From NCBI GenBank assembly GCA_002699025.1, contig PABA01000110.1, positions 1 through 64,000 of the forward strand: a DNA stretch of 64,000 nucleotides, read 5' to 3'. Below the pieces are notes generated by a model, which did not search any database, was not told the DNA's origin, and was given only the letters and a program-made list of their open reading frames with translations. This stretch comes from Sandaracinus sp. Lineage in GTDB: Bacteria > Myxococcota_A > Polyangia > Polyangiales > Houyiibacteriaceae. Position numbers and translations under genes: made by a program. Positions within the stretch are counted from its first letter, which is position 1; each line of letters begins with the position of its first letter. This document shows positions 1-64,000 of the stretch, one piece after another.

Positions 1-205
1 CGCGAGCGCAGCGAGCGCCGAGGGCCCCACGGGCCCGCTGGTAAGCCAAGGATAGCGAGCGTAGCGAGCGGACGACGCCCGGCCCCACGGAGCCGCGTTC
101 GTGTACCGACGAAGAACCGACCCGTGTGACGCGAGCGCAGCGAGCGCCGAGGGCCCCACGGGCCCGCTGGTAAGCAAAAAAATCGCGAGCGAAGCGAGCG
201 GAAAA
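1..205. repeat. R1 intergenic element, two direct copies
   Basis: A 46-bp stretch at 1-46 recurs without change at 130-175. Each copy is followed by a related block ending in a GCGAGCGNAGCGAGCGG motif (about 51-70 and 184-200). The second copy ends about 10 nt from the stop codon of the minus-strand lipoprotein gene. Read on that gene's strand, the core GGGCCC-GTG-GGGCCC can fold into a short hairpin, so a terminator or REP-like role is possible. A third, diverged copy lies at 45001-45067, also just after a minus-strand stop codon. Confidence 0.75.
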
Positions 206-209
206 CTCC

Positions 210-2339
210 TCAGCCCGGCGGCCTCACGCACACGCGCCCGAAGCACTCGAGCCCCTCGCAGCAGTCCGCGGTCGTCGAGCAGGTCTCGCTCTCCTCCCGG
301 CATCGCTCGGGCGGCGGCGGCGAGCACACGAGCGCCCCGTCTTCCCCCGGCCGGCAGTCGCCCCCGCAGCACTCGCTCCCGACGCTGCAGCTCTCGCCGT
401 CCTCGCGGCACGGCCGCGGCGCCCAGTAGGCGCTGATGTTCCGCGACGTCGTCCGCTGCCCGGGCAGCCAGTAGGGCACGGAGCTGGGGTCGCTGCCGGC
501 AGGCGCGTCCTTGCGGATCGCCGTCACCCAGATCTGCTGCAGCCCCGCCCCGGCCGTGCCCACCTCCGCGTTCCCGTAGTCACGCCGCGAGAGAAAGGAG
601 AGCCAGAAGTAGCCCCCCTGATCGAAGGGGGAGAAGCGTGGCTGGAAGTTCGTCGTGCCGCCGCCGTTCGCCGCGTCGAGGCGCACCACGCCCGCGCCCG
701 TCCGCGCCATGATGTAGAGCGCCGATTGCTGGTCCTCGCTCCGCGCGCCGGAGCCGTGCGCGAAGGCGATGCGCGCCGAGTCCGGCGTCCAGGTCGGGTA
801 GCTGTCCGCCGTGCCCGCCGGGCTCGAGCCGGCCAGCGTCGCGCCGTCGTGGATGACGCGCGAGGCGCCGAGCGCGTCGGGGCCGGTCACGTCGATGGTC
901 GCGATGTCCGCGTCCGTGAACGCGCCGCCCCAGTTGTTGGCGTTCGCCACGTACGCGATCTGCGTCCCGTCGGGCGACCAGGCCGGGTGCGTCGCGTTCG
1001 TCGGCAGCGTGCCCGTCACGCCGATCGAGGCCCCGCTGATCGGATCCATGAACGCCATGCGCCCGGCCTGCCCGGCGAGGCCCTCGGTGACCGAGAGCAC
1101 CATGCGCGTGTCGTCCGGGCTCCAGCTCGAGAACCACCAGCGGGCGCTCGTCGGGGCACCCATGTTGAAGTCGCCGCGCTGGAGCGGATACACGGTCGGG
1201 GGCGGATCGCTCGTGAGATCGGTCGTGAGGTCGAAGACCGCCCCGATGTTCTCGCCCCCGCCCAGCCGGCCCGCCATGTAGCGCCCGCTGTTCGAGACGG
1301 TGTGGCACCCCACGCAGGGCCCGGGGCTGCTGAAGCTGTCCACGGGCGGCGTCGGCATGAATTCCTCCGGCGTCGCCGTGCCGTCGTCGATGCGAACGAT
1401 GCGGCCGCGCTGGATGTCCCAGTAGTAGACGGAGCCGGTGAGGGCGGCGCGCGCGAAGGTCAGCTCGATCGGCGCCCCGGCCACCGCTTCGCTGCTGGCC
1501 GCGATCCACCGGTCGACGCTCAGCGTCGCTGCGTCGTCCGGGTCGGTCTGGGCGACCGCGCGCCAGGCGGTCTCCTCGACCAGCCAGTGGTTGCCGAAGC
1601 CGGCGCCCCCGTGGAGCACGTAGGCGGTCACGCGGGCGTGGGGCTTCTCGAGGCGCACGCGGAAGAGGTCGCCCTCGGCGCCGCGCGTCCACTGCACGTC
1701 GGCCGGGTAGACGTTCTGCGGCATGACCACCCCGTCGAGCGGGTAGACCACGCCGGCGGCCCGGCTCGCGTCGTCGGCCGGGGTCGCGAAGCGATCCGCG
1801 GCGTCCGCGGGCGCGCCGGGCGCCACGAGCTCGCGCACGAGGGTCACCTCGACCGTCGCCGTCGCCGTGAGCTCGCCGGCGGCCGAGTCGACGGCGGCCG
1901 TGAGGGTGGCGACGCCGCCGATGGTGCCGTTCGCCGTGAAGACGCCGCTCGCCTCGTCCACGTCGCCGATGGTGCGCGCGTCGAGCTGGAAGCGCGGCGC
2001 CACGACCGGCGCTTCGCTGCCGTCGTCGAAGGAGCCGATCACGCTGAAGGTCTGCGTCGGGGTCGTGCCGGCGGGGGCCTCGAGGCTCGCCGTCGCGGGC
2101 TCGACGCGGATGCCCAGGAGCTCCCGCGGTGGGCCGGCGTCCACGCCCGGACCCCCGTCCCTTTCGGGGCCGGCGTCGGCCTCGGTCGGGAGCTCGCAGC
2201 GTCCGTCGACGCAGACGCGCGGGCTGTCGCAGTCCGCGCTGGTGGTGCAGGTGGTGCTCGGTCCGCCACCGCCGGCGTCGCAGGCGAGAGCGGGCAGGAC
2301 CAGGAGCGCGAGGGGGAAGAAGCGGGGGAGGGCGCGCAT
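210..2339 (-). CDS. Large envelope lipoprotein with PD40 repeats and a CxxCH motif
   Basis: A 709-residue exported protein of unknown substrate. The ATG start opens a lipoprotein signal with lipobox LPALAC and Cys20 as the likely lipidation site. A short Cys-rich segment follows (about 31-50), then a Big2-like Ig domain (about 75-165). A CVGCH motif at 342-346 could bind haem c. Several TolB/PD40-type blades (SPDDTR, SPDGTQIAY, TPDSARIAF) span about 390-620. Two Cys-rich modules close the protein (about 645-705). The signal, PD40 and Cys motifs are seen directly; haem binding is inferred, and a single CxxCH can occur by chance. It is transcribed divergently from the TauE-like permease with a 115-nt spacer, and the R1 repeat follows its stop codon. 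Role unknown; an envelope binding protein is a fair guess. Confidence 0.85.
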   Translation of the reverse strand: MRALPRFFPLALLVLPALACDAGGGGPSTTCTTSADCDSPRVCVDGRCELPTEADAGPERDGGPGVDAGPPRELLGIRVEPATASLEAPAGTTPTQTFSVIGSFDDGSEAPVVAPRFQLDARTIGDVDEASGVFTANGTIGGVATLTAAVDSAAGELTATATVEVTLVRELVAPGAPADAADRFATPADDASRAAGVVYPLDGVVMPQNVYPADVQWTRGAEGDLFRVRLEKPHARVTAYVLHGGAGFGNHWLVEETAWRAVAQTDPDDAATLSVDRWIAASSEAVAGAPIELTFARAALTGSVYYWDIQRGRIVRIDDGTATPEEFMPTPPVDSFSSPGPCVGCHTVSNSGRYMAGRLGGGENIGAVFDLTTDLTSDPPPTVYPLQRGDFNMGAPTSARWWFSSWSPDDTRMVLSVTEGLAGQAGRMAFMDPISGASIGVTGTLPTNATHPAWSPDGTQIAYVANANNWGGAFTDADIATIDVTGPDALGASRVIHDGATLAGSSPAGTADSYPTWTPDSARIAFAHGSGARSEDQQSALYIMARTGAGVVRLDAANGGGTTNFQPRFSPFDQGGYFWLSFLSRRDYGNAEVGTAGAGLQQIWVTAIRKDAPAGSDPSSVPYWLPGQRTTSRNISAYWAPRPCREDGESCSVGSECCGGDCRPGEDGALVCSPPPPERCREESETCSTTADCCEGLECFGRVCVRPPG

Positions 2340-2454
2340 GGCCTCAGCCTATCGAAGAGGGCACCCGGTGTCCTTCCAACTCGCGCGCCCGTCGGGCCCC
2401 TTCGGACGGTCGTTTTCGCCTCGACCGGGAGCGAATTCGGTTCATTCTCCGGCG

Positions 2455-3192
2455 GTGCTCGACGTGCTCGATCTGTCGGCGTTGGAGCTCGCGCTCTGCC
2501 TCGCGATGATGGCGATCGCCGCGCTCGTGCAAGGCACGGTCGGCTTCGGCTTCGCCATCGTCTCCGTGCCCGTCCTCTCGCTCGTGAACCCGGCCCTCGC
2601 GCCGGTGCCGCAGCTCCTCGTCCAGGTGCCGCTCAGCTTTGGCATGTTCCTGCGCGAGCGGCGCCACGCCGACTGGGGCGGCGTTTGGTGGACGACCCTC
2701 GGGCGGCTGCCGGGGACGCTCGTCGGCGTGGGGCTGCTGACCTTCGCGACGCCGGCGGCGCTGGACGGCTTCATCGGGCTGCTGGTCCTCGCGGCGGTGA
2801 TCGTGCTGGCCCTCGGCCGCCCGGTCGTGCGGACGCGCGCGACGGAGCTCGGCGCGGGGGTGCTCAGCGGGGCGGGCGCCTTCGTCTCGGCCATCGGCGG
2901 GCCTCCCATCGCGCTCCTCTACAAGGACGCGGACGGCGCGACCGTGCGGGCGACGCTGGCGCTGATCTTCGCCGTGGGGGTGGTCCTCACGGTCGGGGCG
3001 CGCGCGCTCGCTGGGCGCATCACGGGGCTGGACCTCGGCCTGGGGGCGCTCTCGGTGCCCATGGTGCTGCTCGGCTTCTGGGCCAGCCGCTTCCTCACGG
3101 CGCGCGTCGAGGGGCGGCCCCTGCGGGTGGCCATCCTCGGCATCTCCGCCCTGGCAGCGCTCGGCTTGCTCGGGCGCGCGGTCGCGACCTGA
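2455..3192 (+). CDS. TauE/SafE-family membrane permease
   Basis: A 245-residue integral membrane protein with the pattern of the TauE/SafE (DUF81) family, which export sulfite, sulfoacetate or related anions. The first helix carries the family-like VQGTVGFGFAIVSVPVLS segment, and the second half holds the matching GAGAFVSAIGGPPIALLY segment, the usual internal repeat of this fold. About eight hydrophobic stretches are visible. I chose GTG at 2455, where the membrane protein begins; GTG at 2464 is also possible. A much longer in-frame extension upstream is antisense to the lipoprotein gene and is rejected. The transported substrate cannot be told from sequence. The TetR gene starts 163 nt downstream on the same strand. 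Confidence 0.85.
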   Translation: MLDVLDLSALELALCLAMMAIAALVQGTVGFGFAIVSVPVLSLVNPALAPVPQLLVQVPLSFGMFLRERRHADWGGVWWTTLGRLPGTLVGVGLLTFATPAALDGFIGLLVLAAVIVLALGRPVVRTRATELGAGVLSGAGAFVSAIGGPPIALLYKDADGATVRATLALIFAVGVVLTVGARALAGRITGLDLGLGALSVPMVLLGFWASRFLTARVEGRPLRVAILGISALAALGLLGRAVAT

Positions 3193-3355
3193 CACCCGCC
3201 GGCTCGGGTCGGGCGCGGGCGGTGGGCGCGGCTTGCTCGGGAGCCCTTCCCTCGAACGGGGGTGCTGAATGCTGTTCGCTCGCAGTCGGGTTTTACCCCG
3301 GCATCGTAGGCCGATCCTTGCGTTGCACCTCGGCTGCACGGACACTGGCTCGGCG

Positions 3356-3976
3356 ATGACGGCGACGGCGAAGAAGCGGAAGAAGAAGGACGGGCGCGCG
3401 CTCCGAGCGGAACGCAGCCGGCAGGCGGTGGCGCGGGCGATGCTCGACCTCATCCGCGAGAGCGAGGGGGATCCGCGGCCCACGGCGGCGGCCGTGGCGG
3501 AGCGCGCCGGCGTGTCCCTCCGCCTGGTCTTCCACCACTTCAAGGACATGGACGCCGTCCTCCGTCACGCGATGGACCTGCAGGCGCTCCGCATCGCGCC
3601 GCTCGTGCCCATCGACCTTGGCCCCTGCCGCAGCGTGGACGAGAAGGTGACGGCCTTCTGCGAGCGGCGGGCGATGCTGTACGAGGAGATCACCCCCACG
3701 CGCCGCGCCGCCAACACGGCCGCGTCCAGCTCGCCGAAGCTCGCCGAGAACCTCACGCACTTCCGCGCGGCGAAGCGCGATCAGCTCGCCTACCTCTTCC
3801 GCGACGAGGTCGGGGCGCTCCCCGAGGAGCTGCGCGCGGCGCGGCTCGCGGCGGCGCAGCAGGCGACGAGCTGGATGGCCTGGGAGAGCCTCCGCGCGCA
3901 TCAGGGCCTCGACGTGGCGGGCGCCACGGAGGTGATGGCCGCGAGCCTCCGCGCGCTCCTCGGGGGCGGCGCTTGA
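3356..3976 (+). CDS. TetR-family transcriptional regulator
   Basis: A 206-residue protein. The N-terminus is very Lys/Arg-rich, then comes a TetR-type helix-turn-helix at about 20-70 (ARAMLDLI, then AAAVAERAGVSLRLVFHHF, the usual recognition-helix pattern) and a helical ligand-binding half. I start it at ATG 3356, because the longer reading from 3269 adds a non-conserved Arg-rich tail. Its stop overlaps the first codon of the next gene, so it is probably co-transcribed with the enoyl-CoA hydratases. An acyl-CoA or fatty-acid effector is therefore plausible, but that is inference from context. Confidence 0.88.
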   Translation: MTATAKKRKKKDGRALRAERSRQAVARAMLDLIRESEGDPRPTAAAVAERAGVSLRLVFHHFKDMDAVLRHAMDLQALRIAPLVPIDLGPCRSVDEKVTAFCERRAMLYEEITPTRRAANTAASSSPKLAENLTHFRAAKRDQLAYLFRDEVGALPEELRAARLAAAQQATSWMAWESLRAHQGLDVAGATEVMAASLRALLGGGA

Positions 3977-4743
3977 GCGGCCGGGTGCTGCCGGAGGACC
4001 TCCGCTCCGAGGGGGGCGTCGTCCGCTGGCTGCGGCTCGACCGGGTCGAGAAGAAGAACGCCTTCGACGCCGGGCTCGCGGGCGCCCTGATGGAGGCGCT
4101 CGAGGCGGCCGCGGCGGACGACGCCGTGCGGGTCGTCGTGCTCGGCGCGAACGGAGACGTCTTCAGCGGTGGCGCGGACGTCTCGCTCTTTCTGGCCATC
4201 GCCCAGGGGCAGGCGGAGGAGGCGGCGAAGGTCCGCGCCGTGCCCGACGCCCTGCGCGCGTTCCCGAAGCCGCTCCTCGCGGCGGTCCAGGGGCCCGCGG
4301 TCGGGATGGGCGTGACGATGCTGCCCCACTTCGACGCGGTCTATGCGGCGGAGGAGGCGAGCTTCACGCTGCCCTTCGTGCGGCTCGGCCTGGTGCAGGA
4401 GTTCGGCAGCTCCGCGACGCTCCCGAGGCTCATCGGGCGGCAGCGCGCGGCGGAGCTCCTCTACCGGGCGACGCCGCTGGACGCGGAGACGGCGGCCGAG
4501 TGGGGGCTGGTGACGCGGGTCTTCCCGCGGGCGGAGCTGCGCGACGCCGTGAGCCGCATCGCCCTCGAGATAGCGGTGGCGCCGCTCGGGGCGCTGCGCG
4601 AGGCGAAGGCGCTGCTGCGCGGGGCGGAGGGGCAGTCGGTGGAGGAGGCGATGGCGGCCGAGGACGGTGTGCTCGAGAGCCGCTACGGCTCGCCCGAGAA
4701 CGTCGAGGCGGTGCAGGCTTTCCTGGCGCGCAAGCGCCGCTGA
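3973..4743 (+). CDS. Enoyl-CoA hydratase/isomerase family protein
   Basis: A 256-residue crotonase-fold protein. The segment FSGGADVSLF (about 58-67) is the CoA/oxyanion region, and AVQGPAVGMGVTMLPHFDAVYA (about 99-120, with GMG in place of GGG) forms the second oxyanion strand. The position that holds the first catalytic Glu in classical hydratases is Thr here (GMGVTML), while a Glu is kept in LGLVQEFGSSATLPRLIG. That pattern is common in isomerase-like members. The first codon is either TTG 3973, overlapping the TetR stop, or GTG 3985. The tight overlap suggests one transcript with the regulator. The exact substrate is unknown. Confidence 0.85.
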   Translation: MSGRVLPEDLRSEGGVVRWLRLDRVEKKNAFDAGLAGALMEALEAAAADDAVRVVVLGANGDVFSGGADVSLFLAIAQGQAEEAAKVRAVPDALRAFPKPLLAAVQGPAVGMGVTMLPHFDAVYAAEEASFTLPFVRLGLVQEFGSSATLPRLIGRQRAAELLYRATPLDAETAAEWGLVTRVFPRAELRDAVSRIALEIAVAPLGALREAKALLRGAEGQSVEEAMAAEDGVLESRYGSPENVEAVQAFLARKRR

Positions 4744-4767
4744 CGCCGGGGAGCGTCGGCGAGGTGG

Positions 4768-4838
4768 GGCTCGTTCGCCCCGGCTCGTCCGCCCGGGCTC
4801 GTCCGCCCCGGCTCGTTCGCTCCGGGCTCGTCTGGAGT
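4768..4838 (+). repeat. 14-bp tandem repeat, five copies
   Basis: Five degenerate copies of GGCTCGTCCGCCCC lie head to tail at 4768-4781, 4782-4795, 4796-4809, 4810-4823 and 4825-4838. The array starts 25 nt after the stop of the first enoyl-CoA hydratase gene and ends about 40 nt before the next start. No gene is seen in it. Confidence 0.85.
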
Positions 4839-4876
4839 GGCGCGGGCCCGCGGGGTCGCCTGGTAGGCTCGCGCCC

Positions 4877-5662
4877 ATGGACGAGCCCCGGGTGACGACC
4901 GAGCGGGTCGGCGAGCACGTGATGGCGATCACGCTGCGCCGGCCGGACAAGCTGAACGCCTTCGACCTGCGCATGCTCCGCGAGCTCGCGGAGGCCTACA
5001 CGGCCTACGAGGCGGACGCGAGCTACCGCTGCGCTTGCCTGATGGCGGAGGGGAAGAGCTTCACGGCGGGGCTCGACCTGGCCGAGGTGGGACCGGCCGT
5101 GAAGGCCGGGGAGCCGCTCTTCCCCGAGGGGCTCGTCGACCCGCTGGGGCTCCACGGCGCCCACCGGACGAAGCCCGTCGTGATGGCGGTGCAGGGGCAC
5201 TGCCTGACCATCGGCATCGAGCTCTTGCTCGCGTCGGACATCCGGGTCGCGGCCGAGGACACGCGCTTCGGGCAGATCGAGATCTGCCGCGGGATCTTCC
5301 CCTTCGGCGGCGCGACGCTGCGGCTGCCGCAGGTGGCCGGCTGGGGCGACGCGATGCGCTGGCTGCTCACGGGCGACCGCTTCGACGCGGCGGAGGCGCG
5401 ACGCATCGGGCTCGTCCAGGAGGTGGTGCCGGCCGGGGAGCAGGGCGCGCGGGCGCTCGCGCTGGCCGAGACCGTCGCGAAGCAGGCGCCGCTCGCCGTG
5501 CAGGCCACGCTGCGTTCGAGCTGGACGACGCTGCGTGAGGGGGAGGGCGCGGCGGCCGGGCAGCTCCTGCCGGAGGCGCGGGGCTTGATGGAGACGGAGG
5601 ACGCGGCCGAGGGCCTGCGCTCCTTCGTCGAGCGGCGTGAGGCGCGCTTCCAGGGGAAGTAG
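4877..5662 (+). CDS. Enoyl-CoA hydratase/isomerase family protein
   Basis: A 261-residue crotonase-fold protein. LRRPDKLNAFDLRML is the N-terminal signature, EGKSFTAGLDL the first oxyanion region, and AVQGHCLTIGIELLLASDIRVA the second. Here TIGIE keeps Glu at the classical catalytic position. The following GRGIF-type stretch (ICRGIFPFGGATLRLPQVAG) has Arg where the second Glu is usual, so hydratase activity may be altered. ATG 4877 fits the family length; the upstream in-frame extension reads through the 14-bp repeats and is rejected. It follows the TetR/hydratase pair on the same strand after a 133-nt spacer and may be part of the same regulon. Confidence 0.87.
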   Translation: MDEPRVTTERVGEHVMAITLRRPDKLNAFDLRMLRELAEAYTAYEADASYRCACLMAEGKSFTAGLDLAEVGPAVKAGEPLFPEGLVDPLGLHGAHRTKPVVMAVQGHCLTIGIELLLASDIRVAAEDTRFGQIEICRGIFPFGGATLRLPQVAGWGDAMRWLLTGDRFDAAEARRIGLVQEVVPAGEQGARALALAETVAKQAPLAVQATLRSSWTTLREGEGAAAGQLLPEARGLMETEDAAEGLRSFVERREARFQGK

Positions 5663-5782
5663 CTCGCAGCGCGCGCCGCCGGAGCCGCGTCGAGGGTCGT
5701 CGCCACGGGGACGGACGCCGGCGCTCGACGTCGGGCTCACACCGCTTGCCCGCCGGGGGGCCGGGAGGGTTCAATTCGAGCG

Positions 5783-8440
5783 ATGCCCTACCGCCTCGCC
5801 GCGCCGCCCGAGCCCTGGGTGGATCGCCCCGCGGACGAGGCGTGGCTCGCCGAGGCGCTGGGGCGCGGCCCGGTGGCGGCGCTCGTCGGTCCCCGCGGCG
5901 CGGGCAAGAGGGCGCTCGCCCGGCGCGTGCTCCCCGCGCGCTACCCCGACCGGCCGAAGGTCGCCGTCTCGCTGAGCGGGCCCGACGCGACGCTGGTCGT
6001 GCTCCACGCGCTCGCGGAGGCATGCGGCGTGGCGCAGGTGGCCTGGGCCGACCTCCAGGGGGACGCGCTCCTCGCCGCCATCGTCGACCTCGCCGAGGAG
6101 GCCGAGGCGGTGGTCGTGCTCGAGGGCGCCGACGCCTCCGACGCCCGGCCCCTGCTCGCGGCGGTCGCCCGCTACGCGCGGCGCTCGCGCTGGCTCGCCC
6201 TCGCGGAGCGGCCCACCGCGCTGCCGCCCCTCCCCGGTCAGGTGCGCCGCGTCGAGGCCTTGCCGGGCGCCATGGCGCCCGCGCCCCCCGACGCGCTCTC
6301 GCCCGCCCAGCGGGAGCTGGTGGCGCTCGTGCGCGCGCTCGGGCGCCCCCTCCCGGCGGCGTGGCTCGCTCCGCTCGGCGTGGCCGACGCGGACGTCGCG
6401 GCGCTGCGTGAGGCCGGCTGGTGGGTCCGCGAGGCGGACGCCTGGGCGCCCTCGACGCGCGCGGAGGAGGAGCGCCTCCCGCTGGCCGAGCCCGAGCGCT
6501 GGGTGGACCGGCTAGGCGCCCTCGACGCTCCCGAGGCGCACCACGCCGCGGTCGCCCTGGCCCTCGGCGCCCGCCGTCCCGACGCGGCGGCGCGGGTGCT
6601 CGAGGCGCGGGGGTCGGCGCTGCTCCACCACCGCGCCCTGGAGGCGCTCTGGCCTTCGCTCGCGCGACGCCCCGAGCGGTGCCTCTGGCGTTGGCGGGCG
6701 CGGGCGGCCCTGGCCCTCGGGGATCGGGAGCGCTTGGCGCAGCTCGCCCTGCCGGAGGCGGCGACGCGGGAGGAGCGGCTCGCCTGGGCCGAGGTGCTGC
6801 GCGCCCGGCGGGCGCTCGAGGAGGCGGCGTCGGCGGCGGCGGCGCTCGGCGAGGAGGCGGTCGTGGCGGGCGAGGAGGCGCTCGCCTTCGAGGCGGGGAT
6901 GGTCGCTGGGCGCGCGCTCCTCGGTCTCGGTCGGCCGGCGGCCGTGGCCGGCGCGCTCCACCCGCCCGGAGACGACCGCGGCCGCGCGCTCCGCCGGGAC
7001 GCGCTGCTCCAGCTCGCCGAGGTCGGTCGCGGCGTCTCCGCGCCCGAGCCCCTCGCCGCGCTGGCGACGGAGCTTCTCGAGGAGGAGGGCGCCGCGGAGG
7101 TCCCGGAGGCGGCGCTCGATCTCGCCTTCGCCTGTTACGGCGCCGGGCGACTCGAGGAGGCGCGTCGGCTGACGGAGCGGCTCACGGGCGGCGACGCCGG
7201 CTCGGCCGCCCTCTTCGGTGCGCGGCGCGCCGTGATGTTGCGGGTCGCGCTGGCGGTGCTCGAGGGGCGGCTCGAGGAGGCGGCGCGGCTGCTCGCGCGC
7301 CTGAAGCCCTACGCGACCCCCGGGGAGGCCCTCGACGTCTGGCGGCGCCTCGCCGAGGCGCTCCTGCGGACGCTGAGCGGCGACCTCGCGGGCATGGACG
7401 CGGAGCTCGAGGCGGCCCTCGCCGAGGCGCGGCGGCTGGCGGCCCCGGAGACGTCGGCGCTCGCCGGCGCGATCGAGGCGCGCTGGGCGGCCCTCACGGC
7501 GAAGGAGGGGCCCGTGGAGGCCTGGCCGGGGGAGCATCGGGCGCGCGCGGACCTGCAGCTCTTCGCGCTCCTCGAGCGGGCGCAGCTCCGGGCGCGGCGC
7601 GGGGAGGCGCTGGGCATGCCGAAGCTCGACGCGCGGGTGCACGCGGGGTTGCGGGCGTTGGCGGCGGCGGCGCGGGGCGTGGCGGCGCTGGTGGCGGGCG
7701 ACGCGCGGGCGGCGTGGCGCGAGGCGGAGGCGGGCTTCGTGGAGGCCGACGAGGCCGGTCACGCGGTGCGCGCGCTCGAGTGTCTGCGGGTCGCGTGCGA
7801 GGCGCGCCTCGTCGCGGGGGAGCGGGGCGCGCTCGAGCGGTCGGCGAAGGCGCTCGAAGAGCGGGCGGAGGCCGTCGGCAGCGCGCGCTTCGTGGAGGAG
7901 GCGCGCTTCTTCCGGGCGGTCGCGAAGGGGCCGCTCGCGCCGGCGTCGCTCGAGCGCTGGGGGGCCCGGGAGGAGGTCGCGCCGCGGTTGGCCCGGCGGG
8001 CGCGGGCGCTGCTCGGCGTGGACGTGCCGATGGACGCGGTGGACCGGGCGATGCACGCGGCGCTCGAGGCGCAGGGCGTGGCGCCCGGGGTGGAGACGGT
8101 GCGGCCGGCGGCGGCCTGGGTACCGGGCTGGGGGGTGGACGCGCTGCGTCGGGTGCTCTGGCTGCCGGACGGGAGCGAGGTGGATCTGCGGCGGCGGGGG
8201 TTGGCGCTGCGGCTCCTCGGGGCGCTCGCCGACCGGGGGGGAGAGGCGACGAAGGAGGAGCTGGTGATCGCGGTCTGGGGGGAGGAGGAGTACCACCCGA
8301 TCCGGCACGACAACCGGCTGCACTCGGCGGTGCGGAAGCTGCGGAAGCTGCTCGAGGTGGACCCGGCGGAGCCCGCGCGCTTGGTGACCACGGAGGAGGG
8401 GTATGCGCTCGGACCGGGGGCGCGGAGGGTGCGGGCTTGA
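5783..8440 (+). CDS. ATPase-like regulator with C-terminal winged helix (degenerate P-loop)
   Basis: An 885-residue protein with an STAND/AAA-like N-terminus, a long Ala/Glu-rich helical middle that resembles TPR or bacterial transcriptional activator repeats, and a C-terminal OmpR/PhoB-type winged helix (about 785-880). The family signature YHPIRHDNRLHSAVRKLRK is in the DNA-binding part. The P-loop is GPRGAGKR (36-43), with Arg in place of the usual Ser/Thr, and the Walker-B-like segment is VVVLEGAD, lacking the usual Asp. ATP hydrolysis may therefore be lost. Its closest visible relative is the minus-strand gene at 9153-11972, which keeps GEAGIGKS and VVLED. The domain order (ATPase first, winged helix last) is reversed from SARP/AfsR regulators. 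Its target genes are unknown. Confidence 0.85.
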   Translation: MPYRLAAPPEPWVDRPADEAWLAEALGRGPVAALVGPRGAGKRALARRVLPARYPDRPKVAVSLSGPDATLVVLHALAEACGVAQVAWADLQGDALLAAIVDLAEEAEAVVVLEGADASDARPLLAAVARYARRSRWLALAERPTALPPLPGQVRRVEALPGAMAPAPPDALSPAQRELVALVRALGRPLPAAWLAPLGVADADVAALREAGWWVREADAWAPSTRAEEERLPLAEPERWVDRLGALDAPEAHHAAVALALGARRPDAAARVLEARGSALLHHRALEALWPSLARRPERCLWRWRARAALALGDRERLAQLALPEAATREERLAWAEVLRARRALEEAASAAAALGEEAVVAGEEALAFEAGMVAGRALLGLGRPAAVAGALHPPGDDRGRALRRDALLQLAEVGRGVSAPEPLAALATELLEEEGAAEVPEAALDLAFACYGAGRLEEARRLTERLTGGDAGSAALFGARRAVMLRVALAVLEGRLEEAARLLARLKPYATPGEALDVWRRLAEALLRTLSGDLAGMDAELEAALAEARRLAAPETSALAGAIEARWAALTAKEGPVEAWPGEHRARADLQLFALLERAQLRARRGEALGMPKLDARVHAGLRALAAAARGVAALVAGDARAAWREAEAGFVEADEAGHAVRALECLRVACEARLVAGERGALERSAKALEERAEAVGSARFVEEARFFRAVAKGPLAPASLERWGAREEVAPRLARRARALLGVDVPMDAVDRAMHAALEAQGVAPGVETVRPAAAWVPGWGVDALRRVLWLPDGSEVDLRRRGLALRLLGALADRGGEATKEELVIAVWGEEEYHPIRHDNRLHSAVRKLRKLLEVDPAEPARLVTTEEGYALGPGARRVRA

Positions 8441-8474
8441 GGTGAGGGAGGGCGTCCCGGCCACCGCCCAGCAC

Positions 8475-8833
8475 CGCTGACGCTCACGCTGGAGCTGATG
8501 CTCACGCTTGAGCTGACGCTGACGCTGGAGCTGGGGCTGACGCTGGAGCTGGAGCTGGGGCTGGGGCTGACGCTGGAGCTGGAGCTGGAGCTGGAGCTGG
8601 GGCTGACGCTGGAGCTGGAGCTGACGCTGGAGCTGGAGCTGGAGCTGGAGCTGGAGCTGGAGCTGGAGCTGGAGCTGACGCTGGAGCCGACGCTGGAGCT
8701 GACGCTGGAGCTGGAGCTGGAGCTGGAGCTGGAGCTGGAGCTGACGCTGGAGCTGACGCTGGAGCTGACGCTGGAGCTGACGCTGGAGCTGACGCTGGAG
8801 CTGACGCTGGAGCTGACGCTGGAGCTGACGCTG
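8475..8833 (+). repeat. Long (GCTNNN)n hexamer array
   Basis: About 360 bp built almost wholly from 6-bp words GCTGGA, GCTGAC and GCTGGG, ordered into 12- and 18-bp higher units; the last 130 bp is a nearly perfect alternation of GCTGAC and GCTGGA. It begins 35 nt after the stop of the regulator gene. It gives long spurious open frames on both strands (Leu-Glu-Leu-Thr or Ser-Val-Ser repeats), which I do not regard as genes. Related hexamer arrays are at 12080, 13371 and 56828. Confidence 0.92.
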
Positions 8834-8881
8834 TTGGTCGCTTTCGATCGTCGCCTCACACCAGTTCGGTCGGGGGCGCCT

Positions 8882-8964
8882 CGCGTCCTGCGGACCCCGC
8901 CCCGCGTCCTGCGGACCCCACACCGCGTCCTGCGGACCCCACCCCGCGTCCTGCGGACCCCCGG
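8882..8964 (+). repeat. 21-bp tandem repeat, four copies
   Basis: Four copies with an exact 21-bp spacing start at 8882, 8903, 8924 and 8945, each beginning CGCGTCCTGCGGACCCC. Each contains the partial palindrome GTCCTGCGGAC, whose GTCC and GGAC arms could pair around TGC. Together with the hexamer array it fills the spacer between the two convergent regulators. The rest of that spacer (8965-9152) shows no gene I can support. Confidence 0.88.
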
Positions 8965-9152
8965 TGGGGGCGAGGGGGGCGCGCGAGATGGCGGAATACG
9001 CCATGATGACGAACGCTTGCGTGGGAGCGGGGGAGGGGTGGCCGCGGCCGATGGGGAGGTCAGCCCCTTCGAAACGGAACTCGACGTCGAGCTCAGTTTC
9101 TTCGCGTCAGCGCGGCCACCGGCTGGGCTCCTGGGCGCGTTCCGTGGGCGCG

Positions 9153-11972
9153 CTACGGGTCGTCTTCGTGCTCGAACCAGACCGGCCCGCCGAGCGCGTA
9201 GCCCTCGGAGACGGTGCGGATGCGCCGGGGCTCGCTCGGGTCGTCCTCGAGCTCGCGGCGGAGCGTGCGGATGGCGACCTGGAGCCGGTTGTCGTGGCGG
9301 AGCGGGTGGTAGCTCGTCACCTCCCAGGCGCCGAGCACCAGCTCCTCCTTCGTCGCCACGCCCCGCGCCCCGAGCGCCCGGAGCAGCCGCGCCAGGAGCG
9401 GACGGCGCCCGAGGTCCACGCGCCGGTCCGGCGTCAGGCGCACCTCGCCGCTCTGCGCCACGCTCCACGCGCCGCCCTCCTCGTCGACGGCCGGCGCGCG
9501 CCGCCAGCGTCCCCAGCCGCTCGCTCGCGCGGCCTCGAGCACGCGCCGATCGACCGCGTCGAGGCGCGCCTCGCGCTCGCCGAGGAGCGCCCGGGCCCGC
9601 GCTCGCGCGCCGGGCGCCGCCCCCGCCTCCGCGGCGAAGCGCGCCAGCGCGACCGGGTCGGCTGGCGCCGCGAGGCGCGCGATCAGCTCGGCCTCCTCGG
9701 CCCAGGCGCGCGCGCCGGACGCCTCCGCGAGCCCGGCGAGCGCCTCGCCCCGCTCGCGCGCGGCCTCTCGTCGGCCCGCCAGGAGCTGCGCCGCCGCCGC
9801 CAGCTCGAGCGCCTCGGCCCGCGCGGGCACGGCGCCCGTCTCCTCGGCGCGCCGCGCGGCCGCGGCGGCGTGCCGGCGGGCCTCCTCGTCGCGGCCGGCG
9901 ATCAGGGCACGCTCCGCCGCGAGGAGCTCGGCCTCCCGCGCGAGCTCCGGGAGGGGCGCCGTCGGGAGCTCGACCTCGGGCGCGTCCTCACCGCGTCGCA
10001 CGCGCCAGCGGGCCTCGGCGAGCGCGTGGGCGGCGCCGAGGTAGGTCCCCGGCTCCACGCGGTCCTCGGCGGCCACGCGCACGGCCGGCTCCTCCCGGAG
10101 CGCCATGGCGACGCGGAAGGCCCAGGCCGCGCCGATGGTGGCGAGGCCCCGGCTCTTCCGACTCCGTGCGGCCTCGCAGACCTCCACGCAGGCCGCGCGC
10201 GTCCCCTCGCCCACCCCGCTCGCGAGATCGAGCCCGACGCCGAGGAGCGTGAGGTGGGGCTGGAGGAGGCTCGCGCCGCCGGTGAAGGGAGCGAGGGCGC
10301 GGAGGTGGGCCCGGCAGGCGTCGAAGGCGCCGCGGGCGAGGTCGAAGGTGGCTCGCTGGAAGAGCGCGCGGCGCCCCCAGGTCGAGTAGAGGAGCGGCAG
10401 CACGTGGCGCGCCTCCTCGTCGGCGGCGGCGAAGAGCGCCTCGGCCTCCTCGACCTGGCCGAGCTCGCGGGCGAGGTCGGCGAGCGCGTAGCCGGTCTCG
10501 ACCCGGGCGCGCCCCTCGAGCGCCTCGAGCCCGTCCCGGACCGCGGCGACCCACACGCGCGCCAGCTTCACCTCGCCGGCCCAGACGAGGCAGCGCGCCA
10601 CTACCGCGGCCCGTCGCGTGCGGTCGGCGTCGTCCAGCGGGATCGCCTCGTCGAAGGCCTTCACGGCTTCGGCCCAGCGCGACTGGTTGGCGAGGGCGCG
10701 GGCGTGGAGGAAGGCCCCCTCGAAGGCGCCGCGCGCATCGTCCGCCGCCTCGGCGAGGGCCGCGGCCCGCGACGCCGCCTCGGCCGCCTCCTCGAAGCGG
10801 CCGCCCCCGTAGAGCGCCTTCGCCCAGAGCAGCCAGCTCTCGCCCGCCTCGTCCTCGGGTGGCGCGAGCTGCGGGAGCATGGCCGGGTCCCCGAGCTCGA
10901 CGGCGCAGCGCACCCGGAAGCGCGCGAGGAAGGGGAGGCGCGCCCCGGCGAGCGCGCGCCAGAGCCGGTGCGCGTAGCCGGCCGCGAGGAGCGCGCCGCC
11001 GCGCCGTCGCAGGTGCGCCGCGAGGGCCTCCTCGTCGCCCGCCCGGCGGAGGAGCCGCGCCGCCTCGAAGGCGTCGCCGGGCTCCTCCCGCTCCGCGAGC
11101 GCCTCCCCGGCCGCCCGCAGCGCCGCGATCTCGGGAGGGCCGGCCGCCTCGCGGGCGAGGTCGTGGAGCCGGAGGAGCGCGCCGCGCGGCTCGGCGAGGC
11201 CGCGCGCGACCAGGAGCTCGCGGGCGTCGGCGTCGAGGCCGAAGGCGCGCTCGAGGAGCGCGGCGGAGACCGGCACGCGGAGCGCCGCCCAGCCGTGGAC
11301 CCCCTCGCGGACCGACGCCGGGAGGTCGGCGAGCGGATCCGTGTCGTCACCCCGAAGGAGCTGGAGCAGGCGCCAGGGCGAGCCCTCCGCGCGGGTGATA
11401 CGCGCGCGCCGGGCGGCGGCGTCGAGCTCCGGCGCGGCGCCCTCGGCGAGGCGCGCGAGGGTGGCGTCGTCGAGCGGGCCGAGGCGGCGCTCGGCCGGGG
11501 CGCCCACCGGCTCGCGGCTGACGAGGACCCAGCGGCTCGCGCGGGCGCGCTCGCCGACATCGTCGACGAGGGCGCGCACGGACTCCGGGTCCGCGTGGTG
11601 CACGTCCTCGAGGACCACCGTGTAGCCGCCTTGCTCGGCGAGGTCGACGACGACCGCCCCGAAGCTCTCGCCCCCGGCGCTCGCGCCCCAGTCGAAGCCC
11701 GCCCCGCCCGTGACCTCGAGGAGCGCCCGGGCCGCGATCACGCGAAGGTCTTCGGGCGGCTCGTGCCGCGGGACGTCGACGTGGAGCACCGGCGCGTGCT
11801 CGCGGAGGGCGCGGGCGACGAGGGCGCTCTTGCCGATGCCCGCCTCGCCGACGAGCGCGGAGAGGGCGCGTGAGGCGAGCCCCTGGCGGAGCCACGCCTC
11901 GTCCTCCTCGCGGCCGGCGTAGAGCGGCGGCGGGTTCGGGAGGCGGTAGCGGAGCGGGACGGAGCCGGGCAC
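9153..11972 (-). CDS. ATPase regulator with C-terminal winged helix (intact P-loop)
   Basis: A 939-residue paralogue of the 5783-8440 gene. From the chosen GTG, Walker A is GEAGIGKS at 42-49 and Walker B is VVLEDVHHAD at about 115-125. A long helical Ala/Glu-rich region (tetratricopeptide-like) follows, then a C-terminal OmpR-type winged helix with YHPLRHDNRLQVAIRTLRRE. The open frame extends another 83 codons upstream through an 18-bp repeat array. I reject that extension, because the paralogue starts with a matching MPYRLA segment and here the match VPLRYRL lies just after GTG 11972. It is likely an ATP-dependent signal-responsive transcription activator; the ligand and targets are unknown. 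It is divergent from the Sua5 gene. Confidence 0.85.
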   Translation of the reverse strand: MPGSVPLRYRLPNPPPLYAGREEDEAWLRQGLASRALSALVGEAGIGKSALVARALREHAPVLHVDVPRHEPPEDLRVIAARALLEVTGGAGFDWGASAGGESFGAVVVDLAEQGGYTVVLEDVHHADPESVRALVDDVGERARASRWVLVSREPVGAPAERRLGPLDDATLARLAEGAAPELDAAARRARITRAEGSPWRLLQLLRGDDTDPLADLPASVREGVHGWAALRVPVSAALLERAFGLDADARELLVARGLAEPRGALLRLHDLAREAAGPPEIAALRAAGEALAEREEPGDAFEAARLLRRAGDEEALAAHLRRRGGALLAAGYAHRLWRALAGARLPFLARFRVRCAVELGDPAMLPQLAPPEDEAGESWLLWAKALYGGGRFEEAAEAASRAAALAEAADDARGAFEGAFLHARALANQSRWAEAVKAFDEAIPLDDADRTRRAAVVARCLVWAGEVKLARVWVAAVRDGLEALEGRARVETGYALADLARELGQVEEAEALFAAADEEARHVLPLLYSTWGRRALFQRATFDLARGAFDACRAHLRALAPFTGGASLLQPHLTLLGVGLDLASGVGEGTRAACVEVCEAARSRKSRGLATIGAAWAFRVAMALREEPAVRVAAEDRVEPGTYLGAAHALAEARWRVRRGEDAPEVELPTAPLPELAREAELLAAERALIAGRDEEARRHAAAAARRAEETGAVPARAEALELAAAAQLLAGRREAARERGEALAGLAEASGARAWAEEAELIARLAAPADPVALARFAAEAGAAPGARARARALLGEREARLDAVDRRVLEAARASGWGRWRRAPAVDEEGGAWSVAQSGEVRLTPDRRVDLGRRPLLARLLRALGARGVATKEELVLGAWEVTSYHPLRHDNRLQVAIRTLRRELEDDPSEPRRIRTVSEGYALGGPVWFEHEDDP

Positions 11973-12079
11973 GAGAGCGCGCGCGTGCGCCGGGCGAGTA
12001 TACCGGGTGCCCCATCGACTTCGGCTCCCGCAGATGCGCTCGCGCTGGAGTCCCTGGCCGGGCGGGCGCCGTAGCTGCG

Positions 12080-12187
12080 GCTGAAGCTGGCGCTGAGGCT
12101 GAAGCTGGCGCTGAGGCTGAAGCTGGCGCTGAGGCTGAAGCTGGCGCTGAGGCTGAAGCTGTAGCTCTGGCTGAAGCCGGAGCTTGC
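12080..12187 (+). repeat. 18-bp tandem repeat, six copies
   Basis: Four perfect copies of GCTGAAGCTGGCGCTGAG (12080-12151) are followed by two diverged ones. It is a hexamer-based array of the same GCTNNN type as 8475-8833. It lies in the 308-nt spacer between the divergent ATPase regulator (start 11972) and Sua5 gene (start 12281), so either promoter must lie beside or within it. I see no clear -35/-10 pair in the spacer. Confidence 0.92.
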
Positions 12188-12280
12188 GCCGTGGCGGTTC
12201 CTCGCGCTTCCGCTCGAGCACTCCATCCCGGACCCCCGTCGGCTTGCAGCCGAGCGCCGCGCCGCCCCATCCTCGCGTCC

Positions 12281-13330
12281 GTGACCCGCGTGCTCCCCGC
12301 CGACGACGAAGGCTCCGTGCGCGACGCCGCCGACCGGCTCCGCGCCGGTGAGCTGGTGGCGTTGCCCACCGAGACCGTCTACGGGCTGGCCGCCCGCGCC
12401 TACGACGAGGACGCCGTGCTCTCCGTCTTCGCCGCGAAGGGCCGGCCCGGCTTCGATCCGCTCATCGTCCACGTCACCCGCGCCTCTCGGGCCGAGCTCG
12501 AGGAGCAAGGCGTGCTGGACGGCTCCCGCCTCTCGGAGGCCGCCGCCCGGGCCGTCGACGCCCTCGCGGCGCTCTGGCCCGGTCCGCTCACGCTGGTCCT
12601 CCCGAAGGGCCCCTCCGTGCCCGACGCGGCGACCAGCGGCCTCGACACGGTGGCCGTGCGCGCCCCCTCGCATCCGACGACGCGGGCGGTGATCGACGCC
12701 CTCGGCGAGCCCCTGGTCATGCCGAGCGCGAACCGCTTCGGGCGCGTGAGCCCGACCGAGGCGGCGCACGTGGCCGACGAGCTCGGCGAGGCCGTGGCCC
12801 TGGTCCTGGACGCGGGCGCGACCGAGCACGGCGTGGAGTCGACGATCGTCGGCATCGAGGACGACGGCACGGCCCGCCTGCTCCGACCCGGCGCGCTGCC
12901 TCGCGAGACCATCGAGGAGGCGCTCGGCGCGCCGCTCGGCGAGCCGGCCCACGCGGGCGCCGACGGGGGCGAGGCGCCGCTCGCGCCCGGCATGCTCGCC
13001 AGCCACTACGCGCCGCGGAAGACGCTCCGCCTGCTCGACGCGGCCGAGGTCGATCTCGCGAAGGACGCGCCGCCCCCCGAGGGGCGGCCGGGGGTGATCC
13101 TCTACTCGAACGCCCGGCGCATCGCCCTGGAGGCGCGCTGGGCACCGGCGCATACGCGGGTGCTCAGCCCGGAGGGCGACGATCGGGAGGCCGCGCGGAA
13201 GCTCTTCGCGGCGCTGCGCGAGCTCGACGCCTCGGACGCGGACTGGATCCTGGCGGAGCTGCCGCCCGAGGGGGATGGGCTGCGGCCGGCGATCCGGGAT
13301 CGCTTGCGGAGGGCGGCGGCGGCGCGCTGA
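12281..13330 (+). CDS. tsaC: Sua5/YrdC threonylcarbamoyl-AMP synthase
   Basis: A 349-residue Sua5-type enzyme that makes threonylcarbamoyl-AMP from threonine, bicarbonate and ATP, the first step of t6A37 modification of tRNAs reading ANN codons. The YrdC domain fills about residues 1-205, with PTETVYGLAARA near 25 and KGRPGFDPLIVHV near 50 as the substrate-binding motifs, and SANRFGRVSPTEA and STIVGIEDDGTARLLRPGA further on. The C-terminal Sua5 domain begins near APGMLASHYAPRKTLRL, so this is the long, two-domain form. GTG 12281 puts the protein's start where family members begin; the open frame upstream crosses the 18-bp repeat array. It stands alone between repeat-bearing spacers. Confidence 0.93.
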   Translation: MTRVLPADDEGSVRDAADRLRAGELVALPTETVYGLAARAYDEDAVLSVFAAKGRPGFDPLIVHVTRASRAELEEQGVLDGSRLSEAAARAVDALAALWPGPLTLVLPKGPSVPDAATSGLDTVAVRAPSHPTTRAVIDALGEPLVMPSANRFGRVSPTEAAHVADELGEAVALVLDAGATEHGVESTIVGIEDDGTARLLRPGALPRETIEEALGAPLGEPAHAGADGGEAPLAPGMLASHYAPRKTLRLLDAAEVDLAKDAPPPEGRPGVILYSNARRIALEARWAPAHTRVLSPEGDDREAARKLFAALRELDASDADWILAELPPEGDGLRPAIRDRLRRAAAAR

Positions 13331-13370
13331 GGGGCCGGGGCGTTCGGCCGGGCGTCGGCCAGCCGCGCGA

Positions 13371-13505
13371 GCTGGAGCGCCAGCGCCATCCCGAGCGCCA
13401 GCCCAGGCTGGAGCGCCAGCCCGAGCTCGAGCGCCAGCGCGAGCCCGAGCCGCGAGCCGAAGCCCGAGCTGGAACCCGAGCGTCGAGCTGGAGCCCCGAG
13501 CGCAC
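13371..13505 (-). repeat. Degenerate (GCTNNN)n array
   Basis: Read on the minus strand, this 135-bp stretch is a run of GCTNNN words such as GCTGGC, GCTCGG, GCTCCA and GCTCGA with little other sequence. It starts 40 nt after the Sua5 stop codon. The rest of the spacer up to 13650 (about 145 nt) holds no gene I can see, though a short GCTCGT-like run continues near 13565-13590. Confidence 0.8.
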
Positions 13506-13650
13506 GACACGCGAGCGCCCACCCTCGCGCGCGACCCCGCCTCACTCACGCACGACGCACCCTCGTGCTCGTGCTCGCGCTCGATCGATCCGAACCCACG
13601 ACACACGAGCCCCCTCGGTCCGAGCTCCGCACCGGCGGGCGCGGCGGCCC

Positions 13651-14661
13651 TCAGTCGTCGCCGGCGATCCAGCGGCGGAGGCTGCGCCCGCTCTCGGCGC
13701 GGGCCCGGCGCCCGACCTCCGCCAGGCTCACCGGCCAGTGCACCGGCGTCCTCGGCTCGTAGCCCAGCACCGCCCGCGCCCGCGTCCCGTCGAGCACGCC
13801 CCCGAAGTGCAAGAGGCCCCGGCTGGTCGGGTAGTGGAACTCGCCCCCCACGGTCGCTCGCCGCGCCGTGTAGAGCGGTCGCATCAGCGGCCCCGGCACG
13901 GGCACGTCGCGTCGCCCCCAGCGCGCGATGATCGCCGAGAGCGGCATCGCCTCGAGGCCGGGGATCGTGAACACCCCCTCGGCCTCCGAGCGCGCCGCCC
14001 GCGACAGCGCCTCGACCAGGTCCTCCTCGCTGATCACGTTGACCATCGGGTCGTAACCCATCGGCCGGAAGCACACGCGCGGCTGCACGTAGTCGTAGAG
14101 CTGGCTGCCCATCTCCGGCGCCAGGCACTCGGCGCAGCGGAGCACGGCGATCGACACCTCGCTCATCCCCATGCGCGCGCAGACGGCGAGGTCCGCCTCC
14201 ACCCGGTCGAGGATCCACGCCGGCGTCTTGGGCCCCATCCGCAGCGGGTGGAACTCGTCGAGCAGCGCCGGCAGGTCGTTCGTCCGCGCGTAGACCTCGG
14301 AGTAGCTCCGGTACACGTAGCGGCGCACCGAGGGCACGCGCTCGGCGAAGCGCAAGAGGTGCCGCGTGGCCTCCACGTTCAGCAGGTGCGCGCGCCGGCT
14401 CTGCTCCGGCTGCCGATGCGTCGCCATGTCGACGATCGTGTCGACCTCGAGCTCCCTCACGGAGCCGAACATCAGCCGGCGCACGTGCCGCTCGCGCGTG
14501 AGGTCCACCCGCTCGTAGCGGTAGCGCCCGGGGGCCTCGTCGGGTCGCCCCGGCTCGATGCCCACCGCGAGCACCTGCTCCACGCCGGGATCCTCGAGGA
14601 GGCGCCGCACGAGGCGCCGGCCGATGGGCGTCGTCGCCCCCGTGAGCAGCACGCGCTTCAT
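13651..14661 (-). CDS. NAD-dependent epimerase/dehydratase (atypical SDR)
   Basis: A 336-residue extended short-chain dehydrogenase-fold protein. The nucleotide-binding loop GATTPIGRR is at residues 8-16, and VDMATHRQPEQS at about 77-88 matches the strand-4 region. The usual YxxxK catalytic pair is not obvious; the local sequence is YVYRSYSEVYAR, so it may be an atypical, possibly non-catalytic member. Its ATG overlaps the stop of the upstream acyltransferase gene by 4 nt (ATGA), which implies translational coupling. Such SDR plus acyltransferase pairs occur in lipid or cell-envelope metabolism; the exact substrate is unknown. Confidence 0.83.
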   Translation of the reverse strand: MKRVLLTGATTPIGRRLVRRLLEDPGVEQVLAVGIEPGRPDEAPGRYRYERVDLTRERHVRRLMFGSVRELEVDTIVDMATHRQPEQSRRAHLLNVEATRHLLRFAERVPSVRRYVYRSYSEVYARTNDLPALLDEFHPLRMGPKTPAWILDRVEADLAVCARMGMSEVSIAVLRCAECLAPEMGSQLYDYVQPRVCFRPMGYDPMVNVISEEDLVEALSRAARSEAEGVFTIPGLEAMPLSAIIARWGRRDVPVPGPLMRPLYTARRATVGGEFHYPTSRGLLHFGGVLDGTRARAVLGYEPRTPVHWPVSLAEVGRRARAESGRSLRRWIAGDD

Positions 14662-15494
14662 CGGAAGAGCCCCTCGCGCTCGGCGAGCGCCTCGTCGATC
14701 AGCCCCGCCACGGCCGCCTGCACCTCGGCGGCCGCCGCGCGCGTCGTCTCCGGGTCGTCCGAGCGCTCCGGCGGCGCGTCGAAGCGGATCGGCGGCCCGT
14801 AGCGCACGTGGTAGCGCACCGGGAAGGGGATGGGGGTCGCCGGGATCGGCAGGTAGGGCGCGCCGAAGAGCCGGATCGGGAGCCGCGCCACCTGCGGGAG
14901 CGCCTCCTCCGCGCCGACGATGGCGGCCGGCACCACCGGCGCCCCGTGCCGGATGGCCAGCTCGCAGTGCCCCTCCCGGAAGCGCTGCAGCTGGTAGCGC
15001 TCCGAGAAAGGCTTGCCGATCCCCGGCGTCCCCTCCGGGAAGACCATCACCAGCTCCCCGCGCTCGAGCAGGTGGTCCATGTTCTTGCGCGTCCCGCCCA
15101 CGACGCCGCCGCGCGCGAAGAAGGTGCTCACGAAGGGGAGGGCAGGGACGAAACGGTCCGCGATGGCGCGCGGCAGGCGCGGCGGGTCGGTCTGCCGGAG
15201 GAGATCCAGGTAGAGCATCGCGGCGTCGAAGGGGAGCGTGCCCGAGTGATTCGCGGCGACGATGACCGGGCCCTCGGCGGGGACGTGCTCCGCGCCCCGG
15301 CTCTCGACCCGGAACCAGCTCTCGTAGAGCCCGCGGAGGAGCACGTCCGCCAGCGCGGCGCCCTCGCGGCTCGCCCCGAAGGTGTCCCAGCCCTGCCCCA
15401 GGTCGTCGAAACGCAGCGCGTCGAGCCGCTCCCGCTGCGCGGTCGGCAGGAGGCGGCGCAGAAGCGCCCGGCGAAGCCCCGAATCGTCACCCAC
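14658..15494 (-). CDS. PlsC-type lysophospholipid/glycerol acyltransferase
   Basis: An acyltransferase of about 278 residues. The block I motif NHSGTLPFD carries the catalytic His and Asp, followed by FFARGGVVGG, VMVFPEGTPGIGKPF (block III with the FPEG motif) and VVPAAIVGAEEA. It probably transfers an acyl chain from acyl-CoA or acyl-ACP to a glycerolipid. I prefer GTG 15494 as start because the family-like sequence begins there, but no strong ribosome site precedes it. An ATG at 15608 is also in frame; it lies inside a very stable hairpin. A good promoter sits at 15710-15738, so the mRNA would have a structured leader. It is translationally coupled to the epimerase gene. Confidence 0.82.
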   Translation of the reverse strand: MGDDSGLRRALLRRLLPTAQRERLDALRFDDLGQGWDTFGASREGAALADVLLRGLYESWFRVESRGAEHVPAEGPVIVAANHSGTLPFDAAMLYLDLLRQTDPPRLPRAIADRFVPALPFVSTFFARGGVVGGTRKNMDHLLERGELVMVFPEGTPGIGKPFSERYQLQRFREGHCELAIRHGAPVVPAAIVGAEEALPQVARLPIRLFGAPYLPIPATPIPFPVRYHVRYGPPIRFDAPPERSDDPETTRAAAAEVQAAVAGLIDEALAEREGLFR

Positions 15495-15591
15495 GCATCG
15501 AGAGTGCGCGAGGACGCGCCCCAAAGGAAAGGGCCGCGTGGGCTCGGCGGACGTCCCCGCCCAGGCGCGGGAGCCCGCCCCCCCGACGAGC

Positions 15592-15627
15592 GCGCGCCCC
15601 GGCTCCATCGGGGGAGCCGGGGCGCGC
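15592..15627 (-). promoter_or_regulatory. 15-bp perfect stem-loop in acyltransferase leader
   Basis: Bases 592-606 and 613-627 of this kilobase are perfect reverse complements (15 bp, nearly all G-C) around a 6-nt loop. The in-frame ATG at 15608 lies at the loop edge on the minus strand. No T-run follows, so it is less likely to be a plain terminator. It may hide a start codon or protect the transcript end. Confidence 0.6.
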
Positions 15628-15640
15628 CGGAAATTAGAAC

Positions 15641-15673
15641 GAGCGGCCGTTGGGGGGATGGTAGCGGCCGCTC
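15641..15673 (-). terminator. Stem-loop followed by T-rich tract (terminator or attenuator)
   Basis: The 9-bp stem GAGCGGCCG / CGGCCGCTC (15641-15649 with 15665-15673) has a 15-nt loop. On the minus strand it is followed by GTTCTAATTT, the only T-rich run nearby. It lies 109 nt after the MBL stop and after the predicted promoter, so it could end the MBL transcript or attenuate the acyltransferase one. Confidence 0.5.
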
Positions 15674-15709
15674 GATACGCACGTGGTGGGGGGTGACGTG
15701 CGCGAGCGG

Positions 15710-15738
15710 TGTATACCCATTCGGGGACGCGGTGTCAT
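15710..15738 (-). promoter_or_regulatory. Predicted sigma-70 promoter
   Basis: On the minus strand ATGACA (15733-15738) and TATACA (15710-15715) are separated by exactly 17 nt, in the most AT-rich stretch of the area. It would transcribe the acyltransferase/epimerase operon with a leader of about 210 nt (to GTG 15494) containing two hairpins. Confidence 0.5.
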
Positions 15739-15781
15739 CCCAAAAATTTACTGCACAGGGCGAGATGGAACATGATTCACA

Positions 15782-17185
15782 TCATACGTCCATCGTGTCT
15801 CCCCGGGCGGGGATCCGCACGTCCGGGAAGTCCCGCTCGCGGAGCGCCTCGGCCAGCGTCTCCTGAGGCTCGGGGTCGCCGTGCACCAGCGCCACCCGCC
15901 GGAGCGGCCCCTGCTCGCGGACCTTCACGGCGAAGTCGATCAGGTCGTCCCGGTCGGCATGCGCGCTGAACCCGTTGAGCACGACAACCTCGCAGCGCCG
16001 CTCCCGCTCCACGCCGAAGATGCGCACCCGGCTGCGCCCCTCGACGAGGCGCCGGCCCAGCGTATGCGGCGCCTGGAAGCCGACGATGAGCACGGTGTTC
16101 TCCCGCCCGCCGACCGTCGCCTTGAGGTGGTGCAGGATGCGCCCGTTCTCGCACATGCCGCTCGCCGAGATGACGATGGCCGGGTCTGGCGAGCCCGTGA
16201 TGCGCTTCGAGTCCTCGACCGAGTGCGTGTAGTGGAGCCCCTCGAACTCGAAGGGCGATCCGTCCGCCACGAAGAGCTTCCGCGTCTCGGCGTCGTAGCA
16301 CTCGGGGTGGACCTTGAAGATGTCGGTCACGCGGACGGTCAGCGGCGAGTCCACGTAGACCGGCACGTCGGGGAGGCGCCCCTGGGTGCGCAGGCGCTTG
16401 AGGGCGAAGACGACCTCCTGCGCGCGCTCGAGGGCGAAGGAAGGGATGAGCAGCTTGCCGCCTCGCCCGATGGTGCGTTCGATGACCTCCGCCAGGCCGT
16501 CGTCCATGCGCTCGATGGGGTCATGGAGCCGGTCGCCGTAGGTGCTCTCCATGATGAGGGCCTGCGCGCCGCCGGGGATCTCCGGGTCGCGGAGGATGGG
16601 CATGTGCCGGCGGCCGAGGTCGCCCGTGAAGATCAGCCGGCGCGTCTCGCCGACGTCGTCCACGTCCAGCACGACGATGGCGCTGCCGAGCACGTGGCCC
16701 GCGTCGAGGAAGGTGACGTCGACGCCCGGCGCGATGGTGACGCGCTGGTGGTAGGGCACGGAGTGCGTCTTGCCGAGCAGGCTGACCACGTCGTCCTGAT
16801 CGTAGAGCGGCTCGATCGGGTCCTCGTCGACCTCGCCGCGAGCCTTGCGCCGGGAGATGTAGCGCGCGTCCGCCTGCTGGATGAAGGCGGCGTCCTCGAG
16901 CATGGCGGCGCAGAGGTCGCGGGTGGCCGGCGTGCAGTAGACCCGCCCCTGGAAGCCGTGCTTGTCGAGCATGGGCAGGGCGCCGGAGTGATCGATGTGC
17001 GCGTGGCTGAGCACGCAGACGTCGACGTCGCGGGCGCGGAAGGGGAGGTTCTTGTTCCGCTCGTAGGACTCGTGGCGGCGGCCCTGGTAGAGGCCGCAGT
17101 CGAGGAGGACGCGCGCGCGGGGCGTCTCCACGAGGTGCATCGAGCCGGTGACGGTCTGGGCGGCGCCGAGGAAGTGGACTTTCAC
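15782..17185 (-). CDS. MBL-fold RNA-processing exonuclease-like protein
   Basis: A 467-residue protein of the metallo-beta-lactamase/beta-CASP group (YSH1/CPSF73-like in bacteria), which usually cut or trim RNA. Metal ligands are visible in SHAHIDHSGALP (about 57-68) and GDLGRRHMPIL (about 185), and the beta-CASP part has MESTYGDRLH and PSFALERAQEV. The C-terminal RNA-specificity motif GFSAHADRDDLIDF is present. I chose GTG 17185 as start; upstream in-frame sequence is R2 repeat. Its length matches the family. No partner gene is adjacent, and the pirin gene lies upstream beyond the R2 array. Confidence 0.88.
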   Translation of the reverse strand: MKVHFLGAAQTVTGSMHLVETPRARVLLDCGLYQGRRHESYERNKNLPFRARDVDVCVLSHAHIDHSGALPMLDKHGFQGRVYCTPATRDLCAAMLEDAAFIQQADARYISRRKARGEVDEDPIEPLYDQDDVVSLLGKTHSVPYHQRVTIAPGVDVTFLDAGHVLGSAIVVLDVDDVGETRRLIFTGDLGRRHMPILRDPEIPGGAQALIMESTYGDRLHDPIERMDDGLAEVIERTIGRGGKLLIPSFALERAQEVVFALKRLRTQGRLPDVPVYVDSPLTVRVTDIFKVHPECYDAETRKLFVADGSPFEFEGLHYTHSVEDSKRITGSPDPAIVISASGMCENGRILHHLKATVGGRENTVLIVGFQAPHTLGRRLVEGRSRVRIFGVERERRCEVVVLNGFSAHADRDDLIDFAVKVREQGPLRRVALVHGDPEPQETLAEALRERDFPDVRIPARGDTMDV

Positions 17186-17217
17186 GGCCCGGAGCGTACC
17201 GCGCGGGCGACGGCGTG

Positions 17218-17690
17218 GGGGATCCCTCCCTTGGGTCGGGATGCTCTCCGCCGTCCGCCGTCCGTGCTGGCGCTGAGCTTCGCGGTCCATGCCGTTTCGC
17301 GGAGAGGGCTGCGCGGGCGTGGGATCCCTCCCTTTGGTCGGGATGCCGTCCGCCGTCCGCTCTCCGCGGTCCGTGCTGGCGCTGGGCTTCCACGGTCCAT
17401 GCCGCTTCGCGGAGAGGGCTGCGCGGGCGTGGGATCCCTCCCTTTGGTCGGGATGCTCTCCGCGGTCCGCTCTCCGCGGTCCGTGCTGGCGCTGGGCTCC
17501 ACGGTCCATGCCGCTTCGCGGAGAGGCCCGGCGAGAGCTGCGCGGGCGTGGAATCCCTCCCTTGGGTCGGGATGCTCTCCGCCGTCCGCTCTCCGCCGTC
17601 CGTGCTGGCGCTGGGCTTCCACGGTCCATGCCGCTTCGCGGAGAGGCGCGGCGTGAGCTGCGCCTTTGGGGCTCCTTCCGGTCGCCTGGC
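17218..17690 (+). repeat. R2 repeat array, four to five copies
   Basis: Four copies of a roughly 103-119 bp unit start near 17218, 17321, 17431 and 17550, with a partial fifth from about 17635. Each contains a CTCCCTT(T/G)GGTCGGGATG core, a run of GTCCGC words and a CGTGCTGGCGCTG segment. The array fills most of the 544-nt spacer between the pirin stop (17730) and the MBL start (17185). R2 recurs at 47835-47897 (same strand), and at 49640-49770 and 57000-57370 (opposite strand). Open frames through it are artefacts. Confidence 0.88.
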
Positions 17691-17729
17691 CCGCGTCGCG
17701 GTGCCCCCGTGAGGCGTGGCTCCCCCGCG

Positions 17730-18746
17730 TCAGTCCGGGCGCTCGAGGGTGCCGTCGATGTGGCGCGCGAAGCGGCCCTCGCGGCCGTGCACCGGGCCGT
17801 CGCTCTCCCAGGGCCAGCCGCCGAAGCGGGTCTTCTGGTAGTCCACGAAGGCCTGCTGGAGCCCGGCCCGGTCGTTCATCACGAAGGGCCCGTGGTGGGC
17901 GACCGGTTCGCCGATGGGCCGGCCCTGGAGGAGGAGCAGCTCGCAGGGGGCGTCGCCGGCCTCGAGCTCGATGGCGGCGCCGGGGCGGAGCCGGGCGCCG
18001 CGGGGCGCCTCGAGGGCGTGCTCGCCGACGCGCATCCCCTCGCCGGCGAAGAAGTAGAGGCAGCGCTCGGCGGAGGGATCGGCGGCGGGCAGGGTCCAGC
18101 GCGCGCCGGCGTCCATGCGGATCGTCCAGATGGCGACGTGGGCGTCCTCCCGGGTCGCCCAGGAGTGGGGCGGCGGGGGCGGCGGAGCCTGACCCTCGAG
18201 GGCGCCGGCCACGGTGGTCACGCGCGTGCTCCGCCCGGCGGCGTCCTCGAAGCGGTGCGTGGGGATGGTCTCGTGCCAGAGGATGGCGAAGTGCGGCTCG
18301 GCCATCTTGTCGGCGCGCGGGAGGTTCAGCCAGATCTGGAAGAGCTCGAGCGGGTTCGGGCCGTCTCCGTCGAGGAGCGGGAACATCTCCGAGTGGACGA
18401 TGCCGCCGCCGGCCGTGAGCCATTGGGCGTCGCCCTGGCCGAAGCGCGCCGCCGCGCCCAGCGAGTCCGAGTGGTCGATGAAGCCGCGCCGCGCGACCGT
18501 GACCGTCTCGAAGCCCCGATGGGGGTGCTGCGGGAACCCGGGCACGACGTCGCCGTGGTACATGCGCCAGCCGTCCTGGCCCTCGAAGTCCTGGCCGATG
18601 CGGCGGCCGGCGAGGGAGGCGTCGGGCCCGAGGGCGTCGTTGCCGCGGGGGTAGTGGTCCTCGTGGTGGACGCAGAAGAGGAACGGGTCGATCGTCGCCC
18701 AGGGGAAGCCGAGGGCGAAGAGCTCGAGGACGGAGTCGTCGGCCAT
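17730..18746 (-). CDS. Pirin family protein
   Basis: A 338-residue bicupin of the pirin family. The N-terminal cupin has the metal-binding signatures HPHRGFETVT (about 74-83) and GDAQWLTAGGGIVHSEMF (about 104-121), with the expected His and Glu ligands. The C-terminal domain carries ELLLLQGRPIGEPVAHHGPFVMN. Pirins are Fe-binding proteins with quercetinase or regulatory roles that differ between species. A proline run (APPPPPPH, near 205) links the domains. The gene is followed by the R2 array and preceded by a 199-nt spacer after the kinase stop. Confidence 0.88.
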   Translation of the reverse strand: MADDSVLELFALGFPWATIDPFLFCVHHEDHYPRGNDALGPDASLAGRRIGQDFEGQDGWRMYHGDVVPGFPQHPHRGFETVTVARRGFIDHSDSLGAAARFGQGDAQWLTAGGGIVHSEMFPLLDGDGPNPLELFQIWLNLPRADKMAEPHFAILWHETIPTHRFEDAAGRSTRVTTVAGALEGQAPPPPPPHSWATREDAHVAIWTIRMDAGARWTLPAADPSAERCLYFFAGEGMRVGEHALEAPRGARLRPGAAIELEAGDAPCELLLLQGRPIGEPVAHHGPFVMNDRAGLQQAFVDYQKTRFGGWPWESDGPVHGREGRFARHIDGTLERPD

Positions 18747-18945
18747 GGGGCGATTCTGGGGCGGGAGGGCGCCGCGTGGCAGGGGGCAGGGACCGAACGG
18801 ACCGTTCCGCGGGGGGCCGGACCGGCCGAGCCGGGTCCGGGCCGGCTCGCTCCGGAGGCGCGTGGGCTCGAGCGCTTCTTCGGCTCTCCGCCCTGGGCGC
18901 CGCGGCCGGGGTGGGCGTCCGAGCTCCCTCGTGTCTCCTGCGCTC

Positions 18946-20504
<1,559 letters not shown>

Positions 20505-20508
<4 letters not shown>

Positions 20509-21680
20509 CGGGGCCGGAGCTCCCCGCCTGCGCCGGGCCTCAGGACGACGCCGGTCGTGCCGCCGTTCGGCTCCGCGCCTCCCTCGCCGACGGCCAGGCC
20601 CACGCCGAGCGCGAGCCCCAGGGCGGCGGCGACGGCCACCCCGGCGCCGACCCAGCGTGGCCAGCGACGCGGCGGCGGCAGGGGCTCGGTCGTGACGTCG
20701 AGGAGCAGGCGCTCGCCCGCGCCGAGCTCGACCGTGCGCGCCCAGGGGCGCCGCCCCGGGTGCGCGACCTCCACGCGGTGGCGGCCCGGTGCGAGCACGC
20801 CGTCCTCGTGGGGTCTGCCGTCGACCCGGACCTCGGCCCGCGGCACGTCCACGCGGACCTCGAGCCTCGCCGGCCGCGTGGTGGGCTCGAGCTGCACGCC
20901 TCGCCGCCGCGCCTCGCCCGGGGCGAGCGTGACCTCGTCGAGCCAGGGCGCGTGACCGGGCGCCGTCACGCGGAGCACGTGCACGCCCGGGTTCAGCCGC
21001 CGTGTCCGCACCGCCTCCCCTTCGAGCGCCGTCCCATCGACGCGCACGCTCGCCTCGGCCGGCTCGAGCTCGAGCGTGAGCTCGGCCACCTGCGCCCGCG
21101 CGTGCGCCAGCATGCGGTCGGCCTCCGCCCAACCCTCCGGATCCGCCTCCGGGCTCACGGCCGCCTGGAAGCGCTCGAGCGCGTCGATGGCCTCGACCAT
21201 GCGCCCGAGGGCGAACTGGCAGACGGCGAGGTTGAAGCGCGTCGAGGGCCGATCGACCCGCTCGAGCGACGCCTCGAAGCTCTCCGTCGCCTCCGCGAAG
21301 CGCCGCGCCTCGGCGAGCTCCCGACCCCGTTCGAAGAGCGCCCGGGCCTCGGCCGCCCCTGACTCCAGGGCGGCGGACTCGACGGCGGCGGGTTCCGAGG
21401 CGGCGGGCTCGGAGGTGGCCACGTCGCGGGCATCCGCGTCGCCCTCGGCCGCGCCGCTCTCGGCCGCGCCGCGCTCGGCCGCGCCGCGCTCGGCCGCCTC
21501 GCCCTCGGCCGCGCGGCTCTCGGTCGCGCCGCGCGCCTCCCGCGCCACCGGCTCCTGGGCCCGCGCCGCCCCGCCCGCCGAGAGCAGCGCGAGCAGCGCG
21601 ATCAGGGCGCGCGCCGCCCCGCCCAGCGCCCCGCCCGCCGAGCGCAGCGCGAGGGGCGCGCTCAGGGCATGCGCCCGCAT
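20505..21680 (-). CDS. TPR/PEGA-domain exported protein
   Basis: A 391-residue protein with an N-terminal hydrophobic signal (ALIALLALLSAGGAARA), a low-complexity Glu/Ala/Gly run, two TPR-like helical repeats (ALFERGRELAEARRF and STRFNLAVCQFALGR), two PEGA-like beta domains (VRVDGTALEG and VRVDGRPHEDG) and a C-terminal transmembrane helix (WVGAGVAVAAALGLALGVGL). ATG 21680 is chosen over an upstream frame that reads Arg-rich sequence. It overlaps the lipoprotein gene by 19 nt and the kinase by 4 nt, so the three are surely one operon. It could feed a surface signal to the kinase; that is inference. Confidence 0.87.
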
Positions 21681-22414
21681 CGCCCCTCCGCGTCGCAGGT
21701 CCGCCCCTCGCCGCAGGCGGCGCCCTCCGCCAGCCGCTCGACCTCCTCGCAGCGCGGCGCGTCCCCGTCGCAGCGCAGCTCCCCGAGCGCGCAGGGCCCG
21801 GCCATGCACGAGGCTCCCTCCACGCACGCGCCCCCATCCCCGGGCCCGGCGTCGTCGCCGCCTCCGTCCGGCGCCCGGCGCGGCTCCATCACCAGGTCGG
21901 CCGGCGCTTCACCGGGGCGCGCCGCCGGCAGGCTCTCCGGGTCGATCCACTCGTCGACGCAGGCCCCGCCCCGGCAGGTGGTCCCCGGCTCCGCTTCGCA
22001 GAGGGGCTCGCCACCGCAGCGCCGGGTCAGCACCGCCTCGAGTCGCCGCGCCTCCCCCGGCACAAAGCGCGTCCGGGCCCGCCAGCCGAGGACGACCGCT
22101 CCGTCCGGGTCGAGCGCCTGCAGGTCGATCCCCACCTCCGCGTCCTCGCGCGTCCCCGGCGCCACCCCGAGCGAGAGCGGCAGCGCCTCCTCGCTCGGGA
22201 CCGGCAGCTCCGCCGCGCTCGGCTGCCCGTCGATCGTCGCGGTGGCGCGCACGGCCGCGATCTCGACCCCCGGCTCGAGGTCCGTGTCGACGACCAGGAG
22301 CAGCTGCGTCGCGCTCCCCCCGTCGCACCCGAGGAGCAGCGCGAGCGCCAGCCCGGCCCATCGCTCCCCTGCGCTCCTTCGCCCACCCGAGCCGCCATGC
22401 ATGACACGCATCAT
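21662..22414 (-). CDS. Cys-rich lipoprotein
   Basis: A 250-residue exported protein. A hydrophobic segment ends in ALALLLGC, giving a lipobox with the Cys near residue 30. The body is an unrecognised beta-rich domain (VRATATIDGQPSAAELPVP), followed by Cys-rich segments CRGGACVDEW and CVEGASCMAGPCALGELRCDG, a pattern seen in many myxobacterial outer-membrane lipoproteins. ATG codons at 22414, 22411 and 22402 are all possible starts. It is the first gene of the lipoprotein/PEGA/kinase operon and is divergent from glpD. Confidence 0.83.
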   Translation of the reverse strand: MMRVMHGGSGGRRSAGERWAGLALALLLGCDGGSATQLLLVVDTDLEPGVEIAAVRATATIDGQPSAAELPVPSEEALPLSLGVAPGTREDAEVGIDLQALDPDGAVVLGWRARTRFVPGEARRLEAVLTRRCGGEPLCEAEPGTTCRGGACVDEWIDPESLPAARPGEAPADLVMEPRRAPDGGGDDAGPGDGGACVEGASCMAGPCALGELRCDGDAPRCEEVERLAEGAACGEGRTCDAEGRCGRMP

Positions 22415-22583
22415 ACAACACGACCGGTCGCTCCCCGGCTGCCCTTTGCCCGCCCCTTCGCCCGCCCCGTTGCCCCACCCTTTGCCCCGACCTTCGCCCG
22501 TCCAGCGGCACCCGCCGGCTGGTCAGCCGCGCCCGGCGTCGCTACAACCTCGTGCGCGCCGGGCGCGCGCGAGAAGGAGCGGC

Positions 22584-24263
22584 ATGCCGACACGACGCGA
22601 GATGTGGGAGCGACTGGGCGAGGACGTCGACGTGCTCGTCGTGGGTGGCGGCATCACCGGCGCCGGCATCGCCCGCGACGCGGTCCGCCGGGGCCTGAAG
22701 ACCGCGCTCGTGGAGATGAACGACCTCGCCTACGGCACGAGCTCGCGCTCCTCGAAGCTCGTCCACGGCGGCCTCCGCTACCTCGAGCACTACGAGTTCT
22801 CGATGGTCTTCGAGTCGGTCAGCGAGCGCCGCATCCTCATGGACCTCGCGCCGCACCTCGTGAACCCGCTCGGCTTCCTCTTCCCCGTCTACCGCGGCTC
22901 GCGCCAGAACCTCTTCGTCATCAACGTCGGCATGTGGCTCTACGACGGGCTCTCGCTCTTCCGCTCGCCGAAGATCCACAAGAACCTCAAGCCCGCCGAG
23001 GTGGCCGAGCTCGAGCCGGCCCTCGATCGGAGCGGCCTCAAGGGCGCGCCGCTCTACTACGACTGCTCGACGGACGACGCGCGCCTGACCCTCGAGACGG
23101 CCCTGGACGCGGCCCACGAGGGCGCCATCGTCTGCACGGGCGCGAAGGTGAAGCGCTTCCTCAAGGACGAGCGGGGCCGCGTCGCCGGCGCCGCCGTGGA
23201 GGACACGCTCGGCGGGGAGGGCACCAAGGAGATCCGCGCCAAGGTCGTCATCAACGCGACCGGCCCCTGGACCGACACCACGCGCCGCCTCTCGAGCGTG
23301 CCCGGCCAGGAGCACCGCGACGTGCTCCGGCCGACCAAGGGCATCCACATCGTCGTCGCGGCGGAGAAGCTCCCCGTGGAGCACGCCGTCGTCTGCTTCC
23401 ACCCGACGGACGAGCGCGTGCTCTTCGCGCTTCCCTGGGGCGACCGCACCTACGTCGGCACCACGGACACGGACTACGCCGGCGATCCGGCGAAGGTCGC
23501 CGCTACCGCCGAGGACGTCGACTACCTGATCGACGCGGCCAACCACTACTTCCCGAAGCACCCGCTCGCGCGCGAGGACGTCATCTCCACCTGGGCGGGC
23601 CTGCGGCCGCTGATCGCGCCGCCGGAGAAGGCGTCCATGAGCGAGAGCGACGTGAGCCGCGAGCACGAGATCCTCGTCGGCCGCGACGGGCTCATCACCA
23701 TCGCGGGCGGCAAGCTCACGACCTACCGGCGCATGGCCGCCGAGGTCGTCGACAAGGCGGTGCGCCTGCTGAAGCTGACGCGCATGCTGCCGGCCGACCT
23801 GAAGCCGGCGAAGACCGACGAGAACCCGCTCCCGGGCGGGCGCGGCTGGCCCGAGGACGACGACCACGACGCCGTGGCGGGGCGCGTGCGCGCCGCGAGC
23901 CAGGACGTGCTCTCCCCGGAGGTCGCGCGGCACCTCGCCGACAACTACGGCATGCAGGCCCTCGAGATCGGCGCGATGGTCGCCGAGGATCCGGGGCTCG
24001 GCCGCGCGCTGGTCGAGGGGCGCCCGGAGATCATGGCGCAGGTGCGCTGGGCCGTGGAGCGTGAGCTGGCGGCGACGGTCGCCGACGTGATGGTGCGCCG
24101 CACGCAGCTCTTCTACCGGGACCTCGACCAGGGGCTCGGCTGCGCGGACGCCGTCGCCCACGAGATGGCGCGGCTGCTGGGCTGGGACGAGAAGACCCAG
24201 CGCGCGATGGTGAAGGCCTACGCCGACGAGGTCGCCCTCTCGCGCGCCTGGCGAGAGGGCTGA
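22584..24263 (+). CDS. glpD: Aerobic glycerol-3-phosphate dehydrogenase
   Basis: A 559-residue FAD enzyme that oxidises sn-glycerol 3-phosphate to dihydroxyacetone phosphate and passes electrons to the quinone pool at the inner membrane. The dinucleotide motif VVGGGITGAGIARDAVRRG is at 15-33, followed by GTSSRSSKLVHGGLRYLE, the GlpD signature, then GIHIVV, and TIAGGKLTTYRRMAAEVVD near 370-390. The C-terminal cap domain is complete. A GAGAAGGAGC ribosome site precedes ATG 22584. No glpK or glpF is adjacent, so it is probably expressed alone or with the CBS gene 49 nt downstream. Confidence 0.95.
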   Translation: MPTRREMWERLGEDVDVLVVGGGITGAGIARDAVRRGLKTALVEMNDLAYGTSSRSSKLVHGGLRYLEHYEFSMVFESVSERRILMDLAPHLVNPLGFLFPVYRGSRQNLFVINVGMWLYDGLSLFRSPKIHKNLKPAEVAELEPALDRSGLKGAPLYYDCSTDDARLTLETALDAAHEGAIVCTGAKVKRFLKDERGRVAGAAVEDTLGGEGTKEIRAKVVINATGPWTDTTRRLSSVPGQEHRDVLRPTKGIHIVVAAEKLPVEHAVVCFHPTDERVLFALPWGDRTYVGTTDTDYAGDPAKVAATAEDVDYLIDAANHYFPKHPLAREDVISTWAGLRPLIAPPEKASMSESDVSREHEILVGRDGLITIAGGKLTTYRRMAAEVVDKAVRLLKLTRMLPADLKPAKTDENPLPGGRGWPEDDDHDAVAGRVRAASQDVLSPEVARHLADNYGMQALEIGAMVAEDPGLGRALVEGRPEIMAQVRWAVERELAATVADVMVRRTQLFYRDLDQGLGCADAVAHEMARLLGWDEKTQRAMVKAYADEVALSRAWREG

Positions 24264-24312
24264 GCGCGACCTCCCGCTGGCGTCCGCGCCCGGATTGCTT
24301 CAAACGGGGGGA

Positions 24313-24699
24313 ATGACCGTCAAGATCGACGACCTGATGGCCAAGCAGGTCATCACCGCGCAGCCCCACCACAGCGTCGCGCACGTGCGCCAGCTGATGG
24401 AGAACAACCACATCCACTGCGTGCCCGTGGTCGGCCCCGAGGACGAGCCCGTCGGCATCGTCACGACCGCGGACCTGGCCCAGCCGGGTCTGAAGGACGG
24501 CGCCGCCATCTCGCAGCACATGACGACCGAGGTGAAGCAGGTGCCGCAGTACAACGACGCCTCGATCGCCGCGCGCATCATGCGGAAGAACAAGATCCAC
24601 CACGTGGTCGTCACCCACGAGAAGAAGGTCGTCGGCCTGATCAGCTCCTTCGACCTGCTCAAGCTCGTCGAGGGCCACCGCTTCGTGATGAAGAAGTAG
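24313..24699 (+). CDS. Two-CBS-domain protein
   Basis: A 128-residue protein of two CBS repeats (about 5-60 and 70-126): DLMAKQVITAQPHHSV, then GIVTTADLAQ; and HMTTEVKQVPQYNDA, then GLISSFDLLKLVEG. Such stand-alone CBS proteins bind adenine nucleotides and tune partner enzymes or transporters. A GGGGGGA ribosome site precedes ATG 24313. The gene follows glpD on the same strand with a 49-nt gap and may respond to energy state for it. That link is inference. Confidence 0.92.
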   Translation: MTVKIDDLMAKQVITAQPHHSVAHVRQLMENNHIHCVPVVGPEDEPVGIVTTADLAQPGLKDGAAISQHMTTEVKQVPQYNDASIAARIMRKNKIHHVVVTHEKKVVGLISSFDLLKLVEGHRFVMKK

Positions 24700-24899
24700 C
24701 GCACCGGGCCTCTGGCCCGAGGCGAGCCCGGCGTCGGGTGAGACCCGCGAGAGCGCCGAGAGCTCTCGGCGGGGTCGCGCGTCTCGGGCTCATCCCCCGG
24801 CTTCTCCGAGCCTCGCCCCCTCGGGGGCGGAGGTCCGTGGCGGTGGTCCGCGGGACTCCGACGAGGAGCCCTGCTCCGGGCCAGGCCGGAGGTCGGGCC
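24700..24899. terminator. Convergent spacer with hairpins
   Basis: This 200-nt spacer separates the convergent CBS gene and the 207-residue minus-strand gene. Stem-loops are visible at 24706-24718 (GGGCC-TCT-GGCCC) and 24755-24770, a perfect 16-bp palindrome GCCGAGAGCTCTCGGC. A longer imperfect stem is near 24813-24836. These are likely bidirectional terminators, although no clear T-runs follow. I see no gene. Confidence 0.5.
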
Positions 24900-25523
24900 T
24901 CAGCCGAGCGGGGGGAGCTTCACCTTCAGGGCGAGCTCCCCCTCCTCGATCACGATGCGTTGCAGCTCGAGGAGCTCGAGGGCGAGGGCGGCGGGTCCCT
25001 TCCCCTGCACCTTCCGCACGGCGGGCACGGTCCGGAGATCCACCCGAAGCAGCCCCTCGCCGTCCCGGTCGACGATCGCGCCGTGGAGGTCCTCGGGCTT
25101 CGGCCGCAGCATCACCGCCCAGAGCCCCTGCGCGATCGCGCCGGCGAGCGAGGAGACGAGGTCGCGCACCCGCGTGTCCCCGGCGGCCTCCGGCGGCACC
25201 ACCTGGAGCACGATCTCCTTGGCGCCCCGCGGCGCGAAGCGCGCGGCGAAGGGCATCAGGTCGAAGGCCACCGTGTGCCCGTCCCGGAAGGTCGCGTCCA
25301 CCCGCAGCGCGCCCCGCCGCGCGGACACGCTGGCCACCTCCACGCCCGGCGCGTGAGCCAGGGCGCTCCCGAGCTGCCGGTCGGTGACGATGGTGCGCTG
25401 GCGGCGGAGCTCCTGGATCACCTTCCGGACGGCGGCCACGGGGCCGATGCCTTCGAGGCGGTCGCGCGCCCGGTCGGCGCCGGCGCGGATCAGGCTGCGG
25501 AGGGTGTCGAGGCGGTCGCTCAT
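24900..25523 (-). CDS. Conserved-looking hypothetical protein
   Basis: A 207-residue protein I cannot assign. It starts MSDRLDTLRSLIRAG with an amphipathic helix and has an alternating beta/alpha middle (RRGALRVDATFRDGHTVAFDLMPFAARF, about 90-117) and a C-terminal stretch ending in a lysine/proline-rich tail. No signal peptide or transmembrane helix is evident, so it should be cytoplasmic. It lies 26 nt after the radical-SAM/DUF2344 gene on the same strand, so the two are probably co-transcribed. That makes it a candidate partner of the radical-SAM protein. Confidence 0.75.
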   Translation of the reverse strand: MSDRLDTLRSLIRAGADRARDRLEGIGPVAAVRKVIQELRRQRTIVTDRQLGSALAHAPGVEVASVSARRGALRVDATFRDGHTVAFDLMPFAARFAPRGAKEIVLQVVPPEAAGDTRVRDLVSSLAGAIAQGLWAVMLRPKPEDLHGAIVDRDGEGLLRVDLRTVPAVRKVQGKGPAALALELLELQRIVIEEGELALKVKLPPLG

Positions 25524-25549
25524 GGGGACAGGGCGGCCGCGGGCGGGGC

Positions 25550-28423
25550 TCAGGCGCTGGCCTGGGGTCCCTCGGCCGTCGACGCGAGCGTGCGCTCTCG
25601 CCGGGGCGCGCGCAACGCCTCCAGCTCGAAGAGCCCCCGCCGCACGCCGTCGCGCCGCGCGTAGAGTCCCTCGCGGAGGAGCCGCGCATGCACCGGCGCG
25701 CCGAGGAGCGCCTCGACGACCTCCGTCGGCTTCGCGCTCACGCCGTGCCCGAGCTTCGTCGCGAAGCGGATCGGCACCAGATCCCCGAGCAGGCCCGCCC
25801 GCCGGAGCGCCTCGCGCTCGGCCTCGCTCCCGACCTCGACCTCGAGCGCGCCGTCCGCCTCCACCAGGTGCTCGCGCACGTCGATGTGCCGCGTCTTGCC
25901 CTTGTGCTCGCGCACCACCTCGAGCGAGGCCGCGCCCTCGAGCCGCTCCCGCACGCGCGCCGCCACGCCCGCCGCGTCGAGCCCGAGCTCCCCGAGCGAC
26001 GCCGCCGGCAGCCCGGCCACCCAGACGGCCTCGTCGATGAGCTTGTTCAGCCCCTTGTCCCAGTCGCCGAGCACGGCGACCTCGAAGACCTCGATGCCCT
26101 CGAAGGCCATCTCCTTCAGCGTGCCCTCGAGGCGCACGAGCGCCTCCTCGTCCATGGCGTCGCGCCGGAGCTTCAGGTCGACCACCTCGCCGAGGCTCGC
26201 GAGGCCGAGCCCCAGCGCCGGGCTGAAGGTCATCTGCGGCTTCGGGTGGTAGCCCTGCGAGTAGAAGAGCGGCAGCCGCGCGCGCCGGAACCAGCGCGGG
26301 AAGAGCCGCACCAGATCGAGGTGCGAGCTGTAGGCGATGCGCCCGACCTTCGCGAAGCCGATGCGAACCCGGAGCGGCGGCCCCTGGTCGACCTGCTTCA
26401 GCGGCTGCCGGACCATGTCCTTCTGGCGCGCGGCCTCGTCCCGGACGACCGGCAGGCGGGGCTTCTCCGCGCCGAGCATCTCGAGGAAGTCGATCCGGTC
26501 GCCCCGCATCTTCTGCATGTCGCAGGCGACGCCGCAGTCGTAGCAGACGAGCCGCCGCGCGTCGGCGCGCGCGTCCTCGAGGTTCGTGTGCTGCACGAAG
26601 GTGCCGGCGACCTTGCCGCAGGGCGGGCTGAGCCGGTTCTTCAGCGCCTTCCGGTACTCCTTCTCGAGGAAGCCCTCCTCGAGGCCCACGTCCACGTGGT
26701 CCCAGGGCAGGCGCGCGCCCACCGGGATCGTGCCGAGGAAGGGCGTCACGTCGACCCCCTCCGCCTCGAAGGCCTCGCGCCAGACGTCGAGGCGCATCTG
26801 CTCGTCCCAGCTGTCGAAGCGCGCGCCGGCGTCGTAGGCCCGGCTCAGCACCTTCGCGAGGCGCACGTCGCCGCGCGCGAAGACGCCCTCGAGCCAGCTC
26901 CCGGAGCTGTCGTGCATGCGCAGCTTCACGCCCGTGCGCTTGGCCTCCGCCTCCAGGATGGCCTGCTTGCGCAGGATGTCGTCGTAGACGTCCATGGCGC
27001 ACCACTGGAAGGGCGTGTGCGGCTTCGGGACGTGCGTCGAGACGCTCACGGTGACCCGCGCGTCCTTGCGCTTGCGCACCGACCGGCCGACCTCGAGGGC
27101 CTTCGCGCCGGTCCGCACGATGCCGCGGACGTCCTCGTCCTCCTCCGTCGGCAGACCGATCATGAAGTAGAGCTTCATCTTGGTCCAACCACGGCTGAAC
27201 ACGCGCTCGGCCGTCTCGAGGAGCTGCTCCTCGGTGACGTTCTTGTTGATCACGTCGCGCATGCGCTGCGTGCCCGCCTCGGGCGCGAAGGTCAGGCCAC
27301 CGGCGCGCTGCGTCTTCATGTCGTCGAGGACCGCTTCGCTCAGGCCGTAGGCGCGGAGCGAGGAGACGCTCACGTTCACGCGCTCGCCGTCGAGCTCCTT
27401 CATGACCTCCGAGACGAGGGGCTGGATGGCGCTGTAGTCGGCCGTGGAGAGGGAGGTCAGGGACGCCTCGTCGTAGCCGCCGTCGCGCACGGCCTCTGTG
27501 AGCGTGCGGAGGATCGCCTTCGGGTCCCGCTCGCGCACGGGTCGGTAGATCATGCCCGCCTGGCAGAAGCGGCAGCCCTCCGTGCAGCCGCGGGCGATCT
27601 CGACGGAGACGCGGTCGAAGATGGTCTCCGTGGCGGCGACGGGGCCGTCGGCGGGGAAGGGGAAGGCGCTCAGGTCGCGGACGATGGCGCGCTCGACCGG
27701 GTAGGGCGCCTCCGGGTGCTCGGCCTTCGGGCCCTTCACGACGATGAAGCCCGTGTCCTCGTCGAGGCCGCGCTCGTAGAGGCTCGGGACCATCCAGCCG
27801 CCGAGCTTCGCGATCTCCACCAGGCGCTCGCGGCGGGGCATGCCGGCGTCCCGGAGCGTCGCCCAGGTCAGGAGGAGCTCGGGGAGCTTCTGCTCGCCGT
27901 CGCCGATCAGGAAGGCATCGACGAAGGGGCCGAGGGGCTCGGCGTGGGTGGCGACGGGGCCACCGGCGATCACCAGTGGGTCGTCGTCGCCGCGCTCCTC
28001 GGACCAGCGGGGGATGCCGCCGAGGTCGAGCATCTGGAGGATGTTCGTGTAGGTCAGCTCGTACTGGAGCGAGAAGCCGACCACGTCGAAGTCGGAGAGG
28101 GGCCGGGCGCTCTCGAGGCTGCGGAGGGGCTCGCCGTGCTCGCGGAGCTTCTGCTCCATGTCCTCCCAGACCGCGTAGGAGCGCTCGGCGAGGAGCTTCG
28201 GGTGCCGGTTGAGGATCCCGTAGAGGATCTTGTAGCCGAGGTGGCTCATCCCGATCTCGTAGAGGTCGGGGAAGGCCAGGCACATGCGGGCGGCCGCGGC
28301 GCCCCAGTCCTTGCGCTTCTCGCCGTGCTCGCCGCCGATGTACTGGGCGGGCGTGCGGACCTCGTGCAGGAAGGGCGCGTAGGGGTGGTCGCGGACGGGG
28401 CTCTTGGTCGGGTCGTCGGCCAT
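25550..28423 (-). CDS. Radical SAM protein fused to DUF2344 (TIGR03960/TIGR03936-like)
   Basis: A 957-residue protein. The N-terminal part has a B12-binding-like fold (LYEIGMSHLGYKILY, IAGGPVATHAEPLGPF). The radical-SAM motif CTEGCRFC has its three cysteines at 280, 284 and 287 to hold the 4Fe-4S cluster, and downstream FAPEAGTQRMR fits the family. Near 570-625 a second Cys-rich segment (CGKVAGTF, CYDCGVACD) may bind another cluster or zinc. The C-terminal quarter (about 690 on) is DUF2344, starting IGFAKVGRIAYSSHLDL and including YHPKPQMTFSPALGLG. Such fusions are conserved in several phyla, and a tRNA or translation-related modification has been suggested; the reaction is not established. 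Start chosen at the ATG before the conserved VRDHPYAPFLHEVR. Confidence 0.88.
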   Translation of the reverse strand: MADDPTKSPVRDHPYAPFLHEVRTPAQYIGGEHGEKRKDWGAAAARMCLAFPDLYEIGMSHLGYKILYGILNRHPKLLAERSYAVWEDMEQKLREHGEPLRSLESARPLSDFDVVGFSLQYELTYTNILQMLDLGGIPRWSEERGDDDPLVIAGGPVATHAEPLGPFVDAFLIGDGEQKLPELLLTWATLRDAGMPRRERLVEIAKLGGWMVPSLYERGLDEDTGFIVVKGPKAEHPEAPYPVERAIVRDLSAFPFPADGPVAATETIFDRVSVEIARGCTEGCRFCQAGMIYRPVRERDPKAILRTLTEAVRDGGYDEASLTSLSTADYSAIQPLVSEVMKELDGERVNVSVSSLRAYGLSEAVLDDMKTQRAGGLTFAPEAGTQRMRDVINKNVTEEQLLETAERVFSRGWTKMKLYFMIGLPTEEDEDVRGIVRTGAKALEVGRSVRKRKDARVTVSVSTHVPKPHTPFQWCAMDVYDDILRKQAILEAEAKRTGVKLRMHDSSGSWLEGVFARGDVRLAKVLSRAYDAGARFDSWDEQMRLDVWREAFEAEGVDVTPFLGTIPVGARLPWDHVDVGLEEGFLEKEYRKALKNRLSPPCGKVAGTFVQHTNLEDARADARRLVCYDCGVACDMQKMRGDRIDFLEMLGAEKPRLPVVRDEAARQKDMVRQPLKQVDQGPPLRVRIGFAKVGRIAYSSHLDLVRLFPRWFRRARLPLFYSQGYHPKPQMTFSPALGLGLASLGEVVDLKLRRDAMDEEALVRLEGTLKEMAFEGIEVFEVAVLGDWDKGLNKLIDEAVWVAGLPAASLGELGLDAAGVAARVRERLEGAASLEVVREHKGKTRHIDVREHLVEADGALEVEVGSEAEREALRRAGLLGDLVPIRFATKLGHGVSAKPTEVVEALLGAPVHARLLREGLYARRDGVRRGLFELEALRAPRRERTLASTAEGPQASA

Positions 28424-28592
28424 GGGATCCTCGTCGAGGCGGGGCTCGACACCTCGTGATGGGGCCCGGGGGCGGGGTCGTCAAACCCGGCGAGCGCGAT
28501 TCGGCGGCGTCGAGGGCGCCCTGCGGCGAGGTCGAAGCGCTCGAGCGGCGGCGGGGAGCGCCCGCGGACGAGACCGTGCGCCGAAACGAGAC

Positions 28593-28620
28593 GAGGCCGG
28601 CCCCCGGGGGAGCCGGCCTC
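28593..28620 (-). terminator. Intrinsic terminator of the outer-membrane protein gene
   Basis: On the minus strand the 9-bp stem GAGGCCGGC / GCCGGCCTC encloses a 10-nt C/G loop and is followed by GTCTCGTTTC. It begins 23 nt after the stop of the outer-membrane protein gene. A near-copy serves the thiolase operon at 57377-57407. Confidence 0.7.
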
Positions 28621-28643
28621 GGTGCGCAGGGCGCGCGAGCGGG

Positions 28644-29573
28644 TCAGAAGTAGTAGTTGACCCGGATGGTGCCGTTCGCGAGGTCGTTCGCGATGGTGCG
28701 GATCGAGATCTCGCTGTCCTCGAAGTCAACGAGTGGCGCATCGGTCGCTTCGACGGGCACGGAGTTGGCGGCCGAGTTGCTCAGGTAGCGGAAGCCGAGG
28801 CCCACCGTGAGCTGGAGCGAGAGGTTCGGCAGGCCGATGGCCCCGAAGTGGAGCTCACCGCCGACGCGCACGCCGACGTCGAACTGGAGGCCGCTGGCGT
28901 CGATGTCCTGCTCGGCGGCGACCGGCGAGAAGAAGGTGGCCTTGCCGTAGGCGAAGCCGACCTCGGGGATGATGAGGAAGGTCGCGTGCTGGCTGACGGC
29001 GGCGGCGATGGGCACGCCGACGTGGAGCCCGAGGGCGAAGGCGCCGTCGATGCCCCCCGTTCGCACCTGCGGGTCAGCGCAGTCCCCCATCATCGGGGTG
29101 GCCGGGTTGTCCGGGCAGTTGTTGTAGGTCTTCTGGGTCGTCGTGCCGAGGCCCAGGCCGAGGTCGAGGCCGACCGAGCCGAACCAGATGCGCGCGCCGA
29201 CGGTGGCCAGCGGGATGTTCAGCTGGAAGGCGTTGCCGGCGGGCGTGACGTCGATGCGGTTGACGCCGAAGAAGGAGAGGCCGGCGCCGACCTGGTCGTG
29301 GTCGGTCTCCCCGGAGGGGCCCTCCTCGCTCGGGGGCTGCTCGCCGTTCTGCAGGGCGGGCGGCCGCTCCTGGTCCTGGTTGAACCAGCTCGGCTGCTCC
29401 TGCTGCTGCTGGGGGGGCGGCTGCTGCTGCTGGGGAGGCGGCGGCTCCCAGCCCTGTCCGGTGTCCCCGCTCTCGGGGTCCCACTGCGCGCCTGCGGTGG
29501 CGGCCCCGGCCAGGGTCAGCCCAGTGGTCAAGAAGGCGGTCGCAATGAGAGAAGCAATCGAGTGACGGCTCAT
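28644..29573 (-). CDS. Outer-membrane beta-barrel protein with Gln/Pro-rich N-terminus
   Basis: A 309-residue exported protein. The signal peptide (MSRHSIASLIATAF..., cleavage near AGA-Q) is followed by a Gln/Pro-rich linker (about 45-60) and a Glu/Asp-rich one. The rest alternates hydrophobic and polar residues in repeated strands, and the chain ends in Phe (INYYF-like pattern, here VRVNYYF is replaced by IRVNYYF), the usual outer-membrane barrel signal. It is likely a small porin-like or structural barrel; no specific ligand can be assigned. CCTGGAGGACCC before ATG 29573 is a good ribosome site. A terminator hairpin follows at 28593-28620. Confidence 0.82.
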   Translation of the reverse strand: MSRHSIASLIATAFLTTGLTLAGAATAGAQWDPESGDTGQGWEPPPPQQQQPPPQQQQEQPSWFNQDQERPPALQNGEQPPSEEGPSGETDHDQVGAGLSFFGVNRIDVTPAGNAFQLNIPLATVGARIWFGSVGLDLGLGLGTTTQKTYNNCPDNPATPMMGDCADPQVRTGGIDGAFALGLHVGVPIAAAVSQHATFLIIPEVGFAYGKATFFSPVAAEQDIDASGLQFDVGVRVGGELHFGAIGLPNLSLQLTVGLGFRYLSNSAANSVPVEATDAPLVDFEDSEISIRTIANDLANGTIRVNYYF

Positions 29574-29786
29574 GGGTCCTCCAGGCGGAGCGGGTGCGGC
29601 GCCTCGGCTCGGGCTCCGGCTGCCGACCGCTCGTCCTCCCGGTGAGCGGACGGACCACCCACCGAGACAGCGGCGCCCTGTACCACGAACGCCAGGGATA
29701 TCGCCACAACCGCCCCCGGGCGAGCGTGGGCGCGCTGTGAGTCCCCTCAATCGCTCGATCGTTCCGCGCGCCGCGGCGAATCGCCT

Positions 29787-30446
29787 TCAGCGGCGGGCGA
29801 AGGCGAGCACGGCCGCCGTCAGCACCAGCACCAGCAGGAGCACCGAGGCGTGGCCGAGCAGGAGGTGCTGCGCGCCGCCCATGGCGCAGCGGCCCGCGAG
29901 GAAGGCGTTGGCGGCCCCCCCCGCGGCGCTGGCACCGGCGAGCCCCGCCCAGCCGAGCGGCTCGCGCGCGCAGGCCCACCAGAGCCCGAGCACGGCCGCG
30001 GCGATCCCCATGCCCGGCGCGAAGCAGCGCAGGTGCGCCCCGAGCTCGGTCGGGCCGGCCCCCCCGAAGGCGGAGAAGCCGGCGACGAAGGCGAGCGCCA
30101 GGAAGGGCAGGGCGAGCCGCACGGCCCGGGGCCAGGCCGGGAGCTGGATCGGCCGCAGGCTCACGGCCGCGAGCAGCGCGCCCACCAGCCCGAGCCCCAG
30201 CGCGCCGGCCCGGCTCCCGGCCCCGAGGCTCCCGAAGAGCGCGAGGCCCGCGATGGGCAGCGCGAGCACGAGCCGCCGCACGGGGGTCGGTCGGCTGCGG
30301 AGCCAGGCGCGGAGGCCCCGCTCGGCTTCGATGCGCTCCTCGAGGGTGGCCTGCATCGCGGCGAGCTCGGCCGGGTCCAGCTCGGGCTCCGCGGGGGGCG
30401 GGCCGAGCGGGGAGGCGTCGACGTGCGGGGGAGACGAGGTGCGCAT
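29787..30446 (-). CDS. Six-helix membrane protein, probable anti-sigma factor (DUF1109/NrsF-like)
   Basis: A 219-residue protein with a hydrophilic N-terminal part (about 1-50) and six clear transmembrane helices, for example RRLVLALPIAGLALFGSL, FLALAFVAGFSAF and HASVLLLVLVLTAAVLAF. It starts 52 nt after the stop of the ECF sigma gene on the same strand. The size, topology and position match NrsF/DUF1109 proteins, which hold their sigma factor at the membrane until a stress signal. Family membership is inferred from topology and context, since no single motif settles it. Confidence 0.75.
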   Translation of the reverse strand: MRTSSPPHVDASPLGPPPAEPELDPAELAAMQATLEERIEAERGLRAWLRSRPTPVRRLVLALPIAGLALFGSLGAGSRAGALGLGLVGALLAAVSLRPIQLPAWPRAVRLALPFLALAFVAGFSAFGGAGPTELGAHLRCFAPGMGIAAAVLGLWWACAREPLGWAGLAGASAAGGAANAFLAGRCAMGGAQHLLLGHASVLLLVLVLTAAVLAFARR

Positions 30447-30498
30447 GGCGGGGCGACTTCGGGGAAGGGTAATGACGGGGTGGGCGCTCGCCCAGGGC

Positions 30499-31134
30499 TC
30501 AGGACCCGGGCGCGGGAACGGGGGGAGTGGGCGGCTCGCCCTCGAGGCGCGCGGCCTCGGCGGCGTCGGCGTCCTGGAGCAGGGCGCGCAGGCGCTGGTA
30601 GCCGCGATGGGCGCGGACCTTCACGGCGCTCTCGCTGGCGCCGACGATCTGCGCGACCTCCTTGTAGGGCAGCTCCTCGAACCAGTGGAGCTCGAACGCC
30701 TCGCGCTGCCCCGCCGGGAGCGCGGCGACGGCGGCGCGGAGCTGCATGGCGCGCTCGGCGCGGAGGAGGTCCGGGGCCTCTTCGCGTGGCTCGACGCCGG
30801 GGGCGAGCTCGAGGGGCGTCTCGGGGCGGCGGGCGCGGCGGCGGAAGTGCTCGCGGCGCAGGTTGAAGCAGATGGTGAAGATCCAGGGGCGGAGCGGGCG
30901 GCCCTGCTGGAAGTCGTGGCGGGCCCGATGGAGGTGCAGGAAGGTCTGCTGCACGATCTCCCGTGCGTCCTCCTCGGAGCGCACCTGGCGGCGGACGGCG
31001 CGATGGAGCCGGGGGGCGTAGCGCGCGAAGAGCTCGCGGAAGGCCGCCGCGTCGCCCCCGACCCAGGCGGCCATGAGGGCTTCGTCGCTGGGCGCGTCGC
31101 GCGGGCGGGCCCGGTCGTCTATCGTCGGCGGCAT
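30499..31134 (-). CDS. ECF-type RNA polymerase sigma factor
   Basis: A 211-residue sigma factor with only regions 2 and 4. Region 2 spans about 30-100 (LFARYAPRLHRAVRRQV, EIVQQTFLHLH, RPWIFTICFNLRR) and region 4 about 130-185 (LPAGQREAFELHWFEELPYKEVAQIVGASESAVKVRAHRG), with the expected helix-turn-helix. A Pro/Glu-rich tail follows. It is co-transcribed with the membrane protein thought to be its anti-sigma factor. The ATG lies back to back with the GTG of the methylase gene on the other strand, with one base between them. Confidence 0.92.
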   Translation of the reverse strand: MPPTIDDRARPRDAPSDEALMAAWVGGDAAAFRELFARYAPRLHRAVRRQVRSEEDAREIVQQTFLHLHRARHDFQQGRPLRPWIFTICFNLRREHFRRRARRPETPLELAPGVEPREEAPDLLRAERAMQLRAAVAALPAGQREAFELHWFEELPYKEVAQIVGASESAVKVRAHRGYQRLRALLQDADAAEAARLEGEPPTPPVPAPGS

Positions 31135-31135
31135 C

Positions 31136-33220
31136 GTGGCGTGGAGCGAGGTGGAGAAGCGGGCGGCCCGCGCGGCCCGGGCGCGGGACGCGGCCGTGGA
31201 CGCCTCCGCGCGGCGGACCCACGGCGTCGTGCATACGCCCCCCGCCCTCTGCCGTTACGTGGTCGAGCGGGCCGACGCGGCGCTCCGGCGCGCGGGGGTC
31301 GAGGGGGGGCTCGCGGACCCGCGCGTCACGCTCGTCGATCCCGCCTGCGGCCCCGGCGGGTTCCTCGCGGCGGCGCTCGGTCTCGCGGGGGCGCGGGAGA
31401 GCGCGCCGGCGGCCTGTCGCGGCCTGGAGCGGGACCCGGCGGCGCTCGCGGAGGCGGCGGAGGTGCTCGGGGAGGCCTTCGAGGAGGCGGGCTGGCCCCT
31501 GAGCCTCGAGCCGGGGGACACGCTCGCGAGCCTGGAGGGCACTTCCGCCGAGGACGTGCTGGTCGTCTTCGGCAACCCGCCCTGGGCCGGGCGCTCCGGG
31601 AGCAAGACGGCGCTCCTCGAGGGGCTGCTCGAGGACTTCCGGCGGGACGCGCACGGGGCGCGGCTGACGGAGCGGAAGCTCGGCGTGCTCTCGGACGCCT
31701 ACGTGCGCTTCTGGCGCTGGGCGGCGGAGGGGGTGCGGCGGGCGCCGGGCGGCGGGGTCGTGGCGCTGGTGACGAACGCCTCCTTCCTGGACGGCCCGGT
31801 GCATCGGGGCATGCGCGGGGCGCTGGCGCGCTGGATGGACGGCGTGGAGGTGCTGGACCTCGGCGGGAGCGCGCTGGTCGCGCAGAAGAAGGGGGAGCGC
31901 GACGAGAACGTCTTCGGCGTGCGGCCGGCGGTGGCCGTGACCGTGGCCTGGCGCGCGGGCGGCGGCGAGGCGGGCGAGGCGGAGGGGGCGACGGATGCCG
32001 CGGCGAACGGCGCGGCGGACCCGGGGGCGGAGGAAGGCCGGGCTGGTTCCGTCGGGGGCGCCGGAGGCGGCCGAGACGCGGAGGACGCCGCGCAGGCCAC
32101 GCTCGCGCTCGGGGCGGAGTCGTCGGCGCCCGGGCCCCGCGTCGCCACGGCGGAACCGGCTGCCGAAGAGGAGCCCCCGCCGGAGCCGAGCACGGCCGAA
32201 GGCGAGGGCGCGGGGGCGGGGGCGAACGCCGCGCTCGCCGAGGTCCGCGTCATGGCCCTTCGCGGCCGGCGCGACGCCAAGCTCCGCGCCCTCGGCCACG
32301 CGCTCTCGGCCTTCCGCGCCGTCGACCCCCTCGGCCCCTGGCGCCTCCCCCCCTCGCTCGGCGTCACCGAGAGCTGGCCCGAGGGCTGGCGCCCGATCGA
32401 CGCGCTCTTCCCCTTCCATCGCGAAGGCGTGCAGACGAACCGGGACGCCGTCGCCATCGACGCGAGCCGCCACGCGCTCGTCGGGCGCCTCCAGACCTTC
32501 GCCATGGGCCTGGCGGACCCGCGCCTCGAGGTCGCCCGCACCGAGCGCGGCCACTACGACCCGGAGAAGGCGCGCCGCGTCGTCGCCGAGGCCCTCGCCG
32601 AGGATCCCGACGGCGGCACCATCGTCCGCCCGATCGCCTACCGCCCCTTCGATCGCCGCTGGCTCGCCGCCGCCGCCCCGCTCTGCCATCGGCCGCGCCC
32701 GGCGCTCCTGAAGGCCATGGACGCCTCGGAGTTCGCGCTGCTCACGGTCCGAAAGGATCGGGGCGAGCGCGCCTGGACCCATGCGGCCGCCTCCCGCGCG
32801 GTCCCCGACAACTGCTTCCTCTCGGCCCGCTCGAGCTGCCGGACGCGCGCCTTCCCCACCCACGACCCCGGGGGTGCGCCGAACCTCTCCGAGGAGGCCG
32901 AGGGCTGGCTGCGCGGCGTCGGGCGCGGCGACGCGGCCGATCTGCTCGCCTACGCCCTCGCCGTGCTCTGCTCGCCGGTCTACCGAGGGCGCTACGGCTG
33001 GCTGCTCCGCTTCGGCTACCCGGTGCTGCCGGCGCCCGAGCCCGCGAGCTGGCCGAGCGTCGTGGAGGCGGGCCGAGCGCTGGTGGAGCGGTTTCTCGCC
33101 GAGCCCGCGGGCGATCCGGAGCTGGCCGTCGTCGGCCATTGGGAGGTGGAGGCGCCGGCCGGGTTCGGCGCGGCGGTGGCGGCGGCCGCGGCGGCGGTGG
33201 CGCCGCTCCTCGAGGGATAG
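31136..33220 (+). CDS. Orphan type ISP-like adenine DNA methyltransferase
   Basis: A 694-residue class I methylase. Motif X-like HTPPALCRYVV (33-43) precedes the SAM motif DPACGPGGF (68-76) and the catalytic NPPW (147-150), typical of N6-adenine methylases. After a Gly/Ala/Glu-rich low-complexity linker (about 265-375) comes a target-recognition region with IDALFPFHREGVQTNRDAV, IAYRPFDRRW and YALAVLCSPVYRGRYGWLLRFGYPVLP. These motifs match the specificity half of type ISP (LlaGI-like) and type IIG enzymes. No helicase or nuclease domain is present, and none lies nearby. GTG 31136 is the preferred start; ATG 31073, overlapping the sigma gene, is an alternative. It may be a solitary regulator-type methylase. 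Confidence 0.82.
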   Translation: MAWSEVEKRAARAARARDAAVDASARRTHGVVHTPPALCRYVVERADAALRRAGVEGGLADPRVTLVDPACGPGGFLAAALGLAGARESAPAACRGLERDPAALAEAAEVLGEAFEEAGWPLSLEPGDTLASLEGTSAEDVLVVFGNPPWAGRSGSKTALLEGLLEDFRRDAHGARLTERKLGVLSDAYVRFWRWAAEGVRRAPGGGVVALVTNASFLDGPVHRGMRGALARWMDGVEVLDLGGSALVAQKKGERDENVFGVRPAVAVTVAWRAGGGEAGEAEGATDAAANGAADPGAEEGRAGSVGGAGGGRDAEDAAQATLALGAESSAPGPRVATAEPAAEEEPPPEPSTAEGEGAGAGANAALAEVRVMALRGRRDAKLRALGHALSAFRAVDPLGPWRLPPSLGVTESWPEGWRPIDALFPFHREGVQTNRDAVAIDASRHALVGRLQTFAMGLADPRLEVARTERGHYDPEKARRVVAEALAEDPDGGTIVRPIAYRPFDRRWLAAAAPLCHRPRPALLKAMDASEFALLTVRKDRGERAWTHAAASRAVPDNCFLSARSSCRTRAFPTHDPGGAPNLSEEAEGWLRGVGRGDAADLLAYALAVLCSPVYRGRYGWLLRFGYPVLPAPEPASWPSVVEAGRALVERFLAEPAGDPELAVVGHWEVEAPAGFGAAVAAAAAAVAPLLEG

Positions 33221-33300
33221 AGGGGCTCGGGAGCGCCCGAGCGGGCTCCGTGCGGGCTCCGTGCGTTGACGTCTCGGGATGGCTCACGGATGCTGGGGAG

Positions 33301-34419
33301 GTGACCCGGTCCTCGCGCCTCTCCTCGCTCCTCCGGCGCGCGCCCACGCGCTACCGGCCGGTGTCGCGGATCGCCGCCGGAGGGATGGCCGAGGTGTGGC
33401 GCGCGGAGGCCATCTTCGAGGAGGGCGGCACGCACGAGGTGGCCATCAAGCGGGTGCTGCCGCAGATGGGCCAGCCGCTCTTCCGGGCGATGTTCGAGGA
33501 CGAGGCGCGGCTGGGCATGCTCCTGCGGCACCCGAACATCGTGCGCGTCTACGACGCGCGGGACGTGGGCGGGACCTTCATCATGGTGATGGAGCTCGTC
33601 GACGGAGACACGCTCAAGGGGCTCCTCGAGAAGGCCCTCGAGCGGGGCGCGCCCATGCCGCTCGGCGTGGCGCTCCACATCGCCCGGGAGCTCGCGCGCG
33701 CCCTCGACTACGTCCACCGGGCCGAGCACGAGGACGGGCGGCACCTCGGGATCGTCCACCGCGACGTGAGCCCGCACAACCTGCTGCTCGGGCGGGACGG
33801 GGCCGTGAAGCTGACCGACTTCGGGCTGGCGGACGCGAACGTGCACGAGCACGCCCAGTCCGAGGACCTGGTCGGCGGCAAGCTCGGCTACCTGGCGCCG
33901 GAGATCGTGCTGCAGAAGGGGTCGGATCACCGCATCGACCTCTTCGCGGCGGCGGTGACGCTCTGGGAGATGCTCGCCGGGCGGCGCCTCTTCCAGGGGG
34001 CGGACGACGCCGAGACCGTGCGGGCCGTGGCGCGCTGCGAGGTGCCGTCCTTGCGGAAGATCAACGGGCGCGTGCCGCGGGAGGTCGACGACCTGGTGGG
34101 GCGCATGCTGCGGCCGAGCCCGGACGAGCGCCTGCCGACGGCGCGGTCCTTCTTCGAGGCCCTCGACGTGCTGGTGACGCGGCTCGATCGGGAGGTGGGG
34201 GCGCAGGACGTGGCGCTGCTCATCGGGCTGCACCTGGCGCGGAAGCAGCGGGAGAAGCCGAAGGAGGCGAGCATCGAGGAGCTCGGCGTCGCGGAGCTCC
34301 TGGCCGACGAGCTCGCCCAGTTCGCGGCGGGGGGCGGCGCCAAGCCGCTCGATCCGCGGGAGTTCGACTACGGCGTGACCAGCGGCGTGCGGCGCCATCC
34401 GAGGCCCTGGGATGATTGA
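33301..34419 (+). CDS. Cytoplasmic Ser/Thr protein kinase with HRDVSPHN loop
   Basis: A 372-residue kinase without a transmembrane helix. The Gly-rich loop AAGGMAEVW is at 25-33, the lysine is K50 (EVAIKRV), and DFG is at 173-175. The catalytic loop is HRDVSPHN (153-160), where Ser replaces the Lys of HRDxK; this variant is frequent in myxobacterial kinases, so activity is still likely. After the kinase fold comes a short helical C-terminus (about 290-372). GTG 33301 is preceded by GGGGAG. It follows the methylase gene by 80 nt. A 14-bp tandem repeat begins at its stop codon. Confidence 0.9.
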   Translation: MTRSSRLSSLLRRAPTRYRPVSRIAAGGMAEVWRAEAIFEEGGTHEVAIKRVLPQMGQPLFRAMFEDEARLGMLLRHPNIVRVYDARDVGGTFIMVMELVDGDTLKGLLEKALERGAPMPLGVALHIARELARALDYVHRAEHEDGRHLGIVHRDVSPHNLLLGRDGAVKLTDFGLADANVHEHAQSEDLVGGKLGYLAPEIVLQKGSDHRIDLFAAAVTLWEMLAGRRLFQGADDAETVRAVARCEVPSLRKINGRVPREVDDLVGRMLRPSPDERLPTARSFFEALDVLVTRLDREVGAQDVALLIGLHLARKQREKPKEASIEELGVAELLADELAQFAAGGGAKPLDPREFDYGVTSGVRRHPRPWDD

Positions 34420-34494
34420 GCAGGACGATTGATGCGGGATGATTGACGCGGAAGGATTGAAGCCGGACGGCTGAAGCCGGACGGCTGAAGCCGC
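34411..34494 (+). repeat. 14-bp tandem repeat, six copies
   Basis: Six degenerate 14-bp units lie at 34411-34424, 34425-34438, 34439-34452, 34453-34466, 34467-34480 and 34481-34494, with consensus near ACGATTGAAGCCGG. The first unit contains the kinase stop codon (34417-34419), so the array begins inside the last codons of the gene. Confidence 0.85.
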
Positions 34495-34558
34495 GACGAT
34501 CGGGGGCGGCGTCGGCGTCGCGGCGAGCGGTCGCCCTGGACGCTTCGTCGCCCTTCGC

Positions 34559-34654
34559 GTCGTCGTCGCGAAACGTCGTCATCGCGAAACGTCGTCATCG
34601 CGAAACGTCGTCATCGCGAAACGTCGTCATCGCGAAACGTCGTCATCGCGAAAC
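34559..34654 (+). repeat. 16-bp iteron-like tandem repeat, six copies
   Basis: Six 16-bp units GTCGTCATCGCGAAAC lie end to end at 34559-34574, 34575-34590, 34591-34606, 34607-34622, 34623-34638 and 34639-34654. Five are perfect and the first differs by one base. Each holds the palindrome TCGCGA. The array ends 14 nt before the start of the MBL lipoprotein gene, so it lies in that gene's promoter or leader region. Confidence 0.95.
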
Positions 34655-34668
34655 GCGGGGCCGCCGAG

Positions 34669-35634
34669 ATGGTACGAGGGGCCATGGTCCCGCGCGCGCT
34701 CGTCTTCCTCGCCCTCCTCGGCCTCGCTTGCGGCGGCACCGGGTCGCGCGCCGAGACCGCTCCGAACGCGGCGCCATCGCTCCGCCCGTGCCCGGAGCGG
34801 GGCGTCGCCGTGCGCGTGCTCGGCTCGGGCGGGCCGATCGTCGACGACGGACGCGCGTCGAGCGGCTACCTCCTGCTCGTCGACGGTGAGCCGCGCCTCC
34901 TGGTGGACGCGGGCGGCGGCGTGGCGCTCCGGATGGCCCAGGCCGGCGTCGCGCCCCGGGCGCTCGGCGGCGTGCTCCTCAGCCACGTGCACGTCGATCA
35001 CACGGCGGATTTCGTCGCGCTCCTGAAGAGCGCGTCCTTCTCGTCCCGCGCCGACGCGCTCCCGGTCGTCGGCCCGAGCGGCGACGATCCCTTTCCGGCG
35101 CTCGGGCCCTTCCTCGAGGCGCAGCTCGGGGAGGCGGGGGCCTGGCGCTACCTCGGGGGCTACCTGCGCGAGGAGGGCCAGCCTTTCCGGCTGCGCCTCG
35201 ACGAGGTCGACGTGGCGGGCGAGGGGCGCGAGCTCGAGGGCGCCGGTCTCCGCGTCGAGGCCGTCGGCGTTCCCCATGGCCCCGTGCCGGCCCTCGGCTT
35301 CGTCGTGCATGCGGCGGACGCGCGCGTCGCCTTCGCTGGCGACCAGCGGCTCGACGATCCGCGCTTCCTCGCGCGGGCGCGTGGCGCCGACCTGCTCGTC
35401 GCCCACCACGCGATCCCCGAAGCCGCCGAGGGCGTCGGCGCGCGGCTCCACGCGAGGCCCTCGCAGATCGGCGCTTTCGCCCGCGACGCGGAGGTCGGCG
35501 AGCTCGTCCTCTCGCACCACATGCAGCGGAGCCTGGCCCGGCTGGACGAGGCGCGCGCCCTCATCGCCCACCGCTACGACGGGCCGGTCCACGTGGCGGA
35601 GGATCTCGACTGCTACGGCGTCGCGGCGCGCTGA
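34669..35634 (+). CDS. Secreted MBL-fold lipoprotein
   Basis: A 321-residue lipoprotein of the metallo-beta-lactamase fold. The lipobox ends LLGLAC with Cys21. Metal ligands appear in SHVHVDHTAD (about 104-113), then VPHGPVPALGF, AFAGDQRLDD and LSHHMQR, giving the full set for a two-metal site as in lactonases or RNase Z-like hydrolases. The substrate is unknown, but the envelope location argues against an RNA role. ATG 34669 and ATG 34684 are both possible starts. The 16-bp array lies directly upstream. The gene ends 67 nt before the convergent DUF697 gene. Confidence 0.85.
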   Translation: MVRGAMVPRALVFLALLGLACGGTGSRAETAPNAAPSLRPCPERGVAVRVLGSGGPIVDDGRASSGYLLLVDGEPRLLVDAGGGVALRMAQAGVAPRALGGVLLSHVHVDHTADFVALLKSASFSSRADALPVVGPSGDDPFPALGPFLEAQLGEAGAWRYLGGYLREEGQPFRLRLDEVDVAGEGRELEGAGLRVEAVGVPHGPVPALGFVVHAADARVAFAGDQRLDDPRFLARARGADLLVAHHAIPEAAEGVGARLHARPSQIGAFARDAEVGELVLSHHMQRSLARLDEARALIAHRYDGPVHVAEDLDCYGVAAR

Positions 35635-35701
35635 GCGGGGCCGGCACGCAGGGCGTTCGGCCCCGGCCTCGACGCCCGCCGGGGCGCCAGCGTCGCGCCC
35701 G

Positions 35702-36862
35702 CTACTTCGGCAGCGTGATGCCCAGGAAGTAGCGCGTCGCCGAGCGCCCGAGGGCCAGCGTCCCCGCGCCCGCGATGCCCGCGCTGAAGATGCTCCCCAT
35801 GCCGGGCACGAGCTTCGCCAGCTGCTGGGCGCCCCAGCGGAAGCCCATGCCGGCGCCGCCGACCACGCCGACGCTCGCGATCCACTCGGCCGCCGTCCGC
35901 CGGTCCCAGGCCCGCCCCGAGAGGTAGGCGAGCGTCGTCACCATCATCCCCTGGAGCGGCGCCATCACCGCCAGGTCGGAGAAGGGCAGGGGCGTCAGCG
36001 AGACGGTGATCGCCAGCGTCGAGCAGCACTGGACCAGGTCGCGCGCCACGCGCCGTCGCCCGTCCGCCGCGCCCTCGAAGCTCCGCGCGCCCTCGATCCG
36101 CGCCGCCTCGGGCAGGCTCGCCACGAGCGCCTCGGCGAGCTTCGCGGCCCCGAAGGTCTCCCGGCGACCGGGGGGCGCGGCCACGGCGAACACCTCCTCG
36201 GTCGGCCCGCCGGCCTCGCGGAGCTGCCGCGCGAAGCGGGCGCGCGCGTCGGAGACGTTCGGGTCCGCGTGGCCGAGGATCACCCCGTCGTCGATCAGCG
36301 TGTCGGCCCGGCTCATGACGGCGAAGGCAGCCGGGCGCGCACCGTCCTCCTCCAGGGTCGCCAGCGCGCGCGAGAACACCTCGAGGTGCACGCCGAGCCC
36401 CCGTCGCACCTCCTCGGGGGTGGCGACGAGGAGCACCGCGTCCGGTCGCCGGGCGTCGGCGGCCGCCCGGGCGGCGCGCAGGCTCGGCTCCGGGTCGTCG
36501 TCCGTGACGTCGATGGACACCCAGTCGACGCGCCGCCCCCGGAGGAGCAGCTCGCGCCAGCCCTCGGCCTCGGGCGCCTCGCCCTCGTCGCCGAGGAGCG
36601 CGCCGAGGAGCCGGTGCCGGCCCGAGCCCGGGCGCCCGAGCACGACCAGCCGCGGCGGGCGCCGCTCGTAGACCAGCCGCGAGAGGCTGGTGAGGTCGCG
36701 CTTCAGGCCGCTGACGAAGGGCACGCGGTCCAGGACCGCCATGAGCTCGTCCCAGCCCTCGCGATCGGGCGGGCCGTCATGGTCGGGGTCGGCGAGCTCG
36801 CCGGGGGGCGGCGCGCCTCCCTCGGGCTCGCGGGGGGCGGTGCGGGGCGCGTCTTCGGCCAT
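35702..36862 (-). CDS. GTPase-like membrane protein with DUF697 domain
   Basis: A 386-residue protein. A GTPase-like domain (about 70-260) has the loop GRPGSGRHRLLG, where Arg replaces the Lys of a normal P-loop, so nucleotide binding may be weak. The C-terminal third is a DUF697/YcjF-like domain with two to three hydrophobic helices (STLAITVSLTPLPFSDLAVMAPLQ, then VGVVGGAGMGFRWG). Such proteins attach to the inner membrane, often near stress genes. The acidic single-helix protein gene lies upstream on the same strand, 104 nt away. Confidence 0.83.
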   Translation of the reverse strand: MAEDAPRTAPREPEGGAPPPGELADPDHDGPPDREGWDELMAVLDRVPFVSGLKRDLTSLSRLVYERRPPRLVVLGRPGSGRHRLLGALLGDEGEAPEAEGWRELLLRGRRVDWVSIDVTDDDPEPSLRAARAAADARRPDAVLLVATPEEVRRGLGVHLEVFSRALATLEEDGARPAAFAVMSRADTLIDDGVILGHADPNVSDARARFARQLREAGGPTEEVFAVAAPPGRRETFGAAKLAEALVASLPEAARIEGARSFEGAADGRRRVARDLVQCCSTLAITVSLTPLPFSDLAVMAPLQGMMVTTLAYLSGRAWDRRTAAEWIASVGVVGGAGMGFRWGAQQLAKLVPGMGSIFSAGIAGAGTLALGRSATRYFLGITLPK

Positions 36863-36966
36863 CCCCTACAGGGTTGGTCAGCGGCCGGGCGCGAGCAAGG
36901 GTGGGGGCGCGCGGCGGTCTCCGGCCGGAGGGCAGGCGGCGTCGCGGCACAGCGCACCCCGGGGAG

Positions 36967-37467
36967 TCACTCCGTCAAGAGCCCCACCGCGATCGCCACC
37001 GCCAGCAGCGAGAAGATGATGGCCACGAAGACCAGGCCGCCCTTCTCGGAGACCTGCTCGATCTCGGGCTCGGGGCCGGCGGGGGCGTTCCGCTCCTTAC
37101 GCCGTGCGCGCTTCGGCCGGCGCGGCTCCGGGTTCGGGTCGGCCTCCTCGGCGGCCGCCGCCTCGTCGTCGTCGTCGTCGTCGTCCTCGTCGTCTTCGTC
37201 GATCTCGTCGTCGGTCTCGTCCGACTCGTCGTCGGCGGTGTCGTCGGACTCCTCGTCCTCCTCCGCGCCTTCGGGCTCGCCCGCGTCGCCCTCGGGCTCG
37301 TCCGCGGCTCCGGCGGAGACCTGCTCTTCTTCTTCTTCCTCGGTCTCCTCGGCGGCGTCCTCTGCGCCGGTCGCCGCGCCCTTCGCCTTCTCCGCGGCCT
37401 CGGCGGGATCGACGCGGCGCGCCTTCCGCTTCTTCCCGCCCTTCTTCTTCTTCTTGCCCTTCGCCAT
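36967..37467 (-). CDS. Acidic tail-anchored protein with Lys-rich N-terminus
   Basis: A 166-residue protein of unknown function. A Lys-rich start (AKGKKKKKGGKKRKARR) precedes a very acidic middle (long Asp/Glu runs, about 45-110), a short basic patch (RRPKRARRKER) and one C-terminal transmembrane helix (GGLVFVAIIFSLLAVAIAVGLL). This charge pattern suggests an unstructured cytoplasmic arm tethered to the membrane. It is divergent from RidA (147-nt spacer) and precedes the DUF697 gene. No family was recognised. Confidence 0.78.
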   Translation of the reverse strand: MAKGKKKKKGGKKRKARRVDPAEAAEKAKGAATGAEDAAEETEEEEEEQVSAGAADEPEGDAGEPEGAEEDEESDDTADDESDETDDEIDEDDEDDDDDDDEAAAAEEADPNPEPRRPKRARRKERNAPAGPEPEIEQVSEKGGLVFVAIIFSLLAVAIAVGLLTE

Positions 37468-37614
37468 GACACCCCCCGTAGCACAGCCGCCCCCCCGGCG
37501 CAGGACGCCCCCGACCCGCATGACGCCGCCGGAGGCGGCGCCGAGGGCCCGCCGAGCCCGCGCCGCGCGGATCCGCACGGCGCCCGGCCCCCGCACCCGA
37601 TAGGGTCCCGCGCC

Positions 37615-38034
37615 ATGCCCACCATCGTGAACCCCGACACGCTGGCGCCCCCCCGCGGCTACTCGAACGGTCTCCTCTACGGCCCCGGCCGCGTCCTCTT
37701 CGTCGCCGGCCAGATCGGCTGGGACCGCGAGGGCCAGCTCGCCGGCGAGGGCTTCGCCGAGCAGTTCGCCCAGGCCCTGCGCAACGTCCTCGACGTCGTG
37801 CGCGCCGCCGGCGGCCGCCCCGAGAGCATCGGGCGCTTCACCATCTACGTCACCGACAAGAAGGCCTACCTGGCCGCCGCCAAGGCCATCGGCGCCACCT
37901 ACCGCGAGCTCATGGGCCGGCACTATCCGGCCATGGCCCTGGTGCAGGTCGCCGACCTCCTCGAGGAGGGCGCCCTGGTCGAGATCGAGGCGACGGCCGT
38001 CCTCGAGGAGAACGCGGAGAGCGACGATGCGTGA
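37615..38034 (+). CDS. RidA family reactive-imine deaminase
   Basis: A 139-residue YjgF/RidA-fold protein. It keeps FVAGQIGWDREGQ, FTIYVTDKKAY and MALVQVADLLEEGALVEIEATAV, the last of which normally holds the key Glu of the trimer site. RidA proteins hydrolyse reactive imine/enamine intermediates; some members lack the catalytic Arg. The usual RNPVPEAR-type Arg motif is not obvious here, so the substrate may differ. The gene overlaps the next (enoyl-CoA hydratase) by 8 nt, so it is the first gene of the 37615-40005 operon. In known aminobenzoyl-CoA clusters a RidA gene sits at this place. Confidence 0.9.
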   Translation: MPTIVNPDTLAPPRGYSNGLLYGPGRVLFVAGQIGWDREGQLAGEGFAEQFAQALRNVLDVVRAAGGRPESIGRFTIYVTDKKAYLAAAKAIGATYRELMGRHYPAMALVQVADLLEEGALVEIEATAVLEENAESDDA

Positions 38035-38827
38035 GACGAAGAGCTTCCTCAGCGCGGTGGACGACGACGGCGTCTGCACCGTCACCCTCAACCGCCCGAA
38101 GCGCATCAACTCGCTGACCTTCGAGGTCTATGCGGAGCTACGCGACTTCTTCCGCCACCTGAAGGAGGACGCCCCCGAGGTGCGCGCGGTCGTGCTCCGC
38201 GGCGAGGGTCCGAAGGGGTTCTGCTCCGGCGGCGACCAGCACGACATCATCGCCGAGCTCTTCTCGCGCGACATGCAGGGCCTACTCGAGTTCACGCGCA
38301 TGACCGGCGCGCTCGTCCACGCCATCCGCACGACCCGCCCGCCCGTCGTCGCGGCGCTCCATGGCGTCGTCTGCGGCGCCGGCGCGGTCATGGCCGCCGC
38401 CTGCGACATCCGCATCGCCGCGCCCGACACGCGCATCGCTTACCTCTTCCCGAAGGTCGGCCTGAGCGGCGCGGACATGGGCGCCGCCTACTTGCTGCCG
38501 CGCCTCGTCGGCGTCGGCCGCGCGAGCGAGATCCTCCTCACCGGCGACTGGGTCGACGCCGAGCGCGCCGAGCGCATCGGCCTCGTGAACCGCGTCGTCC
38601 CCGCCGAGGCGCTCCGCGAGGAGGCCGACGCCTTCGCCCGCCGCCTCGCCAAGGGCCCGGCCTTCGCCCTCGCCATGACCAAGCGCATGATCGAGTACGA
38701 GGGGCACGTCGACTTCACGACCGCCATCGAGGCCGAGGCGCAGGCGCAGGCCGTCTGCATGGAGCATCCGGACTTCCTCGAGGCGCACGAGGCGTGGAAG
38801 GAAAAGCGCGACCCGAGGTTCAAGTGA
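38027..38827 (+). CDS. Enoyl-CoA hydratase family protein
   Basis: A 266-residue crotonase-fold protein. LNRPKRINSLTFEV and GFCSGGDQHDI are the family segments. The second oxyanion strand reads HGVVCGAGAVMAAACDIRIA, with Val in place of the classical first Glu, and the next region is LFPKVGLSGADMGAAYLLPRLVG, with Lys for the second Glu and an Asp nearby. The Asp-based pattern is known in some isomerases and lyases, so the chemistry may not be simple hydration. It overlaps RidA upstream by 8 nt and the dehydrogenase downstream by 4 nt. Confidence 0.88.
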   Translation: MRETKSFLSAVDDDGVCTVTLNRPKRINSLTFEVYAELRDFFRHLKEDAPEVRAVVLRGEGPKGFCSGGDQHDIIAELFSRDMQGLLEFTRMTGALVHAIRTTRPPVVAALHGVVCGAGAVMAAACDIRIAAPDTRIAYLFPKVGLSGADMGAAYLLPRLVGVGRASEILLTGDWVDAERAERIGLVNRVVPAEALREEADAFARRLAKGPAFALAMTKRMIEYEGHVDFTTAIEAEAQAQAVCMEHPDFLEAHEAWKEKRDPRFK

Positions 38828-40005
38828 GGGAGCTCGCGAGCCCGCCGGTCGAGCGGGCCTTCGTCGACGAGGCGCTCCTCGAGGCCGCCTGGGAGCCGGC
38901 CGGAGCCCTCGTCGAGGAGGCCCGCGCCACCGAGGAGGCCGCCGCGAACGCCGGCGAAGCCCTCCGCGCGCTCGTGCGCCTCTACGGCGAGCGGGGCCTC
39001 CTCCGCCTGGTCACCACCGAGGCCTTCGGTGGCGCCGCCGCGGCCGTCTCGAGCCGGGCCCTCTGCCTCGTGCGCGAGCGCCTCGGTCATGCGTCGCCCC
39101 TCTGCGAGCTCGCCTTCGCCATGCAGGGGCTCGGCAGCTACCCGATGACGCACGCCGCCCTCGAGCTCGGCACCCCCGCCGCGGCCGAGCTCTACCTGCC
39201 GCGCGTCGTCTCGGGCGAGGCCGTCGCCGCCTTCGCGCTCACCGAGCCCGGCGCCGGGACCGACCTCGGCGGCATCGTCACGACCGCGCGCCGCGAGGGC
39301 GACGAGTACGTCCTCGACGGCGAGAAGATCTACATCTCCAACGCCGGCGTCGCCGACGTCTACGTGGTCTTCGCGGCCACCGCCCCGCCGGGCGAGCGCC
39401 GCCGCCTCAGCGCCTTCGCCGTGCCCGCCGACGCCGCGGGCCTCGAGACGGCGCCCCAGCCCGTGCTCGGCGGCCACCCCATCGGGCGCGTGCTCCTCGA
39501 CGGGGTCCGCGTGCCGGCCGCCATGCGCCTCGGCGAGGAGGGCCGCGGGCTCGGCCTCGCGCTCGCCACGCTCCACCGCTTCCGGCCCACCGTCGGCGCC
39601 GCCGCCCTGGGCTTCGCGCAGCGGGCCCTCGACGAGTCCGTCGCGCACGTGAAGCGCCGCGAGCAGTTCGGGGCGCCGCTCGCCGAGCTCCCGCTCGTGC
39701 AGGCGCGGCTCGCGGACATGGCCTGCGAGCTCGAGGCCGCGCGCCTGCTCGTCTACCGGGCCGCCGCGACCCTCGACGCCGGGGAGGAGCGCGGGGCCGT
39801 GGCCCGCACCGGCTCGATGGCGAAGCTCGTCGCGACCGAGGCCGCGCAGCGGGTCATCGACTCGGCGGTGCAGCTCCACGGCGGGAGCGGCGTGGACACG
39901 CGCGGCGTCGTCGCGCGGCTCTACGAAGAGGTGCGGGCGCTCCGGATCTACGAGGGCACGAACGACGTGCAGAAGCTGCTGATCGCCCGCGAGCTCTTGA
40001 AGTAG
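38824..40005 (+). CDS. Acyl-CoA dehydrogenase
   Basis: A 393-residue flavoenzyme that desaturates an acyl-CoA. The family signatures AFALTEPGAGTDLGG (near 140) and SVAHVKRREQFGAPLAELPLVQ are seen, and the C-terminal RIYEGTNDVQKLLIARELLK carries the expected Glu-Gly-Thr/Asp pattern near the active site. The GTG start at 38824 overlaps the preceding stop (GTGA), so translation is coupled. It probably acts on the product of the RidA/hydratase genes. The electron acceptor (ETF) is not encoded nearby. Confidence 0.93.
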   Translation: MRELASPPVERAFVDEALLEAAWEPAGALVEEARATEEAAANAGEALRALVRLYGERGLLRLVTTEAFGGAAAAVSSRALCLVRERLGHASPLCELAFAMQGLGSYPMTHAALELGTPAAAELYLPRVVSGEAVAAFALTEPGAGTDLGGIVTTARREGDEYVLDGEKIYISNAGVADVYVVFAATAPPGERRRLSAFAVPADAAGLETAPQPVLGGHPIGRVLLDGVRVPAAMRLGEEGRGLGLALATLHRFRPTVGAAALGFAQRALDESVAHVKRREQFGAPLAELPLVQARLADMACELEAARLLVYRAAATLDAGEERGAVARTGSMAKLVATEAAQRVIDSAVQLHGGSGVDTRGVVARLYEEVRALRIYEGTNDVQKLLIARELLK

Positions 40006-40108
40006 CGCCGGTCGAGGCCGGGCGCGGGCTCGGGTCGTGACGCGGCTCGTCGCCCGCGCCGTACGGGCCCCGGCGCCCGCGCGCAGCGCGGCGGGTCGCG
40101 GTGAAGGC

Positions 40109-41284
40109 TCAGCGGCCGTCGAGGGGGCGCAGGCCGAGCTCGTCGAGGGCGAAGACGGCGGCGCTGATCGGGTGCGGCGCCTTGCGGAAGGCGTCCTCGA
40201 CCTGCTCCTGGAAGACGCCGACGGTCCAGGGCGTGAACGTCGCCGCGAGGAGCGTGTCGCGATGCGGCGCGGCGACCACGAGCGGATCCTCGAGCTCGGC
40301 CCGGAGCACGCGGTGGAGCGTCGGGAGGAGCAGGCGGGCGGCGTCGAGGCCGTCGCCGGTCTTGCCGACCACGAAGGCGCCGTCGTCGCCCTCGACGTGG
40401 GCGAAGCGGCACTGCTGCGAGCGCCGCGCGAGGTTGCGGATGGCCTCGGCGCGCACGGCGCCGCCCTCCGCGCGCCAGGCGTCGACCTCGTCCCGGCGGA
40501 CGTAGCGGGCCCGCCCGGGGTAGGCGAGCTGGAGCGCGACCTTCACGTCGGCGCCGAGCGGCGCGAGGTAGAGCTCGCCGCGGGCGTCGCTCTCGGGGAG
40601 GCCGTCGAGGAAGCTCGGGCCGACGAGGCGCGGGAGCAGGCGCGGGGCGGCCTCCTCCCAGGGGAGGCGCTCGGCGTCCTCGCGGCGCAGCATGCGCGCC
40701 ATCTTCGCGGCGGCCTGGTGGACGGCGTCGAAGCCCTGGTCGCCGGTGGCCTCGGCGACGCGCTGGAGGTCGACGATGGCGCCGTCGTCGAGGGTCACCT
40801 CGTAGCCGAAGCGCTCGAGGATGCGCGCCCCGGGGACCTCGTCGGCGAGGGCGAGGGCGAAGCCGCGGACGACCCGGCCCACGGGCCCCTCGCCGCGCGC
40901 CTCGGCCTCGGCCTGGCGGATGCGCTCGGCGAGGGCGTCGCAGGGCTCGTCCGCGTCGAGGGCGTCGTCGATGGCGGCGAAGGGGTCGAAGAAGCCGTGG
41001 TCGCCGAGGAGCACGCGGTGGGCGCGCTCGCGGACGACGTGGCGGCCGCCGAGGACGTCGGCGAGGACGAGGCCGAGGAGCGCGCCGGCGCCCTCGAGGA
41101 AGCGGTCGTCGTCCTCGTCGGCGGCGTCCGTCTCGTGGGCGAAGAGGTCGACCTGGTCGGCGAGGAAGGCGATGGCCTCCTCCCCGCGCGGCAGCTCCCC
41201 TTCGCCGCGCCAGGCCCAGAAGGCGCGGGCGGCCTCGACGAAGGGCCCGCCGCGCTCGCGGATGGCGTCGAGCCAGTCGGCCAT
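40109..41284 (-). CDS. Hypothetical protein (weak DUF1444-like C-terminus)
   Basis: A 391-residue protein I cannot firmly assign. The N-terminal half is helical and rich in Asp/Glu (HETDAADEDDDRFLEG), and the C-terminal half (about 230-390) has AFVVGKTGDGLDAARLLLPTLHRVL, which faintly recalls DUF1444/YtpQ. No signal or transmembrane helix is evident. It converges on the acyl-CoA dehydrogenase gene (103-nt spacer) and lies downstream of the creatininase gene on the same strand, with a 223-nt spacer holding a 13-bp triplet repeat (41395-41433). Confidence 0.72.
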   Translation of the reverse strand: MADWLDAIRERGGPFVEAARAFWAWRGEGELPRGEEAIAFLADQVDLFAHETDAADEDDDRFLEGAGALLGLVLADVLGGRHVVRERAHRVLLGDHGFFDPFAAIDDALDADEPCDALAERIRQAEAEARGEGPVGRVVRGFALALADEVPGARILERFGYEVTLDDGAIVDLQRVAEATGDQGFDAVHQAAAKMARMLRREDAERLPWEEAAPRLLPRLVGPSFLDGLPESDARGELYLAPLGADVKVALQLAYPGRARYVRRDEVDAWRAEGGAVRAEAIRNLARRSQQCRFAHVEGDDGAFVVGKTGDGLDAARLLLPTLHRVLRAELEDPLVVAAPHRDTLLAATFTPWTVGVFQEQVEDAFRKAPHPISAAVFALDELGLRPLDGR

Positions 41285-41394
41285 GGGCGCGAGGATACCA
41301 TCGCCGCGGCGCCCGCTTCGCGTCGTCGCGGCGCTCCGCTCTCGTTCGGTCATGCGGGAGCCGGCGCCGTGGGGAGGAGTCGGCGCGGCGCGGA

Positions 41395-41433
41395 GCCGCC
41401 GAATCGAGCCGCCGAACCGAGCCGCCGAACCGA
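41395..41433 (+). repeat. 13-bp tandem repeat, three copies
   Basis: Three units GCCGCCGAACCGA (first has T for C at position 11) lie at 41395-41407, 41408-41420 and 41421-41433. The array is about 75 nt after the minus-strand creatininase stop codon. No gene is seen in the rest of this 223-nt spacer. Confidence 0.8.
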
Positions 41434-41507
41434 GCGAGCGTCCGCGCCGACGCGGCGGGGGGCCACGACCGGCTTCGCGCTCGGCGAAGGGGCGGCTCGG
41501 GCGCCGC

Positions 41508-42269
41508 TCAGCCTTCGAGCAGCTCCTCGGCGGCGGTCGCGTAGATGTCCGCGAGCACATCGTGGAGCGCGTTCCCCTCCGCCTCGGTCGCGTCGGCGGG
41601 CCAGCCGAAGTAGGCCTCCGGGCCGCCGGACTCCTCGAAGCTCTCCTTGCCGTCGCGGATGGCGACGCTGAGCGAGCTCGGGTTCGGCGCCAGCTTCTCG
41701 GCGATGGTCCGCCGCACGAGGAAGGGCTCGGCGGCCATCACCAGGCTCGTCTCGTAGCGCCCGGCGTGGCAGGCGCCGCTCTTGAACTCGTCGCCGAGCC
41801 GGAGCGCGTGCGGTTTGCGCGTCACGTCCGGGAAGGCGACCCGGGCGCCGCCCTCGCGCGCGGCCTCCATCCCCTCGCGCAGCGCCTGCAGGTTCCCCGG
41901 CTCGAGGTGCGCGTTGCAGATCACGACCGCCGCGAAGCCCGCCCGCTCGGCGCCGAGGATCACGTCGCGCACCATCGCCCGCGCGGTGTCGAGCGGCAGC
42001 GAGATGGTCCCCCCGAAGCCCGCCGCGAACTCGGTCACGGCGTAGGCGAGCGGCGGGAGCACGGCGGCGGCCCGCCCCTTCCCGCGCAGCCGTCGCACGG
42101 CCCGCTCGGCCGAGGTGCGCGAGATGATCACGTCCGTCGAGAGCGGCAGATGGGGCCCGTGCGCCTCCGTGGCGCCGGTCGGGAGGAAGCCGACGGCGCC
42201 CGCGTCCCGCAGCGTGGCCGCCTCGGGGTAGGTCATGTCGGCGAGGTGCAGCGGGAGGTCGCGCTCCAT
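41508..42269 (-). CDS. Creatininase family amidohydrolase
   Basis: A 253-residue protein of the creatininase/MftE fold, metal-dependent hydrolases of small cyclic or amide substrates. Metal ligands are visible in LPTGATEAHGPHLPLSTDVI (about 29-48) and in CHAGRYETSLV, while the usual NGHGGN motif is replaced by CNAHLEPGN, so the substrate site differs. It lies 29 nt after the CoA-ligase gene on the same strand and is likely co-transcribed. A true creatinine substrate is unlikely in this setting. Confidence 0.86.
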   Translation of the reverse strand: MERDLPLHLADMTYPEAATLRDAGAVGFLPTGATEAHGPHLPLSTDVIISRTSAERAVRRLRGKGRAAAVLPPLAYAVTEFAAGFGGTISLPLDTARAMVRDVILGAERAGFAAVVICNAHLEPGNLQALREGMEAAREGGARVAFPDVTRKPHALRLGDEFKSGACHAGRYETSLVMAAEPFLVRRTIAEKLAPNPSSLSVAIRDGKESFEESGGPEAYFGWPADATEAEGNALHDVLADIYATAAEELLEG

Positions 42270-42298
42270 GCGCCGATGCTACCCCATCGGCGCGCGCC

Positions 42299-43852
42299 TC
42301 ACCGGAGCGCGCGGCGCAGGATCTTCCCGCGGTCGTTCCGCGGGAGCGCGTCCACGAAGGCCACCTCCCGCGGGAACTTGTAGCGGGTCAGCCGCGTCTT
42401 GGCGTGCTCCTGGAGCTCCGCCACCAGCGCCTCGCTCGCCTCGAAGCCCTCGCGGAGCGCCACGAAGGCCTTGGGGATGGTCAGCCCGGCGTCGTCGTCC
42501 ACGCCGATGATCGCGCACTCGCGCACGGCCGGGTGCGTCGCCAGGCAGTCCTCGATCTCGAGCGGGCTCACGAACTGGCCGCGCACCTTGAGCATGTCGT
42601 CGTCCCGGCCGGCGTAGAAGAAGTAGCCGTCGGCGTCGCGGCGGAAGAGGTCGGCGGTCACGCACCAGTCGCCGCGGAAGGTCGCGCGGGAGGCGTCCTG
42701 GCGCTGCCAGTAGCAGAGCGCCGTGGAGTCGCCGCGCACCCAGAGCCGGCCGATCTCTCCGTCGGGCACGTCCTGCCCGTCCGGGCCGACCACGCGGGCC
42801 TCGTAGCCCTCCACGATGCGCCCGAGCGAGCCGGGCTTCACGTCGCCGGGGCGGTTCGTGATGTAGATGTGGAACATCTCCGCCGAGCCGATGCCGTCGA
42901 GGATCTCGGCGTCCGGCCAGCGCGCCTTCCAGCGGTGGTAGAGGTCCGGCGGGAGCGCCTCGCCGGCGCTGAGGCAGATGCGCACCGAGGAGAGGTCCGC
43001 GTCCCGCTCCGTGTCGACCATCTGCCGGATCATGGCCGGCACGTTCGTCAGCACGGTCACGCGATGCCGCTCGATGTGGTCGATGAGCCGGTCGGCCGTG
43101 GGCTTGTCCGGGAAGAGCACGATCTTCCCGCCGACGGCGAAGGGGAACATCAGGTTGGTGCCCGTGCCGTAGCCGAAGAAGAGGCGCGAGACGCTGACGA
43201 AGACGTCGTCCTCGTTCAGGCCGAGCACGCCCTTGCCGTAGACCTCCGTGTTGAAGGCAAAGTGGCGGTGGAAGTGGACGGCGCCCTTGGGCTTGCCGGT
43301 CGTGCCACTCGTGAAGAGCCAGCCGGCGATGTCGTCCCTGGAGGTGTCCGCGTTCTCGGCCTCCGGGTCGGCCTCCGCGAGCGCGTCCTCCCAGCGCTCC
43401 CAGCCTTCGGGGCACGCCCCCTCGCCGACCATCAGGCGCACGCGACAGCGCGGGTGCTTCTCCATGAGCGGGCCGAGCCGGTCGAGGGTCTTCGCGTCGG
43501 CGACGACGGCGCGGGCGCGCGTGTAGCCGAGCAGGTAGTCCATGTCGTCGGCCGTGAGCAGGGGGTTGGCCATGCAGAAGACGCCGCCCGCCTTGAGGAT
43601 GCCGAACCAGCACTCGACGAACTCGACGCCGTCGAAGAGCAGCATGAGCACGCGGTCTTCGAGGTCGATGCCGCGCTTCCGGAGCGCGTCGCCGGCCCGG
43701 GTCGCGCGGCGCTGGATCTCGGCGTAGGTGTGCTCTTCGTCGCCGACGGCCACGGCCACCCGGTCGCCCCGCCCCTCCTCGACGCGGGCGTCGAGGTAGT
43801 AGTGCGCGAGGTTGAAGCGTTCCGGGAAGGACGGGAGGTCGGCGGCGCTCAT
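42299..43852 (-). CDS. Benzoate-CoA ligase family protein
   Basis: A 517-residue acyl-adenylate-forming enzyme. The AMP-binding P-loop LFTSGTTGKPKGAVHFHRH is near 180-200, GIGSAEMFHIYITN matches the aryl-CoA ligase group, and RDDDMLKVRGQFVSPLEIE and the C-terminal lysine segment RNDRGKILRRAL are present. The benzoate-CoA ligase type has the GYGTGTNLMFPF segment seen here. It probably activates an aromatic acid to its CoA ester. The neighbouring RidA, hydratase, dehydrogenase and creatininase-like genes suggest an aromatic (possibly 2-aminobenzoate) route; the ring-attacking enzyme is not in the window. Confidence 0.92.
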   Translation of the reverse strand: MSAADLPSFPERFNLAHYYLDARVEEGRGDRVAVAVGDEEHTYAEIQRRATRAGDALRKRGIDLEDRVLMLLFDGVEFVECWFGILKAGGVFCMANPLLTADDMDYLLGYTRARAVVADAKTLDRLGPLMEKHPRCRVRLMVGEGACPEGWERWEDALAEADPEAENADTSRDDIAGWLFTSGTTGKPKGAVHFHRHFAFNTEVYGKGVLGLNEDDVFVSVSRLFFGYGTGTNLMFPFAVGGKIVLFPDKPTADRLIDHIERHRVTVLTNVPAMIRQMVDTERDADLSSVRICLSAGEALPPDLYHRWKARWPDAEILDGIGSAEMFHIYITNRPGDVKPGSLGRIVEGYEARVVGPDGQDVPDGEIGRLWVRGDSTALCYWQRQDASRATFRGDWCVTADLFRRDADGYFFYAGRDDDMLKVRGQFVSPLEIEDCLATHPAVRECAIIGVDDDAGLTIPKAFVALREGFEASEALVAELQEHAKTRLTRYKFPREVAFVDALPRNDRGKILRRALR

Positions 43853-44049
43853 GGGCGGCGAGGGTATGCGCTCGGCCGCGGGCGGTGGGTGAGGGCGCTC
43901 TCAGGGCGCGCCAGCGCTCGGTGCCCGTGCGCGGCGGCGTTCGTACCGTGCGTGCCGGGCCTTCCCCTCGACGTCCGCGCGCGATCCGCTCGAAGAGCCC
44001 CTCGCGCGGGTCGCACGCGGTCCTCGGGCGCCCCTGGCGCGGCGCGTTC

Positions 44050-44766
44050 TCAGGCGCGCGGTCGCCGGTCGGTCTCGGCGGGGAGCTCGGGCGGCCCGTC
44101 GTGCCAGACCAGCTCGCTCTCGTGGAGCGCCGCGAAGATCTCCCCCGTGCGCTCCGTGACCGCCTCGAAGGTCGGCGGCTCCGCCACCTCGGTCGCCAGG
44201 CTGGTCACGCCCTTGTCCGAGATGCCGCAGGGGACGATCAGCCCGAAGTGCGAGAGGTCCGTCGTCACGTTCAGCGCGAAGCCGTGCATCGTGACCCAGC
44301 GGCTGATGCGCACGCCCACGGCGCCGATCTTCCGCGGCCGCGCCCCATGCGCGTCGAGCCAGGTGCCGTTGAAGCCCTCGAGCCGCTCGGCCTCCACGCC
44401 GTGCTCGGCGCAGACGCGGATCATCGTCTCCTCGAGGGAGGCGACGTACTTGCGCACGTCCTGCCGGTCCGGCTTCAGGTCGAGGATCGGGTAGCCGACG
44501 AGCTGCCCCGGCCCGTGGTAGGTCACGTCGCCGCCCCGGCCGATCTCGTGCACCTCGAAGCCGCGCGCCCGGAAGGCCTCCGGCGAGAGGAGCAGGTTCT
44601 TGCCGTCCTTCACGCCCCGCCCGAGCGTGACCACGGGCGGGTGCTCGAGCAGGAGCAGCACGTCCTCGACGGCGCCCGCCTTCCGCGCCTCGACGAGGCG
44701 CTCCTGGAGCGCGAGGGCCTCCGCGTAGCCGACGCGACCGAGGCGATGAGCGTGGAGCCGGCGCAT
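44050..44766 (-). CDS. lipB: Octanoyltransferase
   Basis: A 238-residue LipB that moves octanoate from acyl-carrier protein to lipoyl domains, the first step of lipoate synthesis. The family motif IGRGGDVTYHGPGQLVGYPI (about 83-102) and the catalytic IVPCGISDKGVTSL, with its Cys and Lys, are intact. ATG 44766 matches the family's N-terminus; the open frame upstream crosses the 46-bp repeat array. LipA is not in the window. It lies downstream of the dihydrolipoyl dehydrogenase gene on the same strand, separated by R1 and the 46-bp array. Confidence 0.95.
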   Translation of the reverse strand: MRRLHAHRLGRVGYAEALALQERLVEARKAGAVEDVLLLLEHPPVVTLGRGVKDGKNLLLSPEAFRARGFEVHEIGRGGDVTYHGPGQLVGYPILDLKPDRQDVRKYVASLEETMIRVCAEHGVEAERLEGFNGTWLDAHGARPRKIGAVGVRISRWVTMHGFALNVTTDLSHFGLIVPCGISDKGVTSLATEVAEPPTFEAVTERTGEIFAALHESELVWHDGPPELPAETDRRPRA

Positions 44767-44829
44767 GACGCAGCAATAGGGCAGGGCGCCCCTCCCCGCC
44801 AGCCAGCCCCGAAGATGCCCCGCGACTGC

Positions 44830-45000
44830 GAAGGGGAGGGGGGCCGGCCGCGAACGCGGCGAAGTCACGCCCGGTGAAGGGTCGCGCGCCGGCCGCGAAC
44901 GCGGCCAGGTCACGCCCCGGCGAAGGGTCGCGCGCCGGCCGCGAACGCGGCGAGGTCACGCCCCTGCGAAGGGTCGCGCCCCGGCCGCGACGCGGCGAAG
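44830..45000 (+). repeat. 46-bp tandem repeat, three and a half copies
   Basis: Units with a constant 46-bp step start at 44830, 44876, 44922 and 44968; the last is partial. Each contains GGCCGGCCGCGAACGCGGC-type sequence with internal dyad symmetry. It sits between the lipB start and the R1 element after the lpd stop, so the lipB promoter must lie within or beside it. Confidence 0.9.
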
Positions 45001-45067
45001 AGCGAAGCGAGCGCCGAGGGGCCTGCGGGCCCACTGCCGAGCCCGAATCAGCGAGCGCAGCGGGCGG
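45001..45067 (-). repeat. R1 element, third copy
   Basis: This stretch matches the R1 copies at 1-205: AGCGNAGCGAGCGCCGAGG, then a GC-rich hairpin core GGGCC...GGCCC, then AGCGAGCGNAGCGGGCGG. It ends about 10 nt from the stop of the lpd gene, the same position and orientation as the copy after the 210-2339 lipoprotein gene. Bases that differ in the hairpin arms still allow pairing, which favours a folded RNA role. Confidence 0.75.
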
Positions 45068-45077
45068 AAGCCGCCGT

Positions 45078-46508
45078 CTACTTCTTCTTGCGGTTCATGA
45101 TGTGCACGGCCTCGCCGAGCGCGGCCTTGAAGGCCTCCATCACACCCTCGCCGAGCGTCGGGTGCGGGTGCACCGTCAGCGCCACGTCCTCCGCGAAGGC
45201 GTGCATCTCCATCGCGAGCGCGCCCTCGCTGATCAGGTCCGCCGCCTCGGGCCCGACGATGGTCACGCCGAGCACCTTGTCGTCGTTCTCCGGGTCCGTG
45301 AGCACCTTGATGAACCCATCCGTCGAGTCCACGGCCATGGCGCGTCCGAGCGCGGCGAAGGGGAACTTCGCGACGTTCACCTTCCGGCCCTGCTTCTTCG
45401 CCTCGGTCTCCGTGAGGCCCACGGTCGCGATCTCCGGCTCCGTGAAGATCGCCGCCGGCATGGCCACCACGTCGAGCATCGCGCCCTTGTGCCCCGCGAT
45501 GATCTCCGCCGCGATCTCGCCCTCCTTGCTCGCCTTGTGCGCGAGGTAGGGCAGGCCGCAGACGTCGCCGATGGCGTAGATGCCGTCGACGTTCGTCTTC
45601 AGGTACTCGTCGACCTGGATGTGGCCGCGGTCGTCGAGCTTCACGCCGACCTCCTCGAGGCCGAGGCCCTGCGTGTTCGGCCGGAAGCCCACGGCGACGA
45701 GCACCTTGTCGGCCTTCAGCTTCTCGTCCTTGCCGTCGACCTCGACGACCACCTCGGCCTTGCCCTTCTTGACCGAGACGCTCTTCGCCTTGGCCTTCGT
45801 GAGCACGCGCGCCGGGTTGTCGCCCTTCGTGAAGTGCTTCTCCACGACCCGCACGACGTCCTTGTCCGTGCCGGGCAGGATCTGGTCCATCATCTCGACC
45901 ACCGTCACCTCGGTGCCGAGCTTCTGGTAGACCATCCCGAGCTCCATCCCGATCACGCCGCCGCCGATCTGGACCATCTTCTTCGGCGCCTCCTGGAGGC
46001 TCACCGCCTCGCGCGCCGTGATGATCGTCTCGCCGTCCGGCTCGAAGCCGGGGATCTGGATGATGCTGGTGCCGGTCGCGACGATGATGCCCTTCGTCGC
46101 CTCGTACTGCTGCTTCTTCCCGTCCGGGTCCGTGACCTCGACGGTCTTGGCGTCGACGAAGCGCGCCGCGCCGAAGGCCACGTCGGCGCCGTTGCCCTTC
46201 ACGAGCCCCTTCACGCCGCTCGTGAGCTTCTTGACGATGCCGTCCTTCCACTCCTGCATCTTCGCGACGTCGACCTTCAGGCCCTCGACGCTGATGCCCA
46301 TGTGCTGGGCGTTCTGGACGTGGTGGGCGAGCCCGGACGCGGCGATGAGCGCCTTGGAGGGGATGCAGCCCCAGTTGAGGCAGACGCCGCCCCAGTACTC
46401 CTTCTCCACGCAGAGCGTCTTCACGCCGAGCTGGCCCAGCCGGATGGCGGCGACGTACCCGCCGGGCCCGGCGCCGATGACGATCGCCTCGTAGGTCTTC
46501 TTGGCCAT
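45078..46508 (-). CDS. lpd: Dihydrolipoyl dehydrogenase (E3)
   Basis: A 476-residue FAD enzyme that reoxidises dihydrolipoyl groups of 2-oxoacid dehydrogenase complexes with NAD. It has the FAD motif VIGAGPGGYVAAIRLG (about 9-24), the redox disulfide CLNWGCIPSK (near 45), the NAD motif QIGGGVIGMELG (near 185) and the active-site HPHPTLGEGVMEA near the C-terminus. All catalytic residues are visible. The E1 alpha gene lies 133 nt upstream on the same strand. It may also serve the glycine cleavage system. Confidence 0.96.
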   Translation of the reverse strand: MAKKTYEAIVIGAGPGGYVAAIRLGQLGVKTLCVEKEYWGGVCLNWGCIPSKALIAASGLAHHVQNAQHMGISVEGLKVDVAKMQEWKDGIVKKLTSGVKGLVKGNGADVAFGAARFVDAKTVEVTDPDGKKQQYEATKGIIVATGTSIIQIPGFEPDGETIITAREAVSLQEAPKKMVQIGGGVIGMELGMVYQKLGTEVTVVEMMDQILPGTDKDVVRVVEKHFTKGDNPARVLTKAKAKSVSVKKGKAEVVVEVDGKDEKLKADKVLVAVGFRPNTQGLGLEEVGVKLDDRGHIQVDEYLKTNVDGIYAIGDVCGLPYLAHKASKEGEIAAEIIAGHKGAMLDVVAMPAAIFTEPEIATVGLTETEAKKQGRKVNVAKFPFAALGRAMAVDSTDGFIKVLTDPENDDKVLGVTIVGPEAADLISEGALAMEMHAFAEDVALTVHPHPTLGEGVMEAFKAALGEAVHIMNRKKK

Positions 46509-46641
46509 GCTTCCTCTCTGGTCGTTGCGCGGCGAGCGTGGTCGCCGCCTCCGCCCTGTCTAGGGCGCAATCCGTGCGGGGCGAGCCCCGCGTTCAGCTC
46601 GTTTGGCTCGGGGGTGGGTCCGGAGCGAGTCGGGGCGGCGC

Positions 46642-47754
46642 TCAGTGGCTCGGCGCCGGCGGGTGCCGGTTCAGCTCTTCGGCCTGCTCCTCGAGGTGCC
46701 AGGGCCGCTCCGCGTAGACGTCGTCGAAGAGCGTCTCGCGTCCGAGCATCGGGAGCTCCTCGACGCGGCGGATGGCCGCGAGGATCTCCTCCGTGAGCTC
46801 CTTCTCGAGCGCCGCGCGGCCGTCCTCGTCGACGAGGCCCCGCTGCTGCAGGTAGCGCTCGAAGCGAAGCACCGGGTCCTTCTTTCGCCAGGCCTCGACC
46901 TCGGCCTCGTCGCGATAGCGCGTCGGGTCGTCGCTCGAGCTGTGGGCGCCCATGCGGTAGGTGACGGCCTCGATGAAGGTCGGGCCCTCGCCGGCGCGGG
47001 CGCGCTCGATGGCGGCGCCGATGACCGCGTGGCAGGCGAGGATGTCGTTGCCGTCGACGCGGATGCCCGGGAGGCCGTAGGCGTGCGCCTTCACGGCGAA
47101 GGTCTCCGAGGCCGTCTGCTTGCTGCTCGGCACGCTGATCGCCCAGTGGTTGTTCTGGCAGATGAGCACGCAGGGCGGCTTGGCGACGCCGGCGAAGTTC
47201 GTCGCCGTGTGGAAGTCGGGCTCGCTCGTGGCGCCGTCGCCCGTGAAGCCGACCGTGACCACGTCGTCGTCGCCGCGCAGCTTGGCGGCCCAGGCGGCGC
47301 CGACGGCCTGGGGGAGCTGCGGGCCGAGGCAGCTCGACCAGCTCACGTGGTTCACCGCGCGCCCGGCCATGTGCATGGGCTGCTGGCGGCCCTTGTTCAC
47401 GTCGCCCGAGTTCCCGTAGATCTGCGCGAGCCAGGTCTCGAGGGGGAAGCCGCGGACCAGCATGATCACGGCCTCGCGGAGCGCCTGGAAGACCCAGTCC
47501 TGCGGCTGGAGGTTCACGGCCGTGGCGATGGGCGTGGCCTCCTGGCCCGTGCTCGCGCCGTAGAAGCCGACCTTGCCCTGGCGCTGGCGCATCAGCATCC
47601 GCTCGTCGATGAGGCGGATGCGGAGCATGTGGCGGAAGAGCGCGAGGAGCGCGTCGTCGTCGAGCGCCGGAGCCTTCGCCTCGTCGACGGTGCCGTCCTC
47701 GCGGAGCACCTGGTAGAGGCCGAGGCTGGGGTGGTCGGGGGGCAGGGGGGGCAT
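46642..47754 (-). CDS. 2-oxoacid dehydrogenase E1 alpha subunit (branched-chain type)
   Basis: A 370-residue thiamine-diphosphate subunit. The TPP-binding signature GDGATSEPDFHTATNFAGV (near 175) and ICQNNHWAIS are intact, and YRMGAHSSSDDPTRYR is the phosphorylation-loop sequence typical of branched-chain 2-oxoacid dehydrogenases. Its partner E1 beta and E2 genes are not beside it, which is unusual, although lpd and lipB follow. Branched-chain rather than pyruvate use is inferred from the loop and length. A promoter is predicted at 47766-47793. Confidence 0.9.
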   Translation of the reverse strand: MPPLPPDHPSLGLYQVLREDGTVDEAKAPALDDDALLALFRHMLRIRLIDERMLMRQRQGKVGFYGASTGQEATPIATAVNLQPQDWVFQALREAVIMLVRGFPLETWLAQIYGNSGDVNKGRQQPMHMAGRAVNHVSWSSCLGPQLPQAVGAAWAAKLRGDDDVVTVGFTGDGATSEPDFHTATNFAGVAKPPCVLICQNNHWAISVPSSKQTASETFAVKAHAYGLPGIRVDGNDILACHAVIGAAIERARAGEGPTFIEAVTYRMGAHSSSDDPTRYRDEAEVEAWRKKDPVLRFERYLQQRGLVDEDGRAALEKELTEEILAAIRRVEELPMLGRETLFDDVYAERPWHLEEQAEELNRHPPAPSH

Positions 47755-47765
47755 GAGGCCCGCGC

Positions 47766-47793
47766 ATCTTATCGCCGGGCCCTATCGGGTCAA
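47766..47793 (-). promoter_or_regulatory. Predicted sigma-70 promoter of the E1 alpha gene
   Basis: On the minus strand TTGACC (47788-47793) and TAAGAT (47766-47771) are 16 nt apart, with five and four matches to consensus. The start codon lies only 11 nt after the -10 box, so the transcript would be nearly leaderless. Confidence 0.5.
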
Positions 47794-47834
47794 TGGGGCT
47801 GCTCACCCGCGAGAGAGCGTCCCCGTTTGCGGAC

Positions 47835-47897
47835 GTGGGTCGTGATCCCTTCCTCCGGTCGGGATGCCGTCCGCCATCCGCTCTCCGCGTTCCGTGG
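47835..47897 (+). repeat. R2 repeat, single left copy
   Basis: This 63-bp stretch holds the R2 core GGTCGGGATGCCGTCCGCC after a GATCCCTTCCT-like start and before GCTCTCCGCGTTCCG, the same order as in the 17218 array. It lies upstream of the E1 alpha gene. A reverse-oriented R2 lies at 49640-49770, so the two bracket the lipoprotein gene pair. Confidence 0.8.
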
Positions 47898-48019
47898 CGC
47901 AGGCATCGACGCCACTCCGACGGTCACGTCCGCCCGCTCCAGCCGAGCGCACCCTGCGCACGGCGAGACCCCGACTCCGCGCCGCACGAGCAACGCGGAA
48001 GGATGACGCTCCCGAGCTC

Positions 48020-48150
48020 CCGGACCCCCGCGGCCAAAGGCCGCTCGTCGCCGAAGGCGGCGAAACCCGGACCCCCCGGCCGAAGGCCGCCCGAAGGCGG
48101 CGAAACCCGGATCCCCGCGGCTGAAGCCCGCCTCGCCCGAAGGCCGCTAC
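48020..48150 (+). repeat. R3 repeat, left array
   Basis: About two and a half copies of a 40-55 bp unit with the words CCGCGGCC(A/G)AAGGCCGC and CCGAAGGCGGCGAAACCCGG. The array abuts the stop of the minus-strand lipoprotein gene (48151). Its first copy is about 94% identical, in reverse orientation, to 49506-49562. The GGCCNAAGGCC and GCCGAAGGCGGC words can form small hairpins. The rest of the 396-nt spacer from 47755 holds the promoter and R2 copy described here and no gene. Confidence 0.85.
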
Positions 48151-48591
48151 TCAGCGCGCGGCCGGCAGCTCCTGGAAGAGCACGACCCGCCAGCGCTCGC
48201 CGCCGTCCTCGAGGGGCTCGCTCACCACCGGCACCTCGACCTCGCGTCCCGCCCCGCGCACGACCACCACGCCCGCGCCGTCCTCCACGCGCGCCTCGAG
48301 CTCGCGCAGCGGCACGCGCAGCCGGAAGGTGCCCGGCGCGATCATCTCCCAGGGCGCCAGCTCGCGCCGGGCGAGGTTGCTCGCCCGCCGGGCCCGCCGC
48401 TCGAGCTCCTGCCGGCTCGCCGGGTCGAGGAGCGCGAAGGCGTCCGCGCGCGCGTCCCCGTCGTACTCGCTCCGCTCCATCGCCGCGACGAAGGCGCGGA
48501 TGGCCCCCTCCGGCGTGGCGTCCGGGGGCGGCTCCGCGCACCCGGCGAGCGCCGCGAGGGCGAGCAGAACGGACCGGCCACGGAAGCGCAC
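48151..48591 (-). CDS. Small lipoprotein of unknown function
   Basis: A 146-residue exported protein. From GTG 48591 the N-terminus is a lipoprotein signal ending in ALAALAGC (Cys about residue 18-21), followed by a helical segment (TPEGAIRAFVAAMERSEYDG) and a small beta-rich domain with RVPLRELEARVEDGAGVVVV. The fold resembles small NTF2-like or DUF4878-like lipoproteins, but no family is clear. The longer frame to 48903 overlaps the divergent lipoprotein gene and reads poorly, so the GTG is preferred. Its stop is immediately followed by the R3 array. Confidence 0.75.
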   Translation of the reverse strand: MRFRGRSVLLALAALAGCAEPPPDATPEGAIRAFVAAMERSEYDGDARADAFALLDPASRQELERRARRASNLARRELAPWEMIAPGTFRLRVPLRELEARVEDGAGVVVVRGAGREVEVPVVSEPLEDGGERWRVVLFQELPAAR

Positions 48592-48724
48592 CGGCCGAGC
48601 CTGGAGAGCCCGCGCGCCCCGCGCAAGCCCCCCGCCGGGGCAGCTCGCCTCGCCGCCGTGACGGTGCGCCCCGCTCGCCGCGTCCACCGCGGGTCGGCCC
48701 GCCCCGTGCAACGTCTCGCGGACC

Positions 48725-49489
48725 ATGCGCACCCCGCGACTCCTCCCGATCCCCGCCCTCCTCCTCGCCGCCTGCGCGCACGACCCCGCCCCGCCCGCGG
48801 CCACCCCGAGCGCCGACCCGACCCCCATCGAGGGCCCGGCCGGGCTCGACGCCGAGCGCGAGACGCCCAGCCGCGTCGACGAGCTCGCCGCCGCGCTCAG
48901 CACCCCCTCCTACCGCGTCGACGTCGGCGGCTTCGTCCACCGCGCCGAGCACCTCCCGACGCGCGGCCGCCGCCTGGTCACGCCCGACGCCACGCTCGAG
49001 GTCTACCCCTTCGAGGACGCGCGCCGCGCCGCGCGCTTCGCCGTGCGCATCAGCCCTGACGGCCGCCACGTCGACGGCAAGCGCTTCCCGTGGCTCGAGG
49101 CCACCCACTTCTGGCTCCTCGGTCGCCACCTGATCCTGCTCCGGGGCGTCGAGCCCACGCTGATGGCGCGCCTGGACCGGCACCCGAGCGCCATCCGGCT
49201 CACCGAGCGCATGGACCAGGCCGACCCCACCCGCGCCGCGGCGCGCGCCGGGGAGCGCGTCCGCCGCGCCGTCGCCACCCGCCTCGAGACCACCCAGGGC
49301 GCGCTGCGCGTCCGCGAGGTCGAGCTCGTCCGCTGGGAGGCCCCCTGCGAGGCGCTCCAGACCGACGCGAGCACCGCCTCCTGCGCCGAGCCCCTCCTCG
49401 GCTGGCGCGTCACCCTCGACCACCACGACCAGCCCCTGATCGCTCGCACCGATCTCATGGGCGCCCGCCTCGCCATCGAGGGCAGCTGA
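48725..49489 (+). CDS. Lipoprotein of unknown function
   Basis: A 254-residue exported protein. The signal peptide ends ALLLAACAHD, with the lipidated Cys at residue 17. The mature part starts with a Pro/Ala/Thr-rich linker and then an unrecognised domain with SYRVDVGGFVHRAEHLPTRGRR, FWLLGRHLILLRGVE and a late Cys pair (CEALQTDASTASC). It is divergent from the small lipoprotein gene with a 133-nt spacer, and the R3 right copy starts 17 nt after its stop. The pair lies within nested inverted repeats. Confidence 0.8.
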   Translation: MRTPRLLPIPALLLAACAHDPAPPAATPSADPTPIEGPAGLDAERETPSRVDELAAALSTPSYRVDVGGFVHRAEHLPTRGRRLVTPDATLEVYPFEDARRAARFAVRISPDGRHVDGKRFPWLEATHFWLLGRHLILLRGVEPTLMARLDRHPSAIRLTERMDQADPTRAAARAGERVRRAVATRLETTQGALRVREVELVRWEAPCEALQTDASTASCAEPLLGWRVTLDHHDQPLIARTDLMGARLAIEGS

Positions 49490-49505
49490 CCGCGCTGCGC
49501 GCGGC

Positions 49506-49562
49506 GGGGACCGGGTTTCGCCGCCTTCGGCGCCGAGCGGCCTTCGGCCGCGGGGGTCGGGG
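49506..49562 (-). repeat. R3 repeat, right copy (inverted)
   Basis: The reverse complement of this stretch matches 48020-48075 with about three differences in 52 positions. It starts 17 nt after the lipoprotein stop. It contains GCGGCCTTCGGCCGC, a hairpin-forming word, and TTTCGCCGCCTTCGGCG. Confidence 0.88.
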
Positions 49563-49639
49563 AACTGCGCGGCGTGGATCTCTCGTGGGGCTCGAGGGCG
49601 TCCGCAAGCGGCCACGGCGCGCTCCGGGTCTCGTCATGG

Positions 49640-49770
49640 CCGCCACGGAAAGCGGACGGCGGCGGCGTTCGCCCGCTCCGCGAACGCGGCCTCCTGCGTG
49701 CCGTCGGCGCTGCCGCCACGGAAAGCGGACGGCGGACAGCGGACGGCATCCCGACCGAAGGGAGGGATCA
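49640..49770 (-). repeat. R2 repeat, right copy (inverted)
   Basis: Read on the minus strand it begins GATCCCTCCCTTCGGTCGGG, then runs through GTCCGC words to TTTCCGTGGCGGC, the R2 order. A second, shorter copy of the last part lies about 72 bp further on. It starts at the stop codon of the phosphoesterase gene. It mirrors the left R2 copy at 47835-47897. Confidence 0.85.
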
Positions 49771-51138
49771 GCTGGAGACGAGCACGATCTTCGTGACCTC
49801 CGGCGGCGAGAAGAGTCGCGCCGGCGGGCCGGCCGTGCCGAAGCCGCGGTTCACGTAGAGCGTCCCGCCCTCGAGCTCGTAGCGGCCGCGCACCCAGCCG
49901 TGCGGCACGACCATCTCGGCCGGGTTGTAGCCGAAGCAGATCTGCCCGCCGTGCGTGTGCCCGCTGAGCTGGAGCTGCACCTGCCCCGCCGCTTCCTCGA
50001 AGAAGACCGGCTGATGCGCGAGCAGCACCTTCGGTACGTCCGGCGGCACCATGGCCAGCGCCCGCCCGAGGTCCGGCCCGCGCCCCGGCCCACGCGCCCA
50101 GAGGTCGTCCACGCCGAGGAGCCCGAAGGCGCCGCCCGCGTCGCCGATGAGCCGGCCGCCGTTCACCAGCACGTGGGCCTCCGCGCGGCGGAGCGCGTCC
50201 ACCACCTCCTCCACGCCCGCGTAGTGGTCGTGGTTGCCGGGGATGGCGGCGACGCCGTCCCGCGTCAGGGGTCGGAGCTCCCGCACCAGGCGTCCGAGCA
50301 TCGGCGCGTAGGCCGGGTCGTGATCGAGCAGGTCCCCCGTGAGCACGACGAGGTCCGGCGCCGCGTCCCGCACGAGCGCCACGGCCGCGCGGAGCTCCGC
50401 CTCGCCGATGAAGGTGCCGAAGTGGATGTCCGAGAGCTGGGCGATGGTGTAGCCGTCGAGGGTCCGCGGCAGGCCCGGGAGGGCGATGGGCACCTCGTCG
50501 ATGGCGTAGTCGTGGCGCCCGAAGAGCGCCGCGTAGCCGCTCGAGCCGCCGGCTACCATCAGCGCCCCCGCCGACGCCCGCTGGAGGAACGCGCGCCGCC
50601 CGCCGAGCGTCGGCGCCGGTCCCGGCTCCACCGGCGCCCCAACCGGCGGCGCCCCAATCGTTGGCGCGTCGCGCGGAGGCGGGGGCGTCGCGTCTGCCGC
50701 GTCGACGTCGTCCAGCTCGCCGGAGCCCAGCTCGCCGGAGCCCGTCGCGCGCGCCGAGGAGGAGCCATCGCCCGTGGCTCCGCTCGCGGTCGCTCCCTGC
50801 TCGGGCGTCCCCGTGGCGCGCCGGCCTCGGAGCCGCTCGGCGACCCACCAGAGCCCGCCGAAGGCGTCGACGTGGAGCAGGAAGCCCGTCGCCAGCATCA
50901 CCGCGAGCACCACCAGCGTGCCGCCCACGGCCCCGGCCTCGAGCCAGCCGTCCGGCAGCACGCCACGCATGGCGCGCCCACCGAAGAGGAGCACCATGCC
51001 GAGCACGAAGAGCGCGGCCAGCGCCGCCTTCGCGCGCCGCCCGAGGCCCCAGACGCGCGCCGCCCGCCGGAAGACGTAGGCGTGCATGCCGCCGAGGACG
51101 ACGAAGAGGACGCTCAGGAAGATCAGCCAGCGGCTCAC
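49768..51138 (-). CDS. Membrane metallophosphoesterase (YkuE/YaeI-like)
   Basis: A 456-residue protein. Three N-terminal transmembrane helices (about 3-22, 32-50, 65-85) and an Ala/Gly-rich linker precede an internal twin-arginine-like segment (GGRRAFLQRASAGALMVAGG), then a calcineurin-type phosphoesterase with SDIHFGT, GDLLDHDP, GNHDHYAG and GHTHGGQI, the full metal-ligand set. Such enzymes cleave phosphodiesters or lipid headgroups at the outer face of the membrane. GTG 51138 follows GGAGGACCC, a strong ribosome site. It is divergent from the GGDEF gene with a 116-nt spacer. Confidence 0.9.
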   Translation of the reverse strand: MSRWLIFLSVLFVVLGGMHAYVFRRAARVWGLGRRAKAALAALFVLGMVLLFGGRAMRGVLPDGWLEAGAVGGTLVVLAVMLATGFLLHVDAFGGLWWVAERLRGRRATGTPEQGATASGATGDGSSSARATGSGELGSGELDDVDAADATPPPPRDAPTIGAPPVGAPVEPGPAPTLGGRRAFLQRASAGALMVAGGSSGYAALFGRHDYAIDEVPIALPGLPRTLDGYTIAQLSDIHFGTFIGEAELRAAVALVRDAAPDLVVLTGDLLDHDPAYAPMLGRLVRELRPLTRDGVAAIPGNHDHYAGVEEVVDALRRAEAHVLVNGGRLIGDAGGAFGLLGVDDLWARGPGRGPDLGRALAMVPPDVPKVLLAHQPVFFEEAAGQVQLQLSGHTHGGQICFGYNPAEMVVPHGWVRGRYELEGGTLYVNRGFGTAGPPARLFSPPEVTKIVLVSS

Positions 51139-51254
51139 GGGTCCTCCGAACCTGCGGCCGGCGCGTCCCGATGGCAACGGTCTCGCCCGGCGGCGGCCTC
51201 GCTCTTTGCTCGCCGCGCTCGCGTCCCTCTTCCCATCTCGCCCATACTGCGGGC

Positions 51255-52724
51255 GTGACCGATCCGAGTCGCGCCGCGGCGCGCGCGGAGGCGGCGCTCG
51301 TGGACCTCGCCCGAGCCCCCGACCGCCGCGCCCCGGCGACCGCCCACCTCCTCCTCGCCGCCGCGCGACGGGGGGCCGACGTCGAGCTGGACGCGCAGCT
51401 CGCGTTCTGGGAGGGCCGCGCGCCGGGCTCGCGCGGCGGCGACGCCCGCTATCGCTGGGAGCTCCGGCACGAGCGCGCCCCGGACGCCGGCTGGTGCGGA
51501 CCCGCGAGCGAGTGGACGACCTGGCGGCCGGGCGACGCCGACTACTTCGCCCGCGAGCCCGCGCGCTTCGAGGAGCGCCTCACGGTCCCCATCGCCGTGG
51601 TCGGCGGCCTCGCGCTCCTCGAGCGCTGCGCCGACGACGAGCGCACCCGCGCCCTCCTCGCGGAGGCCCTCCCGGTCGCCCGCCGCGACTTCGCCCAGCG
51701 CGCCCAGATGGCGCACGCCTGGGCCGACCTCTTCGCCCTGCACGTGCTCGTGCGCGCGCCGCGCGTCCTCGAGCACCTCGAGCCCTTCGCCATCGCCATC
51801 GCCTCCTGCTGGGCCCCGGAGCTCGCGGCGGACGGGCTCGTCCAAGGCGTGCGCTTCCCCTTCCACGGTCAGCCCCTGCCGAGCGCCTCGGCCATGCTCG
51901 CCGGCGGGCTCCTCGCGCTGGGGATCGACGTCCCGCAGGTGGCCCGCCTCGCCGCCGGGCTCCTCGAACGGACCTCGGACGGAGCGCGCTGGGCCGACGG
52001 CGCCGAGGCGCCGGACTTCTTCACCACCTTCCTCGTCGCCGAGCTCCTCGCGCGCGTCGATCCGGCCTTCGATCCGCTCCCCGCCGCGCGCTTCGTCGCC
52101 GCGGCCCAGGGGGAGGACGGGCTCTTTCGCGCGCTCGGGCCCGAGGCGCCCTGGCTCACGGACTCCGTCGCGCGCTTCCTCCGGGCCACGGAGCGGCCCT
52201 TCGCCGAGCGCTTCGAGTGGCCGCACCTCCCGGACGCGAACCGGGACCACAAGACCAAGCTCCCCTTCTACGCCTACTTCGTCCGCCTCGCCGAGCTCCT
52301 CGGCGCGCTCCCGGGGCTCGCGGCGGCGGACTGCGAGCTCGCCTTCCTCGACCTCTGCGGCTTCCGCGCCTTCAACAACCGCTTCGGTCAGGAGCGTGGG
52401 GACGCCGTGCTGGCGGCCGTGGCGGGCGAGCTGGACGCGATCGAGGGCGTGGTCGCCGTACGCGACGGGGGCGACGAGTTCCTGCTGGTCGGCGCGCCCA
52501 CGGGCGAAGGGCTCGGTGAGCGGCTCCGCGCCTTCCGCGCGCGCTGGCCCGAGGTCTTCGCGGCGCGCTTCGGGGCGGACGTCCCGCCGGTGCGCGCGCG
52601 GGTCCTGCTCGGCGTCGCCGAGGGCGGGCGGGTGCGGGCCGCCCGCGAGCGCCTCGGTCGCGAGGTCGGCGCGCTGAAGCAGCTCGACGAGGAGGCCCCG
52701 CTCCGCGAGCTCGGCCGGCTCTGA
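51255..52724 (+). CDS. Helical-domain protein with C-terminal compact GGDEF domain
   Basis: A 489-residue protein. The first ~340 residues are mostly helical and match no family I know (RYRWELRHERAPDAGWCGPASEW, MAHAWADLFALHVLVRAP), with no signal or transmembrane helix. The last ~150 residues are a diguanylate-cyclase fold: metal-binding Asp366 in AFLDLCGFRAFNNRFG, and an intact GGDEF at 405-409 (RDGGDEF). There is no RxxD product-inhibition site. The C-terminal part is short but keeps LLGVAEGG and an ARERL helix. It likely makes cyclic di-GMP in response to something bound by the N-domain, though this is inference. GTG 51255 fits the start of the helical domain. Confidence 0.82.
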   Translation: MTDPSRAAARAEAALVDLARAPDRRAPATAHLLLAAARRGADVELDAQLAFWEGRAPGSRGGDARYRWELRHERAPDAGWCGPASEWTTWRPGDADYFAREPARFEERLTVPIAVVGGLALLERCADDERTRALLAEALPVARRDFAQRAQMAHAWADLFALHVLVRAPRVLEHLEPFAIAIASCWAPELAADGLVQGVRFPFHGQPLPSASAMLAGGLLALGIDVPQVARLAAGLLERTSDGARWADGAEAPDFFTTFLVAELLARVDPAFDPLPAARFVAAAQGEDGLFRALGPEAPWLTDSVARFLRATERPFAERFEWPHLPDANRDHKTKLPFYAYFVRLAELLGALPGLAAADCELAFLDLCGFRAFNNRFGQERGDAVLAAVAGELDAIEGVVAVRDGGDEFLLVGAPTGEGLGERLRAFRARWPEVFAARFGADVPPVRARVLLGVAEGGRVRAARERLGREVGALKQLDEEAPLRELGRL

Positions 52725-52750
52725 GCGCGGGCCGGGATGGAGAGGGCGCT

Positions 52751-52793
52751 CCCGAGCCCGGTGGTGATCCCCTCCTCCGCGGCCCGGCTCGGG
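52751..52793 (+). terminator. Possible terminator after the GGDEF gene
   Basis: An 8-bp stem CCCGAGCC / GGCTCGGG (52751-52758 with 52786-52793) with a 27-nt loop starts 26 nt after the GGDEF stop. No T-run follows. The remaining spacer to the glycosyltransferase start holds no gene I can see. Confidence 0.35.
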
Positions 52794-52993
52794 CGCTCGC
52801 GTCCCCCTGTGGTCGTCGCGTCACGGGGAGCGTGCGCGCGCTTCACGAACGCCGCCCGCGGCGCGCTCCCTCCGCGACGACGCGCGGCCTCCGAGCGTGG
52901 CGAGCTCCTTGCAGTCCCTCTCGCGCCGAGCCGTCGAGGCCGCGACCGCGCGCCACGGCTGGCCCGGCCACCGATCCAGAGGGAACAGCGTCC

Positions 52994-54274
52994 ATGCGAA
53001 TCCACGTCTCCTACGAGAAGACCCTCCCGCGGTCCGACGCCGACGCCGAGGTCGTCGTCCACACCGCGGCCGCCCTCGCGCGCCGCGGACACGCCCTCAC
53101 CCTGGTCGCCCCCGGCCAGCCCGGTCGCCCCCCGCTCTCCACCGAGGACCTCCTCGCGCACCAGGGCGCCCGCGCGCCCCTCGAGCGCTTCGGCTTCCTC
53201 GAGGCCAGCGCCCACCTCGGAGACGGCCCGGGAGGCCTCTTCCTCCCGCTCCGCATGGGCGCCCAGGCCCACCGCGTCGTCCGCGACCCGCGCGCTCGCG
53301 CCGCCGACGTCTTCTACGCGCGCAACCCGCTCACCCTCGCGCTCGCCCTCCGCGCCGGCCACCGCGTCCTCTTCGATCACTACCGCCCCTGGGCCGACCA
53401 GGTGCCGCCCCTCCAGCCCTTCCTCCGTGCCGCGCTCCTCCACCCCCGCTGCCTCGGCGCCGTGCTCCACTCGGAGGTCGCGCGCCAGAGCTACGCCCGC
53501 CTCGGCGTGCCCGCCGATCAGCTCCGTGTCGTGCACAACGGCTGGGCTCCGAGCCGCCTCGAGCCGCGCCTCTCGCGCGCCGACGCGCGCGCTCGCGTGG
53601 GCCTCCCGGTCGATCGTCCCGTCGCCGTCTACGCCGGGCGCGTCAACGCGGCGAAGGGCCTCGACGTCGTCCTCGCGATGGCGCGCCACTTGCCCCAGGT
53701 GCTCTTCGTCCTCGTCGGCTCCACCGGCGAGGGCCCCATCGAGCGCGCCGCCGCCAATCTCGAGAACGTGCGCGTCGTCCCCTGGCAGGCCTTCGCCGAC
53801 ACGGCGCCCTACCTGCACGCCGCCGACGCCCTGATCATCCCGCCGAGCGCCGCGCCCCTCACGCAGCACGGCTCGACCGTGCTCCCCCTCAAGCTCTTCC
53901 TCTACCTCGGCGCCGGCAAGGCGATCCTGGCGCCGAGCGGGCCCGACGTCCGCGAGCTCCTCGAGCACGATCGCAACGCGCTCCTCGTGCCCCCGGGGGA
54001 CGTGCCCGCCGCCTTGGTCGCGCTCCGCGCCCTCGTGGGCGACCGACTCCTCCGGGAGCGCCTCGGCCGCCGCGCCCGCGAGGACGCGGAGGCGCTGACC
54101 TGGGACGGCCGCGCGGCCCGCATCGAGGCGTTCCTCGAGGAGCGCCTCGCGACCCAGGCCCCCGCCGAGTGGTCGCCGCGCCGCTTCCTCCAGGAGAGCC
54201 GCCGCTGGGTCGCTCAGGCGCTCGCGCGGGGCCGCGTCGTCCTCCCGGCCCGCCTCGACGTCGACGTCGCCTGA
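52994..54274 (+). CDS. GT4-family glycosyltransferase
   Basis: A 426-residue GT-B glycosyltransferase. The C-terminal half has VYAGRVNAAKGLDVVLAMARHL (donor-binding start, about 208-229) and the family EX7E-like region SAAPLTQHGSTVLPLKLFLYLGAGKAIL (about 280-310). It probably adds a sugar to a lipid or exopolysaccharide. ATG 52994 starts at the conserved MRIHVSYE. It is followed by the RND exporter after 85 nt, and the pair may export a glycolipid. That link is inference from spacing. Confidence 0.9.
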   Translation: MRIHVSYEKTLPRSDADAEVVVHTAAALARRGHALTLVAPGQPGRPPLSTEDLLAHQGARAPLERFGFLEASAHLGDGPGGLFLPLRMGAQAHRVVRDPRARAADVFYARNPLTLALALRAGHRVLFDHYRPWADQVPPLQPFLRAALLHPRCLGAVLHSEVARQSYARLGVPADQLRVVHNGWAPSRLEPRLSRADARARVGLPVDRPVAVYAGRVNAAKGLDVVLAMARHLPQVLFVLVGSTGEGPIERAAANLENVRVVPWQAFADTAPYLHAADALIIPPSAAPLTQHGSTVLPLKLFLYLGAGKAILAPSGPDVRELLEHDRNALLVPPGDVPAALVALRALVGDRLLRERLGRRAREDAEALTWDGRAARIEAFLEERLATQAPAEWSPRRFLQESRRWVAQALARGRVVLPARLDVDVA

Positions 54275-54359
54275 GCGCGCCGACGCGCTCGCCTCGCCGC
54301 TCTCGCTTCCCGACCCTCCCTGCCGCTCCCTGCGCTCGCCGCCGCCCCCAGCGCTCCCC

Positions 54360-56828
54360 ATGCCCTCCTTCGCCCAGCGCCTCGCGCGCCTCCAGCCCCG
54401 CCGCGCCGGGGCCTTCGCCCTCGTCGCGCTCCTCTTCGCCGCGGCGGCCGTCCCCTTCGTCGCGCGCCTCGGCCTCGACAGCGCCTGGACCGCGCTCCTC
54501 CCCGCGCACCGCCCGAGCGTCACCGATCTCGAGCGCCTCGAGGGCCGCGTCGGCGCGCTCTCCACGCTCACCGTGCAGGTGTCCTCGCCGAGCGGAGACC
54601 GCGAGGCCCTGCGCGCCTTCGCCGCCGACCTCGCCCCGCGCCTCGAGGCGCTCCCGGGCGTCGCCGCCGTCGACTGGACCGTCCGCGCCCATGCCGACTT
54701 CGTCGAGGCGCACCGGTACCTCTACGCCGACGAGGGCGACCTCGAGGCGCTCGACGCCGCCCTCGCGCGCCGCCTCGAGGAGGAGCGCGCGCGCGCCAAC
54801 CCTTTCTACGTCGACCTCGGCTTCGAGGACGACGCGGCCCCCGACCTCGACGCGACCATCGCGCGCCTCGAGGCCCACGCGGAGGAGGGCCGCGAGCGGC
54901 TCGCGCGCTTCCCCGGGGGCCTCTACCTCCACCCGGACGGAAAGAGCCTCGCCCTCTTCGTGCGCTCCGATCTCGGCGGCGGCGACGCCCTCGGGGGCGG
55001 GGCGCTCATGCGGGCCACGCGCCAGGCCGCCGCCGAGATCGATCCGACCTCCTACGGCCCCGACCTGAGCGTGGAGCTCGGCGGCGACGTCGCCGTCGGG
55101 CGGGACGAGCACCAGGCCATCGCGCGCGAGCTCGTCACGGCCACGGTCGTGACCATCGCGCTGGTGCTCCCGGTCGTCTTCCTCTTCTTCGGGCGCCTCC
55201 GCGCCATCCCGCTCCTCGGCCTCGCCCTCGCGCCGCCCGTGCTGCTCACCTTCGCCGTCGCCCAGCAGACCGTCGGCGCGCTGAACACCTCCACGGCCTT
55301 CCTGGCGAGCATCGTCATCGGCAACGGCGTGAACCCGAACGTGATCTGGCTCGCCCGCCACTTCGAGCTCCGCCGCCAGGGCGCGGGTCTCGAGGAGGCC
55401 ATCGCCGGCGCCCACGCGCGCACCTGGGTTGCGACGCTCACCGCCTCCGCCGCCGCGGGCCTCGCCTACGCCTCCCTCGTCGTCACCGAGTTCCGCGGCT
55501 TCCACGACTTCGGCGTCATCGGCGGCGTGGGCATGGCCCTCTGCTGGCTCGGCGCCGTGCTCCTCCTCCCCGCCCTCGTCGCCCTCCTCGAGCGCCTCCG
55601 TCCCCTCCGCGTCCGCAAGACGCGCCTCCGCCTCGCCTACGGCGACGTCTTCGTCCGCGCGCTTCGTCGCCCGAAGGCCGTGCTCGCCCTCGCCGCCCTC
55701 GCGACCGCCGTCTCCCTCGTCGCCGTCGGCCAGGCCGCCGCCGAGGGCCCCTTCGAGCAGGACTTCCGGAACCTCAAGTCCGAGCGCGACGGGCTCACCG
55801 AGGCGCGCCGAGTGAACCGCCGCGTGGGCCAGACCGTCGGCAGCTCCGCCCAGGGCAACGGCATCGTCGTCGGCGCCTCGAGCCTCGCCGAGGCGCGCCG
55901 CCTCGAGGCCGAGCTCGAGGCGGAGCGCGGACCGCTCTGGGCGAGCGTCCACTCGCTGAGCGACCTCCTCCCCGAGGATCAGCAGGCCAAGCTCCCGCTC
56001 CTCCGCTCCATCCGCGCGAAGCTCCTCGAGCTCCGCCCCCACGCCGACGACGCGCTCCGTGCGCGCATCGACCGCCACCTCCCGCCCGGCGCCCTCCGTG
56101 AGCTCCACCTCGGCGACCTGCCGGAGCCGGTGGCGCGCCCCTACACCGAGCGTGACGGAACCCGCGGGCGCCTGCTCCTCGTCGAGGAGGCCGAGGCCGA
56201 GTCCATTTGGGACGGCCGCTACCTGGTCGCCTGGGCGGGCGCCCTCCGCGAGCTCCGCCTCGACGACGGGACGCCCCCGCCCCTCGCCGGTCGCGCGCCG
56301 ATCTTCGCCGACGTGCTCGAGGCCGTGACCGACGACGGCCCCCTCGCCGTGGGCCTGAGCCTCCTCATGACCGCGCTCCTCTGCCTCTTCGCCTTCCGGC
56401 GAAACGGCGACCGCGCCGCCACCCTCGGCGCGCTGCTCCTCGGCGTGCTCTGGATGGCCGGCGCCATGGCCCTCGCCGGCATGAAGCTGCACTTTCTGAA
56501 CTTCGTCGCCTTCCCCATCACCTTCGGCAACGGCGTCGACTACGCCGTCAACGTGATGCGCCGCTACCGCGCCGACGCGGACGCCGGCCTCGCCGACCCG
56601 CTCGGCGCTGCCGTCGGCCAGAGCGGCGGCGCCGTCGCCCTCTGCTCGCTGACCACGATCATCGGCTACGGCTCGCTCTACCTCTCGGACAACCAGGCCA
56701 TCGCCAGCTTCGGGACGGCCATGGGGATCTCGGAGATCACCTGTCTCCTCGCGGCGCTCCTGGCGGTGCCGGCGATGCTGCGGATGAGGAAGGGGAGGGC
56801 GCCGAGGGCGGCGGCGTCGCTCGCGTGA
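54360..56828 (+). CDS. RND/MMPL-type membrane exporter (HpnN-like)
   Basis: An 822-residue RND-superfamily protein with the duplicated layout of MMPL/HpnN proteins: one helix (about 18-37), a large periplasmic loop, five helices (about 255-400), then the same again, with a second loop and helices near 665-815. The second repeat contains the conserved ITFGNGVDYAVNVMRRY, and the first has IVIGNGVNPNVIWLARH, where Asn replaces the usual proton-relay Asp. HpnN homologues move hopanoids or other lipids to the outer membrane. An 18-bp repeat begins at the last base of its stop codon. Confidence 0.9.
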   Translation: MPSFAQRLARLQPRRAGAFALVALLFAAAAVPFVARLGLDSAWTALLPAHRPSVTDLERLEGRVGALSTLTVQVSSPSGDREALRAFAADLAPRLEALPGVAAVDWTVRAHADFVEAHRYLYADEGDLEALDAALARRLEEERARANPFYVDLGFEDDAAPDLDATIARLEAHAEEGRERLARFPGGLYLHPDGKSLALFVRSDLGGGDALGGGALMRATRQAAAEIDPTSYGPDLSVELGGDVAVGRDEHQAIARELVTATVVTIALVLPVVFLFFGRLRAIPLLGLALAPPVLLTFAVAQQTVGALNTSTAFLASIVIGNGVNPNVIWLARHFELRRQGAGLEEAIAGAHARTWVATLTASAAAGLAYASLVVTEFRGFHDFGVIGGVGMALCWLGAVLLLPALVALLERLRPLRVRKTRLRLAYGDVFVRALRRPKAVLALAALATAVSLVAVGQAAAEGPFEQDFRNLKSERDGLTEARRVNRRVGQTVGSSAQGNGIVVGASSLAEARRLEAELEAERGPLWASVHSLSDLLPEDQQAKLPLLRSIRAKLLELRPHADDALRARIDRHLPPGALRELHLGDLPEPVARPYTERDGTRGRLLLVEEAEAESIWDGRYLVAWAGALRELRLDDGTPPPLAGRAPIFADVLEAVTDDGPLAVGLSLLMTALLCLFAFRRNGDRAATLGALLLGVLWMAGAMALAGMKLHFLNFVAFPITFGNGVDYAVNVMRRYRADADAGLADPLGAAVGQSGGAVALCSLTTIIGYGSLYLSDNQAIASFGTAMGISEITCLLAALLAVPAMLRMRKGRAPRAAASLA

Positions 56829-56935
56829 GCTCGAGCCCCAGCGGCAGCTCGAGCCCCAGCGGCAGCTCGAGCCCGAGCGGCAGCTCGAGCCCGAGCGGCA
56901 GCTCGAGCCCCAGCGGCAGCCCGACCCCGAGCGAG
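56828..56935 (-). repeat. 18-bp tandem repeat, six copies, starting at a stop codon
   Basis: Six 18-bp units AGCTCGAGCCCCAGCGGC run from 56828 to 56935; the second and fifth match exactly and others differ by one or a few bases. The first base is the A of the RND stop codon TGA. On the minus strand it reads as GCTNNN words, so it belongs to the hexamer family at 8475, 12080 and 13371. The 64 nt after it (56936-56999) continue in the same style. Confidence 0.9.
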
Positions 56936-56999
56936 AGCGCGACGACCCCAGCGTGAGCTCCAGCCCAAGCGGCAGCCCGAGCCGAAGCCGAAGCCGTCG

Positions 57000-57370
57000 G
57001 AGAGCGGACGGCGGAAGGCGGGGGCCGCCGCGACCGAAGGGAGCGGCGAATGCGAAGACCGGCCGCGTGCTCCGCGGAGCGGCCTGGCCGCGCGCCGACG
57101 GGCTGCCCCCGGCGGAGAGCGGACGGCGGAAGGCGGAGAGCCGGCGCGACCGAAGGGAGCGGGAGTGCGGAGACCGGCCGCGTACTCCGCGGAGCGGCCT
57201 GGCCGCGCGCCGACGGGCTGCCCCCGGCGGATAGCGGACGGCGGAAAGCGGAGAGCCGCCGCGACCGAAGGGAGCGGCGAACGCGGACGGCGGAAAGCGG
57301 AGAGCCGGCGCGACCGAAGGGAGCGGCGAACGCGGAGAGCCGGCGCGACCGAAGGGAGCGCCGAACGGAA
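57000..57370 (-). repeat. R2 repeat array, five copies (inverted)
   Basis: CGCGACCGAAGGGAGCG-type cores recur five times, with spacings of about 116 bp then shorter ones, each preceded by GCGGACGGCGGAA-like words and, in the first two, separated by a GCTCCGCGGAGCGGCCTGG-type block. It is R2 in the orientation opposite to the 17218 array. It fills the spacer between the convergent RND and thiolase genes; no gene is seen in the 614 nt from 56829 to 57442. Confidence 0.87.
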
Positions 57371-57376
57371 CGCAAC

Positions 57377-57407
57377 GAGGCCGACCCCCGGAGAGAGGCC
57401 GGCCTCG
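57377..57407 (-). terminator. Intrinsic terminator of the thiolase operon
   Basis: On the minus strand the stem GAGGCCG / CGGCCTC encloses a loop of about 16 nt and is followed by GTTGCGTT. It lies 36 nt after the thiolase stop. Its stem sequence is nearly the same as that of the terminator at 28593-28620. Confidence 0.65.
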
Positions 57408-57442
57408 CTGGCGTATTGGAGCGCCCGGGGGACGCTCGCGTG

Positions 57443-58612
<1,170 letters not shown>

Positions 58613-58637
58613 TCTCCTCGTGGTGTCGCTGCGGCCG

Positions 58638-61004
<2,367 letters not shown>

Positions 61005-61276
61005 GCGGAGGTGCTCCTCGTGAAAGGTTCGAGCTTCATCGGGGGTGCGCGCCGACGGCTCGCCGGCGCCTCGCCGCGGGGGCCCCGCGGGGTGCGAAAG
61101 GTCGCGCAGGGGAAGGGCTTTCGCAAGCGGGATGACGCGCGTTGACGCGGCGCGTCGTGACTCGCTCGGGGGTGACGGGCTCCCTTCGTGCGCAGCCCGC
61201 GACGATCCCGTCACGGCTGGCGGACGGCGTTGACAGCGGGCGCCGACATGTCGCGTGATGGGCGTTCGCTTCGGGG

Positions 61277-61292
61277 TGGCACGGCGATTGGA
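61277..61292 (+). promoter_or_regulatory. Possible sigma-54 promoter
   Basis: TGGCAC, five bases, then TTGGA matches the sigma-54 consensus TGGCAC-N5-TTGCW except for one base in the -12 element. A start point would lie near 61302, about 32 nt before ATG 61335. The wider 330-nt spacer (61005-61334) also has a lone TTGACA at 61230-61235 and the palindrome CGACATGTCG at 61244-61253. No gene is seen in the spacer. Confidence 0.35.
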
Positions 61293-61334
61293 GAACGTGT
61301 CGGCGCGCCCCGAACGGGGGCGAGGAGGACATAC

Positions 61335-64000
61335 ATGGAGACGCGCGACGCGGTGCAGAGGCTGAAGACGGCGGTGAGCGAGGGGAAGCTCCAGGACCTG
61401 ATGCGAGGGGGCTGGGCCGAGGTGCTCCCGCGGGCGCGGAACGCCTGCCTGCGCCTGATCATGGAGATCCCGGCGGACGCCTGCGAGAAGAACGCCATCG
61501 CCTGGCCGGAGGTGAAGCCGGCCCTCGAGGCCCTCGACGAGCCGGTCTCGGCCGAGGCGGTGGAGGCCTGGCTGCCGGACGCGCCGGAGCGCGCCGTGCC
61601 CTTCTTCGCGCGTTCCCTCCACCTGGACGAGCCCGAGCCGCTCACGGTCGAGGGCTTCCTCTCGATGGTCGAGGCGCACCGCCCGGCGCTCTACGAGCGG
61701 TGCATCCAGCCGCACCTCGACGCCTCCCAGCGGGCGCGCGAGCTCGCCGCCGCTCACGCGAAGCCCATCGTCGCCGCGCTCCTTCGACGCGACAACCCCG
61801 GCAACGGCTCGACGGCGCTCGACCAGCTCCCCGACGAGGCGCTCGGGCCCTTCCTGGAGGGCCTCGCCGAGCAGGGCGTCGAGCCCTCGAGCTACACCGT
61901 GCGCTCCCTCCGTCGCGGCGCGCCGCACGCGCCCGCCGCCTACGCGGCCCTCGCGGCCGCCGCCGTGAAGAAGACGAAGAAGCGCGAGGTGAACGGGCTC
62001 TTCATCGAGCTGGCGCCGCTGGACGCCGACGGCATCGAGACGATCCTGAGCGGCGTGAAGGGCAAGGAGGCGCACTTCCAGCGCGTCGCCTTCCTCTGCG
62101 CCTACGCCGCCACGGAGGCCGCCGCGGAGGCCCTCGCGCGCTTCTTGGACCACAAGAAGCGCGGCCGGCTCGCCGCCCGCTGGCTCGCCGTCATGGGGCC
62201 CACCGGGGGGAAGGCCGCCGCGGCCGCGGCGGAGGCCGTCGCGAAGAAGAAGACCCAGGCCGCCGAGCGCGTGCGCGAGAACGCCGCGAAGGTGGCGGCC
62301 CTGCCCCCCGCCTCCTCGCTCCTCCCGGCGCTCGGCAACAAGCCGAGCGGCTGGAACCTCGACCCGGAGCGCTTCGCCCTCGACCTCGAGGACCTCGAGG
62401 CGCCGAGCGGGGAGCCGCCGCACCCGCCCATCGCCCTCGAGGACGCCGAGCGCGTCCTGAAGGACGCCAAGCACGACCCGGCGGACCTGAAGCCGCACGA
62501 GTGGGCCGACCTGCTCCAGATCGTGACCATCAAGGGCTTCGCGCAGGACCTCGGCTGGGCCCACGAGCGCGCTCGCGTGCGCGGCCTGCTCGGCTGGGGC
62601 GCGCAGGAGCATCGGCTCGCCGAGGCCCTCGAGCGCTTCGACTTCGACGGGCACTACAAGATCGGCTGGGGCCAGGACGGGCGCCTCGGGCTGATGCACT
62701 TCCTCCTCGGCTGCGAGGCCTCCGAGGACGTGCTGCTCCACGCCTACGCGCTCTACGGGCGCCGCCGCGGCAACCTGATGGCCGGCTGCGTGCCGCGGAA
62801 CTTCGACGAGCCGCTGAAGGCCTTCGGCCACGCGAAGCAGACGGCGCTGCTCCTCCTCGCGCGGCACCTCGAGATCCGGAAGTACAACGTCATCGGCGCG
62901 GACGAGATCCTCCGCTACCCGGTGCTCGAGGAGGCGAGCGGCCTCGAGGGGTCCTGGACCAGCGCCGAGCCGCGGCGCGACGTCCGCATCCGCGTGAGCG
63001 TGACCGGCGCCTCGAAGGCCACGATCACCCTCCGCGGCGGCATCCGCGTGACGCTCGACGGGAGCGAGCGCCGCTGGTCCGTCGAGGGGCTCCCCGGCTC
63101 GGCGAGCGGTCCGACCTCGCTCCTCGGCGACGAGCGCGTGCTCCAGCTCGACGTCGAGGCCGTCGGCCCGCTGCTGCGGCTCGGCTTCAACGGCACCATC
63201 GGTGGGGAGATGCCGCAGGGCTACCTCTTCGAGGGGATCGGGACGGAGGCCTCGCCCATCGAGGTCCAGACCGACGGCACCCTCCAGCGCGCCCGCGTCA
63301 CCGAGATGCGCTCGCAGCGCGCGGCCACGGACCTCGCTCGCCTCGTCGGCTTCGAGGAAGAGGGCGCCGTGCGCGACGTGGCCGAGGGCGGCGACGCGGC
63401 GGCGGCGCTGGCCCTGGCGGCGGAGGTGAGCCTGGGCGACGACGAGGGCGTGGCGGCGGCGGCGAAGGCCGCGCTCCAGGAGCTGGGGGAGGTCGGCGCC
63501 CCCTGGCGGGAGGCCCTCGGGCTCGACGCCGTGGAGGCCGAGGAGAAGGTCTTCCCCCTACGCTCCTTCGACGCATGCGTCGCGGCCTTCGCGGCGCTGA
63601 AGGACGGGGAGCCGAAGCAGGTCGAGGGCGTGGACGGCTACGCCAAGACCGTGGCCTGGAAGAGCCCCGGGAGCCCCGACTGGTCCGACGACGGCATCGC
63701 CGAGGACACGCTCTACCTGGTCGAGGGCGACGGCTGGCGCGGCGAGGGCGTGAGCGACGCGAAGACGCTCATGGGCAGCAGCATCCCGGCGCTGACCACG
63801 TGGAACTCGCGTGGAAGCGGCGACTGGGCCGGCGAGCCGGGCACCTGGATGATCCTCACCTGCGACGACCTGATGCAGGAGCAGGACGAGTGGGGCAATT
63901 GGATGAGCGTCACGCTCGCCGCCTGGAAGGTGGAGGAGGGCGTGGCCGTCGCCGCCTGGAAGGGGAAGCGCGAGGACCTCGCGAAGGTCATGGGCCTCCC
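61335..64000 (+). CDS. Very large protein of unknown function, running off the window
   Basis: An open frame of at least 888 codons from ATG 61335, preceded by a GAGGAGGAC ribosome site, and still open at 64000. I read the frame through by eye and found no stop. It encodes a soluble-looking, Ala/Glu/Leu-rich protein with no signal peptide. The first ~500 residues are mostly helical and could be repeat-type (HEAT-like), while about 525-680 look beta-rich (RIRVSVTGASKATITLRGG). I recognise no family. It is divergent from the beta-oxidation operon and may share a control region with it. Confidence 0.75.
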   Translation, partial: METRDAVQRLKTAVSEGKLQDLMRGGWAEVLPRARNACLRLIMEIPADACEKNAIAWPEVKPALEALDEPVSAEAVEAWLPDAPERAVPFFARSLHLDEPEPLTVEGFLSMVEAHRPALYERCIQPHLDASQRARELAAAHAKPIVAALLRRDNPGNGSTALDQLPDEALGPFLEGLAEQGVEPSSYTVRSLRRGAPHAPAAYAALAAAAVKKTKKREVNGLFIELAPLDADGIETILSGVKGKEAHFQRVAFLCAYAATEAAAEALARFLDHKKRGRLAARWLAVMGPTGGKAAAAAAEAVAKKKTQAAERVRENAAKVAALPPASSLLPALGNKPSGWNLDPERFALDLEDLEAPSGEPPHPPIALEDAERVLKDAKHDPADLKPHEWADLLQIVTIKGFAQDLGWAHERARVRGLLGWGAQEHRLAEALERFDFDGHYKIGWGQDGRLGLMHFLLGCEASEDVLLHAYALYGRRRGNLMAGCVPRNFDEPLKAFGHAKQTALLLLARHLEIRKYNVIGADEILRYPVLEEASGLEGSWTSAEPRRDVRIRVSVTGASKATITLRGGIRVTLDGSERRWSVEGLPGSASGPTSLLGDERVLQLDVEAVGPLLRLGFNGTIGGEMPQGYLFEGIGTEASPIEVQTDGTLQRARVTEMRSQRAATDLARLVGFEEEGAVRDVAEGGDAAAALALAAEVSLGDDEGVAAAAKAALQELGEVGAPWREALGLDAVEAEEKVFPLRSFDACVAAFAALKDGEPKQVEGVDGYAKTVAWKSPGSPDWSDDGIAEDTLYLVEGDGWRGEGVSDAKTLMGSSIPALTTWNSRGSGDWAGEPGTWMILTCDDLMQEQDEWGNWMSVTLAAWKVEEGVAVAAWKGKREDLAKVMGL

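Follow-up and report, generated by a model that had tools for sequence, protein, structure and literature searches.

Nested inverted repeats around two divergent lipoprotein genes of a Sandaracinus genome: a mirror order probably explained by gene layout

Features of the lipoprotein locus

The window (the whole stretch of 64,000 nucleotides that was analysed) corresponds to contig C121 of a draft genome of 9.24 Mb in 238 contigs. Two divergent lipoprotein genes, designated lipoM and lipoP, were found to be enclosed by copies of two intergenic repeats, R2 and R3, with a pdhA-like gene and a metallophosphoesterase gene as the neighbours (Table 1). An earlier note on this DNA had proposed both genes to encode lipoproteins and had described the order R2(+), R3(+), gene(-), gene(+), R3(-), R2(-), in its own strand signs; this order was verified at the positions given for it, and a lipobox was identified near the N terminus of both products (LAGC for lipoM, LAAC for lipoP).

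The left R3 has its hairpins in the same sense as lipoM, with the R3 cluster starting 37 nt past the stop codon of this gene, and the right R3 has its hairpins in the same sense as lipoP, with the core located 18 nt past its stop. The left R2 presents its hairpin end towards the start of pdhA at a distance of 89 nt, while the hairpin end of the right R2 overlaps the TGA stop (49768) of the metallophosphoesterase gene. The mirror symmetry is incomplete, as a tandem partial R3 is present on the left only.

Table 1. Coordinates of the genes and repeats of the locus and of further repeat arrays in the window
Feature	Position	Strand	Basis and remarks
pdhA-like gene (dehydrogenase E1 component), left neighbour	46642..47754	-	Pfam PF00676, E 3e-85
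Left R2	47844..47911	+	hairpin and four heptads, degenerate tail; arm 47844-47896
Left R3	48011..48083	-	covariance model, 78.3 bits; core 48023-48074
Partial second R3, tandem	48072..48114	-	profile match, 26.3 bits
lipoM (small lipoprotein gene)	48151..48591	-	ORF and codon-usage gene call; lipobox; homologues
lipoP (second lipoprotein gene)	48725..49489	+	ORF and codon-usage gene call; divergent from lipoM
Right R3	49498..49570	+	covariance model, 78.1 bits; core 49508-49558
Right R2	49666..49774	-	arm 49717-49769; degenerate tail
Metallophosphoesterase gene, right neighbour	49768..51138	-	Pfam PF00149, E 4.5e-13; convergent with lipoP
Further R2 array	17221..17661	+	four units of ~110 nt
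R2-like array	56997..57323	-	variant hairpin GCTCCCTTCGGTCGCG

By protein similarity, the nearest named records of the pdhA-like product were from uncultured Myxococcota, followed by Minicystis, Sandaracinus and Sorangium. A Pfam scan of 40 window genes identified no recombinase or transposase families, and no Rfam families were found between positions 40000 and 56000. Elsewhere in the window, positions 31136-33220 encode a protein in which a Type ISP restriction specificity domain (PF18135) was the only Pfam domain found.

The R3 and R2 repeat families

Both repeats were identified as members of large families. R3 gave 65 BLAST matches in the genome, 100 occurrences of its exact 13-nt cores (0 for a reversed control) and 106 covariance-model matches over the 9.24 Mb, i.e. 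at least 106 copies. Among 33 other genomes of the same family the covariance model returned one weak R3-like match, and the core pattern was absent from 84,980 species genomes (own and very near genomes left out) and from viral contigs. Alignment of 38 copies showed R3 to be an element of ~60-70 nt consisting of two short hairpins with variable loops, often closed by UUCG. One closing pair, 40-56, is CG in 17 copies and GC in another 17; further inside, a pair has CG in 35 copies and UA in three.

For R2, 70 BLAST matches, 201 pattern matches (15 for a control) and at least 109 covariance-model matches were found in the genome, with no model match in the 33 other genomes of the family. The element spans ~105 nt and is composed of a hairpin, four degenerate heptads, a 28-nt spacer and a terminal CCGCG..CGCGG palindrome; in 40 aligned copies the hairpin is followed by four heptads of the form CNNTCCG and then by a tail ending CCGCNTTCGCGGAG. 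Hairpin pair 10-24 is CG in 32 copies and GC in 7, and another pair is AU in 34, CG in 4 and UA in one, the paired positions changing together. The structure of both families is argued from such paired changes because the single-strand folds of the whole elements did not exceed dinucleotide shuffles in stability (z 0.61 to 1.59).

R2 is part of a larger set of heptad elements in its own genome. The pattern TCCGCNNTCCGCNNTCCGC was found 420 times there and 0-2 times per genome in the 33 family genomes; its reversal gave 0 matches in the own genome. Exactly four TCCG were present in 144 of 189 heptad tracts, and a CCGC..GCGG palindrome follows 148 of 183 tracts (spacer ~28 nt, IQR 27-29) compared to 19% of control sites. 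Examples of these elements are found at loci L221, L222, L223 and L239, and as the two additional arrays of the window (17221-17661, 56997-57323). A 5' palindrome general to the heptad tracts was considered and rejected, upstream hairpin scores averaging 4.31 against 4.38 for control intergenic DNA; it is kept for the R2 subfamily only, where changes of paired bases support it.

The bases between the TCCGC blocks are restricted (CG 146, TT 122, TG 107 and TC 70, with CC 2 and GC 3), despite a genome of ~75% G+C (heptad tracts of loci L032-L111 and L221-L240). Occurrence of the heptads across phyla was also considered: at least 120 matches to four TCCGCNN units were found in IMG/VR contigs, yet the reversed control gave 93 and the units of the matches were mostly homogeneous, and for these reasons the candidate was rejected and spread beyond the own genome is not established. 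R2 arrays were frequently located at contig ends (C7, C34, C39, C72, C81, C101, C178, C202, C219 and C231). The assembly is therefore probably broken or collapsed at these arrays, making the copy numbers underestimates.

Orientation and clustering of the repeats

The position of the repeats relative to genes was examined on 688 kb of fetched DNA with genes called by codon usage, a sample chosen for repeat content, for which background rates are approximate. Among copies no more than 60 nt from a gene 3' end, the ratio of sense to antisense orientation was 28:2 for R3 (p = 9e-7) and 21:2 for R2 (p = 7e-5). One fixed end of the element was nearer to the gene in 44 of 50 R3 clusters (p = 3e-8) and in 41 of 54 R2 clusters (p = 2e-4), and in convergent gaps 16 of 17 R3 clusters showed the same direction relative to the nearest gene end. 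All four copies at the lipoprotein locus follow this orientation rule. The suggestion of the earlier note that the symmetry could come about from repeats favouring gene ends beside divergent genes is thus supported, and the orientation counts allow it to be expressed in numbers.

The families are also clustered. Fourteen pairs of R3 clusters lie less than 3 kb apart, compared to ~1.2 expected under uniform placement, and R3 and R2 come within 600 nt of each other at the two places in the window and at five others. Opposed R3 pairs exist elsewhere too, e.g. C61:114358(-)/114942(+) in a single convergent gap. Same-strand copies less than 400 nt apart have a mean similarity of 0.89 (R3) and 0.91 (R2), against 0.76 and 0.80 for distant copies; as nearby copies are more alike than distant ones, local copying or conversion among copies has probably occurred.

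Comparison of the repeat arms

The description of the R3 arms as near-identical was borne out, with three of 51 aligned columns differing (94% identity, inverted orientation) and a run of 22 identical nucleotides common to both arms. The R2 arms share 87% identity, also in inverted orientation. The weak similarity said to continue between R3 and R2 on each side was not recovered: the best local score was 15, against a mean of 15.8 for a null drawn from other intergenic DNA (p = 0.55).

As repeats, R2 and R3 stand overwhelmingly above chance. As pairs, the left R2 arm is matched by 10 of 78 other R2 copies as well as by the right arm, and the right R2 arm by 43 of 78 as well as by the left. The R3 pair is only marginally beyond chance, being tied by one of 40 other full copies, and 3.3% of all other R3 pairs reach its similarity; the two arms do head each other's similarity list, at 94% against a median of 82% to other copies. 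By these comparisons the arms of the window are family members and not a pair made for the locus.

lipoM and lipoP among related genomes

Homologues of lipoM were identified in 146 of 184 genomes of the order as a single copy, with a second, weaker match in one genome. Judged from these homologues, lipoM is an old, order-wide gene that is present in relatives without the repeats. It has no Pfam match and often adjoins pdhA, lpd or a metallophosphoesterase gene. Of 28 other relatives, two have a distant homologue of lipoP (32-37% identity), in each case near lipoM. No relation was found between the lipoM and lipoP proteins. The bodies of the two genes gave a local DNA score of 34 in inverted comparison, obtained without a null; this similarity was likewise discarded, the proteins being unrelated.

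With gene orders written so that pdhA is forward, the window reads phosphoesterase(+) lipoP(-) lipoM(+) pdhA(+). The order in G016 is phosphoesterase(+) lipoM(-) pdhA(+), and lipoM(-) pdhA(+) is found in G002, G006, G008, G009, G014 and G015, with lipoP(+) preceding this pair in G008 and G015. In G175 and G023, lipoM is also convergent with the phosphoesterase gene. A flipped lipoM occurs in another family as well (G025/L122), where the models gave no significant R2 or R3. As the orientation of lipoM differs from that of relatives, a past inversion is likely; in this lineage lipoM would have been flipped relative to the ancestral order, with both breakpoints in the gaps that carry repeats. The repeats could have brought about this flip, could have come in after it or could have no connection to it. 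The term invertible, as applied to the locus in the earlier note, does not hold for a module, but it does describe the history of the locus, in that lipoM is inverted relative to most relatives with breakpoints in these gaps.

Origin of the mirror order

The reading preferred here, to which a probability of about 0.82 is given, is that each of the four arms is an independent copy from one of two dispersed, lineage-specific intergenic repeat families and that their mirror order results from the layout of the genes. In both R3 and R2, the same end of the element is turned to the nearest gene boundary. One R3 lies directly after the stop codon of each lipoprotein gene, and the R2 of each flanking gap is anchored to the other neighbour, i.e. 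to the metallophosphoesterase stop on the right and the pdhA start on the left. Because the lipoprotein genes diverge and the orientation of the repeats is fixed, the order R2-R3-gene-gene-R3-R2 would arise with no special event. If each gap has one R2 and one R3 that face its opposite ends, we infer that this order is to be expected in ~40% of cases. The preference of R3 for 3' ends leaves little choice in the left gap, while the right gap has even odds because both of its ends are 3' ends. The family sizes, the orientation rule, the conserved stems, the absence from relatives and the unrelatedness of the two genes on which this account draws are established.

Inversion of the lipoprotein block by recombination between the R3 (or R2) arms, with the symmetry as its footprint or as a sign of continuing inversion, is considered unlikely. 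It would agree with the outgroup genomes, in seven of which (G002, G006, G008, G009, G014, G015 and G016) lipoM points away from pdhA while it points towards pdhA in the window, and with the convergence of lipoM and the adjacent metallophosphoesterase gene in G016, G175 and G023. The location of the breakpoints in the two repeat-bearing gaps, the origin of the repeats in the same lineage interval and the identical 22-nt run also fit such an event. However, one arm-to-arm flip predicts the order phosphoesterase+ lipoM- lipoP+ pdhA+, which was seen in no genome, and both of the genomes that possess the two genes carry lipoP+ lipoM- pdhA+, at least two steps away. Furthermore, the flipped state of G025/L122 exists without these repeats, the arms are not specially matched among the copies and the Pfam scan of 40 window genes gave no recombinase family.

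The mobile module of the earlier note, in which the R2 and R3 arms would be the ends of a transposable unit carrying the two lipoprotein genes, is largely refuted and is now very improbable. The nested inverted arms do enclose exactly two genes, and lipoP is patchy among relatives. The module fails nonetheless under the refuting conditions of the earlier note, because the same genes are present in relatives that lack the repeats and because the arms align about equally well to other copies in the genome; in addition, lipoM is beside pdhA in many of the 146 genomes that possess it, the arms are found at more than 100 places without these genes, and a transposase was found neither in the window nor, for the Y1 type, in the genome. 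An old inverted duplication of one arm plus its gene, also raised previously, can be given hardly any credence: the symmetric order and the 94% identity of the R3 arms are what it would produce, but the lipoM and lipoP proteins show no relation, the stretches separating R3 from R2 on the two sides are dissimilar, and the right R2 belongs to the stop codon of another gene, that of the metallophosphoesterase.

The layout account has points against it in turn. As the R3 arms top each other's similarity list, one may have been copied or converted locally from the other. The fold stabilities, which do not exceed those of shuffles, and the approximate background rates of the sampled 688 kb also count against it. 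The combination of chance and orientation rule may also be incomplete as a history, because the locus has changed its gene orientation relative to relatives.

Comparison to known repeat systems and possible function

R3 and R2 resemble REP elements and BIMEs in being short hairpins with more than 100 intergenic copies by gene 3' ends, and in forming species-restricted families whose members occur singly or clustered (PMC3733652, PMC2817692). REP elements concentrate near gene 3' ends (PMC3733652). Unlike REP elements, R3 consists of two hairpins in fixed direct orientation and lacks an unpaired GTAG or CGTC tag (in the 38-copy alignment CGTC was seen only within a stem, where it varies), while R2 is longer and modular. 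The genome also differs in having no RAYT: a search for the Y1 transposase (PF01797) gave 0 matches, with positive controls detected. REPs of the CGTC type have also been reported without a dedicated RAYT (PMC3733652). As regards the terminal inverted repeats of MITEs, the aligned ends of R2 and of R3 were not complementary.

By architecture alone, R2 can be likened to the pneumococcal BOX element, a modular dispersed intergenic element with an internal tandem sub-repeat, the transcripts of which are predicted to fold (PMC3049150). The sub-repeat of R2 is a 7-mer with a count nearly fixed at four, whereas that of BOX is the longer boxB in variable number (PMC3049150). Heptameric G-rich repeats of Xanthomonas and Nostoc (GGGANTN, mostly four units, 180+ sites per genome) are found on the sense strand close to stop codons, which they may overlap, or on the antisense strand near the starts of genes (PMC4692102). 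R2 shares with these the two variable positions, the usual four units and the sense-strand proximity to stop codons (PMC4692102), but its heptad is TCCGCNN and is set in a larger element with flanking hairpins. The Beggiatoaceae TAACTGA repeats (PMC4679880) are likewise abundant intergenic direct repeats of a heptamer; they differ from R2 in the heptamer itself, in their homogeneous units and in lying mostly just upstream of start codons (PMC4679880). R2 and R3 are not assigned to the REP, BOX or Xanthomonas groups, their broad kind being that of dispersed intergenic palindromic repeats. A literature search on such repeats in myxobacteria or Sandaracinus returned nothing relevant.

With respect to function, the position, polarity and conserved stems of the elements suggest a role at transcript ends, and we would put at roughly even odds that the R3 and R2 hairpins act at transcript 3' ends, in termination or in protection of the mRNA end. 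Among the features of intrinsic terminators, a hairpin and a position downstream of a gene are present, and the alignments are without a U tract. On the best-supported view, R2 and R3 are repeats of a selfish or domesticated kind that take up positions next to genes with a fixed polarity and have their hairpins within the 3' untranslated region of the upstream gene, both families presumably having spread by copying into gene-flanking DNA. A more speculative reading, which we regard as doubtful, would make R2 a single branch within a superfamily of modular gene-end elements specific to this lineage, a putative platform for a nucleic-acid-binding protein, spreading without a known transposase; the design of this superfamily would comprise four invariant TCCGC at 7-nt spacing with restricted NN (CG, TT, TG, TC, rarely CC/GC) and a CCGCG..CGCGG palindrome at a fixed 28 nt.

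Significance of the locus

The analysis removes a false lead, in that the nested symmetry at this locus comes from how the genes are laid out and does not testify to a mobile cassette. Mirror-image repeats flanking divergent genes need not be mobile or invertible where the repeat families have a preferred orientation towards gene ends. Comparable observations in repeat-rich genomes call for the same caution. The locus is real as sequence and is explained as layout, leaving it of modest interest in itself, with the main interest being the architecture of R2. Two myxobacterial repeat families for which no description was found have nevertheless been exposed through it. The four-heptad architecture of R2 is unusual and parallels the heptads of Xanthomonas, making it possible to examine whether the two share a function at transcript 3' ends.
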